From Williamsia limnetica (lineage in GTDB: Bacteria > Actinomycetota > Actinomycetes > Mycobacteriales > Mycobacteriaceae), in NCBI RefSeq assembly GCF_003217475.1, contig NZ_QJSP01000008.1:186001-250000 (forward strand): a stretch of DNA of 64,000 nt, written 5' to 3'. A program made the position numbers and the translations under genes. Positions within the stretch are counted from its first letter, which is position 1; every line of letters starts with the position of its first letter. The notes under the pieces are model-generated. The model was given only the letters and a program-made list of their open reading frames with translations, had not been told where the DNA came from and did not search any database. This document shows positions 1 through 64,000 of the stretch, piece by piece.

Positions 1-778
1 CCTGGATCTTCAGGGTCCAGGTGGGGAATTCGCCCCGCTCGATCGCCTCGTACAGGTCCTGACGATGGTAGTCCGGGTCGGTGCCCGCCAGTTCGTCGGC
101 TTTCGCCTGCGTGAGGAACTCGATGCCCTGGTCTGTCTTGAAGTGATACTTCACCCAGAACCGTTCTCCCGCTTCGTTCACCCACTGGTAGGTGTGCGAG
201 CCGAATCCGTCCATGTGCCGCCAACTCTTGGGGATACCGCGATCACCCATCAGCCAGGTCACCTGATGAGCAGTTTCCGGGCGCAGGGTCCAGAAGTCCC
301 ACTGCATGTTGTGATCGCGCAAACCCGAACCAGGTAGCCGCTTTTGGCTCCGGATGAAGTCGGGGAACTTGATCGGATCCTTGATGAAGAAGATCGGCGT
401 GTTGTTTCCGACGAGGTCGTAGTTGCCGTCTTCGGTGTAGAACTTCATCGAGAAACCGCGTGGATCGCGCCAGGTGTCAGGACTGCCCTGTTCGCCGGCG
501 ACCGTGGAGAACCGCACCAGCGACTCCGTGGTCTTGCCCGGCTGCAAAAACTTGGCTTTCGTGTACTTGGAGACGTCGCCTGTGATCGTCAATTCACCAT
601 AGGCGCCACCGCCTTTGGCGTGGACGACCCGCTCAGGCACTCGCTCGCGGTTGAACTGGGCGAGCTTCTCGATCAGGTAGTGGTCATGCAGGAGGATCGG
701 GCCCTGGGTTCCTGCGGTCAACGACTCATTGTCGCTCGCGACGGGGATACCGGAATTGGTGGTGGTGCGTGGGGTCAT
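1..778 (-). CDS. katA: Catalase, monofunctional heme type (C-terminus beyond window)
   Basis: Decomposes hydrogen peroxide in the cytoplasm. Only the first 259 residues lie in the window; the gene runs off the left edge. The translation begins [15 protein letters not shown] and carries the clade hallmarks: [12 protein letters not shown] with the distal heme His at residue 53, the [11 protein letters not shown] segment near 91-101, [12 protein letters not shown] near 105-114 and [13 protein letters not shown] with the essential Asn near 125. The ATG is preceded at good spacing by AGGAGG. It lies 114 bp downstream of a co-oriented Fur-family gene, so peroxide-responsive control of a furA-kat operon is likely. 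The family assignment is very secure; which catalase paralog it is cannot be decided from the fragment. Confidence 0.96.
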
Positions 779-790
779 TTCTTGCCTCCT

Positions 791-826
791 GTTTTCGAGT
801 ACGACGAAAGGGTGTTCGTCGAAAAC
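791..826. promoter_or_regulatory. Inverted repeat just upstream of the catalase ribosome-binding site
   Basis: GTTTTCGA (791-798) is repeated inverted as TCGAAAAC (819-826), with a second nested dyad CGACGAA/TTCGTCG inside it. It sits between furA and the catalase, directly before the catalase Shine-Dalgarno. It could be an mRNA hairpin affecting processing or translation, or a protein-binding site. The structure is seen; the role is unknown. Confidence 0.35.
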
Positions 827-892
827 GTGCTGTAGTTCGGCCGAACAGAGCTCAGGTGAGCCTGCCGAGCTGGGCCTGGCGGTGGGAAAAGG

Positions 893-1333
893 TCAGCGTT
901 CGCTGTCGGACTGGCAGACCGAACAAAGTCCCCAGTAGGTCACTTCTGCCTCGTCGATGACGAATCCGTGATCGACGTCCGGGGTCAGGCAGGGAGCTGA
1001 TCCCTTGGCACAGTCGACGTCCCTGATGTCACCGCAGTTGCGGCAGACCAGGTGATGGTGGTTGTCGCCCGTTCGGTTCTCGTACCTGACCGGCGAGCCT
1101 GCGGGTTCGATGCGCCGCAGCAGTCCGCGCTCCGCGCACACCCTCAAGACGTCGTAGACGGTTTGCGTCGAGACACCACCCAGACGGTCGCGAACTCGTG
1201 CGGCCACGAGGTCCGCGGTCGAGTGGGGGTTGAGTTCCAACACGTCGAGCACAGCGAGCCGCGGCGCCGTCACCCGTAGTCCCGCAGCGCGCAGCTGCTG
1301 CCGCGCGTCGCGTACCTGGTGTCCCGAACTCAT
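893..1333 (-). CDS. furA: Fur-family peroxide-type regulator (FurA-like)
   Basis: A 146-residue Fur-family repressor. The N-terminal winged helix (about 1-85) includes RAAGLRVTAPRLAVLDVL and the recognition region GGVSTQTVYDVLRV. The C-terminal dimerisation and metal domain has HHHLVCRNCGDIRDVDC and GLCSVCQS, two CxxC pairs that would bind structural zinc. The start MSSGHQVRD is chosen because the open frame upstream of it runs across the operator region and into the divergent gene. The order furA then catalase on one strand matches mycobacterial furA-katG units, suggesting redox-sensing control of the catalase and of its own synthesis. The twin dyads immediately upstream are the likely binding sites. 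Confidence 0.92.
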   Translation of the reverse strand: MSSGHQVRDARQQLRAAGLRVTAPRLAVLDVLELNPHSTADLVAARVRDRLGGVSTQTVYDVLRVCAERGLLRRIEPAGSPVRYENRTGDNHHHLVCRNCGDIRDVDCAKGSAPCLTPDVDHGFVIDEAEVTYWGLCSVCQSDSER

Positions 1334-1350
1334 GACACCACCATACGTCC

Positions 1351-1390
1351 TTTTCTGGAATGAGTCCAGAAAATATCTGGAATGGTTCCA
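1351..1390. promoter_or_regulatory. Double FurA-type operator between furA and the aldehyde dehydrogenase gene
   Basis: The first site is a perfect inverted repeat TTTTCTGGA-5 bp-TCCAGAAAA (1351-1373). The second is TGGAA-TGG-TTCCA (1378-1390). Both contain TCTGGAATG, repeated 22 bp apart, about two helical turns. They begin 18 bp from the furA start codon, in the divergent intergenic space. Autoregulation by the adjacent Fur-family protein is the natural inference. Confidence 0.6.
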
Positions 1391-1460
1391 ATAAACGTTG
1401 TCGGGTGACCTGCACACGGATCCGGGTGTGCAGCGGCGAATCAGTGGGTACCAGTCCACC

Positions 1461-2843
1461 GTGACTTCGACGACCTCGACCGAGACTTCGACCTCGGTGC
1501 TGACCGTGCTGGATCCCAGGACCGGCGACACCGTCGCGCAGGTCCCCATCGCCGATGCCGACGACTGCAACGGCGCCGTGCATCGCGCGCACGCGGCTGC
1601 GCCTTCCTGGCGGCGTACGCCGGCCGCCGAACGTGCCGCGGCATTGACCGCAGCGGCAGCCGCAGTGCGCGAGGCGGCGGCCGAACTCGCCGATCTGAAC
1701 GAACGAGAGACCGGGAAGACGCGCGACGACGCCCTCGGAGGCGTCGATGCCAGCGCGGGCACCCTGGTTCAGTACGCCGAACTCGGACCGGTGCACCGGG
1801 GTCGCAGTCTGCACGGGTCGTGGCAGGCAACCGACTTGATGATTCCCGAACCGAGAGGTGTTGTGGCGGTGCTGACGCCGTGGAACGATCCGGTTGCGGT
1901 GGCGGCGGGCCTGCTCGGCGCCGCCCTCGTCACCGGCAACACGGTGGTACACAAACCGAGCGAACGCTGCCCGTTGACCGGACGGCGTTTCGCCGAACTG
2001 GTGGCCGCTCACCTGCCACCCGGGGTCCTGGAAATCGTGGACGGCGACGGCTCGACCGGCGCCCGGCTCGCCGCGGCGGAGAATGTCGACGTCGTCGCAC
2101 ACGTCGGGAGCAGCAACACCGGCAGTGCGATCGCACTCGCCTGCGCGCGCCGAGGGGCGAAGGCCCTGCTCGAGAACGGCGGCAACGACGCGCTCATCGT
2201 CGACGTCGGCACCGACCCGCAGTGGGCAGCCGAGCAGGCCGCGCTGGGCTCATTCGCCAACGCCGGGCAGATCTGTGTGTCGGTCGAACGCATCTACGTG
2301 GTCGGCTCGGTCGCCGAGAGCTTCACCGATGCGCTAGTCGAACAAGCAGGTGAATGGGCCTCGCGCATCGGACCGCTCGTCGATGAGCGCCAGCGAGAGC
2401 AGGTACACCACCACGTCACCGACGCCGCTCAGACCGGTGCCACCGTACTCACCGGCGGAGAGCGACAACCGGGTCCCGGCACCTTCTATCCGCCGACAGT
2501 CCTGACAGACTGCACGCCCGACATGCTGGTCTTCCGAGAGGAGACCTTCGGGCCGGTCGCCCCCATTCGCTGCGTACCCGATTTCGCCACCGCGCTCGCC
2601 GAGGCGTCGAACGACCGATACGGGCTCGGCGCAACGGTACTCACGCCGGACATGTCCCATGCCCAAGATGCGTGGCGATCGCTTCCGGTGGGCACGGTCA
2701 AGATCAATGCCGTGTTCGGCGGTGCGCCCGGTGGAGCCTCGGAACCCCGCGGTGCGAGCGGCAGCGGATTCGGATTCGGCCCCGAACTGCTCGACGAGAT
2801 GACGGCGACGAAGGTCGTGCACTGGTCCCCACCGGGGGCCTGA
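1461..2843 (+). CDS. NAD(P)-dependent aldehyde dehydrogenase
   Basis: ALDH-superfamily enzyme oxidising an unidentified aldehyde to its acid, with a 460-residue product from the GTG at 1461. The cofactor region reads VVAVLTPWNDPVAVAAG, followed by the general base in LLENGGNDAL and the catalytic Cys in NAGQICVSVERIYV. The C-terminal EETFGPVAPI motif is also present. A TTG at 1398 would add 21 residues but lies directly against the operator dyads, so the later GTG is preferred; no strong ribosome site marks either. It is divergent from furA, so it may respond to the same regulator. Substrate is unknown; relatives act on succinic semialdehyde or aromatic aldehydes. Confidence 0.85.
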   Translation: MTSTTSTETSTSVLTVLDPRTGDTVAQVPIADADDCNGAVHRAHAAAPSWRRTPAAERAAALTAAAAAVREAAAELADLNERETGKTRDDALGGVDASAGTLVQYAELGPVHRGRSLHGSWQATDLMIPEPRGVVAVLTPWNDPVAVAAGLLGAALVTGNTVVHKPSERCPLTGRRFAELVAAHLPPGVLEIVDGDGSTGARLAAAENVDVVAHVGSSNTGSAIALACARRGAKALLENGGNDALIVDVGTDPQWAAEQAALGSFANAGQICVSVERIYVVGSVAESFTDALVEQAGEWASRIGPLVDERQREQVHHHVTDAAQTGATVLTGGERQPGPGTFYPPTVLTDCTPDMLVFREETFGPVAPIRCVPDFATALAEASNDRYGLGATVLTPDMSHAQDAWRSLPVGTVKINAVFGGAPGGASEPRGASGSGFGFGPELLDEMTATKVVHWSPPGA

Positions 2844-2924
2844 ACTCCCGACCTGCGCGGGCGACTGCAGACTGTGACCGCCACCACTTACGATAGGTGG
2901 GCACACCACAGCCGGGAGGCCCCG

Positions 2925-3890
2925 ATGTCCACGTTCTCGCTCCGCTCGATGCTTCGGATCTGCGCCGCCGCGGTGCTCATCACGGCCACGGTCTCCATGG
3001 TCGGTGCTCCCGCGGCGAACGCCGCCGCCGTCTGCCGCGGTGCCGGACAGGCCCCCGTCCTGGTCGCACGGGTGCCCGGCGCGGCGCTCGAGGGCCTGAC
3101 GGTCGATCCGGCCGGCCGGCTCTACACCACCGACATCATCACGGGGCGCCTCTACCGGGTGGAGCGTCCCGGCGCACCGGCGGTGCCCGTAGCGACCGTC
3201 CCCGGCGGCAGCGGCGGCGGCGCCTTGGCATGGACTCCGGACGGCACGTTGCTGGTCGGCTACGGCGCCGATCCCCGGGTTCTCGTCGGCGACGTCGTGC
3301 GCGCCGGGTCGATCGCGAAGTTCAATCCGTCGACCGGGCGTCTGACGCCTTTCGTCGGCGGACTCAGTGCCGCCAACGGTCTGGCAGTCGCGGCGAACGG
3401 CATCACCTACGCCACCAACGACTTCGGATCTCTGGTGGGCCGCGTGTTCCCCAACGGTGCGGTACAGGCGGACTGGGCGCGGCTGCCGAGCGCCAACGGC
3501 GCCGCACTCGGCAACGACGACGCCTACCTGTACGTGTCACGCACGTTCGTCAATCCCGGCGTCAGTCGTATCCCGGTACGCAATCCGGGAGCGCCGCAAT
3601 CACTGATCACGTTCGGCGGCGGTGACGTGATCGCCGCCGCCGACGGCCTGACACTGGACTCCCGTGACCGCCCGATCGTGCCCACGGACATCAGCGGAGA
3701 GATCCTCCGCGTCGATGGTCCAGGGCGGTTCTGCTCTCTCGCAAGCGGATTGCCCGCGTCCAGCGTGGTGACCTACGGACGAGGCGAAGCCGGCTTCTCG
3801 GCAGGCCGGTTGTTCCGGGCAGGCTTCGACGGCAACATCTACGAGATTCCCGGCGGCTTCGATCCGAATGCCCGCACCGCAGCACCCTGA
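2925..3890 (+). CDS. Secreted beta-propeller protein, SMP-30/gluconolactonase-like
   Basis: 321 residues. An N-terminal Sec signal peptide has positive charge in MSTFSLRSMLRI, a hydrophobic core and a likely cleavage after APAANAAA. The mature part shows repeated propeller-like strands such as LEGLTVDPAGRLYTTDI, ALAWTPDGTLLVGYG and GLAVAANGITYATND, typical of SMP-30/strictosidine-synthase-like folds that bind metal and often hydrolyse lactones. GGGAGG precedes the ATG and a TACGAT hexamer at 2890 is a plausible -10. No catalytic assignment can be made. It stands alone between the aldehyde dehydrogenase gene and a convergent small gene. Confidence 0.78.
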   Translation: MSTFSLRSMLRICAAAVLITATVSMVGAPAANAAAVCRGAGQAPVLVARVPGAALEGLTVDPAGRLYTTDIITGRLYRVERPGAPAVPVATVPGGSGGGALAWTPDGTLLVGYGADPRVLVGDVVRAGSIAKFNPSTGRLTPFVGGLSAANGLAVAANGITYATNDFGSLVGRVFPNGAVQADWARLPSANGAALGNDDAYLYVSRTFVNPGVSRIPVRNPGAPQSLITFGGGDVIAAADGLTLDSRDRPIVPTDISGEILRVDGPGRFCSLASGLPASSVVTYGRGEAGFSAGRLFRAGFDGNIYEIPGGFDPNARTAAP

Positions 3891-3921
3891 CGGTCTTTCT
3901 TTGTCAGGCGCCGCCGACGAC

Positions 3922-4257
3922 CTACGATCTGCCCCGTTTGGGCGTCTGCGATGCCACGCCGTGCCGAAGCGGTGTGTTGTCATCGGGGCTCTGCTGGGGG
4001 CTGACCGATGATCCACCGGATCCGCCACCGACCGGCGGGGCTTGTGTGGGATCTCCACCGGACGGCTCTGCGCCATCGGCGAGCTGCTTCACACGCGCTT
4101 GCATGATCTCTTCCACCTGCACCCGGTGAGCGGTCGCTCGTTCGTGCTCGAGCAACCGCTCGAGATCGGGCTGCGTCAGCGAGCGGATGCGGTGGGTGAT
4201 CGTCCCCAGAGTCAGTTGGTCGTAGTCAGGAATCGGTAGTTCGTCGTGAGTGCTCAT
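3922..4257 (-). CDS. Conserved actinobacterial small protein with LPIPDYDxL motif (DUF8129-like)
   Basis: 111 residues beginning MSTHDELPIPDYDQL. The first 70 residues carry the pattern LPIPDYD-x-L-x-LG-x-I-x-HRIRSL followed by an amphipathic helical stretch, QPDLERLLEHERATAHRVQVEEIMQ cut here into LERLLEHERA and VQVEEIMQ. The last 40 residues are low-complexity Gly/Ser/Pro with a basic end KRGRS. The motif occurs at the C-terminus of lipid-droplet-associated proteins and in stand-alone small proteins of mycolic-acid bacteria; the DUF number is from memory. Function is unknown. Start chosen at the ATG giving the conserved N-terminus; an earlier in-frame start would add 20 residues. Confidence 0.65.
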   Translation of the reverse strand: MSTHDELPIPDYDQLTLGTITHRIRSLTQPDLERLLEHERATAHRVQVEEIMQARVKQLADGAEPSGGDPTQAPPVGGGSGGSSVSPQQSPDDNTPLRHGVASQTPKRGRS

Positions 4258-4335
4258 GCCGTGGGGGTACCCGAGCGACGGGTGAGGAAAACGGTCATCA
4301 CCACCTCGCCCGGGCACGCCCCGAGTGCGTCCGGC

Positions 4336-5733
4336 TCAGATCACGAGGCCGAGCAACAGCACCACGATCAGGCCTGTCACCGACAGCACCGTCTCCATGA
4401 CCGACCAGGTCTTGATCGTCTGGCCGACACTCATCCCGAAGTACTCCTTGACCAACCAGAAGCCCGCATCGTTGACGTGGGAGAAGAAGACCGAGCCGGC
4501 ACCGATCGCGAGCACCACCAGCGAGACCTCGCCACTGCTGAGCCCATCCACCAACCCGAGCATCAGCGACGACGCGGTGATCGTGGCGACCGTCGCAGAA
4601 CCTGTTGCCAGACGGATCAATACGGCCAGGACCCAGGCGAGCAGGATGACGGAGACGTTGGCGTCGCTTGCCCAATCGGCGAGCAGAGTACCGATGCCGC
4701 TGTCGACGAGTACCTGCTTGAAACCACCGCCCGCGGCGACGATCAGCAGAATACCGGCGATGGCAGGCAGTGCAGCGCCCGTGCACTTGGAGATGGTCTC
4801 GCGGTCCATGCCCGACCCCTTGCCCAGGGTGAACATGGCGACGACCACTGCGATCAGCAGAGCGATGACGGGCGTGCCGAGGACATCGAGCACCTGCCGA
4901 ACGATCTGGTCGTCATTCTCGATGAAGATCTCGGCAACAGCTTTGCCCAGCATCAGGACCACGGGCAACAGCACGGTGAACAGGGTGATCGCGAACGACG
5001 GGCGTTTGGTCGTCTTACCGTCGGCCGGGTCGGCGTCGAAGGTGGTGGGTACATCCAAGACCACCCACCGCCCGGCGAGCTTGCCGAACAACGGACCCGC
5101 GACGATGATCGTCGGCACAGCGACGGCGATACCCAGCGCAAGGGTCAGGCCCAGGTCGGCGCCGAGCGCGTCGATCGCCACCAGTGGCCCGGGGTGCGGA
5201 GGCACGAAGCCGTGCATCGCCGAGAGCCCGGCGAGTGCCGGGATGCCGACGGTGATCAGCGACAGTCCGGACCGTCGGGCGACCAGATAGATGACCGGCA
5301 TCAACAGGACGAGACCGATCTCGAAGAACATCGGCAGACCGATTATGGAACCGACCAACGCCATCGCCCACGGCAACATACGCGGCGAAGCGTGGCCGAC
5401 AATGGTGTCGACGATCTCGTCGGCGCCGCCTGAATCGGCGAGGAGTTTGGCGAACATCGCACCCAGCGCGATCAGGATGCCGACGCCGGCTGCCGTGGAG
5501 CCGAAGCCGTCGGTGAACGACTCCAGGACAGTCGGGATCGCCTCTCCGGCAACGACACCCACCGTGAGTCCACCGGCCACCAGAGCCAGGAACGGATGCA
5601 CCTTGGCGACGGTGATGAGAACGACGATCACCGCGATACCGGCGAGTGCGGCAACGATCAGCTGCCAGCCGGCCGCAACGGGCTCCGGCAATTCGGTGTC
5701 GGCGGCCATCAAGACCACCGATTGTGCGGACAT
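4336..5733 (-). CDS. gntP: Gluconate:H+ symporter, GntP family
   Basis: 465-residue inner-membrane permease of the GntP family, importing gluconate or a related sugar acid with protons. It has about twelve hydrophobic segments and family motifs including FLALVAGGLTVGV, SGGADEIVDTIVG, MPVIYLVARRSG and GFVPPHPGPLVAI, the last being the GntP signature. Its start codon overlaps the stop of gntK by one base (TGATG), so the two are translationally coupled. The divergent GntR/FCD regulator next door is the probable repressor. The family call is very secure; gluconate as substrate rests on the gntK neighbour. Confidence 0.93.
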   Translation of the reverse strand: MSAQSVVLMAADTELPEPVAAGWQLIVAALAGIAVIVVLITVAKVHPFLALVAGGLTVGVVAGEAIPTVLESFTDGFGSTAAGVGILIALGAMFAKLLADSGGADEIVDTIVGHASPRMLPWAMALVGSIIGLPMFFEIGLVLLMPVIYLVARRSGLSLITVGIPALAGLSAMHGFVPPHPGPLVAIDALGADLGLTLALGIAVAVPTIIVAGPLFGKLAGRWVVLDVPTTFDADPADGKTTKRPSFAITLFTVLLPVVLMLGKAVAEIFIENDDQIVRQVLDVLGTPVIALLIAVVVAMFTLGKGSGMDRETISKCTGAALPAIAGILLIVAAGGGFKQVLVDSGIGTLLADWASDANVSVILLAWVLAVLIRLATGSATVATITASSLMLGLVDGLSSGEVSLVVLAIGAGSVFFSHVNDAGFWLVKEYFGMSVGQTIKTWSVMETVLSVTGLIVVLLLGLVI

Positions 5734-6233
5734 CAGTTCTCCTCGGTTGTGGTTGCGGTCAAGTAGTTCTCGACGATGTCGTCGATGGATTGATCGATGT
5801 CGATGACCACGCCGCGCTCATCGCCGCCGAGCGCCTCGAGGGTCTCGAATTGCGACGCGAGCAGCGATGGCGGCATGAAATGGCCAGGTCTGCTCGCCTG
5901 CCGCTTGGTGATGACGCTGTGGGTACCGTCCAGGTGGACGAAGCGAACATCGGGACAATGCGCTCGCAATTGATCGCGATACTTGCGCTTGAGCGCCGAG
6001 CAGCTCATGACGCCGCCCTCGGGATGGTCCGCGAGCCACTCACCGATCGTGTCGAGCCAGGGGTGTCGATCGTTGTCGTCGAGCGCCTGACCGGACGACA
6101 TCTTGGCGATGTTCTCGGGTGGATGAAAGTCGTCCGCATCCGCGAACGGGACTCGCAGACGTTGGGCGATAGCCGCACCGACCGTCGACTTCCCCGAACC
6201 GGACACACCCATCACGACCAGTGGTGATCCCAT
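5733..6233 (-). CDS. gntK: Gluconokinase
   Basis: 166-residue cytoplasmic kinase that phosphorylates gluconate to 6-phosphogluconate for the pentose phosphate pathway. Walker A is VMGVSGSGKSTVG near residues 7-18. FADADDFHPPENIAKMSSG is the gluconokinase signature, followed by SCSALKRKYRD and SRPGHFMPPSLLASQF, all characteristic. The start MGSPLVVMG is preceded by AAGGAG; an earlier in-frame ATG lacks such support. First gene of a gntK-gntP operon divergent from a GntR regulator. Confidence 0.95.
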   Translation of the reverse strand: MGSPLVVMGVSGSGKSTVGAAIAQRLRVPFADADDFHPPENIAKMSSGQALDDNDRHPWLDTIGEWLADHPEGGVMSCSALKRKYRDQLRAHCPDVRFVHLDGTHSVITKRQASRPGHFMPPSLLASQFETLEALGGDERGVVIDIDQSIDDIVENYLTATTTEEN

Positions 6234-6357
6234 GGCTTCTCCTTGCCCATTTGTGCTACCGGTCACACAGTTTGCTTCAAAGATCATACTTTTGCAACCC
6301 CTGCCACCTATAAAGCAGTTGTTTACTTGTACTACGCCAGAATGAGAAGATAATTCG
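6234..6357. promoter_or_regulatory. Divergent control region of the gluconate operon
   Basis: 124 bp between gntK and the GntR-type regulator, noticeably more AT-rich than its surroundings. It contains TTGTACTAC (6327-6335), a partial match to the TNGTNNNACNA pattern of FadR-subfamily operators, and a TATAAA string at 6310. It must hold both promoters; the exact operator cannot be fixed by eye. Confidence 0.4.
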
Positions 6358-7071
6358 GTGACCCCAGATACATCGGTCGGTGAGCTTCACGGCAGTGTTC
6401 TGACCGGGATCGGGACCAGGATCGTCTCCGGTGAGCACGCGGCCGGAGCTGTCCTGACCCTCGACAGCGTCGGCGTCGAGTTCGGGGTGTCGCGAACGGT
6501 CGCCCGTGAAGCCATCCGCGTCCTCGAGTCGATGGGGCTGGTCGCCTCACGTCGACGCGTCGGGATCACCGTCCAGCCACGGGACCGCTGGAACGTGTTC
6601 GACCCCCGACTCATCCGCTGGCGTCTCGACGCCGGCGAACGTACCGACTTCCTGCTGACCCTGTCCGAACTACGTCGCGGGTTCGAACCGGTAGCTGCCG
6701 CGTTGGCGGCCGAGCGCGCCGATGAGCATCAATGCCGCATCCTTGCCGCGGCGGTCTCCGACATGGTGGTACACGGACGGTCCGGCGACCTCACCCAGTA
6801 CCTGTTGGCCGACAAGATTTTTCACCGCACCCTGCTCGAGGCGAGCGGCAACGAGATGTTCCGCGCCCTCAGTGATGTGGTGGGCGAAGTACTCGCCGGA
6901 CGCACCCATCACGGCATGATGCCGACGCGCCCCAATCCGGCTGCCATCGCGCTCCATGACGATGTGGCGCGGGCGATTCGACTGCGGGACCCCATAGCTG
7001 CCGAACTCGCGATGCGCGACATCATCGTCGAAGCCGCTGCAGCGGTGCAGGACCCCACCCAAGCGGGCTGA
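6358..7071 (+). CDS. gntR: GntR/FadR-family (FCD domain) regulator of the gluconate genes
   Basis: 237-residue repressor. The N-terminal winged helix (about 10-75) includes VGVEFGVSRTVAREAIRVLESMGLV and RRRVGITVQPR. The all-helical FCD effector domain (about 95-230) contains LSELRRGFEPVAAALAAER, DKIFHRTLLEASGNEMF and ALHDDVARAIRLRD, whose Asp/His residues form the metal and ligand pocket of this class. It starts at a GTG after GAGAAG. Divergence from gntK-gntP implies local, gluconate-responsive repression; the ligand is inferred from context. Confidence 0.9.
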   Translation: MTPDTSVGELHGSVLTGIGTRIVSGEHAAGAVLTLDSVGVEFGVSRTVAREAIRVLESMGLVASRRRVGITVQPRDRWNVFDPRLIRWRLDAGERTDFLLTLSELRRGFEPVAAALAAERADEHQCRILAAAVSDMVVHGRSGDLTQYLLADKIFHRTLLEASGNEMFRALSDVVGEVLAGRTHHGMMPTRPNPAAIALHDDVARAIRLRDPIAAELAMRDIIVEAAAAVQDPTQAG

Positions 7072-7078
7072 ACGCGCG

Positions 7079-7816
7079 CTACTTGAGGCGGTTTCCCGGT
7101 CGGATCAGATGGCTGGGTTTCATCCGCTCGGACGGCGGCAACCACCGGTCCACGCTGCGCCGCAACGTGAACAAGGCCGACAGCAGGAGCAATGCGAACT
7201 GGATCCAGCCCACGACGCGCAACGCGCCGGGGACCGCCGGATAGTCGAAGAGCAGATCCATCCCCATGGGTATGCAGAGCAGCATTACCACGACCAGCGT
7301 GACGTACAGGTTTCTGGTACCGCGGCTGCGCCGGCGCGAGGTCGCGACGAGGAGCGGGTACTGGATCGCGAGCAGAACGAGTGTGGTGATCAGCAGCGCC
7401 GGCGGGAACAGTCCGGACAAGGAGTCGATGCGATCGGCAGGGGCGGCGTTGTTCGGATCCTGCGCGACGCCGACCTGTAGGCGCTCGTTCAGCAGATCGC
7501 TGATCGCTCCCAGGTTCGCGAATCCGTAGACGACGCTGACGAGCGCCGCCACCGCGGCGCCGATCCAGAGCAGCCAAGCATGGTGCAGGGACGCGGGCGG
7601 CGGGGTCGGCTCGTCGAAATTGGCGTGATCCTTGTCTTTCGACTTCCGGCCTGCAGCCAGCTCGGCCATATCCATCGCATCGAGCTCGGCCAGTGTCGGC
7701 ATACCGCTCAGGTCGGGGGGCACCTGAATCGAGTCCGATGGCCCGGCACTCGGCTTCTCGAGGTTCGGTCGGTCGGACTGCGGATCGGTCGGCTGCTCTT
7801 CTGGGTCCTGCGTCAC
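7079..7816 (-). CDS. Four-helix membrane protein with charged cytoplasmic N-terminus
   Basis: 245 residues from the GTG at 7816. The first 85 residues are hydrophilic and acidic/Pro-rich (TQDPEEQPTDPQSDRPN, PDLSGMPTLAELDAMDM). Four hydrophobic segments follow: LLWIGAAVAALVSVVYGFA, PALLITTLVLLAIQYPLLV, LYVTLVVVMLLCIPMGMDL and VVGWIQFALLLLSALFTL. The tail is basic (RRSVDRWLPPSERMKPS). The layout resembles uncharacterised actinobacterial membrane proteins; I do not recognise a function. It converges on the gluconate regulator with a 7-bp gap and lies downstream of an SRPBCC gene on the same strand. Confidence 0.7.
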   Translation of the reverse strand: MTQDPEEQPTDPQSDRPNLEKPSAGPSDSIQVPPDLSGMPTLAELDAMDMAELAAGRKSKDKDHANFDEPTPPPASLHHAWLLWIGAAVAALVSVVYGFANLGAISDLLNERLQVGVAQDPNNAAPADRIDSLSGLFPPALLITTLVLLAIQYPLLVATSRRRSRGTRNLYVTLVVVMLLCIPMGMDLLFDYPAVPGALRVVGWIQFALLLLSALFTLRRSVDRWLPPSERMKPSHLIRPGNRLK

Positions 7817-7871
7817 ACCCCGATTGTTGCACCCGGCCCGTTCGGGCCCCACCCAGCCGTGCGCGGCACGG

Positions 7872-8390
7872 TCAGGGCGCCTCGGCGGCCGACTTCAAGG
7901 CCTGCAAGGTCCGAGCGATGTTCTTCTCCTGGAACTGGGGGAAGGTCTTCCCTGATGTGACGACGCGATCGAAGATCTCCACGACCACGCGAGGCCATCT
8001 GCTGCGGTCGTCGAACCAGGTTTCCGTCACCGTGGTGCCACCGGAATCATTCGCCTCGAACCGGTACTCCCACGAGGCGTTGGCACCTTTGATCGTCGGC
8101 GCCTTACGTCCGATCGCGTGGACACGGAAGGCGAACCGCTCCGCAGTGTCGGCCGCGGTCACCGTACAACGGGTGATCCATCGCGCCCTCCCCCGGCGAT
8201 TTCTACCCTCGAACACCATCCCGGCGAAGGCCTGCCCGTCAGGCCTCGGATTGACGACGGTCGCGCCGAGGTTCTCGGGACTCCACTCACCCATCCGAGT
8301 CGGATCACTGACCATCGAGTACAGCGTCTGCGCGGGGGCGGCGATGTCGACGCTGTCCGATATCTGCATTCTTCTCGGTGCCATGGCCAT
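7872..8390 (-). CDS. SRPBCC/START-like ligand-binding protein
   Basis: 172 residues of the SRPBCC (polyketide cyclase/START) fold: DSVDIAAPAQTLYSMVSDPTRMG followed by EWSPE at the N-terminus, SWEYRFEANDSGGTTVTETW in the central sheet, and a long C-terminal helix KNIARTLQALKSAAEA. Such proteins bind hydrophobic small molecules or act as cyclases. There are no catalytic residues I can assign. It forms a possible unit with the membrane protein gene just downstream. Two in-frame ATG codons six bases apart are both usable. Confidence 0.78.
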   Translation of the reverse strand: MAMAPRRMQISDSVDIAAPAQTLYSMVSDPTRMGEWSPENLGATVVNPRPDGQAFAGMVFEGRNRRGRARWITRCTVTAADTAERFAFRVHAIGRKAPTIKGANASWEYRFEANDSGGTTVTETWFDDRSRWPRVVVEIFDRVVTSGKTFPQFQEKNIARTLQALKSAAEAP

Positions 8391-8422
8391 GACTGCACGG
8401 TAGCGGCTGCGGCACGGATGCC

Positions 8423-9829
8423 TTACGGCGATATCTTCAGCATCCGCCCGACGGTGGCTTGCCAGAGGGCTCCGCCGGGCCCGATGGTGCCGGTGAGCTG
8501 CAGCGGCTCGTCCAACGGCGCATTTCCGACCTGGTGGAACGCCTTGCGTTCACCGGTCTCGAAGTCGATGGCGGTGAAATAGACCGGACCGAGCTGCTGG
8601 ATGCCCCCGCCTGGCGGCAACGGTCCGTAGGCCAATGCGTAGATCAGTCCGTCGGCGCGCGAGAGCTTGGGCAGTGTCGCCACCCGATCTGCGCTCTCCC
8701 ACACCCGCTTGCAACCGGTCTCCGACACGTCGATCCGCGTCATCCCGCCGGTGAACGCCGCCGCCGGTGGATCACTCGGACCGGACGTCGCGAACGGTGG
8801 ATACCCGAATCCGTACGTGCTCGGGATGACTATCGAGTTGCCCCACGCCATCGGGGAGTTCTCGGTGCCCTGCCCAGATGTTTCGAACGCGGGGGTCGAG
8901 CAGACCGTCGAGCCGTCGTCGCTGCGGTAGACGATGAGATTCGGTCGATCGGCGTTGTCCACGATGGCGACCCAGTCGTCTCCATGGGGACCGAAATAGG
9001 TCGGGGTGGTCCCTGAGCCAGGGGCCAACTGCCCCGGACGCCGCGCATCTCCGGCATCGTAGGCTGCGCGCCAGACCGTGGTCGGAGTACCTGAGTCATC
9101 GGCCTGCATCTCGTACAGGGCCCGGCTCGTCAGTATCGACGCACCGCCCGGCCGCATACTCAGTCCGTTGGTGAGCTTCTCACCGATGGGCAACCGGGTC
9201 GCTCCGATGTGGCCACCGGAGTCGACGGTGCCGATCACGCCGTTCGTCGTCGCGAACCAGATGCGGCCTTGATGGTCCGGTGCGAGTCCTGTGATCGCGT
9301 CGCCGGCCGGGATGTGGTCACGGACGTCGATGCGCTGGTCGACGAAGAGCTGCCTGCGGCCGTCGGGGTTCGTACGGTGCGCAACCTTCAAGATCGCGCC
9401 CGACCCGTCCGCCACCACCACGCGGTCGCGGTTGTCGAGGTAGCCGTAGACCCCGCCGAGCAATCCGCCTTTGGTCAGCTGGAGTGAGGCGATCGGCTGG
9501 GCCGTGGCCGGGTCGAAGAGCTGAACGGTGGGAACAGCGACATTGAGCGGGTCGGCGCCGACGTAGCCGGTGCACAGGGCAACAGGCAGCGAGTCACTGC
9601 CGATGAAGGTCGCTGCGCACGCGCCGCCGGGCAGCGACGATGCGGTGAGCTTTCCACCCGCGCCGGGTCCGGGGTGCGGCGTCGAGTCCGTCGACGCCAG
9701 ATCACCGTGGATGAGGGAGGTCCCGGGCGGGCCGACATCAGGGTCCACCGGTGCGGCCGAAGCCGGACTCGCAAGCGATACCGTCACCAGCACCGCAGTC
9801 AGTGCCACCATCCCCCCGACCCATGTCAC
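8423..9829 (-). CDS. Secreted PQQ-like beta-propeller protein
   Basis: 468 residues with a hydrophobic N-terminus, GMVALTAVLVTVSLASPASA, that ends in a plausible signal cleavage site, though it lacks the usual basic residues before the core. The body has propeller blades such as ITGLAPDHQGRIWFATTNG, GVYGYLDNRDRVVVADGSG and DVGPPGTSLIHGDLASTD. It has the look of the PQQ-type quinoprotein-like families of secreted actinobacterial proteins, without recognisable PQQ ligands. The start is a GTG; an ATG at 9811 is an alternative. Its promoter region contains the first copy of the 75-bp palindromic element. Confidence 0.72.
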   Translation of the reverse strand: MTWVGGMVALTAVLVTVSLASPASAAPVDPDVGPPGTSLIHGDLASTDSTPHPGPGAGGKLTASSLPGGACAATFIGSDSLPVALCTGYVGADPLNVAVPTVQLFDPATAQPIASLQLTKGGLLGGVYGYLDNRDRVVVADGSGAILKVAHRTNPDGRRQLFVDQRIDVRDHIPAGDAITGLAPDHQGRIWFATTNGVIGTVDSGGHIGATRLPIGEKLTNGLSMRPGGASILTSRALYEMQADDSGTPTTVWRAAYDAGDARRPGQLAPGSGTTPTYFGPHGDDWVAIVDNADRPNLIVYRSDDGSTVCSTPAFETSGQGTENSPMAWGNSIVIPSTYGFGYPPFATSGPSDPPAAAFTGGMTRIDVSETGCKRVWESADRVATLPKLSRADGLIYALAYGPLPPGGGIQQLGPVYFTAIDFETGERKAFHQVGNAPLDEPLQLTGTIGPGGALWQATVGRMLKISP

Positions 9830-9851
9830 CCAGACATAAAAGCACGGAGCG

Positions 9852-9926
9852 CCCTGAAAATCGGCAGATAGCGGGTCTCCGAGGGCTATTTACCCTCGGC
9901 GGTTGTCTATTTGACAGTTTCCAGGG
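9852..9926. repeat. 75-bp palindromic element, copy 1
   Basis: Begins CCCTGAAAA and ends TTTGACAGTTTCCAGGG, with terminal 20-bp arms that pair imperfectly (15 of 20 positions). An inner hairpin CCGAGGG-7-CCCTCGG occupies the middle. Its right 46 bp (9881-9926) are identical to 10803-10848. It lies between the divergent secreted propeller gene and the AbiEi/DUF559 gene, 12 bp before the latter's ATG. Confidence 0.85.
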
Positions 9927-9938
9927 TCAGTGGGGCCG

Positions 9939-10793
9939 ATGCCCGATGTGATCCGTCTGATCAGCATGGATTCGGGCGTCTATTCGACCAAGGAACTACA
10001 TCGAGGCGGGCTGACCACCTGGCAGATCCGGCGCGAAGTCGACATCGGTTCATTGGTCGCTCTGCGGCACGGCTGGTACGCCACGCCGACGGCCGATCCC
10101 GACGTTGTTTCCGCCGTCCGGGCAGGAGGGGTCCTCGGTTGCGTCGCAGCCTTACGAAAACACGGCCTCTGGGTGCCGCCCGGATACCGACGGGTACACA
10201 TCCGACCCACCCGCCACGGCGAGCTGACCACCCGCCAGGCCTGTCGGACGTTCGGCCCCACGCCTCGAGCGCTCGCCGCAGTCGATCCGGTGCCGATCGC
10301 ATTGCTGTCCGCCGCCAGATGCATGACCGCCGAGCACTGGATCGCGACGTGCGACTCAGTGCTGAACACGGCTGGATTGTCGGTCGCGCAATTGGCTTGT
10401 GAGATGGGCAGACCGCCCAAGCACATCCTCGCCCTGATGGAACGATGCGATCGTAGGTCCCAGTCCGGCACTGAGTCGATAACGCGAACCCGATTGCGAG
10501 CGAACGGCTTCAAGGTCGTGGTCCAACCCCAGATCGCCGGCGTGGGGCACGTGGACCTGCGAGTCGGTCGCCTCCTTCTCGAATGCGACAGTGTCACCCA
10601 CCACACCAGCCTCGAGAACTACCACAACGACCGGCGGCGAGACCGCCGCGCTCTGGTCGACGGATGGCTGACCATGCGCATCACCTACGACGACGTCCTG
10701 TACGGCTGGACGGGTGTGCTGGCCGACATCCGAGCCATCACCCGGACAGATCGCCATCGCACGACACCTTCTGCCCTGAAAACTGTTGAATAG
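9939..10793 (+). CDS. AbiEi-like winged-helix plus DUF559 (endonuclease-fold) protein
   Basis: 284 residues. The N-terminal segment (about 1-65: MDSGVYSTKELHRGGLTTWQ, then GSLVALRHGWYATPTADPD) matches the AbiEi-type antitoxin winged helix. The C-terminal segment (about 200-275) looks like the DUF559/Vsr-like restriction-endonuclease fold: GHVDLRVGRLLLECDS gives an acidic D-x(7)-E-x-D arrangement, followed by HNDRRRDRRALVDGW. Such proteins are common and uncharacterised in actinobacteria; nuclease activity is inferred from the fold. The gene is enclosed by two copies of a 75-bp palindrome, and its last codons (ALKTVE-stop) lie inside the second copy. A GTG at 9930 is an alternative start. No toxin-like partner gene is adjacent. 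Confidence 0.75.
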   Translation: MPDVIRLISMDSGVYSTKELHRGGLTTWQIRREVDIGSLVALRHGWYATPTADPDVVSAVRAGGVLGCVAALRKHGLWVPPGYRRVHIRPTRHGELTTRQACRTFGPTPRALAAVDPVPIALLSAARCMTAEHWIATCDSVLNTAGLSVAQLACEMGRPPKHILALMERCDRRSQSGTESITRTRLRANGFKVVVQPQIAGVGHVDLRVGRLLLECDSVTHHTSLENYHNDRRRDRRALVDGWLTMRITYDDVLYGWTGVLADIRAITRTDRHRTTPSALKTVE

Positions 10794-10848
10794 CCGGGCA
10801 TGGAGGGCTATTTACCCTCGGCGGTTGTCTATTTGACAGTTTCCAGGG
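10774..10848. repeat. 75-bp palindromic element, copy 2, between convergent genes
   Basis: The same length and ends as copy 1. Terminal arms pair at 17 of 20 positions (left CCCTGAAAACTGTTGAATAG). The right 46 bp are identical to copy 1; the left 29 bp have diverged. It overlaps the 3' ends of both flanking genes and supplies their C-terminal codons and stops. As a strong hairpin between converging genes it could also terminate transcription both ways. Confidence 0.85.
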
Positions 10849-11773
10849 CCGTATTGGCACCACACAGAATCACACAGGGCAGCCGGCCGGGTTTGGTCGT
10901 CACCGCGCCCGACAGGATCGGCGCCAGAGCCGCCGCCGTCCCGTGCTCGACCAGGATGCGGAACTCGTCCCACAGCAGATTTCGCGCAGCGATCAGCTCG
11001 TCGTCGGTGACAGTGAGGCTGCCAACTGGGAAGGCGGAGATCGTATCCCAGCAGATCTGACCCAACTGCGTGGCGCCGAGCGAGTCAGCGGCGACACTGT
11101 CGAGGTCCACGGGCACAGGTCTGCCGGCGGCCAGGGCCTGATGCAAGGTGGACGCGCCGACGGGCTCCACTCCACAAATCGTGTGCTCTGGCGCCAGTGC
11201 CGCGGTCAATCCGCCGACCAGTCCTCCGCCCCCGACTGCGACAAGAACCTCGAGCGGCACGCCGAGTTGCTCTCGCAGCTCGAGGCCGATCGTCCCGGCG
11301 CCGGCAACGATGTCAGGTAGGTCGTAGGCGTGAAGCTGCAGTGCCCCGGTCTGTTCCGCAATCGCCGCGGCCGCTTCGGCGCTGAGCGCGTACCGGTCAC
11401 CGATCTGGTGGACATCGGCGCCGAGCGCGTTCAGGCGCGCGACCTTCACCGCCGGAGCAGTGGTCGGCACCACGACGGTGCATCGCAGATCGAGCATCCG
11501 GCACGCCGTCGCGGCACCGATGGCGGCGTTACCGCCAGAGGCGATGACAACACCGGAGCCGGTGAGCCTGCCCTCTTCCTGGGCATGCAGGATCGCGTTC
11601 AGACTGCCGCGGATCTTGAACGATCCACCGAGCTGGAGATATTCGAGCTTGAAAGCGACCGTGACGGGTCCGGACGGCGTCGGAACCTGCGTTTCGAACA
11701 CCGGCGTGGGCCGGATCAGCGAACTGATCCGCCCACGCGCGGCGACGATCTCGTCGAGCGAGGTGGCAGCCAA
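10829..11773 (-). CDS. PLP-dependent threonine/serine dehydratase-like enzyme
   Basis: 314-residue fold-type II PLP enzyme. The PLP lysine is Lys53 in LGGSFKIRGSLNA. SGGNAAIGAATACRM is the substrate loop, and VGGGGLVGGLTAAL binds the PLP phosphate. Length and lack of a C-terminal ACT domain resemble catabolic-type threonine dehydratases or serine/threonine racemase-type enzymes rather than biosynthetic IlvA. It lies 8 bp downstream of asd in a run ask-asd-dehydratase, consistent with use of aspartate-family threonine. The last residues ALETVK-stop are encoded by the palindromic element. Exact substrate is undecided. Confidence 0.85.
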   Translation of the reverse strand: MAATSLDEIVAARGRISSLIRPTPVFETQVPTPSGPVTVAFKLEYLQLGGSFKIRGSLNAILHAQEEGRLTGSGVVIASGGNAAIGAATACRMLDLRCTVVVPTTAPAVKVARLNALGADVHQIGDRYALSAEAAAAIAEQTGALQLHAYDLPDIVAGAGTIGLELREQLGVPLEVLVAVGGGGLVGGLTAALAPEHTICGVEPVGASTLHQALAAGRPVPVDLDSVAADSLGATQLGQICWDTISAFPVGSLTVTDDELIAARNLLWDEFRILVEHGTAAALAPILSGAVTTKPGRLPCVILCGANTALETVK

Positions 11774-11781
11774 GTCGTCGG

Positions 11782-14075
<2,294 letters not shown>

Positions 14076-14220
14076 GCAGTTTCCCTTCTCTCGCTTGTGT
14101 CGAGCTTCTTTTAAAATCGACGGGCGGGCAACGGTCCGTACCGTCGTCCGCCCCGTGCAAGGATAGCGACCTGCATTTTTTCGCGCACCGAGGCGTCCGC
14201 GGTCCTGTCCGACGTGGCAC

Positions 14221-14226
14221 TAGGAT
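14221..14226 (+). promoter_or_regulatory. Candidate -10 (TAGGAT) for a leaderless glycosyltransferase transcript
   Basis: TAGGAT ends seven bases before the GTG at 14234, the spacing expected for a leaderless actinobacterial transcript. No clear -35 hexamer is seen. Confidence 0.35.
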
Positions 14227-14233
14227 CGCTCAC

Positions 14234-15511
14234 GTGCTGCGCCGAGCGACGATCGACACCATCAGCGATCGGCTGTATCAACGGCGCGACTGGATCGAAC
14301 CGATCGCGGTGTTCCTCGTCATCCGATTGATCGGCATGCTCGCTCTCGAGCGGTTCACCCAGCTGCGTGGCGGCAGCCTCGGATCCGCCCTCTCCGCCTG
14401 GGACGGCAAATGGATGCTGGCCATTGCCGAGCACGGTTACGGCGGGGTGCCGCTGACGCAGACCGACGCCCAGGGCATGCGAGACTCCGACACCCCTTAT
14501 GCCTTCTTCCCGGGCTATCCGCTGCTTGCAGGTGCCGTGGACAAGATCCCCGGTTTCAGCCCGTTCGGGGCGGCGCTGACGGTCAACGTGGTTCTCGGTT
14601 CGCTCGCGGCGGTGGGTGTGGCGCGTATCGGTGCACTGTGTTGTACACAGATGCAGAACCGCGCCACGCGTCCGCGATGGGTGCCCGCCCGGATCAGCGG
14701 ATGGTTCGCGGAGGATCCGGGTGAGTCGGGCACGAGAGAATCACCGTCGTCATCGGCCGCGGTGCTCGCCGACCCGCGGCGGGCCGGCCTGTTGCTCGCG
14801 GTGCTGTTCGCCGCGGCGCCGATGGGCATCGTGCTGTCGATGGCGTACACCGAAGCCCTCTTCTGCGCGCTGGCGGCATGGGCCTTGGTCGGGGTGCTCG
14901 AGCAGCGTTGGCTCCTGGCCGGGGTATGCGCGATGTTGTCCGGTCTGTCCCGCCCTACCGCGGGTGTCCTGATCGCCGTCGTGATGGTCGCAGCGCTGCT
15001 GCATCGTCGCGACGGATGGCGGGCGTGGACCGCGATCGTCCTCAGCCCGCTCGGTTATCTGGGGTACCTCGCGGTCGTCTGGCACCAGACCGGAGAGCCC
15101 CTGGGGTGGTTCCGGATCCAGACCGAGGGGTGGAACACCGGGGTCGACTACGGGAAAGCCGCCTGGGATTTCATCAACTACGCACTGGTCAACTCGTCGG
15201 AGATCGCGCCCGTTGCGACGGCGTGGATCATCGTGCTCACCGTCGGCTTGGCGCTGTTCAGCTTCGTCGAAAGGGTGCCGTGGCCGGTTTCTGTCTACGG
15301 CGCACTGGTGGTGGTGTCGATCGTGGCGTCAAGCGGTCTGATGATGAGCCGGCCGCGTCTGCTGCTGCCTGCCTTCGTGCTGCTCATCCCGATCGCCATC
15401 GGGTTGGCCAAGCGCACGCTGTCGACGCAGGTGATCGCGTCACTCGTCGTGATCACCTTCAGCTCCTGGTTCGGCGCCCACATGCTGACGGTCTATCCGC
15501 ACGCCATGTAG
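14234..15511 (+). CDS. Polytopic membrane mannosyltransferase-like protein (PIG-V-like)
   Basis: About 425 residues from the GTG at 14234, mostly membrane segments. The first luminal loop has SAWDGKWMLAIAEHGYGG and PYAFFPGYPLLAGAV, resembling the WD-x-W-Y and FFPLYP motifs of PIG-V-type GT-C mannosyltransferases that use polyprenyl-phosphate mannose. A hydrophilic insertion near residues 145-175 separates two blocks of helices. Bacterial relatives are mostly uncharacterised; a role in cell-envelope glycan building is inferred. It is divergent from lysC and appears inserted between ask and leuA relative to the mycobacterial order. A longer reading frame begins far upstream but overlaps lysC and lacks homology there. 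Confidence 0.75.
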   Translation: MLRRATIDTISDRLYQRRDWIEPIAVFLVIRLIGMLALERFTQLRGGSLGSALSAWDGKWMLAIAEHGYGGVPLTQTDAQGMRDSDTPYAFFPGYPLLAGAVDKIPGFSPFGAALTVNVVLGSLAAVGVARIGALCCTQMQNRATRPRWVPARISGWFAEDPGESGTRESPSSSAAVLADPRRAGLLLAVLFAAAPMGIVLSMAYTEALFCALAAWALVGVLEQRWLLAGVCAMLSGLSRPTAGVLIAVVMVAALLHRRDGWRAWTAIVLSPLGYLGYLAVVWHQTGEPLGWFRIQTEGWNTGVDYGKAAWDFINYALVNSSEIAPVATAWIIVLTVGLALFSFVERVPWPVSVYGALVVVSIVASSGLMMSRPRLLLPAFVLLIPIAIGLAKRTLSTQVIASLVVITFSSWFGAHMLTVYPHAM

Positions 15512-15522
15512 CCCCCCGGGGA

Positions 15523-16221
15523 TCAGCGCAGGCGGTCGGCCCTCGCCTCGAAACCGTCGCAGAGTGCCTCGACGCCCTGGTTCAGCAGATAGCGCGGATC
15601 GTGCAGCTGCGGATTGCCCGTGCCGACGAGTTCGGCGAGATGAGGCGGCGGGGCTTCCTCCGGATTGCCCGCCAGCAGGTGCATCAACCCGCTCTGGCCT
15701 TCTTCTTCGTCGTCGGCGCGGTCGAGCAGGAGTCGTTCGGCGACGGTACTGAGCACTGTTCCGGCGATGTGGTTCCACAGCGTCAGCGCCATCTCGGTCG
15801 CTTCGGCCGTGGTGATCTTCAACTCCAAGAACGCTTCGACGAGCCAGTCGAGACAGTTGAGGCTCTGCGGGCCCATGCTGGTGCGCGGGGAGGCAAATGC
15901 GAGCAACACCCAGGGATGGCGCTGGTACAGCCCCCAGTCGACCTCGGCAGCTATCAAAGCCCTCTGCCGCCAGTTGGCGTCACCGGCCGGCGGGTACGGA
16001 AAACGCACACCGATCTCGTTCGACATGGCCCTGAGCAGGGCATCCTTGTCGGACACGTGCCGATACAGCGACATCGTCCCCACCCCGAGGCGGTCGGCGA
16101 TCTTGCGCATCGTGACCGCACCGAACCCGTCGGCATCAGCCAATTCGATCGCGGCAGCGACCACGGCGGCGCGCGTGAGTCTGGGATTCTCCGCACCTGA
16201 GTCAGCGTCAACGGCGCTCAT
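15523..16221 (-). CDS. TetR-family repressor of the adjacent MFS exporter
   Basis: 232 residues. The N-terminal helix-turn-helix is TRAAVVAAAIELADADG then VTMRKIADRLGVGTMSLYRH, typical of the subgroup with a TetR-type C-terminal ligand domain, continuing VSDKDALLRAMSNEI. The C-terminal half (about 80-225) is helical with no catalytic motif. It is divergent from a 14-helix drug:H+ antiporter gene across a short space that carries a pair of matching inverted sites. The usual arrangement for a drug-responsive local repressor. Confidence 0.9.
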   Translation of the reverse strand: MSAVDADSGAENPRLTRAAVVAAAIELADADGFGAVTMRKIADRLGVGTMSLYRHVSDKDALLRAMSNEIGVRFPYPPAGDANWRQRALIAAEVDWGLYQRHPWVLLAFASPRTSMGPQSLNCLDWLVEAFLELKITTAEATEMALTLWNHIAGTVLSTVAERLLLDRADDEEEGQSGLMHLLAGNPEEAPPPHLAELVGTGNPQLHDPRYLLNQGVEALCDGFEARADRLR

Positions 16222-16285
16222 GTGACCCTCCTTTGCTCGTCCATTGTGCTGCCGGCCGCCGCAATGAGCGGAATAAACCTTTTGC

Positions 16286-16331
16286 GTACAACGTACTCAT
16301 ATGCGAACGTTGAACAGTGCGTACGTTGTAC
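16286..16331. promoter_or_regulatory. Paired TetR operator in the regulator-exporter divergent region
   Basis: GTACAACGTAC (16286-16296) and its exact reverse complement GTACGTTGTAC (16321-16331) form a perfect 11-bp inverted repeat. Each arm is itself a short dyad, GTAC-3-GTAC, so two adjacent operator sites are likely. They lie between the TetR start and the exporter's ribosome-binding site. Confidence 0.65.
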
Positions 16332-16357
16332 CCACGACTGAGAACCAGGAGATCGAA

Positions 16358-17878
16358 GTGAGCATCATGGACCGCCCGACCAACCCGCGAGCCGAGGCGA
16401 CGATCAATCGCCCGGACCGACGGGTCTGGATGGGACTGGCCGTCCTCACCCTCCCCGTCTTCCTGGTCTCCATGGACTTCTCGGTCCTGTATCTGGCCAT
16501 CCCGACGCTGAGCGCCGAATTGTTGCCGTCCGCGACGCAGCAATTGTGGATCGTCGACATATACGGGTTCCTGATCGCCGGCCTGCTGATCACCATGGGC
16601 AACCTCGGCGACCGATTCGGTCGACGCAAGCTGCTGCTCGTCGGTGCCACCCTCTTCGGCATCGCATCGGCGGTGGCCGCATTCGCACCCGACGCCACCT
16701 CTCTCATCGCTGCCCGCGCGATCATGGGCATCGGCGGCGCGACCCTGCTGCCGTCGAGTTTGTCGCTCATCAGCAACATGTTCACCGAGCCCGTCGCCCG
16801 CGCCAAAGCCATCGGCGTGTGGACCGCCGCCTTCGCGGGCGGTTCGGCTCTGGGACCGGTGATCGGCGGCGTCCTGCTGCACCACTTCTGGTGGGGCTCG
16901 GTGTTCTTGATCAACGTCCCGGTGTTGCTCATCCTTCTCGTGTTCGCGCCCCGACTGGTCCCCGAGTACCGCTCCGGCACCTCCGACCCGTTCGACATCC
17001 TCGGCATCATCCTGTCGCTGGTCGGCATCCTGCCGCTGGTGTACGCGATCAAACACGGTGCAGCCGAGGGCCTCGACACCACCACGGCAGTGTTCGCGGC
17101 GATCGGTGTGGTCGGTATGTGGCTGTTCATCCGGCATGAGCGCCGGACCGCGCATCCGCTTCTCGAGTTGAAGCTCTTCAAGAACGCGGGCTTCTCCGTC
17201 GCCATCGGCAGCGCTCTGACCGGCATGATGACGCTGGCCTCGCTGAGCTATCTCGCAGGCATCTACCTGCAGTCGGTGCTGGGCCGCGACGTGCTGACCG
17301 CTGCGGTGCTGGGCATCCCCATGGCCATCGCAGTCGCGATCTTCTCGATGAGCGCCTCGCGCATCGCCCGATTCGTCTCGGTGCGGTGGGCCTTCGTCCT
17401 GGCGATCCTGGCCGCCGCCGCGGGTAACGCGGGCATGCTCGGACTCGGCGTCTCCGACGGTGTGCTGGTCTACCTGATCAGCTCCACGGTCGCAGGCATC
17501 GGTTACGGCGTTATCTTTTCGCTCGTCTCCGACGTCGCGGTCTCCTCCGTTCCGGTGGAGCGCAGTGGCGCGGCGGCAGGAATCTCCGAGACCAGCTTCG
17601 AGTTGGGAACCGCTTTCGGGCTGGCGGTGCTCGGCTCGGTGGCGACGATGGTGTTCCGGCAGAACGGCGCCGACGCCGGTGTCAGCGACACGCTGTCCGA
17701 GACACTGACCCACGCGGAGTCCCTGGACCCGAGCGCTCAGAGCGCGATGGCGGAGGCGGCACGTACCGCATTCGTCGACGGCCTACACGTCACGTCTGCA
17801 GTCAGCGTGGCACTCTTGGTGGCGGTCGCGTTCACGGTCGCAGTGGTTTTGCGCCGTAAGTCTCCGGCCACCGTCTAG
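16358..17878 (+). CDS. MFS drug exporter, DHA2 (14-helix) family
   Basis: 506 residues with about fourteen membrane segments; proton-driven efflux of unidentified toxic compounds. DHA2/EmrB-QacA signatures are seen: SMDFSVLYLAIPTLSAEL in helix 1, NLGDRFGRRKLLLVGA (motif A), AARAIMGIGGATLLPSSLSL and GGSALGPVIGGVLL (motif C). The start is placed at the GTG at 16358, which has AGGAG eight bases upstream; a frame extension to 16301 would put coding sequence over the operator. Controlled by the divergent TetR protein. Confidence 0.9.
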   Translation: MSIMDRPTNPRAEATINRPDRRVWMGLAVLTLPVFLVSMDFSVLYLAIPTLSAELLPSATQQLWIVDIYGFLIAGLLITMGNLGDRFGRRKLLLVGATLFGIASAVAAFAPDATSLIAARAIMGIGGATLLPSSLSLISNMFTEPVARAKAIGVWTAAFAGGSALGPVIGGVLLHHFWWGSVFLINVPVLLILLVFAPRLVPEYRSGTSDPFDILGIILSLVGILPLVYAIKHGAAEGLDTTTAVFAAIGVVGMWLFIRHERRTAHPLLELKLFKNAGFSVAIGSALTGMMTLASLSYLAGIYLQSVLGRDVLTAAVLGIPMAIAVAIFSMSASRIARFVSVRWAFVLAILAAAAGNAGMLGLGVSDGVLVYLISSTVAGIGYGVIFSLVSDVAVSSVPVERSGAAAGISETSFELGTAFGLAVLGSVATMVFRQNGADAGVSDTLSETLTHAESLDPSAQSAMAEAARTAFVDGLHVTSAVSVALLVAVAFTVAVVLRRKSPATV

Positions 17879-17915
17879 GAGCCGGATCGGCTCTCTCACA
17901 AGGAGTTGCCCTGCC

Positions 17916-18518
17916 ATGACCCTGCACCCGTTGCTCGCCGGCCGGTGGAGTGCCCGCGGCTACGACCCCGCCGCCGAAATCGCGCCTGAACAACTCGAGG
18001 CGATTCTCGAGGCAGGCCGTTGGGCCCCCACCGGCGGCGGCGTACAACCGGTGCGTTACCTCGTCGGCCTCCGCGGCGACGCGACCTTCACGGGGATCGT
18101 TGACGGCCTCAAACGAGGCAACCAGTCCTGGACGCCGGCGGCCGCGGCTCTGGTCGTCCTGTGCACGACGGACCAACCGGACGAACCGAAGATGCACGAC
18201 TACGGCGCGGTCGACGTCGGTCTGGCCGCCGGCCAGATGATCATCCAGGCCCAGGCCGAGGGCTGGAACGCCCACCCGATCGGCGGGTTCCGCACCGAGT
18301 TGCTGACCGAGCGTTTCAACATTCCCGCAGGCACGCGCCCTTTACTGACGCTGGCGATCGGGCGGATCGCCGACGCGCTGACCGTCGACCCCGACATCGC
18401 CGAGCGCGATCGTCGGCCTCGGACCCGCCTGCCACTCGCGGAGGTGACCTACGCCGACACCTGGGGCACACCGCTTGGTTCAGGGGGCACCTTTGGACTT
18501 CCAGAGGTTGCGGAGTAG
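17916..18518 (+). CDS. Nitroreductase-family flavoprotein
   Basis: 200 residues. The N-terminal segment HPLLAGRWSARGYDPAAEIA is the R-S-x-R flavin-contacting motif of the NfsB/FRase fold, followed by LEAILEAGRWAPTGGGVQP with the A-P-S-x-x-N-x-Q equivalent, and DVGLAAGQMIIQAQAEGW in the dimer core. It would use FMN and NAD(P)H to reduce an unknown acceptor. Preceded by AAGGAG. Located between the exporter and the leucine attenuator; co-expression with the exporter is plausible since the gap is 37 bp. Confidence 0.88.
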   Translation: MTLHPLLAGRWSARGYDPAAEIAPEQLEAILEAGRWAPTGGGVQPVRYLVGLRGDATFTGIVDGLKRGNQSWTPAAAALVVLCTTDQPDEPKMHDYGAVDVGLAAGQMIIQAQAEGWNAHPIGGFRTELLTERFNIPAGTRPLLTLAIGRIADALTVDPDIAERDRRPRTRLPLAEVTYADTWGTPLGSGGTFGLPEVAE

Positions 18519-18528
18519 AGTCCAAAAA

Positions 18529-18563
18529 ATGCAGCGCGTGCTCCTTCTCCTCTGCCGCGGCGG

Positions 18564-18570
<7 letters not shown>
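18529..18570 (+). CDS. leuL: leuA leader peptide (13 residues, four consecutive Leu codons)
   Basis: The reading frame encodes MQRVLLLLCRGGV and stops at TGA 18568-18570. Its four consecutive leucine codons (CTC CTT CTC CTC), small size, position 73 bp before leuA and following hairpins make it a classical leucine-attenuation leader. Ribosome stalling at the Leu codons under leucine shortage would prevent the downstream terminator from forming. Confidence 0.82.
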
Positions 18571-20499
<1,929 letters not shown>

Positions 20500-20503
20500 T
20501 CTG

Positions 20504-20878
20504 ATGACAGACCCGAGCTGGTCGGCCACGGTTCGTTACGCCGAGGCCGACCAGCAGGGTGTGGTCTTCAACGCGCACTATCTGCTCTACTGCGACGAAG
20601 CCATGGGCGCGTTCTGTTCTCAGCACGACATTCTCGAGTTCGCCGAACTGGTCCGGCTCAAGACCTCGACCCTCACCTGGCACGCGCCGGCGCGCTGGGG
20701 CGACGTCATCGACGTCTACACCTCGGTCACCGGACTCGGTCGCACCAGTATCACCGTGAAGTTCGACCTACGGGTCGGCGAGAGGTCCTGCTGCACTGTG
20801 GACACGGTCTACGTGTACGCCGACGTCGCCGGGCAGCCGCAACCCATTCCGGACACCGTAAGACAAGTTCTGTTGTGA
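20504..20878 (+). CDS. Acyl-CoA thioesterase, 4-hydroxybenzoyl-CoA thioesterase-like
   Basis: 124-residue hotdog-fold protein beginning four bases after the leuA stop. VRYAEADQQGVVFNAHYLLY holds the Y-x-E/D-x-D-x-x-G-V-V-x-H motif with the catalytic Asp, as in YbgC/4HBT enzymes; Gln-Gly replaces the more usual Met-Gly. WGDVIDVYTSVTGLGRTS forms the central strands. It would hydrolyse an acyl-CoA thioester. The tight spacing suggests cotranscription with leuA, although a role in leucine synthesis is not established. Confidence 0.85.
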   Translation: MTDPSWSATVRYAEADQQGVVFNAHYLLYCDEAMGAFCSQHDILEFAELVRLKTSTLTWHAPARWGDVIDVYTSVTGLGRTSITVKFDLRVGERSCCTVDTVYVYADVAGQPQPIPDTVRQVLL

Positions 20879-20923
20879 GGCAACGACACTCGGTGAGTCC
20901 GAGATCACAACACCTGGTGTGAT

Positions 20924-21274
20924 GTGTTCATTCTGTTCATGCCGATCGACGCTGGAACCAGCTTGCGCCTCCCCGGCATGAAATACACTCATGACGTGAA
21001 GCGTCAAGTGAATGCCACTCTGTCGGCAGGGGCTCTGTCGGCAGGAGCTCCGACAGGCATGCGTCCCGACTCCAACGCCGTCCAGGCCAAGTACTTCGTC
21101 GAACAGCTCGAGTCGTGGGCAAGCAAGATCGAACATGAGATCGCCGGACGCCGGACCGCCGATGCGGTCAGCCACGCCAAACGACGCGAACTGTACGAGG
21201 TGCGCCGCCAGATCGACGCGCTGCACGCACGCTACCCGTTGGTCTTCGGTATGAACGCCCGGCAGACCCGGTAG
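20924..21274 (+). CDS. Small helical protein of unknown function with internal SAGA repeat
   Basis: Up to 116 residues; start uncertain (GTG 20924 or ATG 20978). The frame contains a short tandem repeat, LSAGALSAGAP, encoded by two near-identical 15-bp units, then a helical C-terminal half: AKYFVEQLESWASKIEHEIA and HAKRRELYEVRRQIDALHAR, with heptad-like spacing suggesting a coiled coil. No signal peptide. I do not recognise the family. It converges with a LysR gene, the stop codons being 7 bp apart. Confidence 0.55.
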   Translation: MFILFMPIDAGTSLRLPGMKYTHDVKRQVNATLSAGALSAGAPTGMRPDSNAVQAKYFVEQLESWASKIEHEIAGRRTADAVSHAKRRELYEVRRQIDALHARYPLVFGMNARQTR

Positions 21275-21278
21275 CCCA

Positions 21279-22181
21279 TCAGTCTGCGGCCGCGTCGACC
21301 GCGGACGCTTCAGAGATCAACTCGCTCAGCAACTGCCGTATCGACGCCCGCTCGGTGGACCCCGGCCGACTCAGCCCCTCGTACACCCGGGCCGCGCGGA
21401 CCCCGGTGAGCACCAGGCGGTGCACGTCGGGGTCGCGGACAGAGAACCGCGGCATGAGAGCAATACCGTGGTTGCGGGCCACCATCGCTTCGATTGCACG
21501 AAAGTCGTTGATGCGGTGCGCTACCCGAGGTTGGACGCCGGTCACCGCAGCCAGTGACAGCAGCACGTCGTCCACCGGGAAGCCGCCCCGCACGCTGATC
21601 CAGTCCTCATCCTCGAGTTCGCCGAGTGTCACCTCGGCGCGGCTTGCCAACCGATGCCCGGTCCCGACCACCAGATCGATCGGTTCGCGCATCACCGGGG
21701 TGACCACCACCCGCGCGTCGACCACCTGCGGTGCCCGCTCATCGCGATGGGTGAGCACCACGTCGAAGTCTGCCAACAACGCCGGGGCGTCCGAGTACTT
21801 GACGTCCTCATCGGCCACCACCAGTCGAATCCCCAAGTCGCTCATGCGATCGAGTACGCCGGGCAGCAACACCGCCGCACCCGACGGGAACATGGCCAGC
21901 CGTACCGACCCCACCACATCGTCGCGATACGACGCCATCTCCGAGTCTGCCCGCGCGACGGCGGCGATCACCTCATCGGCACGCAGCACCAGCGCCCGAC
22001 CCGCATCCGTGAGGCGGACCCGTCGACCGTCCTGCTCCAGCAGGTCGATCCCGGCCTCACGACTGAGGACCTTCAGTTGCTGCGACACCGCCGACGGCGT
22101 CATGTTCATCGCCTCCGCGACACCGCCCACCGTCCCGCGGTCGGCGAACTCTCGGAGAATGCGAAGCCGCTGCACATCCAT
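21279..22181 (-). CDS. LysR-family transcriptional regulator
   Basis: 300 residues starting MDVQRLRILREFADRGTV. The N-terminal winged helix includes VAEAMNMTPSAVSQQLKVLSR and EAGIDLLEQDGRRVRLTDAG, then a linker helix with VIAAVARADSEMAS. The C-terminal two-lobed effector domain (about 90-290) has FPSGAAVLLPGVLDRMSDL and IEAMVARNHGIALMPRFS. It lies 15 bp upstream-side of ctpC's 3' end on the same strand, so it follows the pacL-ctpC operon; whether it regulates it is unknown. An in-frame TTG three codons earlier is less likely. Confidence 0.9.
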   Translation of the reverse strand: MDVQRLRILREFADRGTVGGVAEAMNMTPSAVSQQLKVLSREAGIDLLEQDGRRVRLTDAGRALVLRADEVIAAVARADSEMASYRDDVVGSVRLAMFPSGAAVLLPGVLDRMSDLGIRLVVADEDVKYSDAPALLADFDVVLTHRDERAPQVVDARVVVTPVMREPIDLVVGTGHRLASRAEVTLGELEDEDWISVRGGFPVDDVLLSLAAVTGVQPRVAHRINDFRAIEAMVARNHGIALMPRFSVRDPDVHRLVLTGVRAARVYEGLSRPGSTERASIRQLLSELISEASAVDAAAD

Positions 22182-22195
22182 CGACCACAAGCCCG

Positions 22196-24400
22196 TCAGG
22201 CCAGCTGGTACCGGATGAGCCGAGAGGAGTTACCGACCACCGCCACCGAGGACGCGTTGTGCAGCACGGCAGCGAGGACCGGTGAGAGCGCACCGCCCGC
22301 ACCGATGACGAGTCCGATCGCGTTGACCGCGATGGACATGGCGTAGTTCTGCCTGATCACGTCCAGCGCATGCCCGCCGAGGTCACGCAGTTCGAGCAAC
22401 CGCCCGAGTTCGTCGCCCGAGAGCGCCACATCGGCCGTCTCGACCGCGACATCGGTACCTGCCAGACCCATCGCGATACCGATGTCTGCGGCAGCGAGGG
22501 CAGGCGCGTCATTGGTCCCGTCGCCGACCATGGCCACGGTGTATCCCTCGTCCTGCAGCGAGCGCACGACTGCGAGCTTGTCGTCGGGCAGGACCTGGGC
22601 GCGCCATTCGTCGATCCCCAGTTCGGTCGCCACCGCTGCCGCAGTGCGCGGGTGATCGCCGGTGATCATCACGATCCGTTTGACACCCGAGACACGAAGC
22701 TGGGCAATAATATCGGCGGCTTCAGGGCGGACCTCGTCGCGCAGACTGACCAACCCGGTGAGAACACCGTCGACGGCGAGCAGCAGCGGCGTCTCGGCCT
22801 GCCGCTGCAAGCGGTCGACCCAGGCCATCGCATCCTCGGTGATCTCGACGTTCTCCGATTCGAGCAACGGCACGTTGCCCAGCAGCAGAGTTTTCCCGCC
22901 GGCCGTGGTCCGCATACCCATACCCACGAGGACCTCACACTCCTCGTGCGCGGGAATCTCGATGTGTCGCTCCTCGGTACTGCGGATCACCGCTTCGGCG
23001 AGGGGATGCCTGGAATGTATCTCCGAACTCGCGGCGAACGCGAGTACCTGCTCCGGCTCCCAACCATCTTGAAAGGCAACCACGTTGGTGACGATCGGAC
23101 GACCGACAGTGAGCGTTCCCGTCTTGTCGAACACGATGGCATCCACTCGGCCGGCCTCTTCGAGGTGCGAGCCGCCCTTGATGAGCATGCCGCGCCGAGC
23201 GCCGTTCCCGATGGCCGCACTGATGGCGGTCGGGGTCGACAGACCCACCGCGCACGGGCAGGCCACCAGCAACATCGTCATCGCGCGCCGTACGTCGCGG
23301 GTGATGAGCAGCGTCAGCGCCGACAGTGCGAACGACGCAGGCACGAACCTGCGCGAAAAGTTCTCTCCGACGGTCTGGATCTGACCGCGATCCTGTTGCG
23401 CCTGTTCGACTCTGGTGATGATACGGCCCAACGCGGTCTCGTGGCCCACCGCACTGGCACGGACGACGACACGCCCCCGGAGCACCACCGAACCCGCGAA
23501 CGCCCGGTCGCCGACCGCCAGGTTGACGGGCAGGTTCTCACCGGTGATGGCCGACTGGTCGACCACCGCGTCACCGTCACAGATGATCCCGTCCACGGGG
23601 ATCGCCACCTGCTCGTGCACGATGACCTCGTCACCGGTGTGCAGCGATGCGATGTCCATCGACACCTCGGTGCCGTCGGCTGCGCGCACCCACGCGGTGT
23701 CCTGAGTTCCTGCGAGCAGGGCAGAGATCGCTCGCCTGGTCCGGCGCAGCGTCAGGTCCTGGAGGTACTCACCGATGTTCAGCAGCCACAGCACCGTCAG
23801 CGCCACAACGTTTTCCCGCAAGAGGAGACTTGCGGCGGTCGCCGCGGACACCAGGGCGTCCGTACCGGCGGCCTTGCGGCCTCCCAACGATCGCAGCGCA
23901 CCCTTGAGAAACGGATATCCCGTGAAGATCGTGACACCGCTGGCCACGACCCGACTGGTGGGTCCGAGCATGGGTGGTCGCGCGAATCCGTATCGCCGAA
24001 TGCCCAGCAGTACCAACGCAGTTCCACCCACGGCCATACGCAGGATGTCGGCGTTGTTCACGTCCGCGGAATGCGGGCTACGAGCAGGGACCGCAGCAGC
24101 CGAGACCTCTGATCCGGAGTGGAGCGCCTCGGCGATTTCGGAGCGATCGACGCGGCCGGGCGAATACCAGACCACAACACTGCCGGTCCGCGGATAGGCG
24201 TGCACGGCACGGACGCCACGCACCGCCCCGATGGCGTCCTCGATCGCGACGGCCCGGCCTGGGCTTGCGATCAGCCACCGGACGACGAGCCTCATCCGCC
24301 CGCCGGCATCGGACCTCAGTTCGACCGAATCATCCCTGCCGGGAACCGCCTTCAAAGAGGCACGGGCAGCGGTGGGAGCCTCGTTCGCGACGGCTGTCAT
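22196..24400 (-). CDS. ctpC: P1B-type metal-exporting ATPase, CtpC type
   Basis: 734-residue membrane ATPase. The N-terminus (about 1-75) is a degenerate heavy-metal-associated domain: GRMRLVVRWLIASPGRAVAI without the CxxC pair. It then has about eight membrane segments, VACPCAVGLSTPTAISAAIG (CPC transport motif), DKTGTLTVGRP with the phosphorylated Asp, SRHPLAEAV (HP motif) and MVGDGTNDAPALA. The closest known protein by sequence is M. tuberculosis CtpC (Rv3270), linked to zinc/manganese export and metalation of secreted proteins. Its ATG follows the pacL stop by one base, confirming a two-gene operon. Confidence 0.93.
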   Translation of the reverse strand: MTAVANEAPTAARASLKAVPGRDDSVELRSDAGGRMRLVVRWLIASPGRAVAIEDAIGAVRGVRAVHAYPRTGSVVVWYSPGRVDRSEIAEALHSGSEVSAAAVPARSPHSADVNNADILRMAVGGTALVLLGIRRYGFARPPMLGPTSRVVASGVTIFTGYPFLKGALRSLGGRKAAGTDALVSAATAASLLLRENVVALTVLWLLNIGEYLQDLTLRRTRRAISALLAGTQDTAWVRAADGTEVSMDIASLHTGDEVIVHEQVAIPVDGIICDGDAVVDQSAITGENLPVNLAVGDRAFAGSVVLRGRVVVRASAVGHETALGRIITRVEQAQQDRGQIQTVGENFSRRFVPASFALSALTLLITRDVRRAMTMLLVACPCAVGLSTPTAISAAIGNGARRGMLIKGGSHLEEAGRVDAIVFDKTGTLTVGRPIVTNVVAFQDGWEPEQVLAFAASSEIHSRHPLAEAVIRSTEERHIEIPAHEECEVLVGMGMRTTAGGKTLLLGNVPLLESENVEITEDAMAWVDRLQRQAETPLLLAVDGVLTGLVSLRDEVRPEAADIIAQLRVSGVKRIVMITGDHPRTAAAVATELGIDEWRAQVLPDDKLAVVRSLQDEGYTVAMVGDGTNDAPALAAADIGIAMGLAGTDVAVETADVALSGDELGRLLELRDLGGHALDVIRQNYAMSIAVNAIGLVIGAGGALSPVLAAVLHNASSVAVVGNSSRLIRYQLA

Positions 24401-24401
24401 C

Positions 24402-24683
24402 TCAGTGTTCGTGATCGTGCGCCGGCGTGGCAACAGGCGGCGTCACCTGCTCGCCGATCTTCTCTTTTGCCTCTGCCACCACGTCGGCGGCGGCCAGGCG
24501 CGCCGACTCGGCGCCCTCCTCGGCTTTGCGTACTCCGCGTAACGACCAGGCCGTGGCGGTCACTGCCGCCTCGCGCAGGGGCGCACGGCGAACGAGTTCA
24601 CGGGTCCCGTTGTAGGCGGCAACACCTACGGCACCTGTCACGACCGTTGCTGCCGCCTTGCCCAACAATGCACCGAACACCAT
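24402..24683 (-). CDS. pacL: PacL-type P1B-ATPase partner (DUF1490)
   Basis: 93 residues. An N-terminal hydrophobic segment LLGKAAATVVTGAVGVAAY anchors it in the membrane. A long amphipathic helix containing LREAAVTATAWSLRGVRKAE and ESARLAAADVVAEAKEKI follows, and the tail TPAHDHEH is His/Asp-rich and suited to metal binding. This matches Rv3269 (PacL1), reported as a membrane chaperone that assembles with CtpC and binds zinc. GGAGG precedes the ATG. The gene immediately precedes ctpC with a 1-bp gap. Confidence 0.9.
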   Translation of the reverse strand: MVFGALLGKAAATVVTGAVGVAAYNGTRELVRRAPLREAAVTATAWSLRGVRKAEEGAESARLAAADVVAEAKEKIGEQVTPPVATPAHDHEH

Positions 24684-24823
24684 GCTGATCGCCTCCGTCG
24701 TAGTGCGTGCGTTCCCGCCGCCTCAGTCCATATGCATCGAATACATGCGTTGTCGACTATATAAGACATGAACTCAGATGCGACCACGATTCTAACGGTA
24801 ATCGTTACCAATAGTCTCGCACG
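24684..24823. promoter_or_regulatory. Promoter region of pacL-ctpC with candidate metal-regulator operator
   Basis: GGTAA-TCG-TTACC (24797-24809) is a perfect-arm dyad within a local AT-rich stretch, TCTAACGGTAATCGTTACCA. TATATA at 24758-24763 is the best candidate for a -10. The dyad suits a dimeric regulator, perhaps of the Zur or ArsR/SmtB type, but no known consensus is matched closely enough to name one. Confidence 0.45.
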
Positions 24824-26146
24824 CTAGCGACGCCGGACGACCAGTCGGCCCTTCCGTTTGGGCGAATAGGCCACTCCGCGGCTGTGCCACCGCTCGCTCG
24901 GCGCAGCGGTCGGGACCACCTCGAACTCGCGCAGGATGGTGCGCAGAGCCACGTCCATCTCCATGGTGGCGAACGCGGCACCGATGCAGCGACGCGTCCC
25001 GCCACCGAACGGCATCCAGGATCCAGACGGTTTCGACCCCAGGAACCGCGTCGGGTCGAAGCGCTCGGGATCCCGGAACTCGGCGCTGTCGTCGTGCAGC
25101 AACGAGATGCTCACCAGCACGGTATGACCCTGCGGAATTCGCCACGGCCCGAGCTCGAACACGGTGGCCTGCACGGTGCGGCCCGCGAGGTCGATCACCG
25201 GACGGCTGCGTTGCACCTCCAGAATCGTGGCCTGCCGCAGCTCGTCTCCACCCTCATCGACTTCGTGAACGAGGTCGGCGAGGACCCGAGGATGACGACG
25301 CAGCCGTTCGAACGCCCAGGCCAGTGTTGTCGCCGTCGTCTCGTGTCCTGCAGCCAACAGGGTGAGCAACTCGTCGGCGATTTCGCCGGTCGTCATCGTC
25401 GTGCCGTCGTCATAGGTGCTGCGGAGCATCAGCGCAACGATGTCCGTGCGCGACTCCAGGTTCGGATCGGCCTTCGCGGTGGCGACGAGTTCGGCGATGA
25501 CGGAGTCGTATTCCCTGCGCCGTGCCAGGAAGCGGTCCCAGGGATTCAGCCTTCCCAGGCGCGCAGGCAGATTCGGCAACGTGGCCAGGCGCGAGCCCAG
25601 TTCGACCATCGGCGGGATGAGCCGGCGAAGCGAATCCAGTTGTGCCCCATCGGCACCGAAGACAGCGCGCAGGATCGCATTCAGTGTGATCCGCATCATC
25701 GGGTCGAGGCTCTCGAACTCACGGCCCTCCGGCCACGACGCGGACTCGCGGAGCACCTCTTCCTCGATGATGCGTTCATAGCTCTTCACGCTCTTGCCGT
25801 GCAGAGGAGGAGTCAGCAACTTGCGCCGCCTGCGGTGCTCGTCACCCTCGAGCGAGAACATCGAGCGCTCACCGAGAATGCGACCGAGGTTGGGCTGCAC
25901 GTTGCTCAGAACTCCGGCGGGGGTGGTGAACACCTGTTTGGCCAGCTTCGGGTCGGATACCGCGACCGTTCGGCCGAATACCGGTACGTCGAGTGAGAAG
26001 ACCGGGCCGTACCGGCGCGACAGTGCCGCCATCGTCTGCCTGCGGGCGGCGACGAACGCCACGCCCTGGACCGCGCGGGGCAAGGTCGGCCCCGGCGGCA
26101 CACCTGCCTCTGTCACCCCTGAACTCGTGTGATGAACTGCGCACAT
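24824..26146 (-). CDS. Cytochrome P450 (CYP138-like)
   Basis: 440-residue soluble P450 monooxygenase. The I-helix oxygen-activation motif is LLAAGHETTATTLAWAFERL; the K-helix ExxR is in ILEVQRSRPVIDLAGR; the heme loop FGGGTRRCIGAAFATMEM contains the axial Cys. The start at 26146 is chosen because AGGAG stands nine bases upstream; an ATG 17 codons earlier is possible. The pairing with a divergent TetR gene and the N-terminal PPGPTLPRAVQG resemble mycobacterial CYP138, but the substrate is unknown. No ferredoxin or reductase gene is adjacent. Confidence 0.93.
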   Translation of the reverse strand: MCAVHHTSSGVTEAGVPPGPTLPRAVQGVAFVAARRQTMAALSRRYGPVFSLDVPVFGRTVAVSDPKLAKQVFTTPAGVLSNVQPNLGRILGERSMFSLEGDEHRRRRKLLTPPLHGKSVKSYERIIEEEVLRESASWPEGREFESLDPMMRITLNAILRAVFGADGAQLDSLRRLIPPMVELGSRLATLPNLPARLGRLNPWDRFLARRREYDSVIAELVATAKADPNLESRTDIVALMLRSTYDDGTTMTTGEIADELLTLLAAGHETTATTLAWAFERLRRHPRVLADLVHEVDEGGDELRQATILEVQRSRPVIDLAGRTVQATVFELGPWRIPQGHTVLVSISLLHDDSAEFRDPERFDPTRFLGSKPSGSWMPFGGGTRRCIGAAFATMEMDVALRTILREFEVVPTAAPSERWHSRGVAYSPKRKGRLVVRRR

Positions 26147-26244
26147 ATCGGTGTACTCCTGCCCCGCCAGTAGGTCGACGAGATCTCCGTTCGGCATCGT
26201 GTCCGCCGAATCGTCGAGTTCCGCTTCGCTTCATCTTCGAATGC

Positions 26245-26283
26245 GGTACTTCGTCGTACCACGAGACGGTACGCCCCAGTACC
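26245..26283. promoter_or_regulatory. Twin operators GGTAC-6-GTACC between P450 and TetR genes
   Basis: Two dyads of identical architecture, GGTAC-TTCGTC-GTACC (26245-26260) and GGTAC-GCCCCA-GTACC (26268-26283), lie 23 bp apart in the divergent space. Identical arms with unrelated centres are the hallmark of a dimeric repressor site used twice. The TetR protein encoded at 26317 is the expected ligand. Confidence 0.75.
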
Positions 26284-26316
26284 ACCAGCAGACAAGGGCC
26301 AGTACGCTGTAGCGCG

Positions 26317-26934
26317 ATGACCGCCGCGCCGACCACCCGTGCAGGTTCGCCGCCCGAGCAGGGCGGCGAACCATCTCACCGCGCGCGATTGCTGGACGCC
26401 CTGGGAGCATCGATCGAAGAGCGGGGATACCGGGCGACGACCGTCGCGGACATCGTTCGCATGGCCCGCACGTCCCGCCGCACCTTCTATCAGGAGTTCG
26501 CCACCAAGGAGGCGTGCTTCATCGAGCTGTTGCAGACCGCGAACACGGACATGATCGGCGACATCGTCGCGGCCGTCGACCCAGACTCCCCCTGGCGCTC
26601 CCAGATCCGGCAGGCCATCGAGGCCTACGTGCGATCCATCGAAGCGCGGCCGGCTCTGACCCTCAGTTGGATCCGTGAGCTCCCCGCCCTCGGCCCGGCC
26701 GCTCGTCCGGTGCAGCGCCGGGCGATGGAGGACTTCATCCAGACCCTGATCGCCCTGACCGACACCGACCACATGCACGCTGCGGGGATCTCGACGATTT
26801 CACGATCCCTGGCGCTGCTGATGTTGGGCGGCTTGCGCGAATTGACCGCTGTCGCAGTCGAGGACGGACAGCCGGTGTCCGACACGACCGAGACCATGGT
26901 CGACGCCTGTGTTGCCCTCCTCCTCCCGCGCTGA
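26317..26934 (+). CDS. TetR-family regulator of the P450 gene
   Basis: 205 residues. The helix-turn-helix domain is RARLLDALGASIEERGYRAT then TVADIVRMARTSRRTFYQEF, continuing ATKEACFIELLQTAN. The ligand domain (about 90-200) includes QIRQAIEAYVRSIEARPALT and SLALLMLGGLRELTAVAVED. The ATG at 26317 is used because the longer open frame extends across both operators. Divergence from the P450 and the two matching dyads argue for local repression and autoregulation. Confidence 0.9.
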   Translation: MTAAPTTRAGSPPEQGGEPSHRARLLDALGASIEERGYRATTVADIVRMARTSRRTFYQEFATKEACFIELLQTANTDMIGDIVAAVDPDSPWRSQIRQAIEAYVRSIEARPALTLSWIRELPALGPAARPVQRRAMEDFIQTLIALTDTDHMHAAGISTISRSLALLMLGGLRELTAVAVEDGQPVSDTTETMVDACVALLLPR

Positions 26935-27002
26935 CTGCCATAGACTTGCCGTTTCGGCATGAAAGCTTGCCGGACTCGGTGCGGTTCGGACAGGCTGTGA
27001 CC

Positions 27003-27599
27003 ATGGACCAAAAATTCTGGGATGAGCGTTACCTCGAGACCGAGCAGATCTGGAGCAACAACCCCAATCCGGTGTTGCTCGAACACGCCAGCACCTTGAC
27101 CCCGGGGCGAGCACTCGACCTCGGTTGCGGCGAAGGCGCAGACGCACGCTGGCTCGCCGGACGTGGCTGGCAGGTGACCGCCGTCGACATCTCGCCGGTG
27201 GCGATCGACCGGGCCCGCGCCCTGGGCGATGAGCCGGCGATCACCTGGCAACAGGCCGACGTCGTCGTCGCCGCGCCGACGCCACGCGCCTTCGATCTCG
27301 TGTCCCTGCAGTACTTCACCATCCTCAAAACCCCGGGAGACGAAGGCGTCCGCGGAATCATCGACGCCGTGGCCGTGGGTGGCACCCTGCTCTCGGTCTT
27401 CCACGAGATACCCGACAATCCGCCCGAGCACTGGCACGACCTCAACCCGCACGACTTCTACCAGCCGCATGACATCGGCACACTTCTCGGCGACGACTGG
27501 CGCATCGACATCGATCAGACCCAGAGCCGCACCACCGCACCCCCCGAAGGTTCTCACCACACCCATGACACGGTGCTGCTGGCGGTTCGACTGTCCTGA
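27003..27599 (+). CDS. Class I SAM-dependent methyltransferase
   Basis: 198 residues, Rossmann-fold methyltransferase. FWDERYLETEQIWSNNPNPV is typical of the tellurite-resistance TehB-like and thiopurine-methyltransferase-like small enzymes. Motif I is ALDLGCGEGADARWLAGRGW, the acidic residue of motif II is in VTAVDISPVAIDRA, and VSLQYFTIL precedes the catalytic region. Substrate unknown. The start at 27003 is the ATG nearest the conserved sequence; upstream in-frame codons have no ribosome site. It stands between the TetR gene and an exporter. Confidence 0.85.
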   Translation: MDQKFWDERYLETEQIWSNNPNPVLLEHASTLTPGRALDLGCGEGADARWLAGRGWQVTAVDISPVAIDRARALGDEPAITWQQADVVVAAPTPRAFDLVSLQYFTILKTPGDEGVRGIIDAVAVGGTLLSVFHEIPDNPPEHWHDLNPHDFYQPHDIGTLLGDDWRIDIDQTQSRTTAPPEGSHHTHDTVLLAVRLS

Positions 27600-27687
27600 C
27601 GCGGTCAAAGATCATCCGAATCGAGTGAGAGCACGCTGATCAAACGAGACTAGGGTCGCCGTAACCGGTCGAAGAGGGGCACCCGCG

Positions 27688-29298
27688 GTGGCGACGAAAA
27701 CAGGTTCGGGACTGGTACTGGCAGTGCTGGCATCGGGGCAATTCCTGATGACCCTCGACAGTTCGGTCATGAACGTGTCCATGGCGACCGTGGCCGAAGA
27801 CGTCGGCACCACCATCACCGGAATCCAGACCGCCATCACGCTCTACACCCTCGTGATGGCGAGCCTGATGATCACCGGCAGCAAGATCGGCACCATGCTC
27901 GGCCGGCGTCGAGCCTTTGCCATCGGCCTGGTGATCTACGGCGTCGGCTCGACGGTCACCGCCCTCGCCCCGAATCTGACCGTGCTCCTCATCGGCTGGT
28001 CGCTGCTCGAAGGCATCGGCGCAGCGCTCATCATGCCGGCGATCGTCGCCTTGGTGGCAGCCAACTTCCCCGCCGACCGCCGCGCCGGTGCGTACGGCTT
28101 GGTGGCTGCCGCCGGCGCGATGGCCGTGGCGGTGGGGCCACTGCTCGGCGGAGCGGTCACCACCTTTGCCTCCTGGCGCTACGTCTTCGTCGGCGAGGTG
28201 GTGCTCGTCGCCCTGATACTGCTGGTGCTCCGCAAGATCAATGACGTACCGCCCGTGAGCATCCGGCTCGACATAGTCGGGTCGGCACTGTCTGTGGTCG
28301 GGCTGGGAATGTTCGTCTACGGCGTGTTGCGATCGAGCGAATGGGGGTGGGTGCAGGCCAAGCCCGGCGGTACCGAAGTGTTCGGCCTGTCGCCGGTGGT
28401 CTGGCTCCTCATGGGAGGCCTTCTCGTCATCTACGGCTTCCTGCGCTGGGAAACTTATCTCGCCAAGGCCGGGGGTGAACCACTGATCGATCCGGCGATG
28501 CTCCGCAACCGCCAGCTGACCGGAGGGCTGTCGATGTTTTTCGCGCAGTTCCTGGTTCAGGCAGGCGTGTTCTTCGCGGTACCGCTCTTCCTGTCGGTGG
28601 TGCTGGAATTGAGCGCCCTGCAGACCGGACTCCGGATCCTGCCGCTGTCCATCGCCCTGATCCTCGCGGCGATCGGTATCCCAAAGATCCGGCCGCTGGC
28701 CAACCCGCGCCGGGTCATCCGCATCGGACTGACATCGATGATCGTCGGAATCCTGATCCTGGTCGCGGGCATGGACCCGGGCGCCAACGCCGGCGTCGTC
28801 ATGATCCCCATGCTTTTCATGGGATTCGGACTCGGCGCCCTGTCCTCACAACTGGGTGCGGTGACGGTGTCCGCCGTCCCTGACTCGCAGAGTGCCGAAG
28901 TCGGCGGCCTGCAGAACACCGCAACCAATTTGGGGGCCTCGCTGGGCACAGCACTGATCGGCTCCATCCTCATCGCGACGCTCACGACCTCAGCGGTCAC
29001 CGGTCTCGCCGAGAACCCGAACGTTCCGGCAACGGTCGCCGAACAGGCAACCACCGACCTCGCGTCGGGCGTGCCGTTCGTGTCGGACAGCCAGCTGCAA
29101 GAGTCCCTCGCCGACGCCGGCGTGCCCGCGGACACTGCCTCAGCGGTTCTCGACGTCAACTCCGACGCACGTCTGGAAGCGCTACGGGCCGCGTTCGCGC
29201 TCGCCGGATTGCTTGCCATCGCCGCGCTGTTCGCCACCGGGCGCATCCCTCGCACCCCGGCAGGCACGCCGGTTGAGACCGCAAAGGCAACCATGTAG
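27688..29298 (+). CDS. MFS transporter, DHA2 (14-helix) family
   Basis: 536 residues with about fourteen helices. Helix 1 reads FLMTLDSSVMNVSMATVAED, the D-S-S-V-x-N-V-A motif of DHA2 exporters. TGSKIGTMLGRRRAFAIGLV is motif A and AVAVGPLLGGAVTTFASWRY is motif C. A soluble loop of about 90 residues sits between helices 13 and 14, around ENPNVPATVAEQATTD. Efflux of an unidentified compound is inferred. A TAGGGT hexamer at 27651 could be its -10. No regulator is immediately adjacent. Confidence 0.9.
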   Translation: MATKTGSGLVLAVLASGQFLMTLDSSVMNVSMATVAEDVGTTITGIQTAITLYTLVMASLMITGSKIGTMLGRRRAFAIGLVIYGVGSTVTALAPNLTVLLIGWSLLEGIGAALIMPAIVALVAANFPADRRAGAYGLVAAAGAMAVAVGPLLGGAVTTFASWRYVFVGEVVLVALILLVLRKINDVPPVSIRLDIVGSALSVVGLGMFVYGVLRSSEWGWVQAKPGGTEVFGLSPVVWLLMGGLLVIYGFLRWETYLAKAGGEPLIDPAMLRNRQLTGGLSMFFAQFLVQAGVFFAVPLFLSVVLELSALQTGLRILPLSIALILAAIGIPKIRPLANPRRVIRIGLTSMIVGILILVAGMDPGANAGVVMIPMLFMGFGLGALSSQLGAVTVSAVPDSQSAEVGGLQNTATNLGASLGTALIGSILIATLTTSAVTGLAENPNVPATVAEQATTDLASGVPFVSDSQLQESLADAGVPADTASAVLDVNSDARLEALRAAFALAGLLAIAALFATGRIPRTPAGTPVETAKATM

Positions 29299-29365
29299 CT
29301 GAACTACATGGTTGGTGCAGTTTATATAGATTGAACTGAACGTTTTCAGCGGCTAGACATTGACC

Positions 29366-30334
29366 ATGAGCACTCGCGACCGCATGCTGGGCCTCACCGT
29401 CGTGGTGCTGTGGGGCCTGAACTTCCTGGCCATCCACGCCGGCCTGGAACACTTCCCACCGCTGTTCTTCGCAGCGCTGCGTTTCGCGATCATGGCGATC
29501 CCGGTCATCCTGTTCGTGCCGCGTCCCAACGTTCCGCTCAAGTGGTTCCTGTTGTACGGAATCGGTTTCGGCACCATCCAATTCGCATTTCTGTTTCTCG
29601 CCATGGACAACGGGATGCCGACCGGGCTGGCCTCACTGGTGCTGCAATCGTCGGCGCCCTTCACCGTGCTCCTCTGCGTCGTCCTGCTCCGCGAGAAGCT
29701 CAGCGCCCGCCAGATCATCGGGATCACCGTGGCGGTCGGGGGCATGGCGATCATCGGCATCGATCGCGCCGCCCACGGCGCCACCGCGGCTGTGTTGCCC
29801 GTCATGCTCACGCTGATCGCGGGACTGGGATGGGCTTTCGGCAACATCGGGTCCCGGCTCGCGCGACCCGACAACGCCCTGCACATGACCCTGTGGATGT
29901 GTGTTGTCCCGGTGCTGCCGCTCTACGCACTGAGCCTGGCCGTGGAAGGTCCGCGAGCAGGCTGGGACGCGATGGCAAGCGTCGGCTCCCACTCGGGGCT
30001 CGTCGCGCTGGGTGGGCTCGCCTATGTCGTGCTGCTCGGCACCATCGTCGGATCGGGACTGTGGACGTATCTCATGTCTCGGTACCCCGCGTCCAAGGTC
30101 GCCCCGTTCTCGTTGCTCGTACCCATCGTCGGCCTCACCGCGGCATGGGCGTTTCTCGGTGAGACACCGACCGGCTGGGAACTGATCGGCGGCGCCGTGG
30201 TGATCCTCGGTTGCTTCGCGGGCCTGAGCGCAAAGCGAGCCGCTGCGGCCCCCGACACACCGGAGGAACCGGAACCAGTGGCTCAGGAAGGAGCGGCGGG
30301 GGTCGACCGCGTCGTGCTTCAATCACGGCTATGA
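29366..30334 (+). CDS. EamA/DMT-family transporter
   Basis: 322 residues with ten predicted helices in two EamA repeats. The first repeat starts LGLTVVVLWGLNFLAIHAGL and ends QIIGITVAVGGMAIIGIDRA; the second ends LIGGAVVILGCFAGLSAKRA. PFSLLVPIVGLTAAWAFLGE is a typical closing motif. Relatives export amino acids or metabolites such as O-acetylserine/cysteine. The C-terminal 30 residues are acidic and soluble. The stop codon overlaps the start of the next gene (ATGA), so the two are translationally coupled. Substrate not determinable. Confidence 0.88.
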   Translation: MSTRDRMLGLTVVVLWGLNFLAIHAGLEHFPPLFFAALRFAIMAIPVILFVPRPNVPLKWFLLYGIGFGTIQFAFLFLAMDNGMPTGLASLVLQSSAPFTVLLCVVLLREKLSARQIIGITVAVGGMAIIGIDRAAHGATAAVLPVMLTLIAGLGWAFGNIGSRLARPDNALHMTLWMCVVPVLPLYALSLAVEGPRAGWDAMASVGSHSGLVALGGLAYVVLLGTIVGSGLWTYLMSRYPASKVAPFSLLVPIVGLTAAWAFLGETPTGWELIGGAVVILGCFAGLSAKRAAAAPDTPEEPEPVAQEGAAGVDRVVLQSRL

Positions 30335-31215
30335 CTCCCCCAGCCGACGACAGTGGCTCAGGCGTGTACGTCGTGACAGGCTCCGCGTCCGGAATGGGAA
30401 AGGAGGTCGCCGCAAAGCTCACAGCAGCAGGTCATCGCGTCATCGGGGTCGATCTCAGGGACGCGGACGTGATCGCCGACCTGTCGACGCCCGCAGGCCG
30501 CCAGAGCGCTGTCGCAGCGGTGCTGACCGCCGCCTCGGGACCGCTCACCGGAGCGATACTGGCCGCTGGTCTGGGGCCAGGGGAAGGCAGGAACCGTTCT
30601 CGGCTGATCACCGAAGTCAACTATTTCGGTGTCGTCGAACTACTCGAGGGCTGGCGCACCTCCCTGGCGGCCGCACAGGATGCGAAGGTGGTCGTCTTCT
30701 CCAGCAACTCCACCACCACCGTGCCTGCTGTCCCACGGCGGACGATCAACGCCCTCCTCGCCGGCGACACCGACCGAGCCCTCCGGTCGCTGCGGATGTA
30801 CGGGCGGGTGGGGCCGGTCATGGCGTATGCGGCATCGAAGATCGCAGTGAGCCACTGGGTACGCCGGCAGGCGACGTCACCCAAGTGGGCGGGTGCAGGT
30901 ATCCGGCTCAACGCCCTGGCGCCGGGAGCAATCCTCACGCCGCTGTTGGAAGAGCAACTCGCCTCACCGACGGAGTCCGGGGCCGTCCAGCGTTTCCCGG
31001 TGCCGATCGGCGGATTCGGCGAACCGGGCAAGCTCGCGGACTGGGCCGTGTTCATGCTCTCCGACGCTGCCGATTTCCTCTGCGGAAGTGTCATCTTCGT
31101 CGATGGTGGATCCGACGCATACTTTCGGGCCGGCGACTGGCCTCGCGCGGTACCGCTGTATCGAGCACTGCCCTACCTGGTCCGTTTCTGGCGCTTCGGC
31201 CGCAGGTCCAGGTAG
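30331..31215 (+). CDS. Short-chain dehydrogenase/reductase
   Basis: 294-residue SDR. The NAD(P) motif VYVVTGSASGMGKEVA is G-S-A-S-G-M-G; GAILAAGLG replaces the canonical NNAG; the catalytic Tyr-Lys is in VMAYAASKIAVSHWVRRQ, with the Ser in VVVFSSNSTTT. GFGEPGKLADWAVFMLSDAA and FLCGSVIFVDGG are conserved C-terminal features of 3-alpha-hydroxysteroid-dehydrogenase-like SDRs. A 30-residue basic C-terminal extension follows. Start codon overlaps the EamA stop. Substrate is unknown; a steroid or carbonyl substrate is possible. Confidence 0.88.
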   Translation: MTPPADDSGSGVYVVTGSASGMGKEVAAKLTAAGHRVIGVDLRDADVIADLSTPAGRQSAVAAVLTAASGPLTGAILAAGLGPGEGRNRSRLITEVNYFGVVELLEGWRTSLAAAQDAKVVVFSSNSTTTVPAVPRRTINALLAGDTDRALRSLRMYGRVGPVMAYAASKIAVSHWVRRQATSPKWAGAGIRLNALAPGAILTPLLEEQLASPTESGAVQRFPVPIGGFGEPGKLADWAVFMLSDAADFLCGSVIFVDGGSDAYFRAGDWPRAVPLYRALPYLVRFWRFGRRSR

Positions 31216-31279
31216 TGCCGTAGCGATTGGCAGCGATGCCGACATGGCTCACACAGCGATTTATGACAAACTCGCTGCC

Positions 31280-32548
31280 ATGCCCGACGAGGACCGCAAG
31301 AGCTCCAGCCGACTCCCGATCCGGGCCCGACTCGCACTGCGGGCCGCCGCCTCCGCACGCTGGGCGTCGCAGAAAACCGGCCGCGGCAAGGGCTCGATGA
31401 TCGGCGGCCTGATCGCGCTGAAGATCGATCCGCAGCTGCTCGGCACCCTGGCGCGCAACAAACGCACCGTGATCATCACCGGCACCAACGGCAAGTCGAC
31501 GACGACCCGCATGACGGCCGCCGCCCTCGCCCAGCTCGGCGACGTCGCAAGCCAGGCAGACGGCGCGAACATGGACGCCGGGATCGTCGCAGCGCTGTCG
31601 TTGAACCGTCCGGCCAGGATCGCCGCTCTCGAGGTCGACGAACTGCACGTGCCCCACGTGGCGGACGCAACCGACCCGCAGGCGTTTGTGCTGCTGAACC
31701 TCTCCCGGGATCAGCTCGACCGTGTCGGCGAGATCAACATGATCGAACGGCGGCTACGCGAGGGCATCACCAAGCATCCGAACGCCGCGGTCATCGCCAA
31801 CTGTGACGACGTGCTCATCACCTCCGCCGCCTACGACGCCCCGAATGCCATCTGGGTGGCTGCCGGCGCCGGGTGGGCGGGTGACTCGGTCAGTTGTCCG
31901 CGATCGGGAGAACCGATCCTGCGCGACGGCGACCACTGGTACTCGACCGGAGCGGACTTCAAGCGGCCGGAGCCCGTCTGGTGGTTCGACGACACCCACG
32001 TCTACGGTCCCGAGGGGTTCAGTCACCCGATGGAACTCGCTGTCCCGGGCAAAGCCAACCGCGGCAATGCCACCCAGGCGATCGCCGCTGCTGTGGCGAT
32101 GGGCGCCGATCCCGCGAAGGCGACCATCGCGGTCGGCACCGTCGGCGAGGTCGCCGGGCGTTACAGCGTCCAGCAGATCGGGCAACACCGGGTCCGGATG
32201 TTGCTGGCCAAGAATCCCGCCGGCTGGCAGGAAGCGATGGCGATGATCGATCAGGACGCCGACGGCCTGGTGATCGCCGTGAACGGGCAGGTTCCCGACG
32301 GCGAGGACCTCTCGTGGCTGTGGGACGTCAGGTTCGAGGCCTTCGAGAGCATGCAGGTAGTTGCCGCCGGGGAACGCGCCACCGATCTCGGGGTGCGGCT
32401 GCTCTACGCCGGTGCCGAACACACCACCATCGCCGATCCGATGGCCGCGATCGCGTCGTGCCCGCCGGGTCGGGTGGAGGTGCTGGCGAACTACACGGCC
32501 TTCCGTGACCTGGGGACCGCGTTGGCCCGAGCGCAGAAAGGGGTCTGA
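31280..32548 (+). CDS. murT: Lipid II isoglutaminyl synthase, glutamate ligase subunit MurT
   Basis: 422 residues from the ATG at 31280. With GatD it amidates the D-glutamate of lipid II to isoglutamine, needed for peptidoglycan crosslinking. It has the Mur-ligase ATP motif TVIITGTNGKSTTTRMTAAA (near 64-83), ALEVDELHVPHV, LLNLSRDQLDRVGE and the C-terminal DUF1727-type domain. SCPRSGEPILRDGDHWYSTG retains only one of the four zinc-ribbon cysteines known from Staphylococcus MurT. An earlier ATG at 31244 would add 12 residues. Three bases separate it from gatD. Corresponds to Rv3712. Confidence 0.92.
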   Translation: MPDEDRKSSSRLPIRARLALRAAASARWASQKTGRGKGSMIGGLIALKIDPQLLGTLARNKRTVIITGTNGKSTTTRMTAAALAQLGDVASQADGANMDAGIVAALSLNRPARIAALEVDELHVPHVADATDPQAFVLLNLSRDQLDRVGEINMIERRLREGITKHPNAAVIANCDDVLITSAAYDAPNAIWVAAGAGWAGDSVSCPRSGEPILRDGDHWYSTGADFKRPEPVWWFDDTHVYGPEGFSHPMELAVPGKANRGNATQAIAAAVAMGADPAKATIAVGTVGEVAGRYSVQQIGQHRVRMLLAKNPAGWQEAMAMIDQDADGLVIAVNGQVPDGEDLSWLWDVRFEAFESMQVVAAGERATDLGVRLLYAGAEHTTIADPMAAIASCPPGRVEVLANYTAFRDLGTALARAQKGV

Positions 32549-32551
32549 CCG

Positions 32552-33277
32552 ATGACCGAATCGACGCTCCGCATCGGACTCGTCCTGCCCGACGTCATGG
32601 GCACCTACGGCGACGGCGGCAACGCCCTCGTCCTGCGTCAGCGCGCACGTATGCGCGGGATCGAGGCCGACATCGTCTCGATCAACCTGACCGACCCGGT
32701 GCCCGAGTCCCTCGACGTCTACACCCTGGGCGGCGCCGAGGACTATGCCCAGCGACTGGCCACCCGGCACCTGACCCGCTACCCCGGTCTGCAGCGCGCC
32801 GCCGAGGCAGGCAAGCCCGTACTCGCCATCTGCGCCGCGATCCAGGTGCTCGGCCACTGGTACGAGACTTCCGCCGGTGAACGGGTCGAAGGTATTTCGA
32901 TGCTCGACCTCACCACGGTCCCGCAAGACAAGCGCAGCATCGGCGAACTGATCACCGAGCCGGCCCTGGACTCTGGTCTCACCAAGCCGTTGACCGGATT
33001 CGAAAACCACCGGGGCGGAACCACTTTGGGACCCGACGCGCGACCACTGGCCCGCGTCAAACACGGCGTCGGCAACGGAGCCGGCGAGAGGATCGAAGGT
33101 GCGGTCCAGGGCTCGGTGATCGGCACCTACCTGCACGGTCCCGCGCTGGCCCGTAACCCCGAGCTGGCCGATCTGTTGCTGGCCCGGGCTCTGGGTGTCG
33201 ATGAGCTGGACGCTCTGCCACTGGCCGAGGTCGAACTGCTGCGGCGCGAGCGATTGGCCGCAGGGAGGCGTGGCTGA
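32552..33277 (+). CDS. gatD: Lipid II isoglutaminyl synthase, glutaminase subunit GatD
   Basis: 241-residue class I glutamine amidotransferase of the CobB/CobQ-like type. It supplies ammonia to MurT. The N-terminal PDVMGTYGDGGNALVL is characteristic, the catalytic Cys94 lies in VLAICAAIQVLGHWYE, and the catalytic His195 in GTYLHGPALARNPELAD. GFENHRGGTTLG is conserved in GatD. Corresponds to Rv3713, formerly annotated CobQ2. Directly follows murT. Confidence 0.94.
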   Translation: MTESTLRIGLVLPDVMGTYGDGGNALVLRQRARMRGIEADIVSINLTDPVPESLDVYTLGGAEDYAQRLATRHLTRYPGLQRAAEAGKPVLAICAAIQVLGHWYETSAGERVEGISMLDLTTVPQDKRSIGELITEPALDSGLTKPLTGFENHRGGTTLGPDARPLARVKHGVGNGAGERIEGAVQGSVIGTYLHGPALARNPELADLLLARALGVDELDALPLAEVELLRRERLAAGRRG

Positions 33278-33283
33278 GCGATC

Positions 33284-33850
33284 ATGACCAGTCCTCACCC
33301 GTCGAGGCAGCGACCGACGACCCAGCGCGCGGCCCCCAGAGGACCGATCATGTTCGCCCTCGGCCTGATCGTGCTTGCCGTCGTCGTCACCGCCACGTGG
33401 GCAATCACCTGGTCGGTGGCCGGAGACGACACCTCGGCTCAGCCCGCATCCAGCGACAGCGCCGATACCGAGCAGGTCGACGCAGTCGCTGCCGCCGTCG
33501 AGACGGTCCGCGCCACCACCGAGTCGCTGTACAACTTCACGCCCGACACCGTCGAGGCGACGATCAAAACTGCGCAGGCAACACTGTGCGGCGAAGCTCT
33601 CGAGCAATGGAACGAGACCGCGAAAACCCTGCCTGACCTCGTCTACAGCGCCGGCCGGAGTGTCACCTCGAGCAACGCTCACTACGGGGTGGTGCGCACC
33701 GATGCAACGGCCACCACGGTTCTGGCGGTCTTCGATCTCGCGGCCAGCGAAGACAACACCACTCCACCTCCCCCCGAGCCGACCGCAATCGAGTTCACGG
33801 TCGACAGCACCGCCGTTCCCGTCTGCATCACCACCATGAAAGTCCTGTAG
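33284..33850 (+). CDS. Membrane-anchored secreted protein, Mce-associated-like, paralog 1
   Basis: 188 residues: a short cytoplasmic N-terminus rich in Arg/Pro, one membrane helix FALGLIVLAVVVTATWAIT, and an exported domain of about 140 residues. Within the domain are AAVETVRATTESLYNFTPDT, an ATLCGEAL Cys and a second Cys near the C-terminus (VPVCITTMKVL), which could form a disulfide. The architecture of one helix plus an NTF2-like extracytoplasmic domain resembles Mce-associated proteins. Function unknown. Six bases after gatD, and followed without gap by a homologous gene. Confidence 0.7.
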   Translation: MTSPHPSRQRPTTQRAAPRGPIMFALGLIVLAVVVTATWAITWSVAGDDTSAQPASSDSADTEQVDAVAAAVETVRATTESLYNFTPDTVEATIKTAQATLCGEALEQWNETAKTLPDLVYSAGRSVTSSNAHYGVVRTDATATTVLAVFDLAASEDNTTPPPPEPTAIEFTVDSTAVPVCITTMKVL

Positions 33851-34390
33851 ATGGCCATCTCTCCCCCTCCGACCAGGCCCCGGACATCCCGGCGGCGTTT
33901 CATCGTGCTGCTGTCGGCCCTCGTCGGAGTCGCCGTCGTCATCGCGCTGACCGCGACCATCGCCGCGCTCACCGTTCCTGACAGCGACAACGACGGCGGC
34001 AGCAAGCAGGCCGGCCCTGTTGCCCCCGTCATCACAGACCAGCAGGCAACCGACATCGCGACCACTCTCACTCGCAGCATGTTCGAGATCAACCCCGCCA
34101 CCGCCGACGCCCAGGTCGCCGCGTTCAAGGCGAACACCTGCGGCGACCTCGCCAAGGACGGGCTCCCCAACCTGGTGTCGTTCACGGACGAGCTCAAGAG
34201 CCGGAACCGCAGCGCGACAGTCACGTTTCAGTCGACCGCGGTCGTACCGCACGCACCGCAGGCAGCCGTGGTCCAGGCGATCGTCGCATCCACGTGGCAG
34301 TCAGGGGACGCCGTCAACAAAACCCGGGTGATCTACGACGTGATCGTCCAGAATGGTAAGACCTGCGTCACCAGGGCGCAGTTCCTCTAG
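33851..34390 (+). CDS. Membrane-anchored secreted protein, Mce-associated-like, paralog 2
   Basis: 179 residues with the same plan as its upstream neighbour: basic N-terminus RPRTSRRRF, helix IVLLSALVGVAVVIALTATI, then an exported domain with TTLTRSMFEINPATADAQVA, a Cys in KANTCGDLAK and a C-terminal Cys in NGKTCVTRAQFL. Matching positions of helix, central Cys and terminal Cys indicate an ancient tandem duplication. Its ATG follows the preceding stop codon directly, so expression is coupled. Linked to murT-gatD; an envelope role is plausible but not shown. Confidence 0.7.
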   Translation: MAISPPPTRPRTSRRRFIVLLSALVGVAVVIALTATIAALTVPDSDNDGGSKQAGPVAPVITDQQATDIATTLTRSMFEINPATADAQVAAFKANTCGDLAKDGLPNLVSFTDELKSRNRSATVTFQSTAVVPHAPQAAVVQAIVASTWQSGDAVNKTRVIYDVIVQNGKTCVTRAQFL

Positions 34391-34410
34391 CCGATGTTCC
34401 TCTAGCCGAC
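34381..34410. repeat. 15-bp tandem duplication spanning a stop codon
   Basis: GTTCCTCTAGCCGA plus one base occurs at 34381-34395 and again at 34396-34410, differing only at the last base. The first unit contains the TAG that ends the preceding gene, so the duplicated copy carries a second in-frame TAG. Confidence 0.75.
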
Positions 34411-34427
34411 GTTCCGAGGTGACCGCC

Positions 34428-35090
34428 GTGAGACTGCGCCGGGATCACGGAGACCGAACCTTCCGGAACCGCGATGAAGCCGGACGAGAACTGGCACGAC
34501 TACTGGCCGCCCGCCATCCCGAACTGGTGCGGAACCCCGACGTCGTCGTGTTGGGTCTCGCACGTGGCGGTGTGCCGGTTGCGGCGCACATCGCGGCCGC
34601 CCTGCACGCTCCCCTGGACGCGTTTGTCATCCGCAAGCTAGGCGTCCCTCGGCGAGAGGAGCTCGCCTTCGGCGCGGTGGCGTCGGGCGGCGAGCCGCTG
34701 ATCAGCGATCGCACCGTTCGCGACTTCGGACTGACCGCCGACGAGGTGGAGGCAGTCATCGACAAGGAACAGGCTGAACTGCTCCGCCGCGAATCCGCCT
34801 ACCGCCAGGGCAGACCTCCGACCCCGGTCGACGACAAAATCGTGATCGTCGTCGACGACGGCATGGCAACCGGATCGAGCATGCGGGTCGCTGTGGACAG
34901 CATCCGTCAACGTGTCCCACAGCAGATCATCGTCGCGGTCGGCACGGGCCCGACCGGGACCGAGATCCCCGGTGCCGACGAGATCGTTTGCGCCACAACC
35001 CCGCCCGACTTCTGGGCCGTCGGCCAGTCGTACGACGACTTCACCCAGGTGACCGACACCGAGGTGCAGAACCTGCTCTCAACGAAGTAG
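34428..35090 (+). CDS. Phosphoribosyltransferase-domain protein
   Basis: 220 residues of the type I PRTase fold. The PRPP-binding motif is IVIVVDDGMATGSSMRVAVD, preceded by VVVLGLARGGVPVAAHIA and FVIRKLGVPRREELAFGA. This stand-alone form is widespread in actinobacteria, sometimes near universal-stress or dormancy genes, and its substrate is not established. The GTG at 34428 is preferred because GAGGTGA stands just upstream; a GTG nine bases earlier is possible. No nucleotide-salvage genes adjoin it. Confidence 0.83.
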   Translation: MRLRRDHGDRTFRNRDEAGRELARLLAARHPELVRNPDVVVLGLARGGVPVAAHIAAALHAPLDAFVIRKLGVPRREELAFGAVASGGEPLISDRTVRDFGLTADEVEAVIDKEQAELLRRESAYRQGRPPTPVDDKIVIVVDDGMATGSSMRVAVDSIRQRVPQQIIVAVGTGPTGTEIPGADEIVCATTPPDFWAVGQSYDDFTQVTDTEVQNLLSTK

Positions 35091-35233
35091 CTTGTCGCCG
35101 GACCTTCACACCATGGAGTTTTCAAACATCAAGCCGCACAGGGGTCATCCGGTGCTGCGGTAGTAACTTCGGGCTGCGTCGTCGTGTGTAGTTTCTCGTA
35201 AACTTGTGGCGGCCTCGATCGGGCCGGCCGGAC

Positions 35234-36517
35234 TTAGGCGGCGAGTGGTTCGTTGGTCAGTGTGCGTCTGGCGTGGGAGCGGATTGGTTCGGTCTTCCCG
35301 GGCGCTATGAACCAGGGGTGGCCGTCGTGGCCGAGGAAGACGGTCCAGCCTTTGTGGTGGATGTAGTTGTGGTGCCTGCGGCACAGCAGGACGGTGTTGG
35401 TCAGGCTGGTCTCACCACCGTGACTCCAGAACGTGATGTGATGAGCGTCGGTCCATCCGGCGGGGCACCCGCAGCCGGGGAACGCACAGCCTTTATCTCG
35501 GGCGATGAGGGCTTTGCGGATGGCGGGTGTGACGGTCCGGAACTCACGCCCCACCTGCAGGGGCACGGCGTTGTTGTCGAGGAGGATCTTGGTGATCACC
35601 GAATCACACGCGGTCATCTGCGCGGTGGGCACCGACACCGGCCCGGTCCATTCAAACGTTGCGGGCGCGGTCGGGACTTTCGCGCCCACGATGCCGTTCA
35701 TCTGAAACGCCAACAGCTGCTCCGCCGAGACGGTCATCGTCACCCGCGGCTTGACGCCACCTTCGGTGGGCCGGTCGTGGTGGGCGAAGAACACGTCCAG
35801 GATCTTTCCGAGGGCTTCGGCGAGACGCTGCGAGGTGCTGCGCGGATCGGGTGACCCATCCGGTTCGGGGACCGGCTTGGCCAGCGGACGCAACGCAGCC
35901 GCCAGTTTCTCCCCGAGGGTTTTATCCACGTCGAGCGTGCCGTGGGTGCGGCCATCATCACCGGTCCCGAACGACACCTCGTTCAGCTCATCATTCTCCG
36001 CATCCGGCACTTCTTTGTCCGGCGGCGAGAAGGCGATCGCCATCTCGTGGGCGCGTTCTATGACCGCGGCCGGCGTCGAGATACGCGCTTGGGTCAACAA
36101 CCCACGGACGCAGTCGTCCCGGTCGGACTCCGACAGGTCGGGGTCGCGGCGGTCAATGTGGTGCAGGCCTTTGACGATGGCGTCCACGTGCTCCCCGGAC
36201 AGGGTCCCGTCCACGGCATACGCAGCCACTGAGGGGATGGATCCGAGGGCGCGACCGACCCGTACGTAGCGGTGCGCAGCGGCCGGTGATACCTGCACCG
36301 ATTGCAGAAGCTCAGCGGTCGAATCCGCACCCAACGTCTTGGCCACCCCACGCTTGTCGAGATCAGCAGTGAACCGAAACAGCAATGCGTCCAACACATT
36401 CTTCGCCCGCAATGCGTAGACCGTTTCCTCCGACAACGCCACGTCGTCGAGCGGTGCGAGCAGCAGTGGATCAGCCGCCATTGTTGATAGGTGTTCGAAC
36501 AACCCCCGAAAGTTCAT
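35234..36517 (-). CDS. DUF222-HNH endonuclease-like protein (13E12 repeat family)
   Basis: 427 residues. The N-terminal DUF222 region (about 30-270) includes VAYAVDGTLSGEHVDAIVKG and EKLAAALRPLAKPVPEPDGS. The C-terminal HNH motif reads KGCAFPGCGC, then DAHHITFWSHGGETSLTNTV and LLCRRHHNYIHHKGW, with the HH/N/H residues and Cys pairs present. The family is multicopy in mycobacteria (REP13E12) and Gordonia, and is linked to mobile DNA and phage attachment sites. Activity is unproven. Its insertion here, with the following fusion gene, breaks the mycobacterial gene order between gatD and recR. Confidence 0.9.
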   Translation of the reverse strand: MNFRGLFEHLSTMAADPLLLAPLDDVALSEETVYALRAKNVLDALLFRFTADLDKRGVAKTLGADSTAELLQSVQVSPAAAHRYVRVGRALGSIPSVAAYAVDGTLSGEHVDAIVKGLHHIDRRDPDLSESDRDDCVRGLLTQARISTPAAVIERAHEMAIAFSPPDKEVPDAENDELNEVSFGTGDDGRTHGTLDVDKTLGEKLAAALRPLAKPVPEPDGSPDPRSTSQRLAEALGKILDVFFAHHDRPTEGGVKPRVTMTVSAEQLLAFQMNGIVGAKVPTAPATFEWTGPVSVPTAQMTACDSVITKILLDNNAVPLQVGREFRTVTPAIRKALIARDKGCAFPGCGCPAGWTDAHHITFWSHGGETSLTNTVLLCRRHHNYIHHKGWTVFLGHDGHPWFIAPGKTEPIRSHARRTLTNEPLAA

Positions 36518-36709
36518 GACCTCAATCTACCGCGATTTACGTGTTCGCACAAGTGTTCGAGACGCCTTATTTCACTGTGCTGCAACATCTTTCGCCATGC
36601 AAAGCACTATCGGCGGCAGGATATCAAAGGGGTACGACAGTGATAGAAAGTTCTCCCCCCGTCCAGGGCGTTTGACCCCTACCACGACGAACGTTCATCT
36701 TGGTTTCTG
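36518..36709. other. Intergenic space between the HNH gene and the MerR-clamp gene
   Basis: About 190 bp with GTGTTCGCACAAGTGTTCG near 36540, a near-direct repeat of GTGTTCG next to the HNH gene start that may belong to its promoter. Nothing else is recognisable; the short plus-strand frame across it has no family resemblance. Confidence 0.4.
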
Positions 36710-37792
36710 TCATGAGTTGGCCTCCTTCGACGCCGTGTCTGATTCAGCGGACGGGGACATGGTGGGCATGGCAAGTGTGGTCAGATCACCGTGGTCGGCA
36801 GAGCGGATGGTTACCGGCTGCATGGGACCCCGTAGGTCGATCAATACATCCGCACCAATTGCTGTGCTGATCGCTGGATAAAGCGTGGTCATCTCGAACC
36901 ACACATCGATCGGGTGGTTTCCGCTCACCCGAGCCTCCAGTTGTGTGCCTCTGTCCGACAGGGCGTTCCGGACCGTGACGTCAGATCCGGAGACGTGCAA
37001 CTGAACCAGCTCAGCTGGTCGGTCCTCAAGGGATTGCAGGAGAACTGCCTTGGATACTTCGACACAGGTTGTAGCCGACGGAAGGGAGTCGAGCATTTGC
37101 CGATATTCGGGGAACGGCTCAGGCAACAGCCGGCAGTACCGGTCATCTCGGTTCGGCAGCCGCAGCCACAATCCGTGGCCACTGCCTTCGATTCGGGCTC
37201 GCGGTGTGCGTCGCAGATCAATCAAGCACCTGCGCAGATCGTCCCCGTTCACCGTCGCCGCCCACGTCACGTCTGGAGAGGTCTGCGTTAACAGGGTACG
37301 GGTGGAAAGACGGTAGCGATCAGTTGCGGTGACGACCACAGAGCCAGAGCCAGCCTCAAAGCGTACGCCGCCCAAGACTGTCATGCCCGGTTCATTGGTT
37401 GTAGCGGTGAGGACCTGCTCGATCGCACTCGCCAACACTGGCCCGCTGACGCAGACGACCATTGCCGCAGACGCTTCGGACAGATTGGCTTTCATCACCG
37501 CTGCTTGCTCACGTGCGGTTGCGGCGTCGCCGGACACCGCGTCGATGTGTTGGTCGATCAATCGAATTGCCTCCTCAGGCGTGGTATCGAGTGCAAACTT
37601 CACTCTTGCGAGGGGCATCCCGATCTCGCGCAGCTGCCTGAGCATCACTGCCCGATCGAGCTGCACATCCCCGTAGAACCGGTACCCGGACACAGGGTCG
37701 ACGACTGTCGGAGGTAGCAGGCCGACGTCTGCATAGAAGCGCAACGCACTTGCTGTCAGTCCGCTTCTTCGCGCGAACGAACCGATCGACAT
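36710..37792 (-). CDS. MerR-type DNA-binding domain fused to a DNA polymerase III beta-clamp-like domain
   Basis: 360 residues. Residues 1-75 are a MerR winged helix: MSIGSFARRSGLTASALRFY then VDPVSGYRFYGDVQLDRA and LREIGMPLARVKFALD, followed by a coiled-coil helix. From about residue 110 the sequence resembles sliding-clamp (DnaN) domains: VLGGVRFEAGSGSVVVTATD then RYRLSTRTL, the DnaN pattern of a strand followed by T-D-x-Y/F-R-L. PEPFPEYRQMLDSLPSATTC and IDVWFEMTTLYPAIST continue it. About 245 residues would give two of the three clamp subdomains. Comparable fusions are known in actinobacteria but uncharacterised. A GTG at 37816 is an alternative start. Confidence 0.82.
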   Translation of the reverse strand: MSIGSFARRSGLTASALRFYADVGLLPPTVVDPVSGYRFYGDVQLDRAVMLRQLREIGMPLARVKFALDTTPEEAIRLIDQHIDAVSGDAATAREQAAVMKANLSEASAAMVVCVSGPVLASAIEQVLTATTNEPGMTVLGGVRFEAGSGSVVVTATDRYRLSTRTLLTQTSPDVTWAATVNGDDLRRCLIDLRRTPRARIEGSGHGLWLRLPNRDDRYCRLLPEPFPEYRQMLDSLPSATTCVEVSKAVLLQSLEDRPAELVQLHVSGSDVTVRNALSDRGTQLEARVSGNHPIDVWFEMTTLYPAISTAIGADVLIDLRGPMQPVTIRSADHGDLTTLAMPTMSPSAESDTASKEANS

Positions 37793-37881
37793 GAGTTCGG
37801 AATTTGGCACCCCCACATCATTCGGCCTCGACCTACTTGAAGGTCAACAGGGTGATCGATCCACACGGGCACAGCCGTGAT

Positions 37882-39093
37882 CTACCCGATCACTCCACGC
37901 TCAAAGAGTCCCGCGATCTCGTCGTCGTCGAGACCAAGAATCTCGGCCACCACCTGCGCGGAATGCTGACCTACGACTGGTGCAGGTGCCGCAGACAGGT
38001 GCCTGCTGTCGAATCGCGCCGGATGGCCGGCGGCGAGGTACTGCCCGATGCGCGGTTGCTCGAGGGGCGAGAACAGTGGATTCGTCTCCAGCGCATCGGA
38101 TTCGACCACGTCGGTGAACGAGCGGTACTGCTCGAACAACACCGAGGACTTACGCAACGCGTCGGACACCTCCGCGGCACTGTGCCTGCGGAACCACCGA
38201 GCGAAGAGCGCCGTGAGCGCGTCGCGATATTCGTATCGCTCGCCTTCGACGCGGAAGTCGGTATCGAGGGCGGTCTCGAGTGCGTCGACCGCCGCACCGG
38301 TTTCGGTCAAAGTCACCAGGTCCCAAAAGTGCCGGTTCGTCAGGGCCACAATCATGAAGCGGGCGTGATCGGCTGTCACGAAGTCGGTTCCGTAGGTTCC
38401 ATAGATCGCGTTGCCCGTTGCCTGTCGCTGTCGGCCGTTGACCATCACCTCGGTGAGATACCCGAGTGCTCCTGCCGTTGCGAGGGCGACGTCTTCGAGT
38501 GGCAGCGTGATCTGCGACCCCGCGCCGGTCTGATCGCGGCGACGCACTGCGGCCAGCAAGGCTGTCGAGGCATGGAGCCCGCAGGCGATGTCCCAGGCAG
38601 GCAACACGTGATTGACCACCTCGCCGCCGCCCCGACCGGTCACCTGAGGAAATCCCAGCGCGGCGTTCACGGTGTAGTCGACTCCCGCTGTGCCATCTCG
38701 TTTTCCGAGGATCTCGAGTGTGATGACGTCTTCGCGCAGCGCAGACAGCGTCTCGTGGCCCATCCAGTCCCGACCCCCGGCATTGGTGACGAAGATGCCA
38801 CCCCCGGGGCCGGGAGCTGTCGCGAGCTGCTGAATGAGTTTCTGCGACTCGGGGTTCCGGAAATCGCAGGACAAGGAATGCTTGCCTCGGTTCAGGCCTG
38901 TCCAATAGATCGATTCGCCGCCGGCCGTCACCGGCCACCGACGGTAGTCGGACGCGCCCCCGATCGGGTCGATCCGGATGACCTGGGCGCCGAGTTGCGA
39001 CAACGTCAGACCACACAGCGGGGAGGCGACAAAACTTGACACCTCGACGATGCGCAATCCGGCCAGCGGGCCGGCACTCTCGCCGGAGTTCAT
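37882..39093 (-). CDS. Family III (CaiB/BaiF) CoA-transferase
   Basis: 403 residues. Moves CoA between carboxylic acids via an aspartyl-CoA intermediate. The N-terminus GLRIVEVSSFVASPLCGLTL, then QVIRIDPIGGASDYRRWPV and WTGLNRGKHSLSCDFRNPES, are hallmark segments. GTAGVDYTVNAALGFPQVTG probably holds the catalytic Asp, and FMIVALTNRHFWDLVTLTET is a typical late motif. Relatives include alpha-methylacyl-CoA racemase-type enzymes, so racemase function is possible. Its ATG directly follows the stop codon of the upstream kinase-like gene. Confidence 0.9.
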   Translation of the reverse strand: MNSGESAGPLAGLRIVEVSSFVASPLCGLTLSQLGAQVIRIDPIGGASDYRRWPVTAGGESIYWTGLNRGKHSLSCDFRNPESQKLIQQLATAPGPGGGIFVTNAGGRDWMGHETLSALREDVITLEILGKRDGTAGVDYTVNAALGFPQVTGRGGGEVVNHVLPAWDIACGLHASTALLAAVRRRDQTGAGSQITLPLEDVALATAGALGYLTEVMVNGRQRQATGNAIYGTYGTDFVTADHARFMIVALTNRHFWDLVTLTETGAAVDALETALDTDFRVEGERYEYRDALTALFARWFRRHSAAEVSDALRKSSVLFEQYRSFTDVVESDALETNPLFSPLEQPRIGQYLAAGHPARFDSRHLSAAPAPVVGQHSAQVVAEILGLDDDEIAGLFERGVIG

Positions 39094-39657
39094 CTACAGA
39101 ATCCTCTGCCGCAGTACAGAATCGGGCACCACATCGCAGTGGGAGCGGGTGTTGTCCACCGTGAACCACCCTCGCTCGAAATCCTGCCACCGCCGCAGAT
39201 TGTCGCGTTCGCCTTCACCGTCGCGTGCCACGCCTCGTTCAAGTCGTTCGGCTTCGGTGCCGCCGTCGAGCCACAACGCATGCCGCAGTTGCGGACGCAC
39301 GGGCGCCCGCGCGCTCGAGACTCCTTCGATGATCAGCAACGGTTCCCAGCGCAACCAGACGCGAGGTCCGGGTTCAGCGGTGCCGTCCCGCCAGACCCGC
39401 GGGTGGAACCGGAAGTCGTGCCCACGCCAGTACGACCGCAGCACCTCTTCGTCGAGTTCGGGCCACCACCCGACCGGGTCATCCCAGGTGGCGAAGTCGT
39501 CGGTCCGAACCAGCACCACAGGGGTGCCCAGTTCATCCAGTGTCTTCACGAGCGCATCGGCCAGCGTCGACTTCCCGGCACCGGAAGGGCCGTCGATCGC
39601 GACGATCCCCGATTTCAGTTGTCGCGCAAAGGTGTCGATCCACGAATCGTCGGTCAC
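39094..39657 (-). CDS. Uridine kinase-like P-loop protein
   Basis: 187 residues. Walker A is IVAIDGPSGAGKSTLADALV near residues 18-37; RTDDFATWDDPVGWWPELDE holds the D-D-F-x-x-W motif of actinobacterial uridine-kinase-like proteins, and LIIEGVSSARAPVRPQLRHA follows. The lid region EAERLERGVARDGEGERDNL is Arg-rich. Nucleoside phosphorylation is inferred from the family; the substrate is not proven. It lies between recR and the CoA-transferase gene on one strand, with 7 bp and 0 bp gaps, so an operon. Confidence 0.85.
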   Translation of the reverse strand: MTDDSWIDTFARQLKSGIVAIDGPSGAGKSTLADALVKTLDELGTPVVLVRTDDFATWDDPVGWWPELDEEVLRSYWRGHDFRFHPRVWRDGTAEPGPRVWLRWEPLLIIEGVSSARAPVRPQLRHALWLDGGTEAERLERGVARDGEGERDNLRRWQDFERGWFTVDNTRSHCDVVPDSVLRQRIL

Positions 39658-39664
39658 ACCGGCC

Positions 39665-40276
39665 TCAGGTGAGTATCCGGCGGCCCGACAGCGCCCGGCC
39701 GAGCGTCAGTTCGTCGGCGAACTCCAGGTCGCCGCCCATCGGCAGACCCGACGCCAACCGGGTGACGGACAAGCCCGGGAAGTCCTTGAGCATGCGCTGT
39801 AGGTACGTCGCAGTCGCCTCGCCCTCGGTGTTCGGGTCGGTGGCCACGATGATCTCGCTGACGTCGACACCGTCCTCCTGGTTGGCCAAGCGGCGCAACA
39901 ACTCCCGAATGCGGAGCTGATCGGGTCCGATACCGCCCAGCGGGTCGAGCGCACCGCCCAGCACGTGATATCGCCCGGTGAACTCTTTGGTGCGCTCGAT
40001 CGCCTGCACGTCTTTCGGCTCTTCGACCACACAGATCTTGCTGGCGTCGCGACGGGCGTCACGACATATCCGGCACCGCACCTGGGCCGAGACGTTGCCA
40101 CACACCTCGCAGAAGACGACGTCGTCGCGCACGTGCACCAGCGCCGCCGTCAGCCGGTTGATGTCGGCGGCAGGCGCGGACAGCAGATGAAACGCAATCC
40201 GTTGCGCACCCTTCGGACCGAGCCCTGGCAACTTGGCCATCTCGTCGATCAAATCCTGGATCGGTCCTTCGTACAC
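39665..40276 (-). CDS. recR: Recombination mediator RecR
   Basis: 203 residues; loads RecA at gaps with RecO. It has a helix-hairpin-helix start ([20 protein letters not shown]), four zinc cysteines at 56, 59, 68 and 71 ([16 protein letters not shown]), a Toprim domain ([30 protein letters not shown]) and the Walker-B-like C-terminus [20 protein letters not shown]. The start is the GTG at 40276, reading [12 protein letters not shown], the usual beginning of RecR. Seven bases after ybaB, the conserved order in bacteria; equals Rv3715c. Confidence 0.96.
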
Positions 40277-40283
40277 GGGAGAA

Positions 40284-40613
40284 TTATCCGCCCAGGCCCG
40301 GGAAACCGCCGCCCAGGCCACCGGCGAGAGGACCCATCTTCTGCTGGGTCAGGGCATCGCGTTTGGTGTTCAGATCGGCAAGCGCGCCGACGATCAGATC
40401 CTGCAGGGTCTCGACGTCGTCCGCGTCCACGACCTTGGGGTCGATGGACACTGCAGTCACCTCACCGGTGCCGTTTCCGGTCACGCTGACCAGGCCACCA
40501 CCTGCGGTGCCCGTGACCTCTGCTGCTGCCATCTCCGCCTGCGCTGCGAGCAGTTGCTGCTGCATCTGCTGAGCCTGCTGCAGGAGTCCGGCCATCGGGT
40601 TCTCTGGTTCCAC
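40284..40613 (-). CDS. ybaB: YbaB/EbfC nucleoid-associated protein
   Basis: 109 residues. An N-terminal helix, [20 protein letters not shown], is followed by the central beta sheet [20 protein letters not shown] and a C-terminal helix with [17 protein letters not shown]. The tail is Gly-rich ([16 protein letters not shown]). Binds DNA as a dimer. Immediately upstream of recR as in most bacteria; equals Rv3716c. Confidence 0.95.
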
Positions 40614-40623
40614 TGCGTCCTCT

Positions 40624-40974
40624 TCACTCTCGGCGTTCGTGTTGTTGCAGGCGCATCATTCTCTCGAGATGAGCGGCAATGCTGTCGATGGTATCGCCGC
40701 CGGAAGGCTCGACCTCGAAGTGCAGTCGCGCGTTGCCTCCGAACATCGCGGCCGCCTTGGCCGACAGGGCGAACCCGAACTCGTCGTCGACCCGTTGCCA
40801 GGCGATCACACCCTGCTCGACGGGCGCACCGACACCCGCGCTGATCTGGTACGACCCCGGGGTAGCGGGCAGATCGCATTGGATCTGGAAGCAGTCCCCG
40901 GTCTCGTCGTCGAGGAATACGACAACCTCACACTGCAGGTCGTCGTAGTGGTCGTAGGAGACGACAATCGCCAT
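40624..40974 (-). CDS. Conserved small protein of unknown function
   Basis: 116 residues, acidic, with no signal peptide or membrane segment. The sequence alternates short strands ([35 protein letters not shown]) with a C-terminal helix [19 protein letters not shown] do not recognise the family with confidence; it is not a fragment, having its own start and good codon use. It starts the minus-strand run ybaB-recR-kinase-CoA-transferase, 10 bp before ybaB, which suggests cotranscription. Confidence 0.68.
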
Positions 40975-41001
40975 GAGGGCTACCTCCCGGGTCGGTGCGG
41001 T

Positions 41002-41919
41002 TCAGCCGAGTGATCGGCCACTGACGAATCGCCGACGCGCGCCGGACAGCGGATCGTCGAACTCCACAGCGTAGGCCAGCAGCTGCAAGGGGTCGGAGAA
41101 GTCGCCGTGATCGGGCGCGGCCGCGACCTCGGGCCGCACGTGCGGGTAGAGCGGGTCTCCGTCGATCGGGATGCCGAGCCCCGACATGTGCAACCGGAGT
41201 TGGTGGGTGCGCCCGGTCTGCGGCAGCAAGCGGTAGATCCCTCGGTCAGCTGACGTGTCGAGCAGCTCGATCGTCGAGATTGCGTTCTCGGGGCCGGGCT
41301 CGAGCCGGGCACGTAAGTCACCGGCGTCTTTCATGATCCGGTTGCGGACGGTGACCGGGAACTCGAGACCGTCTCCGATGGGCGCGCGGGCGCGATACTC
41401 CTTGCTGACGAGGCGGTCGGCGAACAACTGCTGATACGGCGCCCGGGCCTGCGGTCGGGCGCTGAACATCAGCACCCCCGCGGTGAGCCGGTCAAGCCGG
41501 TGCACGGGACTGAGCGCCGGATTGTCGAGGCGCCGACGCAGGCGTACCAGCGCCGTCTGCACCACGTGCGCTCCGCGCGGCATCGTCGCGAGGAAGTGCG
41601 GTTTGTCGACGACGACGAGGTCATCATCAGCGTGGAGGATGTCGAGCTCGAACGGGATCTCGGTTTCCGTCGGCAGGTCCCGATAGAAATAGATGGGCCG
41701 ACCCGGCGTCGCAGGCGCCGACAGATCGACTCGTTCGCCGCTCACGTCGAGCACCTGACCGCTGTCGGCACGAGCTGCCAGATCAGCAGAGGTCAACCCA
41801 GCACAGGCCGGAGCGGCCAGCATCGCGTCACCGACAGTGCCCTCGCCGCTTCGCAGCACCACCCGGGTCGCGTCGACCCCGTCGCGCAACGGCAAGGGTG
41901 CTGGTCTGCGATTCCTCAC
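41002..41919 (-). CDS. RNA pseudouridine synthase, RluA family
   Basis: 305 residues. The catalytic motif is SPVHRLDRLTAGVLMFSA, with the nucleophilic Asp in HRLD. DDDLVVVDKPHFLATMPRGA precedes it, and LVSKEYRARAPIGDG and QTGRTHQLRLHMSGLGIPID close the catalytic domain. The first 90 residues form an S4-like or accessory region. Isomerises uridines in rRNA or tRNA; the target cannot be read from sequence. Separate from the SRPBCC gene upstream by 25 bp on the same strand. Confidence 0.93.
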   Translation of the reverse strand: MRNRRPAPLPLRDGVDATRVVLRSGEGTVGDAMLAAPACAGLTSADLAARADSGQVLDVSGERVDLSAPATPGRPIYFYRDLPTETEIPFELDILHADDDLVVVDKPHFLATMPRGAHVVQTALVRLRRRLDNPALSPVHRLDRLTAGVLMFSARPQARAPYQQLFADRLVSKEYRARAPIGDGLEFPVTVRNRIMKDAGDLRARLEPGPENAISTIELLDTSADRGIYRLLPQTGRTHQLRLHMSGLGIPIDGDPLYPHVRPEVAAAPDHGDFSDPLQLLAYAVEFDDPLSGARRRFVSGRSLG

Positions 41920-41944
41920 CGAACCGGCCTATCCCCCGAATCGA

Positions 41945-42385
41945 TCAGCCGCGTTCGACGTGCGACTTCAGGTTTCCGAGCAGTTCGGCCTGGATCTTGG
42001 CCAGTCCCTTGGGCGCGAAGGTCTTCTCGAAGAAGCCGCCGATCCCGCCTGCGCCCTGCCAGGTGGTGACGGTGGTGACCTTGGCACCCGAACCCGCCGG
42101 CTGTACCTGGTAGGTGGTGATCATCGACGAGTTGGCGTCGGTCTCCGTGATGGTCGATCCGACCAGATCCACCGAAGCCTGCACGTTCCTGGAACGCTTC
42201 TTTGTCGCCTGCAGCGTCCACTTCGCGACGGTGCCGGCACCGACGCCACCTTCGAGGACTGCGTAGTCGAGGTACTGACCGGGCAGGATGTTCGGGCGCA
42301 CGGTCTGGTAATCCGACAGGGCGGTGAGGACCTGCTCGGGTGCGGCATTGATGTCGATCGACTGGGATGCGGTTACCTGTGCCAC
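41945..42385 (-). CDS. SRPBCC-family protein (Rv3718c-like)
   Basis: 146 residues, START-like fold: SQSIDINAAPEQVLTALSDY at the N-terminus, GTVAKWTLQATKKRSRNVQA and SSMITTYQVQPAGSGAKV in the sheet, and a C-terminal helix AKIQAELLGNLKSHV. Ligand unknown. It is divergent from the FAD oxidase gene, the same arrangement as Rv3718c/Rv3719 in M. tuberculosis, which suggests a conserved link with the lipid-modifying pair. Confidence 0.88.
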   Translation of the reverse strand: MAQVTASQSIDINAAPEQVLTALSDYQTVRPNILPGQYLDYAVLEGGVGAGTVAKWTLQATKKRSRNVQASVDLVGSTITETDANSSMITTYQVQPAGSGAKVTTVTTWQGAGGIGGFFEKTFAPKGLAKIQAELLGNLKSHVERG

Positions 42386-42534
42386 GAAGAATTCACCTTC
42401 CGATATGCGAGCAATTCACTCCAGAGCCTGCCAGAACAGGCCCGGCTGCTCCCGGGCGGTCCACAATCGGACAAATACGGCCCGGCCCTGGTATGAAGTG
42501 GAAAGTACTGGACGGTAGTCCTAGGCTCTAACCT

Positions 42535-43959
42535 GTGTCGAAGGTAAGAGGGGTCGAATCGGGTCGCGACGCGTTCGACCAGGGGGTCGCGAACTTGCTG
42601 GCGAGCTACCGTGCGATTCCCCCTGAGGGTCGGGTTCGCCTGGCGAAGAAGACCTCGAATCTGTTCCGCAAACGCGCCAAGAATCCGTTCCCCGGCCTCG
42701 ACGTATCGGGTTTGGACCGCGTGATCTCGGTGGATGTCGGAGCCCGTACGGCCGACGTCGCAGGCATGTGCACCTATGAGGAACTTGTCGCCACCACGCT
42801 CAAGTATGGGCTCGCCCCGAAGGTGGTACCGCAGCTCAAGACCATCACTCTCGGCGGCGCGGTGACCGGCCTCGGCATCGAGTCGACGTCGTTCCGCAAC
42901 GGACTACCGCACGAGTCGGTCATCGAGATCGACATCCTCACCGGCGCCGGCGAGATCGTCACCACGTCGGCAACGAGCGACAACTCTGACCTGTTCTTCG
43001 GTTTCGCCAACTCGTACGGCACCCTCGGATATTCGACGCGGCTCAAGATCGAGCTCGAACAGGTCGCCCCGTTCGTCGAGCTCCGCCACGTGCGGTTCTC
43101 AGACCTGCAGACTCTGCAGGACACCATGAATCAGATCGTCGACGACCCGCAGTACCAGGGTGAACGCGTTGATTATCTTGATGGCGTCGTCTTTTCGGCG
43201 ACCGAGAGCTATCTGATCCTGGGTCGACAGAGTGCTGATGCGGGACCGGTCAGTGACTACACCGGCGATCAGATCTTCTATCGCTCGATCCAGCACGGCG
43301 CCGATTCCACTCCGCTGCGTGACCGCCTCACCATCGCCGACTACCTGTGGCGCTGGGATACGGACTGGTTCTGGTGCTCGCGTGCATTCGGCGCCCAAAA
43401 CCCACGAATCCGGCGATTCTGGCCGAAACAGTTGTTGCGCAGCAGTTTCTACTGGAAGCTCATCGCCCTCGACCATCGTTTCGACATCGGTGACAAGCTC
43501 AACGCCCGAAAAGGCGAACCGCCGGGCGAGCGGGTGGTCCAGGACATCGAGGTGCCCATCGAGCGGACCGCGGAATTCACGGCCTGGTTTCTCGAGAACA
43601 TACCCATCGAACCGATCTGGTTGTGTCCGCTTCGGCTTCGCGACCCGTCTCCGGCCGGCGCCGACTCGAACCGGCCATGGCCGCTGTATCCGCTGGAACC
43701 ACACCGCACCTACGTGAACATCGGGTTCTGGTCGGCGGTGCCCAAGCGCACCGATCAACCCGACGGCTATGCCAACCGGCAGATCGAGATCAAGGTGTCC
43801 GAACTCGATGGCCACAAATCCCTCTACTCCGAATCCTTTTACAGCGAAGAGGAGTTCGACCAACTCTACGGCGGCGAGCCCTACCGCCTACTGAAGAAAC
43901 ACTACGATCCCGGGTCGCGGCTACTCGACCTCTACGCAAAGGCGGTGCAACGTCAGTGA
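42535..43959 (+). CDS. FAD-binding oxidoreductase paired with the fatty-acid methyltransferase
   Basis: 474 residues of the vanillyl-alcohol-oxidase/sterol-reductase (FAD_binding_4) type. NLFRKRAKNPFPGLDVSGLD, then ISVDVGARTADVAGMCTYEE and ITLGGAVTGLGIESTSFRNG form the FAD-binding domain. GLAPKVVPQLK and WLCPLRLRDPSPAG are further family motifs. Corresponds to Rv3719 and is related to the TmsA-type reductase that completes 10-methyl-branched fatty acids. A GTG start follows a possible TAGGCT -10 by nine bases, suggesting a leaderless message. It overlaps the next gene by four bases (GTGA). Confidence 0.88.
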   Translation: MSKVRGVESGRDAFDQGVANLLASYRAIPPEGRVRLAKKTSNLFRKRAKNPFPGLDVSGLDRVISVDVGARTADVAGMCTYEELVATTLKYGLAPKVVPQLKTITLGGAVTGLGIESTSFRNGLPHESVIEIDILTGAGEIVTTSATSDNSDLFFGFANSYGTLGYSTRLKIELEQVAPFVELRHVRFSDLQTLQDTMNQIVDDPQYQGERVDYLDGVVFSATESYLILGRQSADAGPVSDYTGDQIFYRSIQHGADSTPLRDRLTIADYLWRWDTDWFWCSRAFGAQNPRIRRFWPKQLLRSSFYWKLIALDHRFDIGDKLNARKGEPPGERVVQDIEVPIERTAEFTAWFLENIPIEPIWLCPLRLRDPSPAGADSNRPWPLYPLEPHRTYVNIGFWSAVPKRTDQPDGYANRQIEIKVSELDGHKSLYSESFYSEEEFDQLYGGEPYRLLKKHYDPGSRLLDLYAKAVQRQ

Positions 43960-45281
43960 CCACATTCAAAGAAGGCGAACTCTCCCCCACGTCCGTGGTT
44001 GGTCCGAAACTCAGCCTCGCCGAGGTCGTCGAGGCGGTTGCCGGTGGCGATCTCAAGGTGCGGGTGACAGCGTACGACGGTAGCTCCGCAGGCCCTGCCG
44101 ATGCCGAATACGGCGTCGAATTGCTGACACCCCGCGGCTTGACCTACCTCGCAACAGCTCCCGGCGATCTCGGGCTCGCGCGGGCATATATCTCCGGCGA
44201 CCTGCTGCTGCACGGCTCCCACGGCGGCGACCCTTATGACGCCCTGCATGCCCTGTCCGAGGACATCAGTTTTCAACGGCCGTCGGCACGGACGATGGCT
44301 CAGATCACGCGGTCGATCGGCCTCGAACACTTCAAGCCGATCGCCCCGCCGCCGCAGGAGCAGCTGCCCCGGTGGCGGCGCATCGCCGAAGGACTGCGGC
44401 ACAGCAAAACCCGTGACGCAGAGGCCATCCACTACCACTACGACGTCTCGAACACCTTCTACGAGTACGTTCTCGGTTCTTCGATGACGTACACCTGCGC
44501 GTGCTACCCGAATCGGGAGGCGACGCTGGAAGAAGCTCAGGAGAACAAATACCGGCTCATCTTCGAGAAGCTCAAGCTCAAGCCCGGTGACCGGTTGCTC
44601 GACATCGGTTGCGGTTGGGGTTCGATGGTCCGCTATGCCGCTCGACGTGGAGTGCACGTCATCGGTGTGACCTTGTCCGCCGAGCAAGCCGAATGGGCGC
44701 AGCAGGCCATCGCCGACCAGGGCCTCGGCGAGTTCGCAGAAGTGCGTCACAGCGACTACCGCGACATCACCGAAACCGGCTTCGACGCGGTGTCATCGAT
44801 CGGACTGACCGAGCACATCGGCATCAGCAACTACCGCTCGTACTTCAGATTCATCCGCGCGAAGTTACGCGATGGCGGAATCCTGCTGAATCACTGCATC
44901 ACCCGGCCGGACAACCGCAGCCGCGGCAAAGCAGGTCCGTTCATCGACCGGTACGTGTTCCCTGACGGGGAGCTCACCGGATCGGGCACCATCATCACCG
45001 CGATTCAAGATGTCGGGTCGATGGAGGTGGTGCACGAGGAGAATCTGCGCGAGCACTACGCGATGACCCTGCGCGACTGGAACCGGAACCTCGTCGCGAA
45101 CTGGGACAACGCCGTCGAGGAAGTAGGCGAAGGCACCGCCCGCCTGTGGGGTCTGTACATGGCGGCATGCCGATTGGGATTCGACCGCAACATCATTCAG
45201 CTGCACCAGGTGCTCGCGGTGAAACTCGACGACAAGGGCGGCAACGGTGACCTGCCGCTGCGCCCGTGGTGGGACGCCTGA
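43956..45281 (+). CDS. Cyclopropane-fatty-acid-synthase-like SAM methyltransferase
   Basis: 441 residues. An N-terminal domain (about 1-130) of the type seen in UfaA1/TmsB-like proteins precedes the catalytic domain. AEAIHYHYDVSNTFYEYVLG then SSMTYTCACYPNREATLEEA are CFA-synthase hallmarks; the SAM motif is LLDIGCGWGSMVRYAARRG; SIGLTEHIGISNYRSYF and HCITRPDNRSRGKAGPFIDR complete the fold. It would methylate or cyclopropanate unsaturated acyl chains. Coupled by GTGA overlap to the FAD oxidase, as in Rv3719-Rv3720. Together they may make a methyl-branched lipid; product unproven. Confidence 0.92.
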   Translation: MTTFKEGELSPTSVVGPKLSLAEVVEAVAGGDLKVRVTAYDGSSAGPADAEYGVELLTPRGLTYLATAPGDLGLARAYISGDLLLHGSHGGDPYDALHALSEDISFQRPSARTMAQITRSIGLEHFKPIAPPPQEQLPRWRRIAEGLRHSKTRDAEAIHYHYDVSNTFYEYVLGSSMTYTCACYPNREATLEEAQENKYRLIFEKLKLKPGDRLLDIGCGWGSMVRYAARRGVHVIGVTLSAEQAEWAQQAIADQGLGEFAEVRHSDYRDITETGFDAVSSIGLTEHIGISNYRSYFRFIRAKLRDGGILLNHCITRPDNRSRGKAGPFIDRYVFPDGELTGSGTIITAIQDVGSMEVVHEENLREHYAMTLRDWNRNLVANWDNAVEEVGEGTARLWGLYMAACRLGFDRNIIQLHQVLAVKLDDKGGNGDLPLRPWWDA

Positions 45282-45294
45282 CCGGACCGGCTTC

Positions 45295-45873
45295 TCAGCG
45301 CGGCGAGTGCAGCTCGATCAGTTCGGTGATGTGCTTGGTCGCCTGCTCGAGAGGTCGCGTCGACCGCGCTGCCTGAGACAGGATCACTGCGCCCTCGACC
45401 GAGGCGATGATCGTCGTGGCCAGGGACTCTGCGGTCGCGGCATCGATCCCGTCTGCGGTCAGCCGCGTCAGGATGGCATCGCTCCACTCACGGAAGATGG
45501 CGGCCGCGGCGTCCGCAGCGTCTGGAGCCTCGGCTCGGCCCTGAACTGCTGCGACCACAGGGCAACCACCCTCGAAATTGCTGTCCATCAAGAGCTTCGA
45601 CCACATCTGGCCGATTGCGGCCACCGGATCCGGCCGGCTGGTGAACGTCTTCAGCAGTGCCGTCATCGAATCGCCCACAGATCGGGTCGCGGCAGTCACC
45701 AGCTCGGACTTGCCTCCGGGAAAGTTCAGATAGATCGATCTTCTCGCCACACCGCTGCAGCGCAAGATCTCGGTGACCCCGGTGCCCGAAACCCCGTGCC
45801 GCCGCATCAGATCAGCCGTCGCCCCCGTCAGCCTGTCGCGCACACTCACACCGTCACCTCGTCCATCGCTCAC
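45295..45873 (-). CDS. TetR-family regulator (LmrA/YxaF type)
   Basis: 192 residues. HTH: RDRLTGATADLMRRHGVSGT then VTEILRCSGVARRSIYLNFP, continuing GGKSELVTAATRSV. The C-terminal domain (FEGGCPVVAAVQGRAEAPDA, with GCP and the SVEGAVILSQAARS helix) is of the LmrA/YxaF subgroup. It is divergent from the OYE fusion gene, and a matching inverted repeat lies between. The likely role is repression of that enzyme until a substrate or inducer appears. Confidence 0.9.
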   Translation of the reverse strand: MSDGRGDGVSVRDRLTGATADLMRRHGVSGTGVTEILRCSGVARRSIYLNFPGGKSELVTAATRSVGDSMTALLKTFTSRPDPVAAIGQMWSKLLMDSNFEGGCPVVAAVQGRAEAPDAADAAAAIFREWSDAILTRLTADGIDAATAESLATTIIASVEGAVILSQAARSTRPLEQATKHITELIELHSPR

Positions 45874-45896
45874 CGTCAGGTTTGAAATATACCATT

Positions 45897-45927
45897 CGTT
45901 CTACTAGCGTCATCGAGGAGTAGAACG
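45897..45927. promoter_or_regulatory. TetR operator upstream of the OYE fusion gene
   Basis: CGTTCTACT (45897-45905) and AGTAGAACG (45919-45927) form a perfect 9-bp inverted repeat separated by 13 bp. It lies between the TetR start and the ribosome-binding site of the divergent reductase gene. Confidence 0.65.
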
Positions 45928-45970
45928 ATCGATATAGCTTGACTCGAACCCAGGGATGGAGCACCACATC

Positions 45971-47674
45971 ATGACGAAGACCGTGTCGTTGTCGACGCCA
46001 CTGGATCTGCCATGCGGACAGATCCTTCCCAATCGGATCATGAAATCGGCCCTGAGCGAGGGACTCGGCACAGCGCATCATGCTCCCGATGTCCGCCTCG
46101 AACGCCTGTATGCACGCTGGGCGGCCGGTGATTACGGGCTGATCGTCACCGGCAACGTGATGGTCGACCGGCGGTATCTCGGCGAACCGGGCAACGTCGT
46201 CCTCGAGAACGACAGCGAACTCGACGCATTCCAGCGCTGGGCCAAGACGGCTCAGGACGGCGGCTCCCCGATCTGGATGCAGCTCAACCACCCTGGTCGG
46301 CAGGCCAATCCGATCACCACCGACGGCCCGACCGTCGCCCCGTCGGCCGTCAAACTGGACATCCCGGGCATCCCCACTCCCCGCGAGCTGACCGACACCG
46401 AGATCCGCGACGTCATCGAGCGGTTCGCCGTGTCGGCCGGCATCGCCGAGGTCGCCGGGTTCGACGGAGTCCAGATCCACGGCGCGCACGGCTATCTCAT
46501 CTCCCAGTTCCTCTCCCCCCTGGCCAACAAGCGATCCGACCGCTGGGGTGGATCGACGGCGAACCGCGCACGGTTCGTCCTGGAAATCATCCGGCGGGTC
46601 CGCGAAGCCGTTGGTCCGGGGTTTGCCGTCGGCATCAAACTGAACTCTGCCGACTTTCAACGCGGCGGCTTCTCGGAAGAAGAGTCGCGCACGGTGGTCG
46701 AGATGATCGCGGCGGAGCGAATCGACCTCATCGAGATCAGCGGTGGCAGTTACGAATCACCGGCGATGATGGGCCGCCCGGCGGTGTCGGCGCGTACCCG
46801 TGCCCGCGAGGCATACTTTCTCGATTACGCCGAGACGATTCGCGAAGTCGCGGCAGACGTACCACTGGCCGTGACCGGTGGCTTCCGCACCCACACCGGC
46901 ATGGCCGACGCCATCGCCTCGGGCGCCTGCGACGTAGTCGGTCTCGGACGCCCGACAGCCTTGGCCCCCAAAGCGGCACAGGGCGTTATGGCGGATACCT
47001 CGGCGACGCTGCCGACCACGCAACGATCCGTCAAATTGCCGCGTCGCCTCACCGGCACCGCCCAGGTCAAAGCCCTCAATGGCGCCCTGGACCTGCAGTG
47101 GCACACCGATCAGCTGCACACGATGGGGGCCGGTGGCGACCCTGATCCACACCGACCACTGTGGCGCACAGCGGTCACCACCGTCCGACGCAATGGGATC
47201 GACGCGTTTCGGAGTCAGCGTGGGCACCTCGGCACCTCAGACAAGAAGGCCGTTCGGAAGTTCCGGATCGAACGCGCCGTCGGCCGGTACGTCGCGAACC
47301 CGGTGGTGGCCGCGCTGACGAGGGTCGGCATCACCACGACTTTCGCTACCGAACTCGAGACCATCGGACGCCGAACCGGGCTGCGTCGGACAGTTCCCGT
47401 GTCGGCGGCCTTCGACGAGACCGGCGCCTGGGTGATCAGCCAGCACGGCGCGCGGTCGGGCTGGGCGAACAACATCAGCGCCAACCCGACGGTTCGCATC
47501 AAGCAGGGACGACAATGGCGAAGCGGCACAGCCGAACTTGTTCATGATGATGACGTAACCAAGCGGGTTCGTACTTTCGCGCCGAATCCGGTGTTCGCGT
47601 CGTTGACCGCAGCCTCGTTCCGGGCCCTGCAGAGCGACCCGGTCTCGGTGCGCATCTCGTTCACCGACCGGTAG
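45971..47674 (+). CDS. Old-yellow-enzyme NADH:flavin oxidoreductase fused to an F420-type nitroreductase domain
   Basis: 567 residues in two parts. Residues about 1-370 are an OYE barrel: LDLPCGQILPNRIMKSALSE, WMQLNHPGRQANPI, GFDGVQIHGAHGYLISQFLS, PLANKRSDRWGGS and AVTGGFRTHTGMADAI bind FMN and substrate. Residues about 440-567 resemble deazaflavin-dependent nitroreductases (Ddn family): FATELETIGRRTGLRRTVPV, AWVISQHGARSGWANNISAN and PTVRIKQGRQWRSGTAELV. The linker is not conserved. A single chain joining FMN- and F420-type domains is unusual. GGAG nine bases before the ATG at 45971 decides the start; an in-frame ATG lies five codons earlier. Regulated by the divergent TetR protein. Confidence 0.87.
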   Translation: MTKTVSLSTPLDLPCGQILPNRIMKSALSEGLGTAHHAPDVRLERLYARWAAGDYGLIVTGNVMVDRRYLGEPGNVVLENDSELDAFQRWAKTAQDGGSPIWMQLNHPGRQANPITTDGPTVAPSAVKLDIPGIPTPRELTDTEIRDVIERFAVSAGIAEVAGFDGVQIHGAHGYLISQFLSPLANKRSDRWGGSTANRARFVLEIIRRVREAVGPGFAVGIKLNSADFQRGGFSEEESRTVVEMIAAERIDLIEISGGSYESPAMMGRPAVSARTRAREAYFLDYAETIREVAADVPLAVTGGFRTHTGMADAIASGACDVVGLGRPTALAPKAAQGVMADTSATLPTTQRSVKLPRRLTGTAQVKALNGALDLQWHTDQLHTMGAGGDPDPHRPLWRTAVTTVRRNGIDAFRSQRGHLGTSDKKAVRKFRIERAVGRYVANPVVAALTRVGITTTFATELETIGRRTGLRRTVPVSAAFDETGAWVISQHGARSGWANNISANPTVRIKQGRQWRSGTAELVHDDDVTKRVRTFAPNPVFASLTAASFRALQSDPVSVRISFTDR

Positions 47675-47710
47675 TAGGACTACAAAAGCACCTCGGTCAG
47701 TCACGACGGG

Positions 47711-49930
47711 CTAGAGCAGCGGCTTGGCGCCCAATTCGGTGGCCAGCAGCGCGATCGCGATCTGCTCGGGATCCTGCCGCGGGTCGGGCTTGGAATCGCG
47801 TGCGGTGGCGATCATCTCGTCGCGTTCGTCGTCGGTGAGATCTTCATCGCTGACTGGTTCGGGCTCTGGAGGAAGCGGTTCCGGTTCCGGTTCAGGCTCC
47901 GGTTCAGGGGGCTCGCCGTCTCCGGCGTGCGACGCAACACCGCCGCCCCTGCTGGGGCGAACGTAAGGCTGCTTCGTCTCGGGTTTACGGGCTTTGGTGG
48001 GAGTCGCCGCAGCAGGTTTCGGTTCGGCGGGCAACGACGACGCGGAATGCACCGACACCTGCCAGGTCCCGCCGAACACGTAGTGGAGCGCCGAGGTGAT
48101 GACGTCGACCGCATGCTTGGAACTCAAGCGCTCGACCAGGGGCGCGGACTCATGACTCAGGATGAGGGTGCTGCCTTCGACACCGCGCACCGACGCTCCC
48201 GACAACATCACCTCGGTGACCTTGTTGGCGGTCCGGACCGCAGTGCGGACCTCCTGCCACTTGGCCTGCACCGCAGCAAGATCGGGGCCGTCCGAGGCAG
48301 CGGGCGCCGCTGCGGCGGCGACAGGCTCTGGATCCGGCTCGGGTGCGGGCTCTGGTTCGAACTCCGGTTCCGGCGGCAGCGGGATGTCGGGTTCCGATGC
48401 CGCAACCGGCTCCGGAGTGGGCTCGGGTTCCGGAGCAGGTTCCGGCTCAGGCGTCGGGACCGGTTCGGGGGTGGGAGCTGGTTCGGGAGTAGGCGCCGGC
48501 GCAGGGGTCGGAGCTGGTTCCGGGGTGGGAGCTGGTTCCGGAGTGGGAGCTGGTTCCGGGGTGGGCGCAGGCGACGGGACCGGAGCGGCCTCTGATGTCT
48601 GAGCCTTGTCTTCCTGGGGCTTGTCTTCCTGGGGCTTGTCTTCTTGGGGCTTGCGCTGGGAGGGACGCACGAACTTCGCAGCCGGATCGTCCGCAGGTGC
48701 AGGCGCGGGCGCCGACCCCTGGAGCGCCACTGGCGCCCCCGGCCTCACCCCACCTGCGGAAGGTACCGGCGCGCCGCCTGCCAGTTGCGCCTCGATGCGT
48801 TCGATACGTTGCAACACCGCAGATTCGGAGTCGGTGGCCGCGGGCAGCAGCATCCGGGCACACATCACTTCGAGCAGCAGCCGAGGGGACGTGGTGCCCC
48901 GCATCTCACCGAGTGCAGCGTGGACGGTCTCGGCGAAACGGGCGAGCGTGCCGGGTGCCAGTTTGGCCACCTGCGCCTTCATCGCCTCGACCTGATCGTC
49001 CGGGGCCTCCACCAGGCCGCGCGCAGCGGCGTCGGGCACGGCGTCCATCAGGATCAGGTCGCGCAACCGCTCGAGCAAGTCAACAGCGAAACGGCGGGGA
49101 TCATGACCGGCGTCGACCACCGACTCCACCGTTCCGAACAGTACGGCGCCGTCGTGGTCGGCGAGCGCGTTGATCGCGCTGTCGATGAGTGCCACATCGG
49201 TGACACCGAGCAGCATCAACGCGCGCTGATAGGTGACGCCCTCGGGACCTGCTCCGGCGAGCAACTGATCGAGCACGCTGAGCGAGTCACGAGGCGAACC
49301 GCCGCCTGCTCTGATGACCAGCGGGAAGACCGTCGGCTCGACCGTCACCTGTTCGCTGGCACAGATCTTCTCGAGAAGAGTCCTCATGACCGTCGGTGCG
49401 AGCAACCGGAACGGATAGTGGTGGGTTCGCGAGCGGATCGTCGCGAGCACCTTCTCCGGCTCGGTGGTCGCGAACACGAAGATCAGATGCTCCGGCGGCT
49501 CCTCGACGATCTTGAGCAGCGCATTGAAGCCGGCGGGGCTGACCATGTGGGCCTCATCGATGATGAACACCCGGTACCGCGACTCCGCGGGCGCGTAGAA
49601 GGCCTGGTCCCTCAGTTCACGGGTGTCGTCGACGCCACCGTGGCTCGCGGCGTCGAGTTCGATGACATCCATGTTGCCCGGCCCGCCCGGTGCCAACGCC
49701 ACACACGACGAGCACACCCCGCACGGCGTCGAGGTCGGTCCCTGCTCGCAGTTGAGCGAACGCGCGAGAATGCGGGCCGATGAGGTCTTACCGCAGCCGC
49801 GCGGACCGGAGAACAGGTACGCGTGATTGATACGCCCCGAATCCAGCGCACGTCCCAGCGGCTCGGTGACATGCTCCTGTCCGACGACCTCGGCAAACGT
49901 CGCAGGGCGATAAGTCCGGTATAGAGCCAC
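47711..49930 (-). CDS. dnaX: DNA polymerase III subunits gamma and tau
   Basis: 739 residues; clamp-loader ATPase. Start [20 protein letters not shown], Walker [21 protein letters not shown] near 39-58, four zinc cysteines ([18 protein letters not shown]), Walker [21 protein letters not shown], sensor 1 [18 protein letters not shown]. Domain III follows to about residue 370. A long Pro/Glu/Ala linker (about 420-560) with PQEDK and PTPEPA repeats leads to a tau-like C-terminal domain, including [20 protein letters not shown]. Equals Rv3721c. No frameshift signal for a short gamma form was noticed. Confidence 0.96.
48340..48655. repeat. Low-complexity tandem repeats inside dnaX
   Basis: Two blocks. 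Around 48604-48652, a 15-bp unit encoding PQEDK occurs three times nearly unchanged. Around 48340-48590, units encoding PTPEPA or PxPEPE recur. Together they encode the flexible linker between the ATPase and the tau domain; the length is likely to vary between strains by slippage. Confidence 0.75.
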
Positions 49931-49967
49931 GCTGCGAGACTACCGGCGGGGTGTGACGACCGCGGCG

Positions 49968-51308
49968 TCAGGCAGAAGCCGGCGCGTGATCATCGGCACC
50001 ACGCGTGCGCCATGCGCGCACTTCGCCTGGTCCCCACACGATCAACGTGCTGACGGCGCTCACACCGAACACCCAGAGATACGGGGCCGCAGAGAACCAG
50101 CGCAGCCAATCGGGGAACGGGGTCATGAACATGCCGGTGCCATAGAACGGCTTCATACCCAGCGCGCCACCGGGAAGATAGTTGCGCCAGACGAACACGG
50201 TGACGAACAGGGCGGGTGCCGCGAGCAGCGACCATCCGGCGGCCGTCCTGCTGCCCCGGCGCCACGCCGCGATGGGCAGATGTACCGCGATCACCAGCAA
50301 CGGAACGAACCACACCCAGTGATGTCCCCAGGTGAAGGGCGACACCGCGGTGGTCGTCATCCCCGTCAGGCACAACGCGAGTAGTTCCTGACCGTGCCGA
50401 TAAGCCAGGTACGCCGCAGACAGGCCCAGCACCACAGCGACCGCGGACAGCACCAGCCACAGCGCGTCACTCGGTGTCGTGGTGTGGAAAACGGTGGACA
50501 GCGCACCCTTGATCGACTGATTGCTCGGGGCGTCGGTCGGTCCCACCCGGCCCGAGTTGATCACCCGGTCGGTCCAGTAATTCCACGACTGCCTCGGGGT
50601 CACGAGGGCGCCGATGACGACGGTCGCCACGAAGGTCGCGATGGCCACCGTCACAGCTCGCCATCGCCGGGTGATGGCGAGATAGAGGATGAAGAACGCA
50701 GGGGTGAGTTTGATGCCGGCCGCGATCCCGACCCCGATCCCCTTCAGGCGGCTGCCATCGGGGCGCAGGAGGTCGGCGAGCACGATCGCCATCAGGAACA
50801 CGTTGATCTGGCCGTACCAGATCGTCGTCCGCACAGGTTCCATCAACGTCGAGATGCAGACGATCGCCCCCGCCACCACCAGCAGGCGCCAGTCGGCGCG
50901 ATAGCCCAGGCTCCGGAAGGACGCGACGACCACCCAGTACAGGGCCACGAAGATCGCTGCACTCCACAGCTTCACAGCCATGCCGACACTCACCCAGGTG
51001 GTCGGCTGGAACACGATCGTGGAGAACGGCGTATAGGTGTAGAGAAGCCCATTTCTGAGCATCGGGATGTCGTAGAGCGGCCTGCCGTCGGCCAGATGCT
51101 CGGCACCCGCGCGGTAGACGTCGAGGTCGACCTGGTTCTTGAAGAGCCCGAAATGTCTGGTGTCGAGAGGGATGAACTTCACCTGCACATACACCGCGAT
51201 CAGTGCACCCACCACGAACGCCACCAACACCAGTGGGCCGGCCGGGAACCGCACCCGGTCCACCGCTTGCGTGCCGCCGGCCCCCACCTGCTCCGCTGTC
51301 ACCTTCAC
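49968..51308 (-). CDS. GT87 polyprenol-phosphate-mannose-dependent mannosyltransferase (1)
   Basis: 446-residue polytopic GT-C glycosyltransferase (DUF2029). The first extracellular loop holds KNQVDLDVYRAGAEHLADGR, whose acidic residues are catalytic in this family, and YTYTPFSTIVFQP. LMEPVRTTIWYGQINVFLMA, KGIGVGIAAGIKLTPAFFIL and SPFTWGHHWVWFVPLLVIAV are family-wide motifs. Such enzymes add alpha-1,2-mannose to lipomannan or phosphatidylinositol mannosides at the outer face of the membrane. It is followed by a homologous gene upstream on the same strand (51334-52623). The exact linkage made is undetermined. Confidence 0.9.
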   Translation of the reverse strand: MKVTAEQVGAGGTQAVDRVRFPAGPLVLVAFVVGALIAVYVQVKFIPLDTRHFGLFKNQVDLDVYRAGAEHLADGRPLYDIPMLRNGLLYTYTPFSTIVFQPTTWVSVGMAVKLWSAAIFVALYWVVVASFRSLGYRADWRLLVVAGAIVCISTLMEPVRTTIWYGQINVFLMAIVLADLLRPDGSRLKGIGVGIAAGIKLTPAFFILYLAITRRWRAVTVAIATFVATVVIGALVTPRQSWNYWTDRVINSGRVGPTDAPSNQSIKGALSTVFHTTTPSDALWLVLSAVAVVLGLSAAYLAYRHGQELLALCLTGMTTTAVSPFTWGHHWVWFVPLLVIAVHLPIAAWRRGSRTAAGWSLLAAPALFVTVFVWRNYLPGGALGMKPFYGTGMFMTPFPDWLRWFSAAPYLWVFGVSAVSTLIVWGPGEVRAWRTRGADDHAPASA

Positions 51309-51333
51309 TCCTCACACCCCGTCTGAAGGGATG

Positions 51334-53908
<2,575 letters not shown>

Positions 53909-53977
53909 TCACTCGCCCCGGAACTGTAGTTGTGGGCGCGGGCACCCTCGACGGCGCAAGTGCTCCGAACAAAATTA

Positions 53978-54065
53978 GGGGACCCCGCGCACCCGACAGA
54001 GCCCGCTGACCCTTGCTGCCTTCCGGCCCTGGGGGAGTTCACAGGATGCACGCCGCGCGGGATCC
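53978..54065 (-). ncRNA. ffs: Signal recognition particle 4.5S RNA
   Basis: On the minus strand the conserved apical domain is unmistakable: GTGAACTCCCCCAGGGCCGG then AAGGCAGCAAGGGTCAGCGG, with the GGAA tetraloop and the asymmetric loop that bind Ffh. The outer stem pairs GGATCCCGCGCG at the 5' end with CGCGGGGTCC at the 3' end, which sets the boundaries given. Located between the aspartate aminotransferase and tRNA-Ser, as in M. tuberculosis. Ends may be off by a few bases. Confidence 0.93.
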
Positions 54066-54196
54066 GTTGTCGAGTGTAGCGGGCGCAATCCATGGGAGAA
54101 AACCCACCGACTCCCCGAGCCCGCTGCGCTGCGTCTGGCATGCCCTGGAGCAGGCGAGTTTGGGGAGGTCACCGGATTACCGGTAGGCTGCCGGAC

Positions 54197-54285
54197 GGAG
54201 GATTCGCCTAGTGGCCTATGGCGCTCGCCTGGAACGCGGGTTGGGTTAATAGCCCTCAGGGGTTCGAATCCCCTATCCTCCGCCA
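54197..54285 (+). tRNA. serV: tRNA-Ser (anticodon GGA), CCA encoded
   Basis: Acceptor stem GGAGGAT/ATCCTCC, D-arm with CCTAGTGGCC, anticodon stem CTCGC/GCGGG around the loop CTGGAAC (anticodon GGA), a long class II variable arm, T-arm GGGGTTCGAATCCCC, discriminator G and encoded CCA. Reads UCC and UCU codons. Its 3' end faces the accessory island and would be a natural integration site. Confidence 0.97.
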
Positions 54286-54298
54286 AGTGGTCGTTATT

Positions 54299-54338
54299 CG
54301 AACCCGGCGCGCACGTAAGTGCGCGCCGGGTTCTTTTT
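54299..54338 (+). terminator. Strong rho-independent terminator after tRNA-Ser
   Basis: A perfect 14-bp stem AACCCGGCGCGCAC/GTGCGCGCCGGGTT with a GTAA loop, followed by CTTTTT. Thirteen bases after the tRNA. Confidence 0.92.
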
Positions 54339-54339
54339 G

Positions 54340-54660
54340 GTCCGGTGAAGCTGAGTAGCGCGCCACTCCAAGCCTCCGGCTCGGGCTCGGGCTCGGGCTC
54401 GGTAGCGCCTATAGATCCGGCAGCCCGGGCCTCATTCAAGAGCCTGTCCACGACGGGCTTCGCCCGCGCCGCCACCGTCGTGTCGGGGCCGGGGCCGGGG
54501 CCGGGGCGGGGCCGATAGTCATGATGCTCGCCAACGGCGCGCGCACGTCGGCGTACTCAACGCTTCCATCCTCGTCGAGGAAGAGCTTCGCAAACATGCC
54601 CTGGTTCAGCCTGAACCCATTGGAATGACTGCAACCACGGACAGAAGCGCCCCGGCAGCG
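54340..54660 (-). pseudogene. Broken C-terminal remnant, serine-recombinase-like, beside tRNA-Ser
   Basis: No intact gene is present. On the minus strand one frame reads GFRLNQGMFAKLFLDEDGSV then EYADVRAPLASIMTIGPAPA (ATG at 54597), resembling the LNQAFFxxLxIDEDG-PF segment near the end of actinobacterial large serine recombinases. It hits a stop at 54436, but a shift of one base inside the GGGGCC repeat (54485-54513) joins it to DTTVAARAKPVVDRLLNEAR and [20 protein letters not shown]. That frame then runs into the tRNA in antisense, as many integrase genes next to tRNA attachment sites do. The recombinase assignment is tentative; the frame break is directly visible. Confidence 0.42.
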
Positions 54661-54910
54661 GCGTATGGAAGGTAGCCGACACCCCGGCTACCACCGCCCC
54701 AGCCGCCAAGGGCAACGTCATCCCTCCGTATAACCAGATGGCTGTGCTCACTCAAGGCCCTGGTTCCGTATCTAGAGGCAACGATCTATCCCAAGGACAG
54801 GATTCATCCACCAGATGGAAGCCAATCGAGAACATCCGGATTTCACCTGAACGTGACGAATTGAGAAGGCGCACTAGGACGATCGGGCGCGCGTTCTTGC
54901 AGACAGAGCT
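54661..54910. other. Non-coding or decayed segment of the island
   Basis: About 250 bp with short broken frames only. A minus-strand frame MSTAIWLYGGMTLPLAAGAV looks like a signal-peptide or membrane start but continues as unrelated sequence and stops at 54557. I see no intact gene, RNA or repeat; base composition is less GC-rich than the flanking chromosome. Confidence 0.45.
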
Positions 54911-55480
54911 TCAGTTCTCGCTCTCTCCAACTGACGCAGCGAACTGGATGCTGACCGCACCGCCCTTCTTCAACAGCTCTGCCGAGTCAGGCGACGTGCT
55001 GAACAGCACGGGAATGCCAGTCATCGTCAGTGGCGGCGAACTCCACTGACCAGCCTGTTCGTCAAGCGGAGCCACCTCTGCGACCAACAGGCCTGACGCG
55101 CCCGCCTTCACGGAGTTCGCATACTTGCTATCGATGGGGCAGCCGCCCGGTTCAACGACGACCACTGAACCTGGGCTATCGCCGAACGCCTCACCATTGC
55201 ATCCATCCCCTGCTTGGACGATCGAAACGTTCGCGATATCAGCGCCCCGAGAGAACCCGAAGGGTCTGAGAGCAACTTCTGCGCCGTCGACGCTCGCGAC
55301 CACCGGCCCCGGCGTGTAGGAGAAGGTCGCTACGGGAGGGCTACTACTACTCGGCGACACGGCATAGGCGCTGCTACTGCCGCTGGCCAACTGATCGTTG
55401 CCGTCCGTGGCGCATCCCGCCAACCCAGCGCATAGCGCAAGGACAGACAAGACGCTAGCTGCTCTATGTGATCTAGACAT
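54911..55480 (-). CDS. Lipoprotein with PA-domain-like fold
   Basis: 189 residues. The lipobox is ALCAGLAGCATDG, so lipid attachment at Cys23 outside the membrane is expected. A Ser-rich linker SGSSSAYAVSPSSSSPP leads to a domain with GDSPGSVVVVEPGGCPIDSK, AGASGLLVAEVAPLDEQAGQ and MTGIPVLFSTSPDSAELLKK. The order V-V-V-x-x-G-x-C, K-x-G-A-x-G-L/V-x-V and x-I-P-V-x-x resembles protease-associated (PA) domains, with a Cys pair that could form a disulfide. No protease domain is attached. Its start overlaps the preceding gene's end by eight bases. Function unknown. Confidence 0.72.
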   Translation of the reverse strand: MSRSHRAASVLSVLALCAGLAGCATDGNDQLASGSSSAYAVSPSSSSPPVATFSYTPGPVVASVDGAEVALRPFGFSRGADIANVSIVQAGDGCNGEAFGDSPGSVVVVEPGGCPIDSKYANSVKAGASGLLVAEVAPLDEQAGQWSSPPLTMTGIPVLFSTSPDSAELLKKGGAVSIQFAASVGESEN

Positions 55481-55898
55481 CGCGGCTTCTGCCCCTTAGA
55501 GACTTGATTTCAGCCACCGAAGCGGGAGCTGAAGACGGAATAGGTGAGCTCGGCGGCATGCTGCGCCAGTGAATCGCGTCTGCGTCTGACGAGCGCACTT
55601 CCGGGTAACGGTTCGGCTCGACAATCTCGAACATGACAATCGAATACGCGACCGCCGCCACATCGATCCCTTCAGGATGCTCAGCTTCGTCTCGTATGTC
55701 GAACCTCAGTCCCTGTGTGGCGAAAGGCTCATGCCGCGAACGGAATACCGCGATCACGGCGTACCGTTCCGACCAGCACGCAATCAGCTCGACATCCTCC
55801 GCGGCAATGAACGAGCGTCCTTGAACGAGGGTCGCTTCCACCTCGCCGGCCACTCGACGTGCAACCTCATCCCAACCGACGGATTCAGATGGCACCAT
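55473..55898 (-). CDS. Small acidic cytoplasmic protein (possible immunity partner)
   Basis: 141 residues without signal peptide or membrane helix. An N-terminal helical part (WDEVARRVAGEVEATLVQGR) is followed by strands ELIACWSERYAVIAVFRSR and VAAVAYSIVMFEIVEPNRYP; the tail is Ser/Pro-rich. AGGAGGGTGAC just before ATG 55898 fixes the start against an earlier in-frame codon. No family recognised. It follows the secreted Cys/Pro-rich protein gene by 35 bp and overlaps the lipoprotein gene. Size, acidity and position are compatible with an immunity protein, which is an inference only. Confidence 0.65.
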   Translation of the reverse strand: MVPSESVGWDEVARRVAGEVEATLVQGRSFIAAEDVELIACWSERYAVIAVFRSRHEPFATQGLRFDIRDEAEHPEGIDVAAVAYSIVMFEIVEPNRYPEVRSSDADAIHWRSMPPSSPIPSSAPASVAEIKSLRGRSRDV

Positions 55899-55933
55899 GT
55901 CACCCTCCTCGAGCATTCGGCCTACCTGAATGA

Positions 55934-56944
55934 TCATGCGTCTGGCGGCCTCTGACCGCCCTCGTCCTCAGGGTTCATCGAAATGCCATTGACCTTGTCG
56001 ATCTGATCTCGGCTCGACATCCACTGTGGGCACTCGATCATCCCGACACAGTATCCAGTGACCACTCCCTGTGGCTTTCCGTCCGGAATCTGCTCCCCAC
56101 CGGGAAGTGTTCCTTCCATCTGCACGACTGTCCTGAACGTGATCGGAGGAGGGACGCCTTCGCAACGTACTTGCCACGCGTTGATCGAATGGCACTCCTT
56201 ACGCCAGAACTGCTTTTCGTAGATCAACGTCCGCCCCCGAGTGTCGTTTTCATCGAGCTTTCCACACTGGGATTCGATGGTTTGTTTGACGACATCGCGT
56301 TCGGTCATTTTGTGCTTGTGGAAGATCTTGTCCCACCCCCTCCCCTTGTCGGTACCCGCGTTGTAGTAGCCGCGCCGAAGGGGTACTTGGTTGCCGCACT
56401 GGTCCTCGTACGTACCAAGTATCTCGTTGGTGGGGTAATTGGCATCAGCGTCGTGCCGAGCGTCGGCGAGTACATCAGGCAGCGACAATGTCGGTAGATC
56501 CACCAAGCCGTTCCTGGTTTGGGGCCCTCCTGGGACTGGAACGATTGGCGTGGCACCCGGCGCCGGGATATCGGTCGGCGCGTGAGCGCCGACATTCGGT
56601 CCGGTCGGAATCTCGGGTGCTGTGGTCGGGATGCCCGGAGCCACAAGTTCAGGGCTGGTGGGCGTCGTGGTTGGTGCCTCACCTGGGTCTCGGCACACGT
56701 GCGGCACGGGCGGTGGCGGCGCCTGAGAAGGGTCGCTGCCCGGGTTGGCGGCCGACCAGCTGGCGACCCACGCCGCGTGGTAGGCGGCAGTTTCGCGGGC
56801 GCATCGCTCGGCGGGCGTTTCGCTGTTCGCCGATCCGGCAAAAGCGATCGCGACCAGCATCGAGGCTGTCATCAGCAGTGTCGCCAACAATGCGAGCACA
56901 GGCCGCGACTTGGGGTGGCCGATCGCCCAAGCAGTTTTTGACAT
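55934..56944 (-). CDS. Secreted Pro-rich protein with conserved Cys-containing C-terminal domain (candidate effector)
   Basis: 336 residues. A membrane/signal segment, VLALLATLLMTASMLVAIAF, is followed by a short helical part with Cys (ERCARETAAYHAAWVASWSA, HVCRDPG) and a Pro/Thr-rich linker of about 70 residues. The C-terminal domain (about 165-300) includes NEILGTYEDQCGNQVPLRRG, YYNAGTDKGRGWDKIFHKHK, TIESQCGKLDEND and QGVVTGYCVGMIECPQ, with several Cys and a K-G-x-G-W-D-K-I-x-H-K-H patch that could be catalytic. The shape of linker plus compact tip resembles secreted toxins; I cannot name the family. AGGGGAC precedes the ATG. Second gene of the porin cluster. Confidence 0.68.
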   Translation of the reverse strand: MSKTAWAIGHPKSRPVLALLATLLMTASMLVAIAFAGSANSETPAERCARETAAYHAAWVASWSAANPGSDPSQAPPPPVPHVCRDPGEAPTTTPTSPELVAPGIPTTAPEIPTGPNVGAHAPTDIPAPGATPIVPVPGGPQTRNGLVDLPTLSLPDVLADARHDADANYPTNEILGTYEDQCGNQVPLRRGYYNAGTDKGRGWDKIFHKHKMTERDVVKQTIESQCGKLDENDTRGRTLIYEKQFWRKECHSINAWQVRCEGVPPPITFRTVVQMEGTLPGGEQIPDGKPQGVVTGYCVGMIECPQWMSSRDQIDKVNGISMNPEDEGGQRPPDA

Positions 56945-56979
56945 AGGGGTGTCCCCTGAAGTCGTCACAGAGATAGCCG

Positions 56980-57627
56980 CTACAGCCAGGTACGTGCGGA
57001 AAACACGTTCAACGTGTCATCGGCAGTCGCCGTGGATACCGACATCCGCGCGCCGGACCGGATACTGACCGGTCCCCAGCAGCCATCCACCTTGATGTGG
57101 ACTCGCTTGGCGGTGATCGACGCCCGATCCTTCTGGAACGTCTTCTTACCCAGAGGTATCTCGGTGATGGTGCCGGGCTTGATCGTCGTCTGTACCGACG
57201 GTCCAACGCTTGCCGATGCGCCCAGGTTTGCCGACGGCCCGGTTGGTCCGATCGAGACGCCCACGTTCGGGCCCACCGAGGCCGTCAAACCAACTGTCGC
57301 ACCGGAAGATACGTCGATCTGACATCCAACGATCAGATACTGCTCGACGATCGCCGCCTGAACCGCCTCGGTTCCCTTGCCCGCGATCGTGCCGGCCACC
57401 TTGGCGGTGAACTCACCCTCCCGCGAAAAGGGACTCTGGGCGAGATTGTGCATCGGATTGGCAACCAGCTCAGTGGCATTGAGATCGAGCTGCCAGCCAT
57501 CATCGGTCACCGTCGAATCGTGCTTGGACTCCAGCGGCGTCGGCGTCGCAGACGCCACCCCTGAACCTAAAACTGCCGCAGCCGCCACCGCGACCAAGAC
57601 AGCAGACATCCGCATAGCTTGAGACAT
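56980..57627 (-). CDS. MspA-family outer-membrane porin
   Basis: 215 residues. Signal peptide RMSAVLVAVAAAAVLGSGVA with cleavage after ASA, then TPLESKHDSTVTDDGWQLDL, FSREGEFTAKVAGTIAGKGT, QYLIVGCQIDVSSGATVGLT and HIKVDGCWGPVSIRSGARMS. The alternating pattern and the position of the amphipathic strands match MspA-like porins that form octameric pores in the mycolic-acid outer membrane, in a subgroup with two cysteines found in corynebacteria, Gordonia and Rhodococcus. First gene of a four-gene minus-strand set with the secreted protein 35 bp downstream. Confidence 0.83.
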   Translation of the reverse strand: MSQAMRMSAVLVAVAAAAVLGSGVASATPTPLESKHDSTVTDDGWQLDLNATELVANPMHNLAQSPFSREGEFTAKVAGTIAGKGTEAVQAAIVEQYLIVGCQIDVSSGATVGLTASVGPNVGVSIGPTGPSANLGASASVGPSVQTTIKPGTITEIPLGKKTFQKDRASITAKRVHIKVDGCWGPVSIRSGARMSVSTATADDTLNVFSARTWL

Positions 57628-57720
57628 CAAGACCCCCGTTTGAATTTCAAGATCAAACACTGCGAAGAATATTGCATACACTAAACCCGAGCGCAAGCTG
57701 ACCCCTACCTGGGTTGGAGC
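57628..57720. promoter_or_regulatory. Upstream region of the porin gene cluster
   Basis: Contains AT-rich sequence (AATATTGCATACACT near 57666-57680), unusual for this genome, where the cluster promoter and any Lsr2 binding would lie. No distinct operator dyad seen. Confidence 0.35.
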
Positions 57721-58044
57721 GTGTCACGTCGCCCCGCCCGTGCCCGTAGTCCGAACGGTCTGAACCTGACCTCGCCAAAGACAGACCGAGGCGCCAAGTC
57801 CCCTACTGCTTGGCTAAACATGGGCGGTCTGAGTGGAACCGCACTGCCCGACAGCGCGTCCGCGCATTTGCTGCCTGGCCTAGACCTGGTTCGATGGAAT
57901 ATGGAAACGACAGGCAGCCCTGATGCGGAGCTGACGACCCTCCCGCCTCTTCTATTGCTGCGCGGCTCCGACTTCGCCGTAGTCACCTTCGAGAAACGCC
58001 GACTCGCCACACGCATCCTCAGATCAGCAAACAACCTCCCCTAA
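57721..58044 (+). CDS. ORFan reading frame, doubtful
   Basis: 107 codons from a GTG (SRRPARARSPNGLNLTSP then WLNMGGLSGTALPDSASAHL, DFAVVTFEKRRLATRILRS). An equally long frame exists on the opposite strand (57705-58034), so coding direction is not secure. Third-position GC is lower than in core genes of the window. No motif, signal peptide or ribosome site stands out. Either a lineage-specific gene or non-coding sequence of the island. Confidence 0.25.
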   Translation: MSRRPARARSPNGLNLTSPKTDRGAKSPTAWLNMGGLSGTALPDSASAHLLPGLDLVRWNMETTGSPDAELTTLPPLLLLRGSDFAVVTFEKRRLATRILRSANNLP

Positions 58045-58048
58045 CCCC

Positions 58049-58195
58049 TCATCTCACGTACTGGGAACCTCGTGGAACATCCATCGACAACTGGCGCACC
58101 CATCGCGACAGAACACCAAGCCATCGGCTTCCGCTGCCCTCCACGGCCTCGAAGTCTTCCAAGCCGAACTTGCCGACGATCCGCTTCGCCTCCAT
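58049..58195 (-). CDS. Very small protein, ORFan (48 residues)
   Basis: MEAKRIVGKFGLEDFEAVEG then SGSRWLGVLSRWVRQLSMD; too short for family recognition. The composition looks protein-like, with charged helices and a Trp-containing amphipathic segment. It begins two bases after the stop of the neighbouring 69-residue frame, which favours a two-gene unit. Confidence 0.3.
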   Translation of the reverse strand: MEAKRIVGKFGLEDFEAVEGSGSRWLGVLSRWVRQLSMDVPRGSQYVR

Positions 58196-58197
58196 CA

Positions 58198-58407
58198 CTA
58201 ACCCAGTTCCCGACGTTTCCGCAGGTCAGCAAAGTACTCAAGCACACGCTCGACCTCTTGTAGAGGGTTCGAAAGCCGTCCCGGTAGCTCCGCCACGAGC
58301 ACGACGGAACCGGCGTACACGAGCAGTGTGCGCCGGTTTTCTTTACTTCTGGAGAGATACAGACCAGCGGTTCCGGTCTTCGAGGGCACATTCCCCTGCC
58401 CCGTCAC
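58198..58407 (-). CDS. Small protein, ORFan (69 residues)
   Basis: MTGQGNVPSKTGTAGLYLSR then SKENRRTLLVYAGSVVLVAE and NPLQEVERVLEYFADLRKRR. Two predicted strands and a C-terminal charged helix make it look like a genuine small protein. No family recognised. It is divergent from lsr2 and lies at the island's edge. Confidence 0.35.
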   Translation of the reverse strand: MTGQGNVPSKTGTAGLYLSRSKENRRTLLVYAGSVVLVAELPGRLSNPLQEVERVLEYFADLRKRRELG

Positions 58408-58464
58408 CGCAGGCGATGTATTTCACCACCGAATCGAAATCAGCGATCCTACGGACCCTTTTGC

Positions 58465-58470
58465 TATAGT
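58465..58470 (+). promoter_or_regulatory. Candidate -10 (TATAGT) of lsr2
   Basis: TATAGT in an AT-rich context 51 bp before the lsr2 ATG. No convincing -35. The AT-rich patch may also be an autoregulatory Lsr2 binding site. Confidence 0.4.
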
Positions 58471-58521
58471 TCTCGGTTGAGACAGATACGTCCAACAAAT
58501 GGCGCAACTACTGGGGGCTCG

Positions 58522-58854
58522 ATGGCTAGGAAACAGATCGTTCAATTCATCGACGACATCGACGGCAGCGTGCTCGATGATTTCGTCACCGTCCGATGGG
58601 GACTCGGCGACAAGCAGTACGAGTTCGACACCTCCCCGGAGCATGCCGACGAGTTCTACGAGTCGCTCGAGAAATATGTGTCGATCTCACGCCGTGTCGA
58701 GTCTGTCCGACAGGGCCGCAACACCTCCCGCGGCGCACCGGCCTCCCGCGATGTATCCGTCATTCGGGAATGGGCTCGCGAGAACGGCTACGAGGTCAAT
58801 GCCCGCGGTCGTGTTTCGGCCCCGATCATCGAAGCGTTCGACGCGGCGCACTGA
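58522..58854 (+). CDS. lsr2: Lsr2-family nucleoid protein / xenogeneic silencer
   Basis: 110 residues. The N-terminal oligomerisation half is MARKQIVQFIDDIDGSVLDD then QYEFDTSPEHADEFYESLEK. A basic linker RRVESVRQGRNTSRG leads to the C-terminal DNA-binding part SVIREWARENGYEVNARGRV with the minor-groove RGR hook. Lsr2 silences AT-rich foreign DNA like H-NS. The N-terminus departs from the canonical mycobacterial KKVTVTLVDDIDG form, so this may be a second copy. It sits exactly at the boundary of the accessory island. The ATG at 58522 is used because upstream codons lack homology. Confidence 0.92.
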   Translation: MARKQIVQFIDDIDGSVLDDFVTVRWGLGDKQYEFDTSPEHADEFYESLEKYVSISRRVESVRQGRNTSRGAPASRDVSVIREWARENGYEVNARGRVSAPIIEAFDAAH

Positions 58855-58874
58855 TTCACTCCACGACCGACAAC

Positions 58875-60596
58875 TCACAGGCGACTCTCCAGCCGCGCTG
58901 ACAGACCCGCCTCCTGCAGATCGAGACGTTCGAGCATCGCACGTACGGCTTCATCGTCGATGTCGCCCGCGTCGCGACTCTCGATCAACGCGTCCCGTTG
59001 TGCCTGCAGCACACGGCGGTACAGCGTCGCAAAGGTCTCGGCCCGTTCTGTGTGGGCGTCGGGATCCGGCATCTCTTCGACGTCACGAGACTGCCTCGCG
59101 ACGGTGGTGCGAATGAAGTCGACGGTGGAGGAGTCGAGACCATCTGGCGGCGAGGCGACGAAATCCTCGATCACGCCGTCGGATGCAAAATGCACGATGC
59201 TCTCTGCTTTCGACGTCTCGCGCTGGACGTACCGTTCCTCTTCTTCGGAATGCAGATGCAGCCGGGCGATCATCCACGGCAGCGTGGTGCCCTGGATCAG
59301 AATCGTCCCGACGGCCACCACGAACGCGATCGCCTGAATCGCCGATCGCTCCGGAAACGGCTCACCGGATTCCAGAGTCGCCGGTATACCGGATGCCGCG
59401 GCCAAGGTCACCACACCGCGCATACCGGTCCACGAAACCACCAGACTCTCTTGGAAAGTCAGCTTTCTGCGGTCTATCTTGTCCCGCCACGACTTCACCT
59501 TCGCGCTCGAGCGGCGCGGGGCCTTATCGGGTTTGTCGGTCGTCTTTTTTCGCGGACGCGGAGCCCGCGGCCCCGCGGAGATCTCCAGCTCCGCCGCATT
59601 GCTGGACATGTGACTGCTCAGCAATCCGCGGCCGAACATGAGGAATACACAGAGCGGCCGAGTTACGAGAACGGCGAACAGGACCACCAGCGAGGCCAGC
59701 GCGACCCCGACCAGTGATTCACGCGCCTCTCGTAGGTCATCGATGATGAATCGCAGCTGTAACCCGATGTAGGCGAACACAAAAGCTTCCAACAGAACAT
59801 CCACCGAGTTCCAGACGTATCGCTCCTGCAGTCTGGTCTGGTAGCCGGCATGTACCGATCCCGACCCCACCACGAATCCGGCGATCACCACCGCGAGCAC
59901 CCCGGAGGCATGCAGGTACTCGGCGGCGACGAAGGCCGCGAACGGCACCACGAAACCGAGGACCGTTTCCAGCGCCGGGTTCTTGAGGTGTCGGCGGATC
60001 CACAGCGTCCCGAATCCCATGACCACACCCACGATGGGACCGAGGACCGCGTTGTAACCGAACAGCAGCAACGGGTTTCCGATGAATGAGTGGGTACCCG
60101 CGATCTGCGACACCGCGATCGCGAACAGCGACAGCGCTGCCGCATCGTTCACCAGTGACTCCCCGGTGAGGATCGCCATGACGCGCCTGGGAAGACCCAG
60201 CTTTCGTCCGATGGCGACCGCCGTCACCGCATCCGGGGGCGCCACGATCGCACCGAGCAGCAACGCCAGCAAGAACGTGAACTCGGGGATGAACAGGGTC
60301 GCCACCAATCCCACGGTGAAGGCCGTGACGACCACCATCGCGACCCCGAGGCCGAGAATCGGCTTGATGTTGCGCAAAAAGCTCGGGAAGGAAAAGCCGA
60401 GAGCCGCCGAATACAGCAGTGGCGGCAGGACAACCGTCAGCAGGATATGGGACTCGAGTTCCACCCGCGGCAACCCGGGAATGAACGAGATGAGCAGTCC
60501 GACCACCAGGATGATCAAGGCCGGTTGCATGCCACGGCGATCCGCGAGCGCGGTGACGATAACGGCGCCCACCAGCACCAGAAGGAGCAGTTCCAT
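58875..60596 (-). CDS. Na+/H+ antiporter, CPA1/NhaP type
   Basis: 573 residues. About twelve membrane helices occupy residues 1-420; GAIVAPPDAVTAVAIGRKLG and AILTGESLVNDAAALSLFAI contain the ND ion-binding pair characteristic of CPA1 antiporters. A charged loop with RAPRPRKKTTDKPDKAPRRS interrupts the helices near 335-370. The C-terminal cytosolic domain (about 440-573) is helical. Exchanges Na+ or K+ for protons to balance pH. It converges on lsr2 with a 20-bp gap. Confidence 0.92.
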   Translation of the reverse strand: MELLLLVLVGAVIVTALADRRGMQPALIILVVGLLISFIPGLPRVELESHILLTVVLPPLLYSAALGFSFPSFLRNIKPILGLGVAMVVVTAFTVGLVATLFIPEFTFLLALLLGAIVAPPDAVTAVAIGRKLGLPRRVMAILTGESLVNDAAALSLFAIAVSQIAGTHSFIGNPLLLFGYNAVLGPIVGVVMGFGTLWIRRHLKNPALETVLGFVVPFAAFVAAEYLHASGVLAVVIAGFVVGSGSVHAGYQTRLQERYVWNSVDVLLEAFVFAYIGLQLRFIIDDLREARESLVGVALASLVVLFAVLVTRPLCVFLMFGRGLLSSHMSSNAAELEISAGPRAPRPRKKTTDKPDKAPRRSSAKVKSWRDKIDRRKLTFQESLVVSWTGMRGVVTLAAASGIPATLESGEPFPERSAIQAIAFVVAVGTILIQGTTLPWMIARLHLHSEEEERYVQRETSKAESIVHFASDGVIEDFVASPPDGLDSSTVDFIRTTVARQSRDVEEMPDPDAHTERAETFATLYRRVLQAQRDALIESRDAGDIDDEAVRAMLERLDLQEAGLSARLESRL

Positions 60597-60661
60597 GGGC
60601 GGATTGTGTCAGCTGGAAGGTGTTCCCGCTGGGTGTCGGCCCACCGCCCACCCCTGTCTTG

Positions 60662-61705
60662 CTAGTCGTCGCCAGGTTCCTCCGGCCGCGCCTTGGACGG
60701 TTGCACCCGCTTGGGCTCCCCCGGCATCTTCGGATAACTCGGCGGGTACGGCATGTCTCCCAGCCCGTCGCGCTCGTCCCGTTCGACGAGTTCGATCAGT
60801 GAGTCGAGACTGCCGCGGCGCGAATCGATGTCGGCCATCGGATCACCGCGACGCGCGAGCAGCGCCGGAACGGTGGCGATGGTGCAGTCGAGCGGATCGA
60901 CATCGACCAATTCCTCCCAGCTCACCGGGGTCGACACGGTCGCGGTCGGGGTGCGCCGCGCCGAGTAACCGGCCGCGATGGTGCGATCACGCGCGTTCTG
61001 GTTGAAGTCGATGAAGATCCGTTCCCCGCGCTCCTCCTTCCACCACGACGTGGTGATCGAGGAACTGTCACGACGTTCCAGCTCACGGGCCAGTGCGATC
61101 ACCGCGCGGCGGGCCACGATGAAGTCCCACCTGGGCTCGATCGGCACATAGACGTGTAGCCCGCGACCGCCCGAGGTCTTGGGATAGCCGTGCAACCCGA
61201 GCTCGTCGAGCAGCGGCCGCAACACGTCGATAGCGACGCGGCGGGCATCGGAGAAGTCGGTCCCCGGTTGTGGATCGAGATCGATGCGCAGCTGATCCGG
61301 ATGGTCGTTGTCCGGCGCGATCGTCGGCCACGGATGGAACGTGACCGTACCCAGGTTCGCGGCCCAGACGATGTCCGGCGCGCTGGTGGTGCGGATGGCA
61401 TCGGCCTTGCGCCCGGACGGGAAGGTGATCGACGTCGATTGCACATGCTCGGGACGTTTTGCCGCGACCCTTTTTTGGTAGATCTCCTCCCCCTCGATGC
61501 CGTCGGGAAACCGCTGAAGGAATGTCGGCCGGTCGCGCAGCGCGTTCAACAGGGCGCCGTCGACTGCGACGGTGCGGTAGTACTCGACCAGATCTCTTTT
61601 GCGGCCGCCCTTTTCACCGAGCTGCGGAAAGTAGATCTTGTCAGGGTTGGACAACCGGACGGCGGTGCCGTCGACGTCGAGTTCTTCGGCGGGTGATCTG
61701 GCCAT
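60662..61705 (-). CDS. Prim-PolC: LigD-like polymerase/primase-domain protein
   Basis: 347 residues. AEP-type polymerase related to the LigD polymerase domain: RLSNPDKIYFPQLGEKGGRK, RFPDGIEGEEIYQKRVAAKR, RIDLDPQPGTDFSDARRVAI with the catalytic D-x-D, KTSGGRGLHVYVPIEPRWDF, and ERIFIDFNQNARDRTIAAGY with the third acidic residue. In mycobacteria the counterpart (Rv3730c; Prim-PolC) works with LigC in gap-filling excision repair. The start ATG overlaps the ligase stop (TGATG), so translation is coupled; the longer frame upstream overlaps ligase coding sequence. Confidence 0.92.
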   Translation of the reverse strand: MARSPAEELDVDGTAVRLSNPDKIYFPQLGEKGGRKRDLVEYYRTVAVDGALLNALRDRPTFLQRFPDGIEGEEIYQKRVAAKRPEHVQSTSITFPSGRKADAIRTTSAPDIVWAANLGTVTFHPWPTIAPDNDHPDQLRIDLDPQPGTDFSDARRVAIDVLRPLLDELGLHGYPKTSGGRGLHVYVPIEPRWDFIVARRAVIALARELERRDSSSITTSWWKEERGERIFIDFNQNARDRTIAAGYSARRTPTATVSTPVSWEELVDVDPLDCTIATVPALLARRGDPMADIDSRRGSLDSLIELVERDERDGLGDMPYPPSYPKMPGEPKRVQPSKARPEEPGDD

Positions 61706-62745
61706 CAGTCCTGTCCCTCCAATACATCGAACAGGTCGTAGGTCAACGGGACCTCCAGCTGCTCGTAGCCACAACTCTCGGGGTCGCGGTCGGGGCGCCA
61801 CCGTACGAACTGCACGGTGTGCCGAAAGCGTGGTCCTTCCATCTGGTCGTAACCGACCTCGACCACCAGCTCGGGCCTGATCGGGATCCACTGCGCAGAA
61901 CCCTTTTCCTTCCACCTGCTCGGCTCGCCCTCTGCGACGTTGTCGGGGTCCAGTCGCATCGGTTCGAGTAGCTTCTGCAGCTCGATCCGCTTCGCGTCGG
62001 AGAACGCACCCGCACCGCCGACCATGCGCAGTTCACCGTCGGCATAAAGCCCGAGGAGCATCGAGCCCAGTCCGGTGCCGCTCTTGTGGACGCGGTAACC
62101 GATCACCACGCAGTCGGCGCTGCGCTTGTGTTTGACCTTGATCATCTCTCGTTTGCCCGGCACATAGAGTCCATCGAGGCGCTTGCTGACCACACCGTCG
62201 AGTCCTGCCCCTTCGAACTCGGAAAACCAGTTCTGCGCCAGATCGGCATCGGTGGTCACCCGGCTCACGCGACAACGTCCTGCACCCGGGATGGCTTCGA
62301 GAAGCGCTTCGCGCCGCACCGAGAACGGCTCCTTGGTCAGATCTTTGTCCCGAGTTGCCAGTGCGTCGAAGCCGATGAACATCGCCGGCGTCTGTTCGGC
62401 GAGCATGTCGACCCGGGACTTCGCCGGATGGATCCGGATCGAGAGGGCGTCCCAGCTGAGCCTGCGGACCCCGTCGAACACCGCCTGCACCCCGATCTCG
62501 CCGTCGACAACGACCCTGTCCGGCAGCTCTTCTCGCGCCGCCTCGACAAGCTCTGGAAAGTAGCGCCCCAAGTCCTTGCCCCCGCGGGAGCCGATGACGA
62601 CCTCATCGCCGTCCCGAAAGATGATCGCCCGGAACCCGTCCCATTTCGGCTCGTGTGACCACGCCGAGGCACCCGGATCATTCGGGATCTTCGCAGCCGC
62701 TTTGGCCAGCATCGGCGTCACCGGAGGCATCACTGGGAGGTCCAT
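61705..62745 (-). CDS. ligC: ATP-dependent DNA ligase LigC
   Basis: 346 residues. The adenylated lysine is Lys34 in WSHEPKWDGFRAIIFRDGDE. RGGKDLGRYFPELVEA, RVVVDGEIGVQAVFDGVRRL, LDGVVSKRLDGLYVPGKREM and IKVKHKRSADCVVIGYRVHK are nucleotidyltransferase motifs III to V; the OB-fold follows to the C-terminus. Seals nicks in repair. The start MDLPVMPPVTPML is used; GGGAGG lies upstream. Operon with Prim-PolC; equals Rv3731 in type. Confidence 0.94.
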   Translation of the reverse strand: MDLPVMPPVTPMLAKAAAKIPNDPGASAWSHEPKWDGFRAIIFRDGDEVVIGSRGGKDLGRYFPELVEAAREELPDRVVVDGEIGVQAVFDGVRRLSWDALSIRIHPAKSRVDMLAEQTPAMFIGFDALATRDKDLTKEPFSVRREALLEAIPGAGRCRVSRVTTDADLAQNWFSEFEGAGLDGVVSKRLDGLYVPGKREMIKVKHKRSADCVVIGYRVHKSGTGLGSMLLGLYADGELRMVGGAGAFSDAKRIELQKLLEPMRLDPDNVAEGEPSRWKEKGSAQWIPIRPELVVEVGYDQMEGPRFRHTVQFVRWRPDRDPESCGYEQLEVPLTYDLFDVLEGQD

Positions 62746-62779
62746 GATGAACCATCCTTCCACTTGTAGGGTCGGAACC

Positions 62780-63691
62780 GTGGAAAAACGCCCTGCCGGA
62801 CGCTACGCACCGTCACCGTCAGGCGACCTGCACCTGGGAAACCTCCGGACTGCCTTGTTGGCCTGGATGTTTGCACGCACCACCGACCGCGCGTTCATGA
62901 TGCGGGTGGAGGATCTCGATCGAGTCCGCCCAGGATCGGAGCAGCGACAGCTCGACGATCTCGCGAAGGTCGGAATCGAGTGGGACTCGCCTGTGATGCG
63001 CCAGTCGCAGCGACTGCCCCATTACGACGCCGTCATCAACGACCTCCGCGAGCGCGGGCTGACCTACGAGTGCTTCTGCACCCGACGCGAGATCCTGGAA
63101 GCACCGAGCGCGCCACACGCCGCGGCGGGCGCCTACCCCGGGACCTGCCGCGATCTGAGTGCCTCCGCCCGTCAGGCGAAAATCGACGCAGGCCGCCCAC
63201 CCGCCATCAGACTGCGTTGTGACCGTGACGAGTTCACGGTCGTCGACACCGTCCAGGGTCCGTATACGGGTGCAATCGACGACTTCGTGCTCCGGCGGGG
63301 TGACGGGGTGGTCGCGTACAACCTTGCGGTCGTCATCGATGACGACGCCCAAGGCGTCGACCAGGTGGTGCGGGGGGACGATCTGCTCAGCTCGGCACCT
63401 CGGCAGAGTTATCTCGCAGACCTGCTGGGCCTTCCGGCCGTCACGTATGCCCACGTACCACTGGTACTGAACACCGACGGGAAACGACTGGCCAAGCGGG
63501 ACGGCGCAGTGACGCTCGAGGACTTGGCGCGCACTGGCGTGGATGCGCAGCAGGTCTTGTCACTGATCGCCGAATCCCTGGGACTCGGCGGACCGGGTGA
63601 GCGCATCTCAGCACAAACGATGCTCGGCCGGTTCGATCCGCAGACGCTGCCGAAGCATCCGTGGCGAATCGAACCGGCCGAACTGTGCTGA
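62780..63691 (+). CDS. gluQRS: Glutamyl-Q tRNA(Asp) synthetase
   Basis: 303 residues, resembling the catalytic domain of glutamyl-tRNA synthetase without the anticodon-binding domain. The N-terminal GRYAPSPSGDLHLGNLRTAL holds the HIGH-like signature and VLNTDGKRLAKRDGAVTLED the KMSKS-like loop. FMMRVEDLDRVRPGSEQRQL and CFCTRREILEAPSAP, part of the zinc site, are GluQRS features. It attaches glutamate to queuosine at the tRNA-Asp wobble base. Starts at the GTG at 62780. Divergent from ligC. Confidence 0.93.
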   Translation: MEKRPAGRYAPSPSGDLHLGNLRTALLAWMFARTTDRAFMMRVEDLDRVRPGSEQRQLDDLAKVGIEWDSPVMRQSQRLPHYDAVINDLRERGLTYECFCTRREILEAPSAPHAAAGAYPGTCRDLSASARQAKIDAGRPPAIRLRCDRDEFTVVDTVQGPYTGAIDDFVLRRGDGVVAYNLAVVIDDDAQGVDQVVRGDDLLSSAPRQSYLADLLGLPAVTYAHVPLVLNTDGKRLAKRDGAVTLEDLARTGVDAQQVLSLIAESLGLGGPGERISAQTMLGRFDPQTLPKHPWRIEPAELC

Positions 63692-63695
63692 GGAG

Positions 63696-64000
63696 TCAGG
63701 CGGCTACGGGAGCCACCGGTCCACCGGTGAGCACGCGGTATGCGTAGACACCGGCCAGCAAGGTGACCGGGATGGTGACGAGCAGGCCGACGAGGCACAG
63801 GATGGCCCCGCCGATGTTCAACAGCACGCAAACCAGTGCAAGTGGGAGAAGCTGGCCCACATTCTCCGTCGTCAACTTGAAACTCGCCTTGATCGCAGCG
63901 ATCGGATCGAGGTCACGATCGATCACGAACGTCAGCGAGTACCAGAGCAGATAACCGGTGATGAGGACCGGAAGGAAACAGAGGATGAACGCGACCGCGT
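63696..64000 (-). CDS. Integral membrane protein, N-terminal part beyond window
   Basis: The last 101 codons are visible and the frame continues past the right edge. Segments FILCFLPVLITGYLLWYSLT, then AIKASFKLTTENVGQLLPLA, CVLLNIGGAILCLVGLLVTI and LLAGVYAYRVLTGGPV show at least three helices. The pattern of a polar S-F-K-L-T/V helix start followed by a double helix and YAYR-x-L-x-GG resembles uncharacterised actinobacterial membrane proteins related to glycerophosphodiester-phosphodiesterase membrane domains. Role unknown. Confidence 0.75.
   Translation of the reverse strand, partial: AVAFILCFLPVLITGYLLWYSLTFVIDRDLDPIAAIKASFKLTTENVGQLLPLALVCVLLNIGGAILCLVGLLVTIPVTLLAGVYAYRVLTGGPVAPVAA

Follow-up and report, generated by a model that had tools for sequence, protein, structure and literature searches.

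It is probable that a nuclease gene of Williamsia limnetica, together with the two 75-bp palindromic elements that enclose it, belongs to a system resembling REP/RAYT, in which an enzyme of the homing-endonuclease type would recognise its own dyad and spread the elements by way of host repair. The gene product is predicted, from its modelled structure, to be a site-specific endonuclease with the Vsr/I-Bth0305I (EDxHD) fold and an AbiEi-like N-terminal reader, and the word probable is meant for this explanation as a whole, spread included. The observations behind it are the architecture of the locus, the dispersal of further copies, the correlation between stem and protein, the gain and loss of elements at chromosomal sites, and the predicted fold.

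Two palindromes around one nuclease gene

The window, the whole stretch of 64,000 nucleotides that was analysed, comes from a genome of 6.35 Mb in 52 contigs (G000). The upstream element, P1, occupies 9852–9926 on the plus strand, with 34-nt arms, a 7-nt loop and the core AGGGCTATTTACCCT; the downstream element, P2, lies at 10774–10848 in the same orientation. Both start with CCCTGAAAA and finish with TTTCCAGGG, and their final 46 bp are the same, so that the two 75-bp copies with identical right portions described in the sequence-only reading are confirmed. That reading had also noted that the left arms still pair with the right arms; a comparison of the 20-base arms by eye gave the same counts, 15 and 17 paired positions in the two copies, and the single-stranded DNA folds of P1 and P2, on both strands, were stronger than those of shuffled sequences (z −2.2 to −4.4). 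An element scanner gave P1 and P2 scores of 50 and 54; nothing else in the window reached 14, and the maximum in eight windows shuffled in 60-base blocks was 5.6. A chance origin of the pair is excluded. P1 and P2 were themselves among the 65 elements used to build the scanner, and independent support for the element comes from the dispersed copies, whose sequences lie outside that building set. A search of Rfam returned no match to the elements within 9000–12000 and one chance-like hit elsewhere.

P1 and P2 enclose one ORF, as had been proposed, the nuclease gene at 9939–10793 on the plus strand (start ATG at 9939 or GTG at 9930), the homologues of which are under purifying selection. Its stop codon, TAG at 10791–10793, lies inside P2, which on the other strand covers the 3' end of the dehydratase ORF; one palindrome thus encodes the ends of both convergent ORFs. 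The left neighbour, a propeller-like protein (8423–9829, minus strand), and the right neighbour, a PLP-dependent (PALP), dehydratase-like enzyme (10829–11773, minus strand), are context outside the unit. The AbiEi-antitoxin-like N-terminal part spans 9981–10451 (plus strand; residues 14–170 of the translation from 9942), and the domain with the Vsr/EDxHD homing-endonuclease fold spans 10455–10763 (plus strand; residues 172–274).

The earlier assignment of the product as an AbiEi-like part joined to a Vsr/DUF559-like domain agrees with several lines of evidence. The protein matches AbiEi models (PADLOC, E 4.8e-5), it scores for REase_MTES_1575 and DUF559, both under the Pfam cut-offs for this single protein, and the homologue family matches MTES_1575, DUF559 and AbiEi. 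The best fold matches of the predicted structure are I-Bth0305I and Vsr. The Vsr-like catalytic fold of the EDxHD enzymes, with conserved acidic residues and a histidine, is thus present in the predicted fold, the invariant residues of this domain being E178, D205, E214, D216 and H221. A PDB sequence profile gave chance hits only, and the protein had no match in NCBIfam or PHROGs.

The AbiEi annotation could also point to a role in toxin-antitoxin or anti-phage systems, with the palindromes either shielding the DNA of the host or regulating a toxic nuclease. Of 32 homologues, 28 do match the PADLOC AbiEi model that is found most often, but the gene is flanked by the propeller-like protein and the PALP enzyme with no AbiEii-like gene beside it, and to our knowledge dispersed cognate palindromes are no part of AbiE systems; this explanation appears very improbable.

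The W. limnetica genome holds four more homologues with 62–71% identity, five paralogues in all, and the gene is patchy, being found in 16 of 249 genomes of the order, this one counted. In G089, G058 and G174 the homologue is broken into neighbouring pieces (L184, L186, L167, L178, L166, L180) and is apparently decaying. Among viral contigs 13 stretches fit a pattern and none was confirmed, and phage records gave no match. A plasmid collection gave four matching records, three from Tsukamurella and one from Actinomyces; of the three plasmid loci examined (H3 not among them), one from Tsukamurella (L262) has matching palindromes on both sides and two (L263, L264) have none.

The elements accompany homologous genes

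Forty distinct homologous loci from Williamsia and Gordonia, with duplicate records removed, were compared. At the threshold used, elements stand on both sides of the gene at 29 loci, on one side at 10 and on neither at 1; an element is upstream at 31 of the 40 and downstream at 37, and only 2 further elements occur in the 184,839 bp of these loci. The paired flanking elements are direct repeats, with the same orientation in 21 of 22 decidable pairs. Beyond this set, 14 further, mostly more distant loci were chosen from 29 (own-genome loci, fragments and seven relatives in family f9 were omitted, and two of those chosen are near relatives). Here 11 of 28 flanks reached a palindrome score of 15, compared with 0 of 78 control stretches, and the palindromes are often of quite different sequence. 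The palindromic element belongs to the nuclease gene. This association has a limit, since the seven f9 members, the weakest relatives, had no such flanking palindromes, except for one 48-nt palindrome at L179.

An alternative is that the elements are operators: a dimeric AbiEi-like repressor would bind P1 and so regulate the promoter of its own gene, and the lone copies would mark its regulon. The upstream element ends 15–73 bp before the matched coding stretch (44 loci, duplicates included), AbiEi-type families are annotated as transcriptional regulators, and a dyad suits a dimer. The downstream copy at 37 of 40 loci speaks against such a role, as do two properties described below, the pairing of the mid-stem and the placement of lone copies, and we regard it as improbable.

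Evidence for a fold

Two alignments were used: A2, of 65 rows, in which 8 elements were entered twice, once per orientation, and A4, of 57 distinct rows. R1 and the scanner were built on A2, and the fold analyses were made on the distinct elements of A4. The 57 distinct gene-flanking elements align ungapped over 75 columns and have 34-base arms, a 7-base loop and the core AGGG-N7-CCCT. The fixed length of 75 is partly by choice, because rows of both alignments were picked for fitting a 75-base register and the scanner detects 75-mers only; small indels occur in some other elements (L013 downstream, L023 upstream).

Over all 34 pairs of the 57 elements, 75.0% of cells are paired, compared with 57.9% after shuffling and at most 47.8% when slid. 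The covariation score is 0.482 against 0.205 in shuffles, and two-sided changes number 403 against 187.8. The mid-stem (columns 21–28 with 48–55) is variable in sequence and nevertheless 61.0% paired, compared with 49.8% in shuffles, none of 500 being as high. Two operator half-sites would not need this pairing. Because relatedness among the sequences inflates the shuffle control, these figures lend support to selection on the fold, as the sequence-only reading had suggested, but are no proof of it.

Stem types track the protein

Clades of the protein tree match stem types by eye: A, CCCTGAAAAC; B, CACCACATTC; B', CACCACGATC; C, CCCTGAGATCGTCC; and D, GGCGATCTTTG. In Mantel tests on 39 loci, distances between the proteins were correlated with those between outer stems (r 0.628, p 0.001) and between mid-stems (r 0.547, p 0.001), and least with those between cores (r 0.276, p 0.005). 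That the outer stem tracks the protein most and the core least suggests that the outer stem provides specificity while the core serves a common step. The coevolution of enzyme and palindrome that characterises REP/RAYT is therefore present here, both in the Mantel tests and in the comparison of stems with tree clades by eye. At one chromosomal site the cassette is of D type in G000, G006 and G007 (L008, L015, L022) and of B' type in G005, G003 and W. muralis (L013, L016, L034), which may reflect either cassette exchange or very fast divergence.

Dispersed lone copies

R1 gave 82 matches in the W. limnetica genome (both strands counted, E ≤ 0.001). At least 42 element places were recognised there, 9 at the five nuclease genes and 33 alone, the total being a lower bound because 150 of 3,158 first-look candidates were scored. 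The proposal that copy number and enrichment near nuclease genes be checked has thus yielded at least 42 copies rather than hundreds. R1 matches occur in all nine of nine Williamsia genomes (E ≤ 0.05). Outside the genus, at E 1e-4, R1 matches 3 of 15 gene-bearing genomes and none of 20 gene-free genomes; its lack of a match in the other 12 gene-bearing genomes may be due to differing stems. In G026, from another family, the nuclease lies beside a different palindrome that has ten further copies of its own (E 2.5e-4 or better); of four other gene-bearing genomes searched with this G026 element, three had no match and the fourth a single 20-base hit.

These distributions bear on the possibility that the elements are nothing more than terminators, or repeats that organise the chromosome, and owe their spread to some other factor, with the nuclease gene bracketed by accident. 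They are strong hairpins, many of them at convergent 3' ends, and such roles have been suggested for REPs (PMC2817692). A terminator, however, requires neither a common core nor a stem that varies with the protein encoded next to it. The palindromes beside several distant homologues have a different sequence, and no R1 match occurs in any of 20 gene-free genomes of the family. An accidental association of this kind seems distinctly unlikely.

Whether lone copies resemble the gene-flanking elements of their own genome depends on the measure. Set against the mean over the gene-flanking elements of other genomes, those of the own genome are closer for 9 of 10 copies of type A, 25 of 35 of B and 24 of 26 of C. 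Set against the single nearest foreign one, they are closer in 5 of 10, 9 of 35 and 15 of 26; given the lower second count, an own-genome effect stands out in no more than a portion of the C-type copies, mainly those of G007. Tests of stem type used 80 lone copies, a non-random sample drawn from genome matches or retrieved stretches, of four types with D absent. In this sample neither type was significantly tied to its gene: 10 of the 39 copies from carriers of an A gene and 7 of the 41 from non-carriers were of A type (Fisher p 0.42), and for C type the counts were 26 of 67 in carriers of a C gene and 2 of 13 in non-carriers (Fisher p 0.13). In G001, which has a C gene, none of 5 sampled lone copies is of C type, and A-type lone copies persist in three genomes that yielded no A-type gene (G005, G006 and G007); the latter are either relics or counter-evidence.

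The placement of lone copies relative to genes also bears on an operator role. Enough flank was available for 79 lone copies, of which 34 were uncallable and left out (raw calls: 26 tandem, 5 divergent, 3 convergent). The 45 callable copies have 24 convergent, 19 tandem and 2 divergent gene neighbours, compared with 75, 182 and 81 among 338 element-free neighbour pairs; raw calls for all 79 give 27 convergent, 45 tandem and 7 divergent. Lone copies avoid divergent promoters, unlike operators.

Two further observations were made at lone elements. A tandem array of 39-bp units adjoins element o96 (L003 1135–1385). At the o88 site (L121 around 3089–3253), occupied by that lone element in G000, G004 has palindromes of unrelated sequence, of the CACCCGAATTTGCG type, and G001 a similar one, perhaps representing a second family.

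Gain and loss of elements and cassettes

A species tree from one 2.4-kb region places the genomes as (G000,(G007,(G004,G006))), then G001, then the rest. At the window site, element, gene and element are present in G000, G001 and G008, the three close relatives G004, G006 and G007 have a single element and no gene, and G002, G003 and G005 have no element. In the three relatives the alignment of the left flank runs to where P1 ends, and that of the right flank begins where P2 begins. The L005 site has the cassette in G000 and G004, one element in G006 and G007, and none in five others, with both flanks aligned. A single element thus replaces the cassette exactly in three relatives at the window site and in two at the L005 site, and alleles with the cassette and with a single element both exist at these sites. 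The search for empty sites among relatives that had been proposed at the outset was therefore fruitful, as single-element and empty sites both occur at the window locus. Neither of the outcomes that the sequence-only reading had named as refuting it, hundreds of copies unenriched near the genes or a locus kept in place by all relatives, was seen.

The cassette at L005 looks like a gain within the window's clade, and those at L006 and L007 are probably gains there too, judging from four outgroups at each site without an element, the left flank alone being aligned. For the window site the trees agree better with an insertion of long standing, inherited vertically and followed by loss of the gene, than with a recent jump. 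Single-element sites were also considered as targets awaiting a gene, but the protein tree and the 2.4-kb species tree make gene loss simpler. In its left 29 bases P1 looks, by eye, more like the single element of G007 than like P2; over the right 46 bases it is identical to P2. The idea of a mobile module raised in the sequence-only reading is supported by cassette sites that differ between species, with the limit that at the window locus itself the history appears to be one of old insertion and loss.

Sites of lone elements are informative as well. At o92a, the outgroups G002, G003 and G008 join both genes directly at a clean junction and G005 differs on one side; G000, G006 and G007 carry the element, accompanied on one side or both by about ten additional bases; in G004, the fourth genome of the window's clade, there is an apparent deletion remnant. 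This is apparently one gain and one loss. At o89, G000 and G004 hold differing C-type elements in the same position. No clear target-site duplication, the mark of insertion by an insertion sequence or MITE, was seen at o87 or o92a, and other junctions are too diverged; the absent-element sites o88, o89, o90 and o96, with diverged junctions, were left out of target inference. Beside lone element o93 (L133 1–3157), G007 and G000 are 98.4% identical up to the element end and 84% beyond it, a step that points to a recent exchange bounded by the element.

Proposed mechanism

In the REP/RAYT-like mechanism that we favour, a homodimer of the AbiEi-Vsr nuclease would recognise the dyad of 75 bp. Clade-specific recognition would come from the outer stems, some 20 bp on either side, and the common AGGG-N7-CCCT core would be the cut site, whether in duplex, cruciform or folded single strand. 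Through host repair of the cut, elements or entire element-gene-element cassettes would be copied to new positions between genes. If the direct repeats recombined, the gene would be deleted and one element left, so that the direct orientation of the flanking copies would explain precise gene loss. For each nuclease the lone elements would be its cognate, non-autonomous population, a relation like that of REPs to RAYTs. We infer the dimer, its binding and cutting, and the repair-based spread. A hydrolytic nuclease by itself neither joins nor transfers strands, which makes host repair the simplest route of spread; no intermediate was seen. I-Bth0305I is said to bind as a dimer to a target nearly 60 bp long (PMC3943268), which fits a long dyad.

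The elements might instead move as single strands by RAYT-like chemistry, with the nuclease cutting hairpins in single-stranded DNA at replication forks rather than acting through break repair. Fold-level covariation and the lack of a clear target-site duplication are compatible with this, but the predicted fold is that of hydrolytic nucleases and extra bases lie next to the o92a element, so it is unlikely.

A fuller version of the favoured mechanism can be put forward only tentatively. Mycobacteriales may have an independent REP-type system in which homodimeric AbiEi-Vsr nucleases recognise stems in a clade-specific manner and cut the core, break repair copies or overwrites elements chromosome-wide, the gene travels as a cassette, and several enzyme-palindrome pairs of differing specificity coexist in one genome. 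If the explanation is true, partnerships between an enzyme and its own population of short palindromes arose more than once, with unrelated chemistry. Part of the uncharacterised actinobacterial AbiEi/DUF559 proteins would gain a candidate function, and natural enzyme-target pairs of differing specificity would be at hand, opening recognition and repeat spread to direct testing.

Comparison with known systems

A search of the open literature, with subscription papers mostly outside it, found no description of this nuclease-palindrome system. Several known proteins share parts of it. Unlike I-Bth0305I, the enzyme described here has an AbiEi-like N-terminal part, no intron was seen, and its supposed target flanks the gene on either side and also occurs dispersed. 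EDxHD homing endonucleases cut a site that their own gene interrupts; here alleles with the cassette and with one element exist, but the trees favour loss of the gene. It differs from Vsr endonuclease and the DUF559/MTES_1575 proteins in its additional AbiEi-like part and its association with palindromes, from the AbiEi antitoxin in being fused to a nuclease with no AbiEii-like gene adjoining, and from TnsA of Tn7 in that no TnsB-like partner adjoins the gene. For the Rpn recombination-promoting nucleases we know of no cognate palindromes. They belong to another family; the likeness is that of a nuclease family reported to mobilise DNA (PMC5350276).

The closest parallel is with the REP/RAYT systems (REPtrons). 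RAYTs are HUH enzymes described as flanked by inverted REPs and coevolving with dispersed REPs (PMC2817692). The systems are alike in that two palindromes flank the gene, cognate copies are dispersed, enzyme and palindrome coevolve, and some orthologous genes keep conserved places. The analogy with a different enzyme, drawn originally from the sequence of the window, is upheld by most of the comparative tests (cognate flanks, stem tracking, dispersed polymorphic copies). A further REP/RAYT trait is that palindrome abundance follows the presence of the enzyme; here R1 matches 0 of 20 gene-free and 3 of 15 gene-bearing genomes outside the genus, and within the genus stem type against gene type gives p 0.42 and 0.13. 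There are also differences. The RAYT is an HUH tyrosine transposase of the IS200/IS605 type, whereas the enzyme here has a predicted Vsr-type nuclease fold; REPs flank their gene as inverted copies and these elements as direct ones (21 of the 22 pairs noted above); REPs carry a GTAG tag, whereas the elements of about 75 bp have their own core and no such tag; and REPs number over 100, against the tens of copies found here. With an enzyme and an orientation unlike those of RAYT, the system works like REP/RAYT but is not a member of it.
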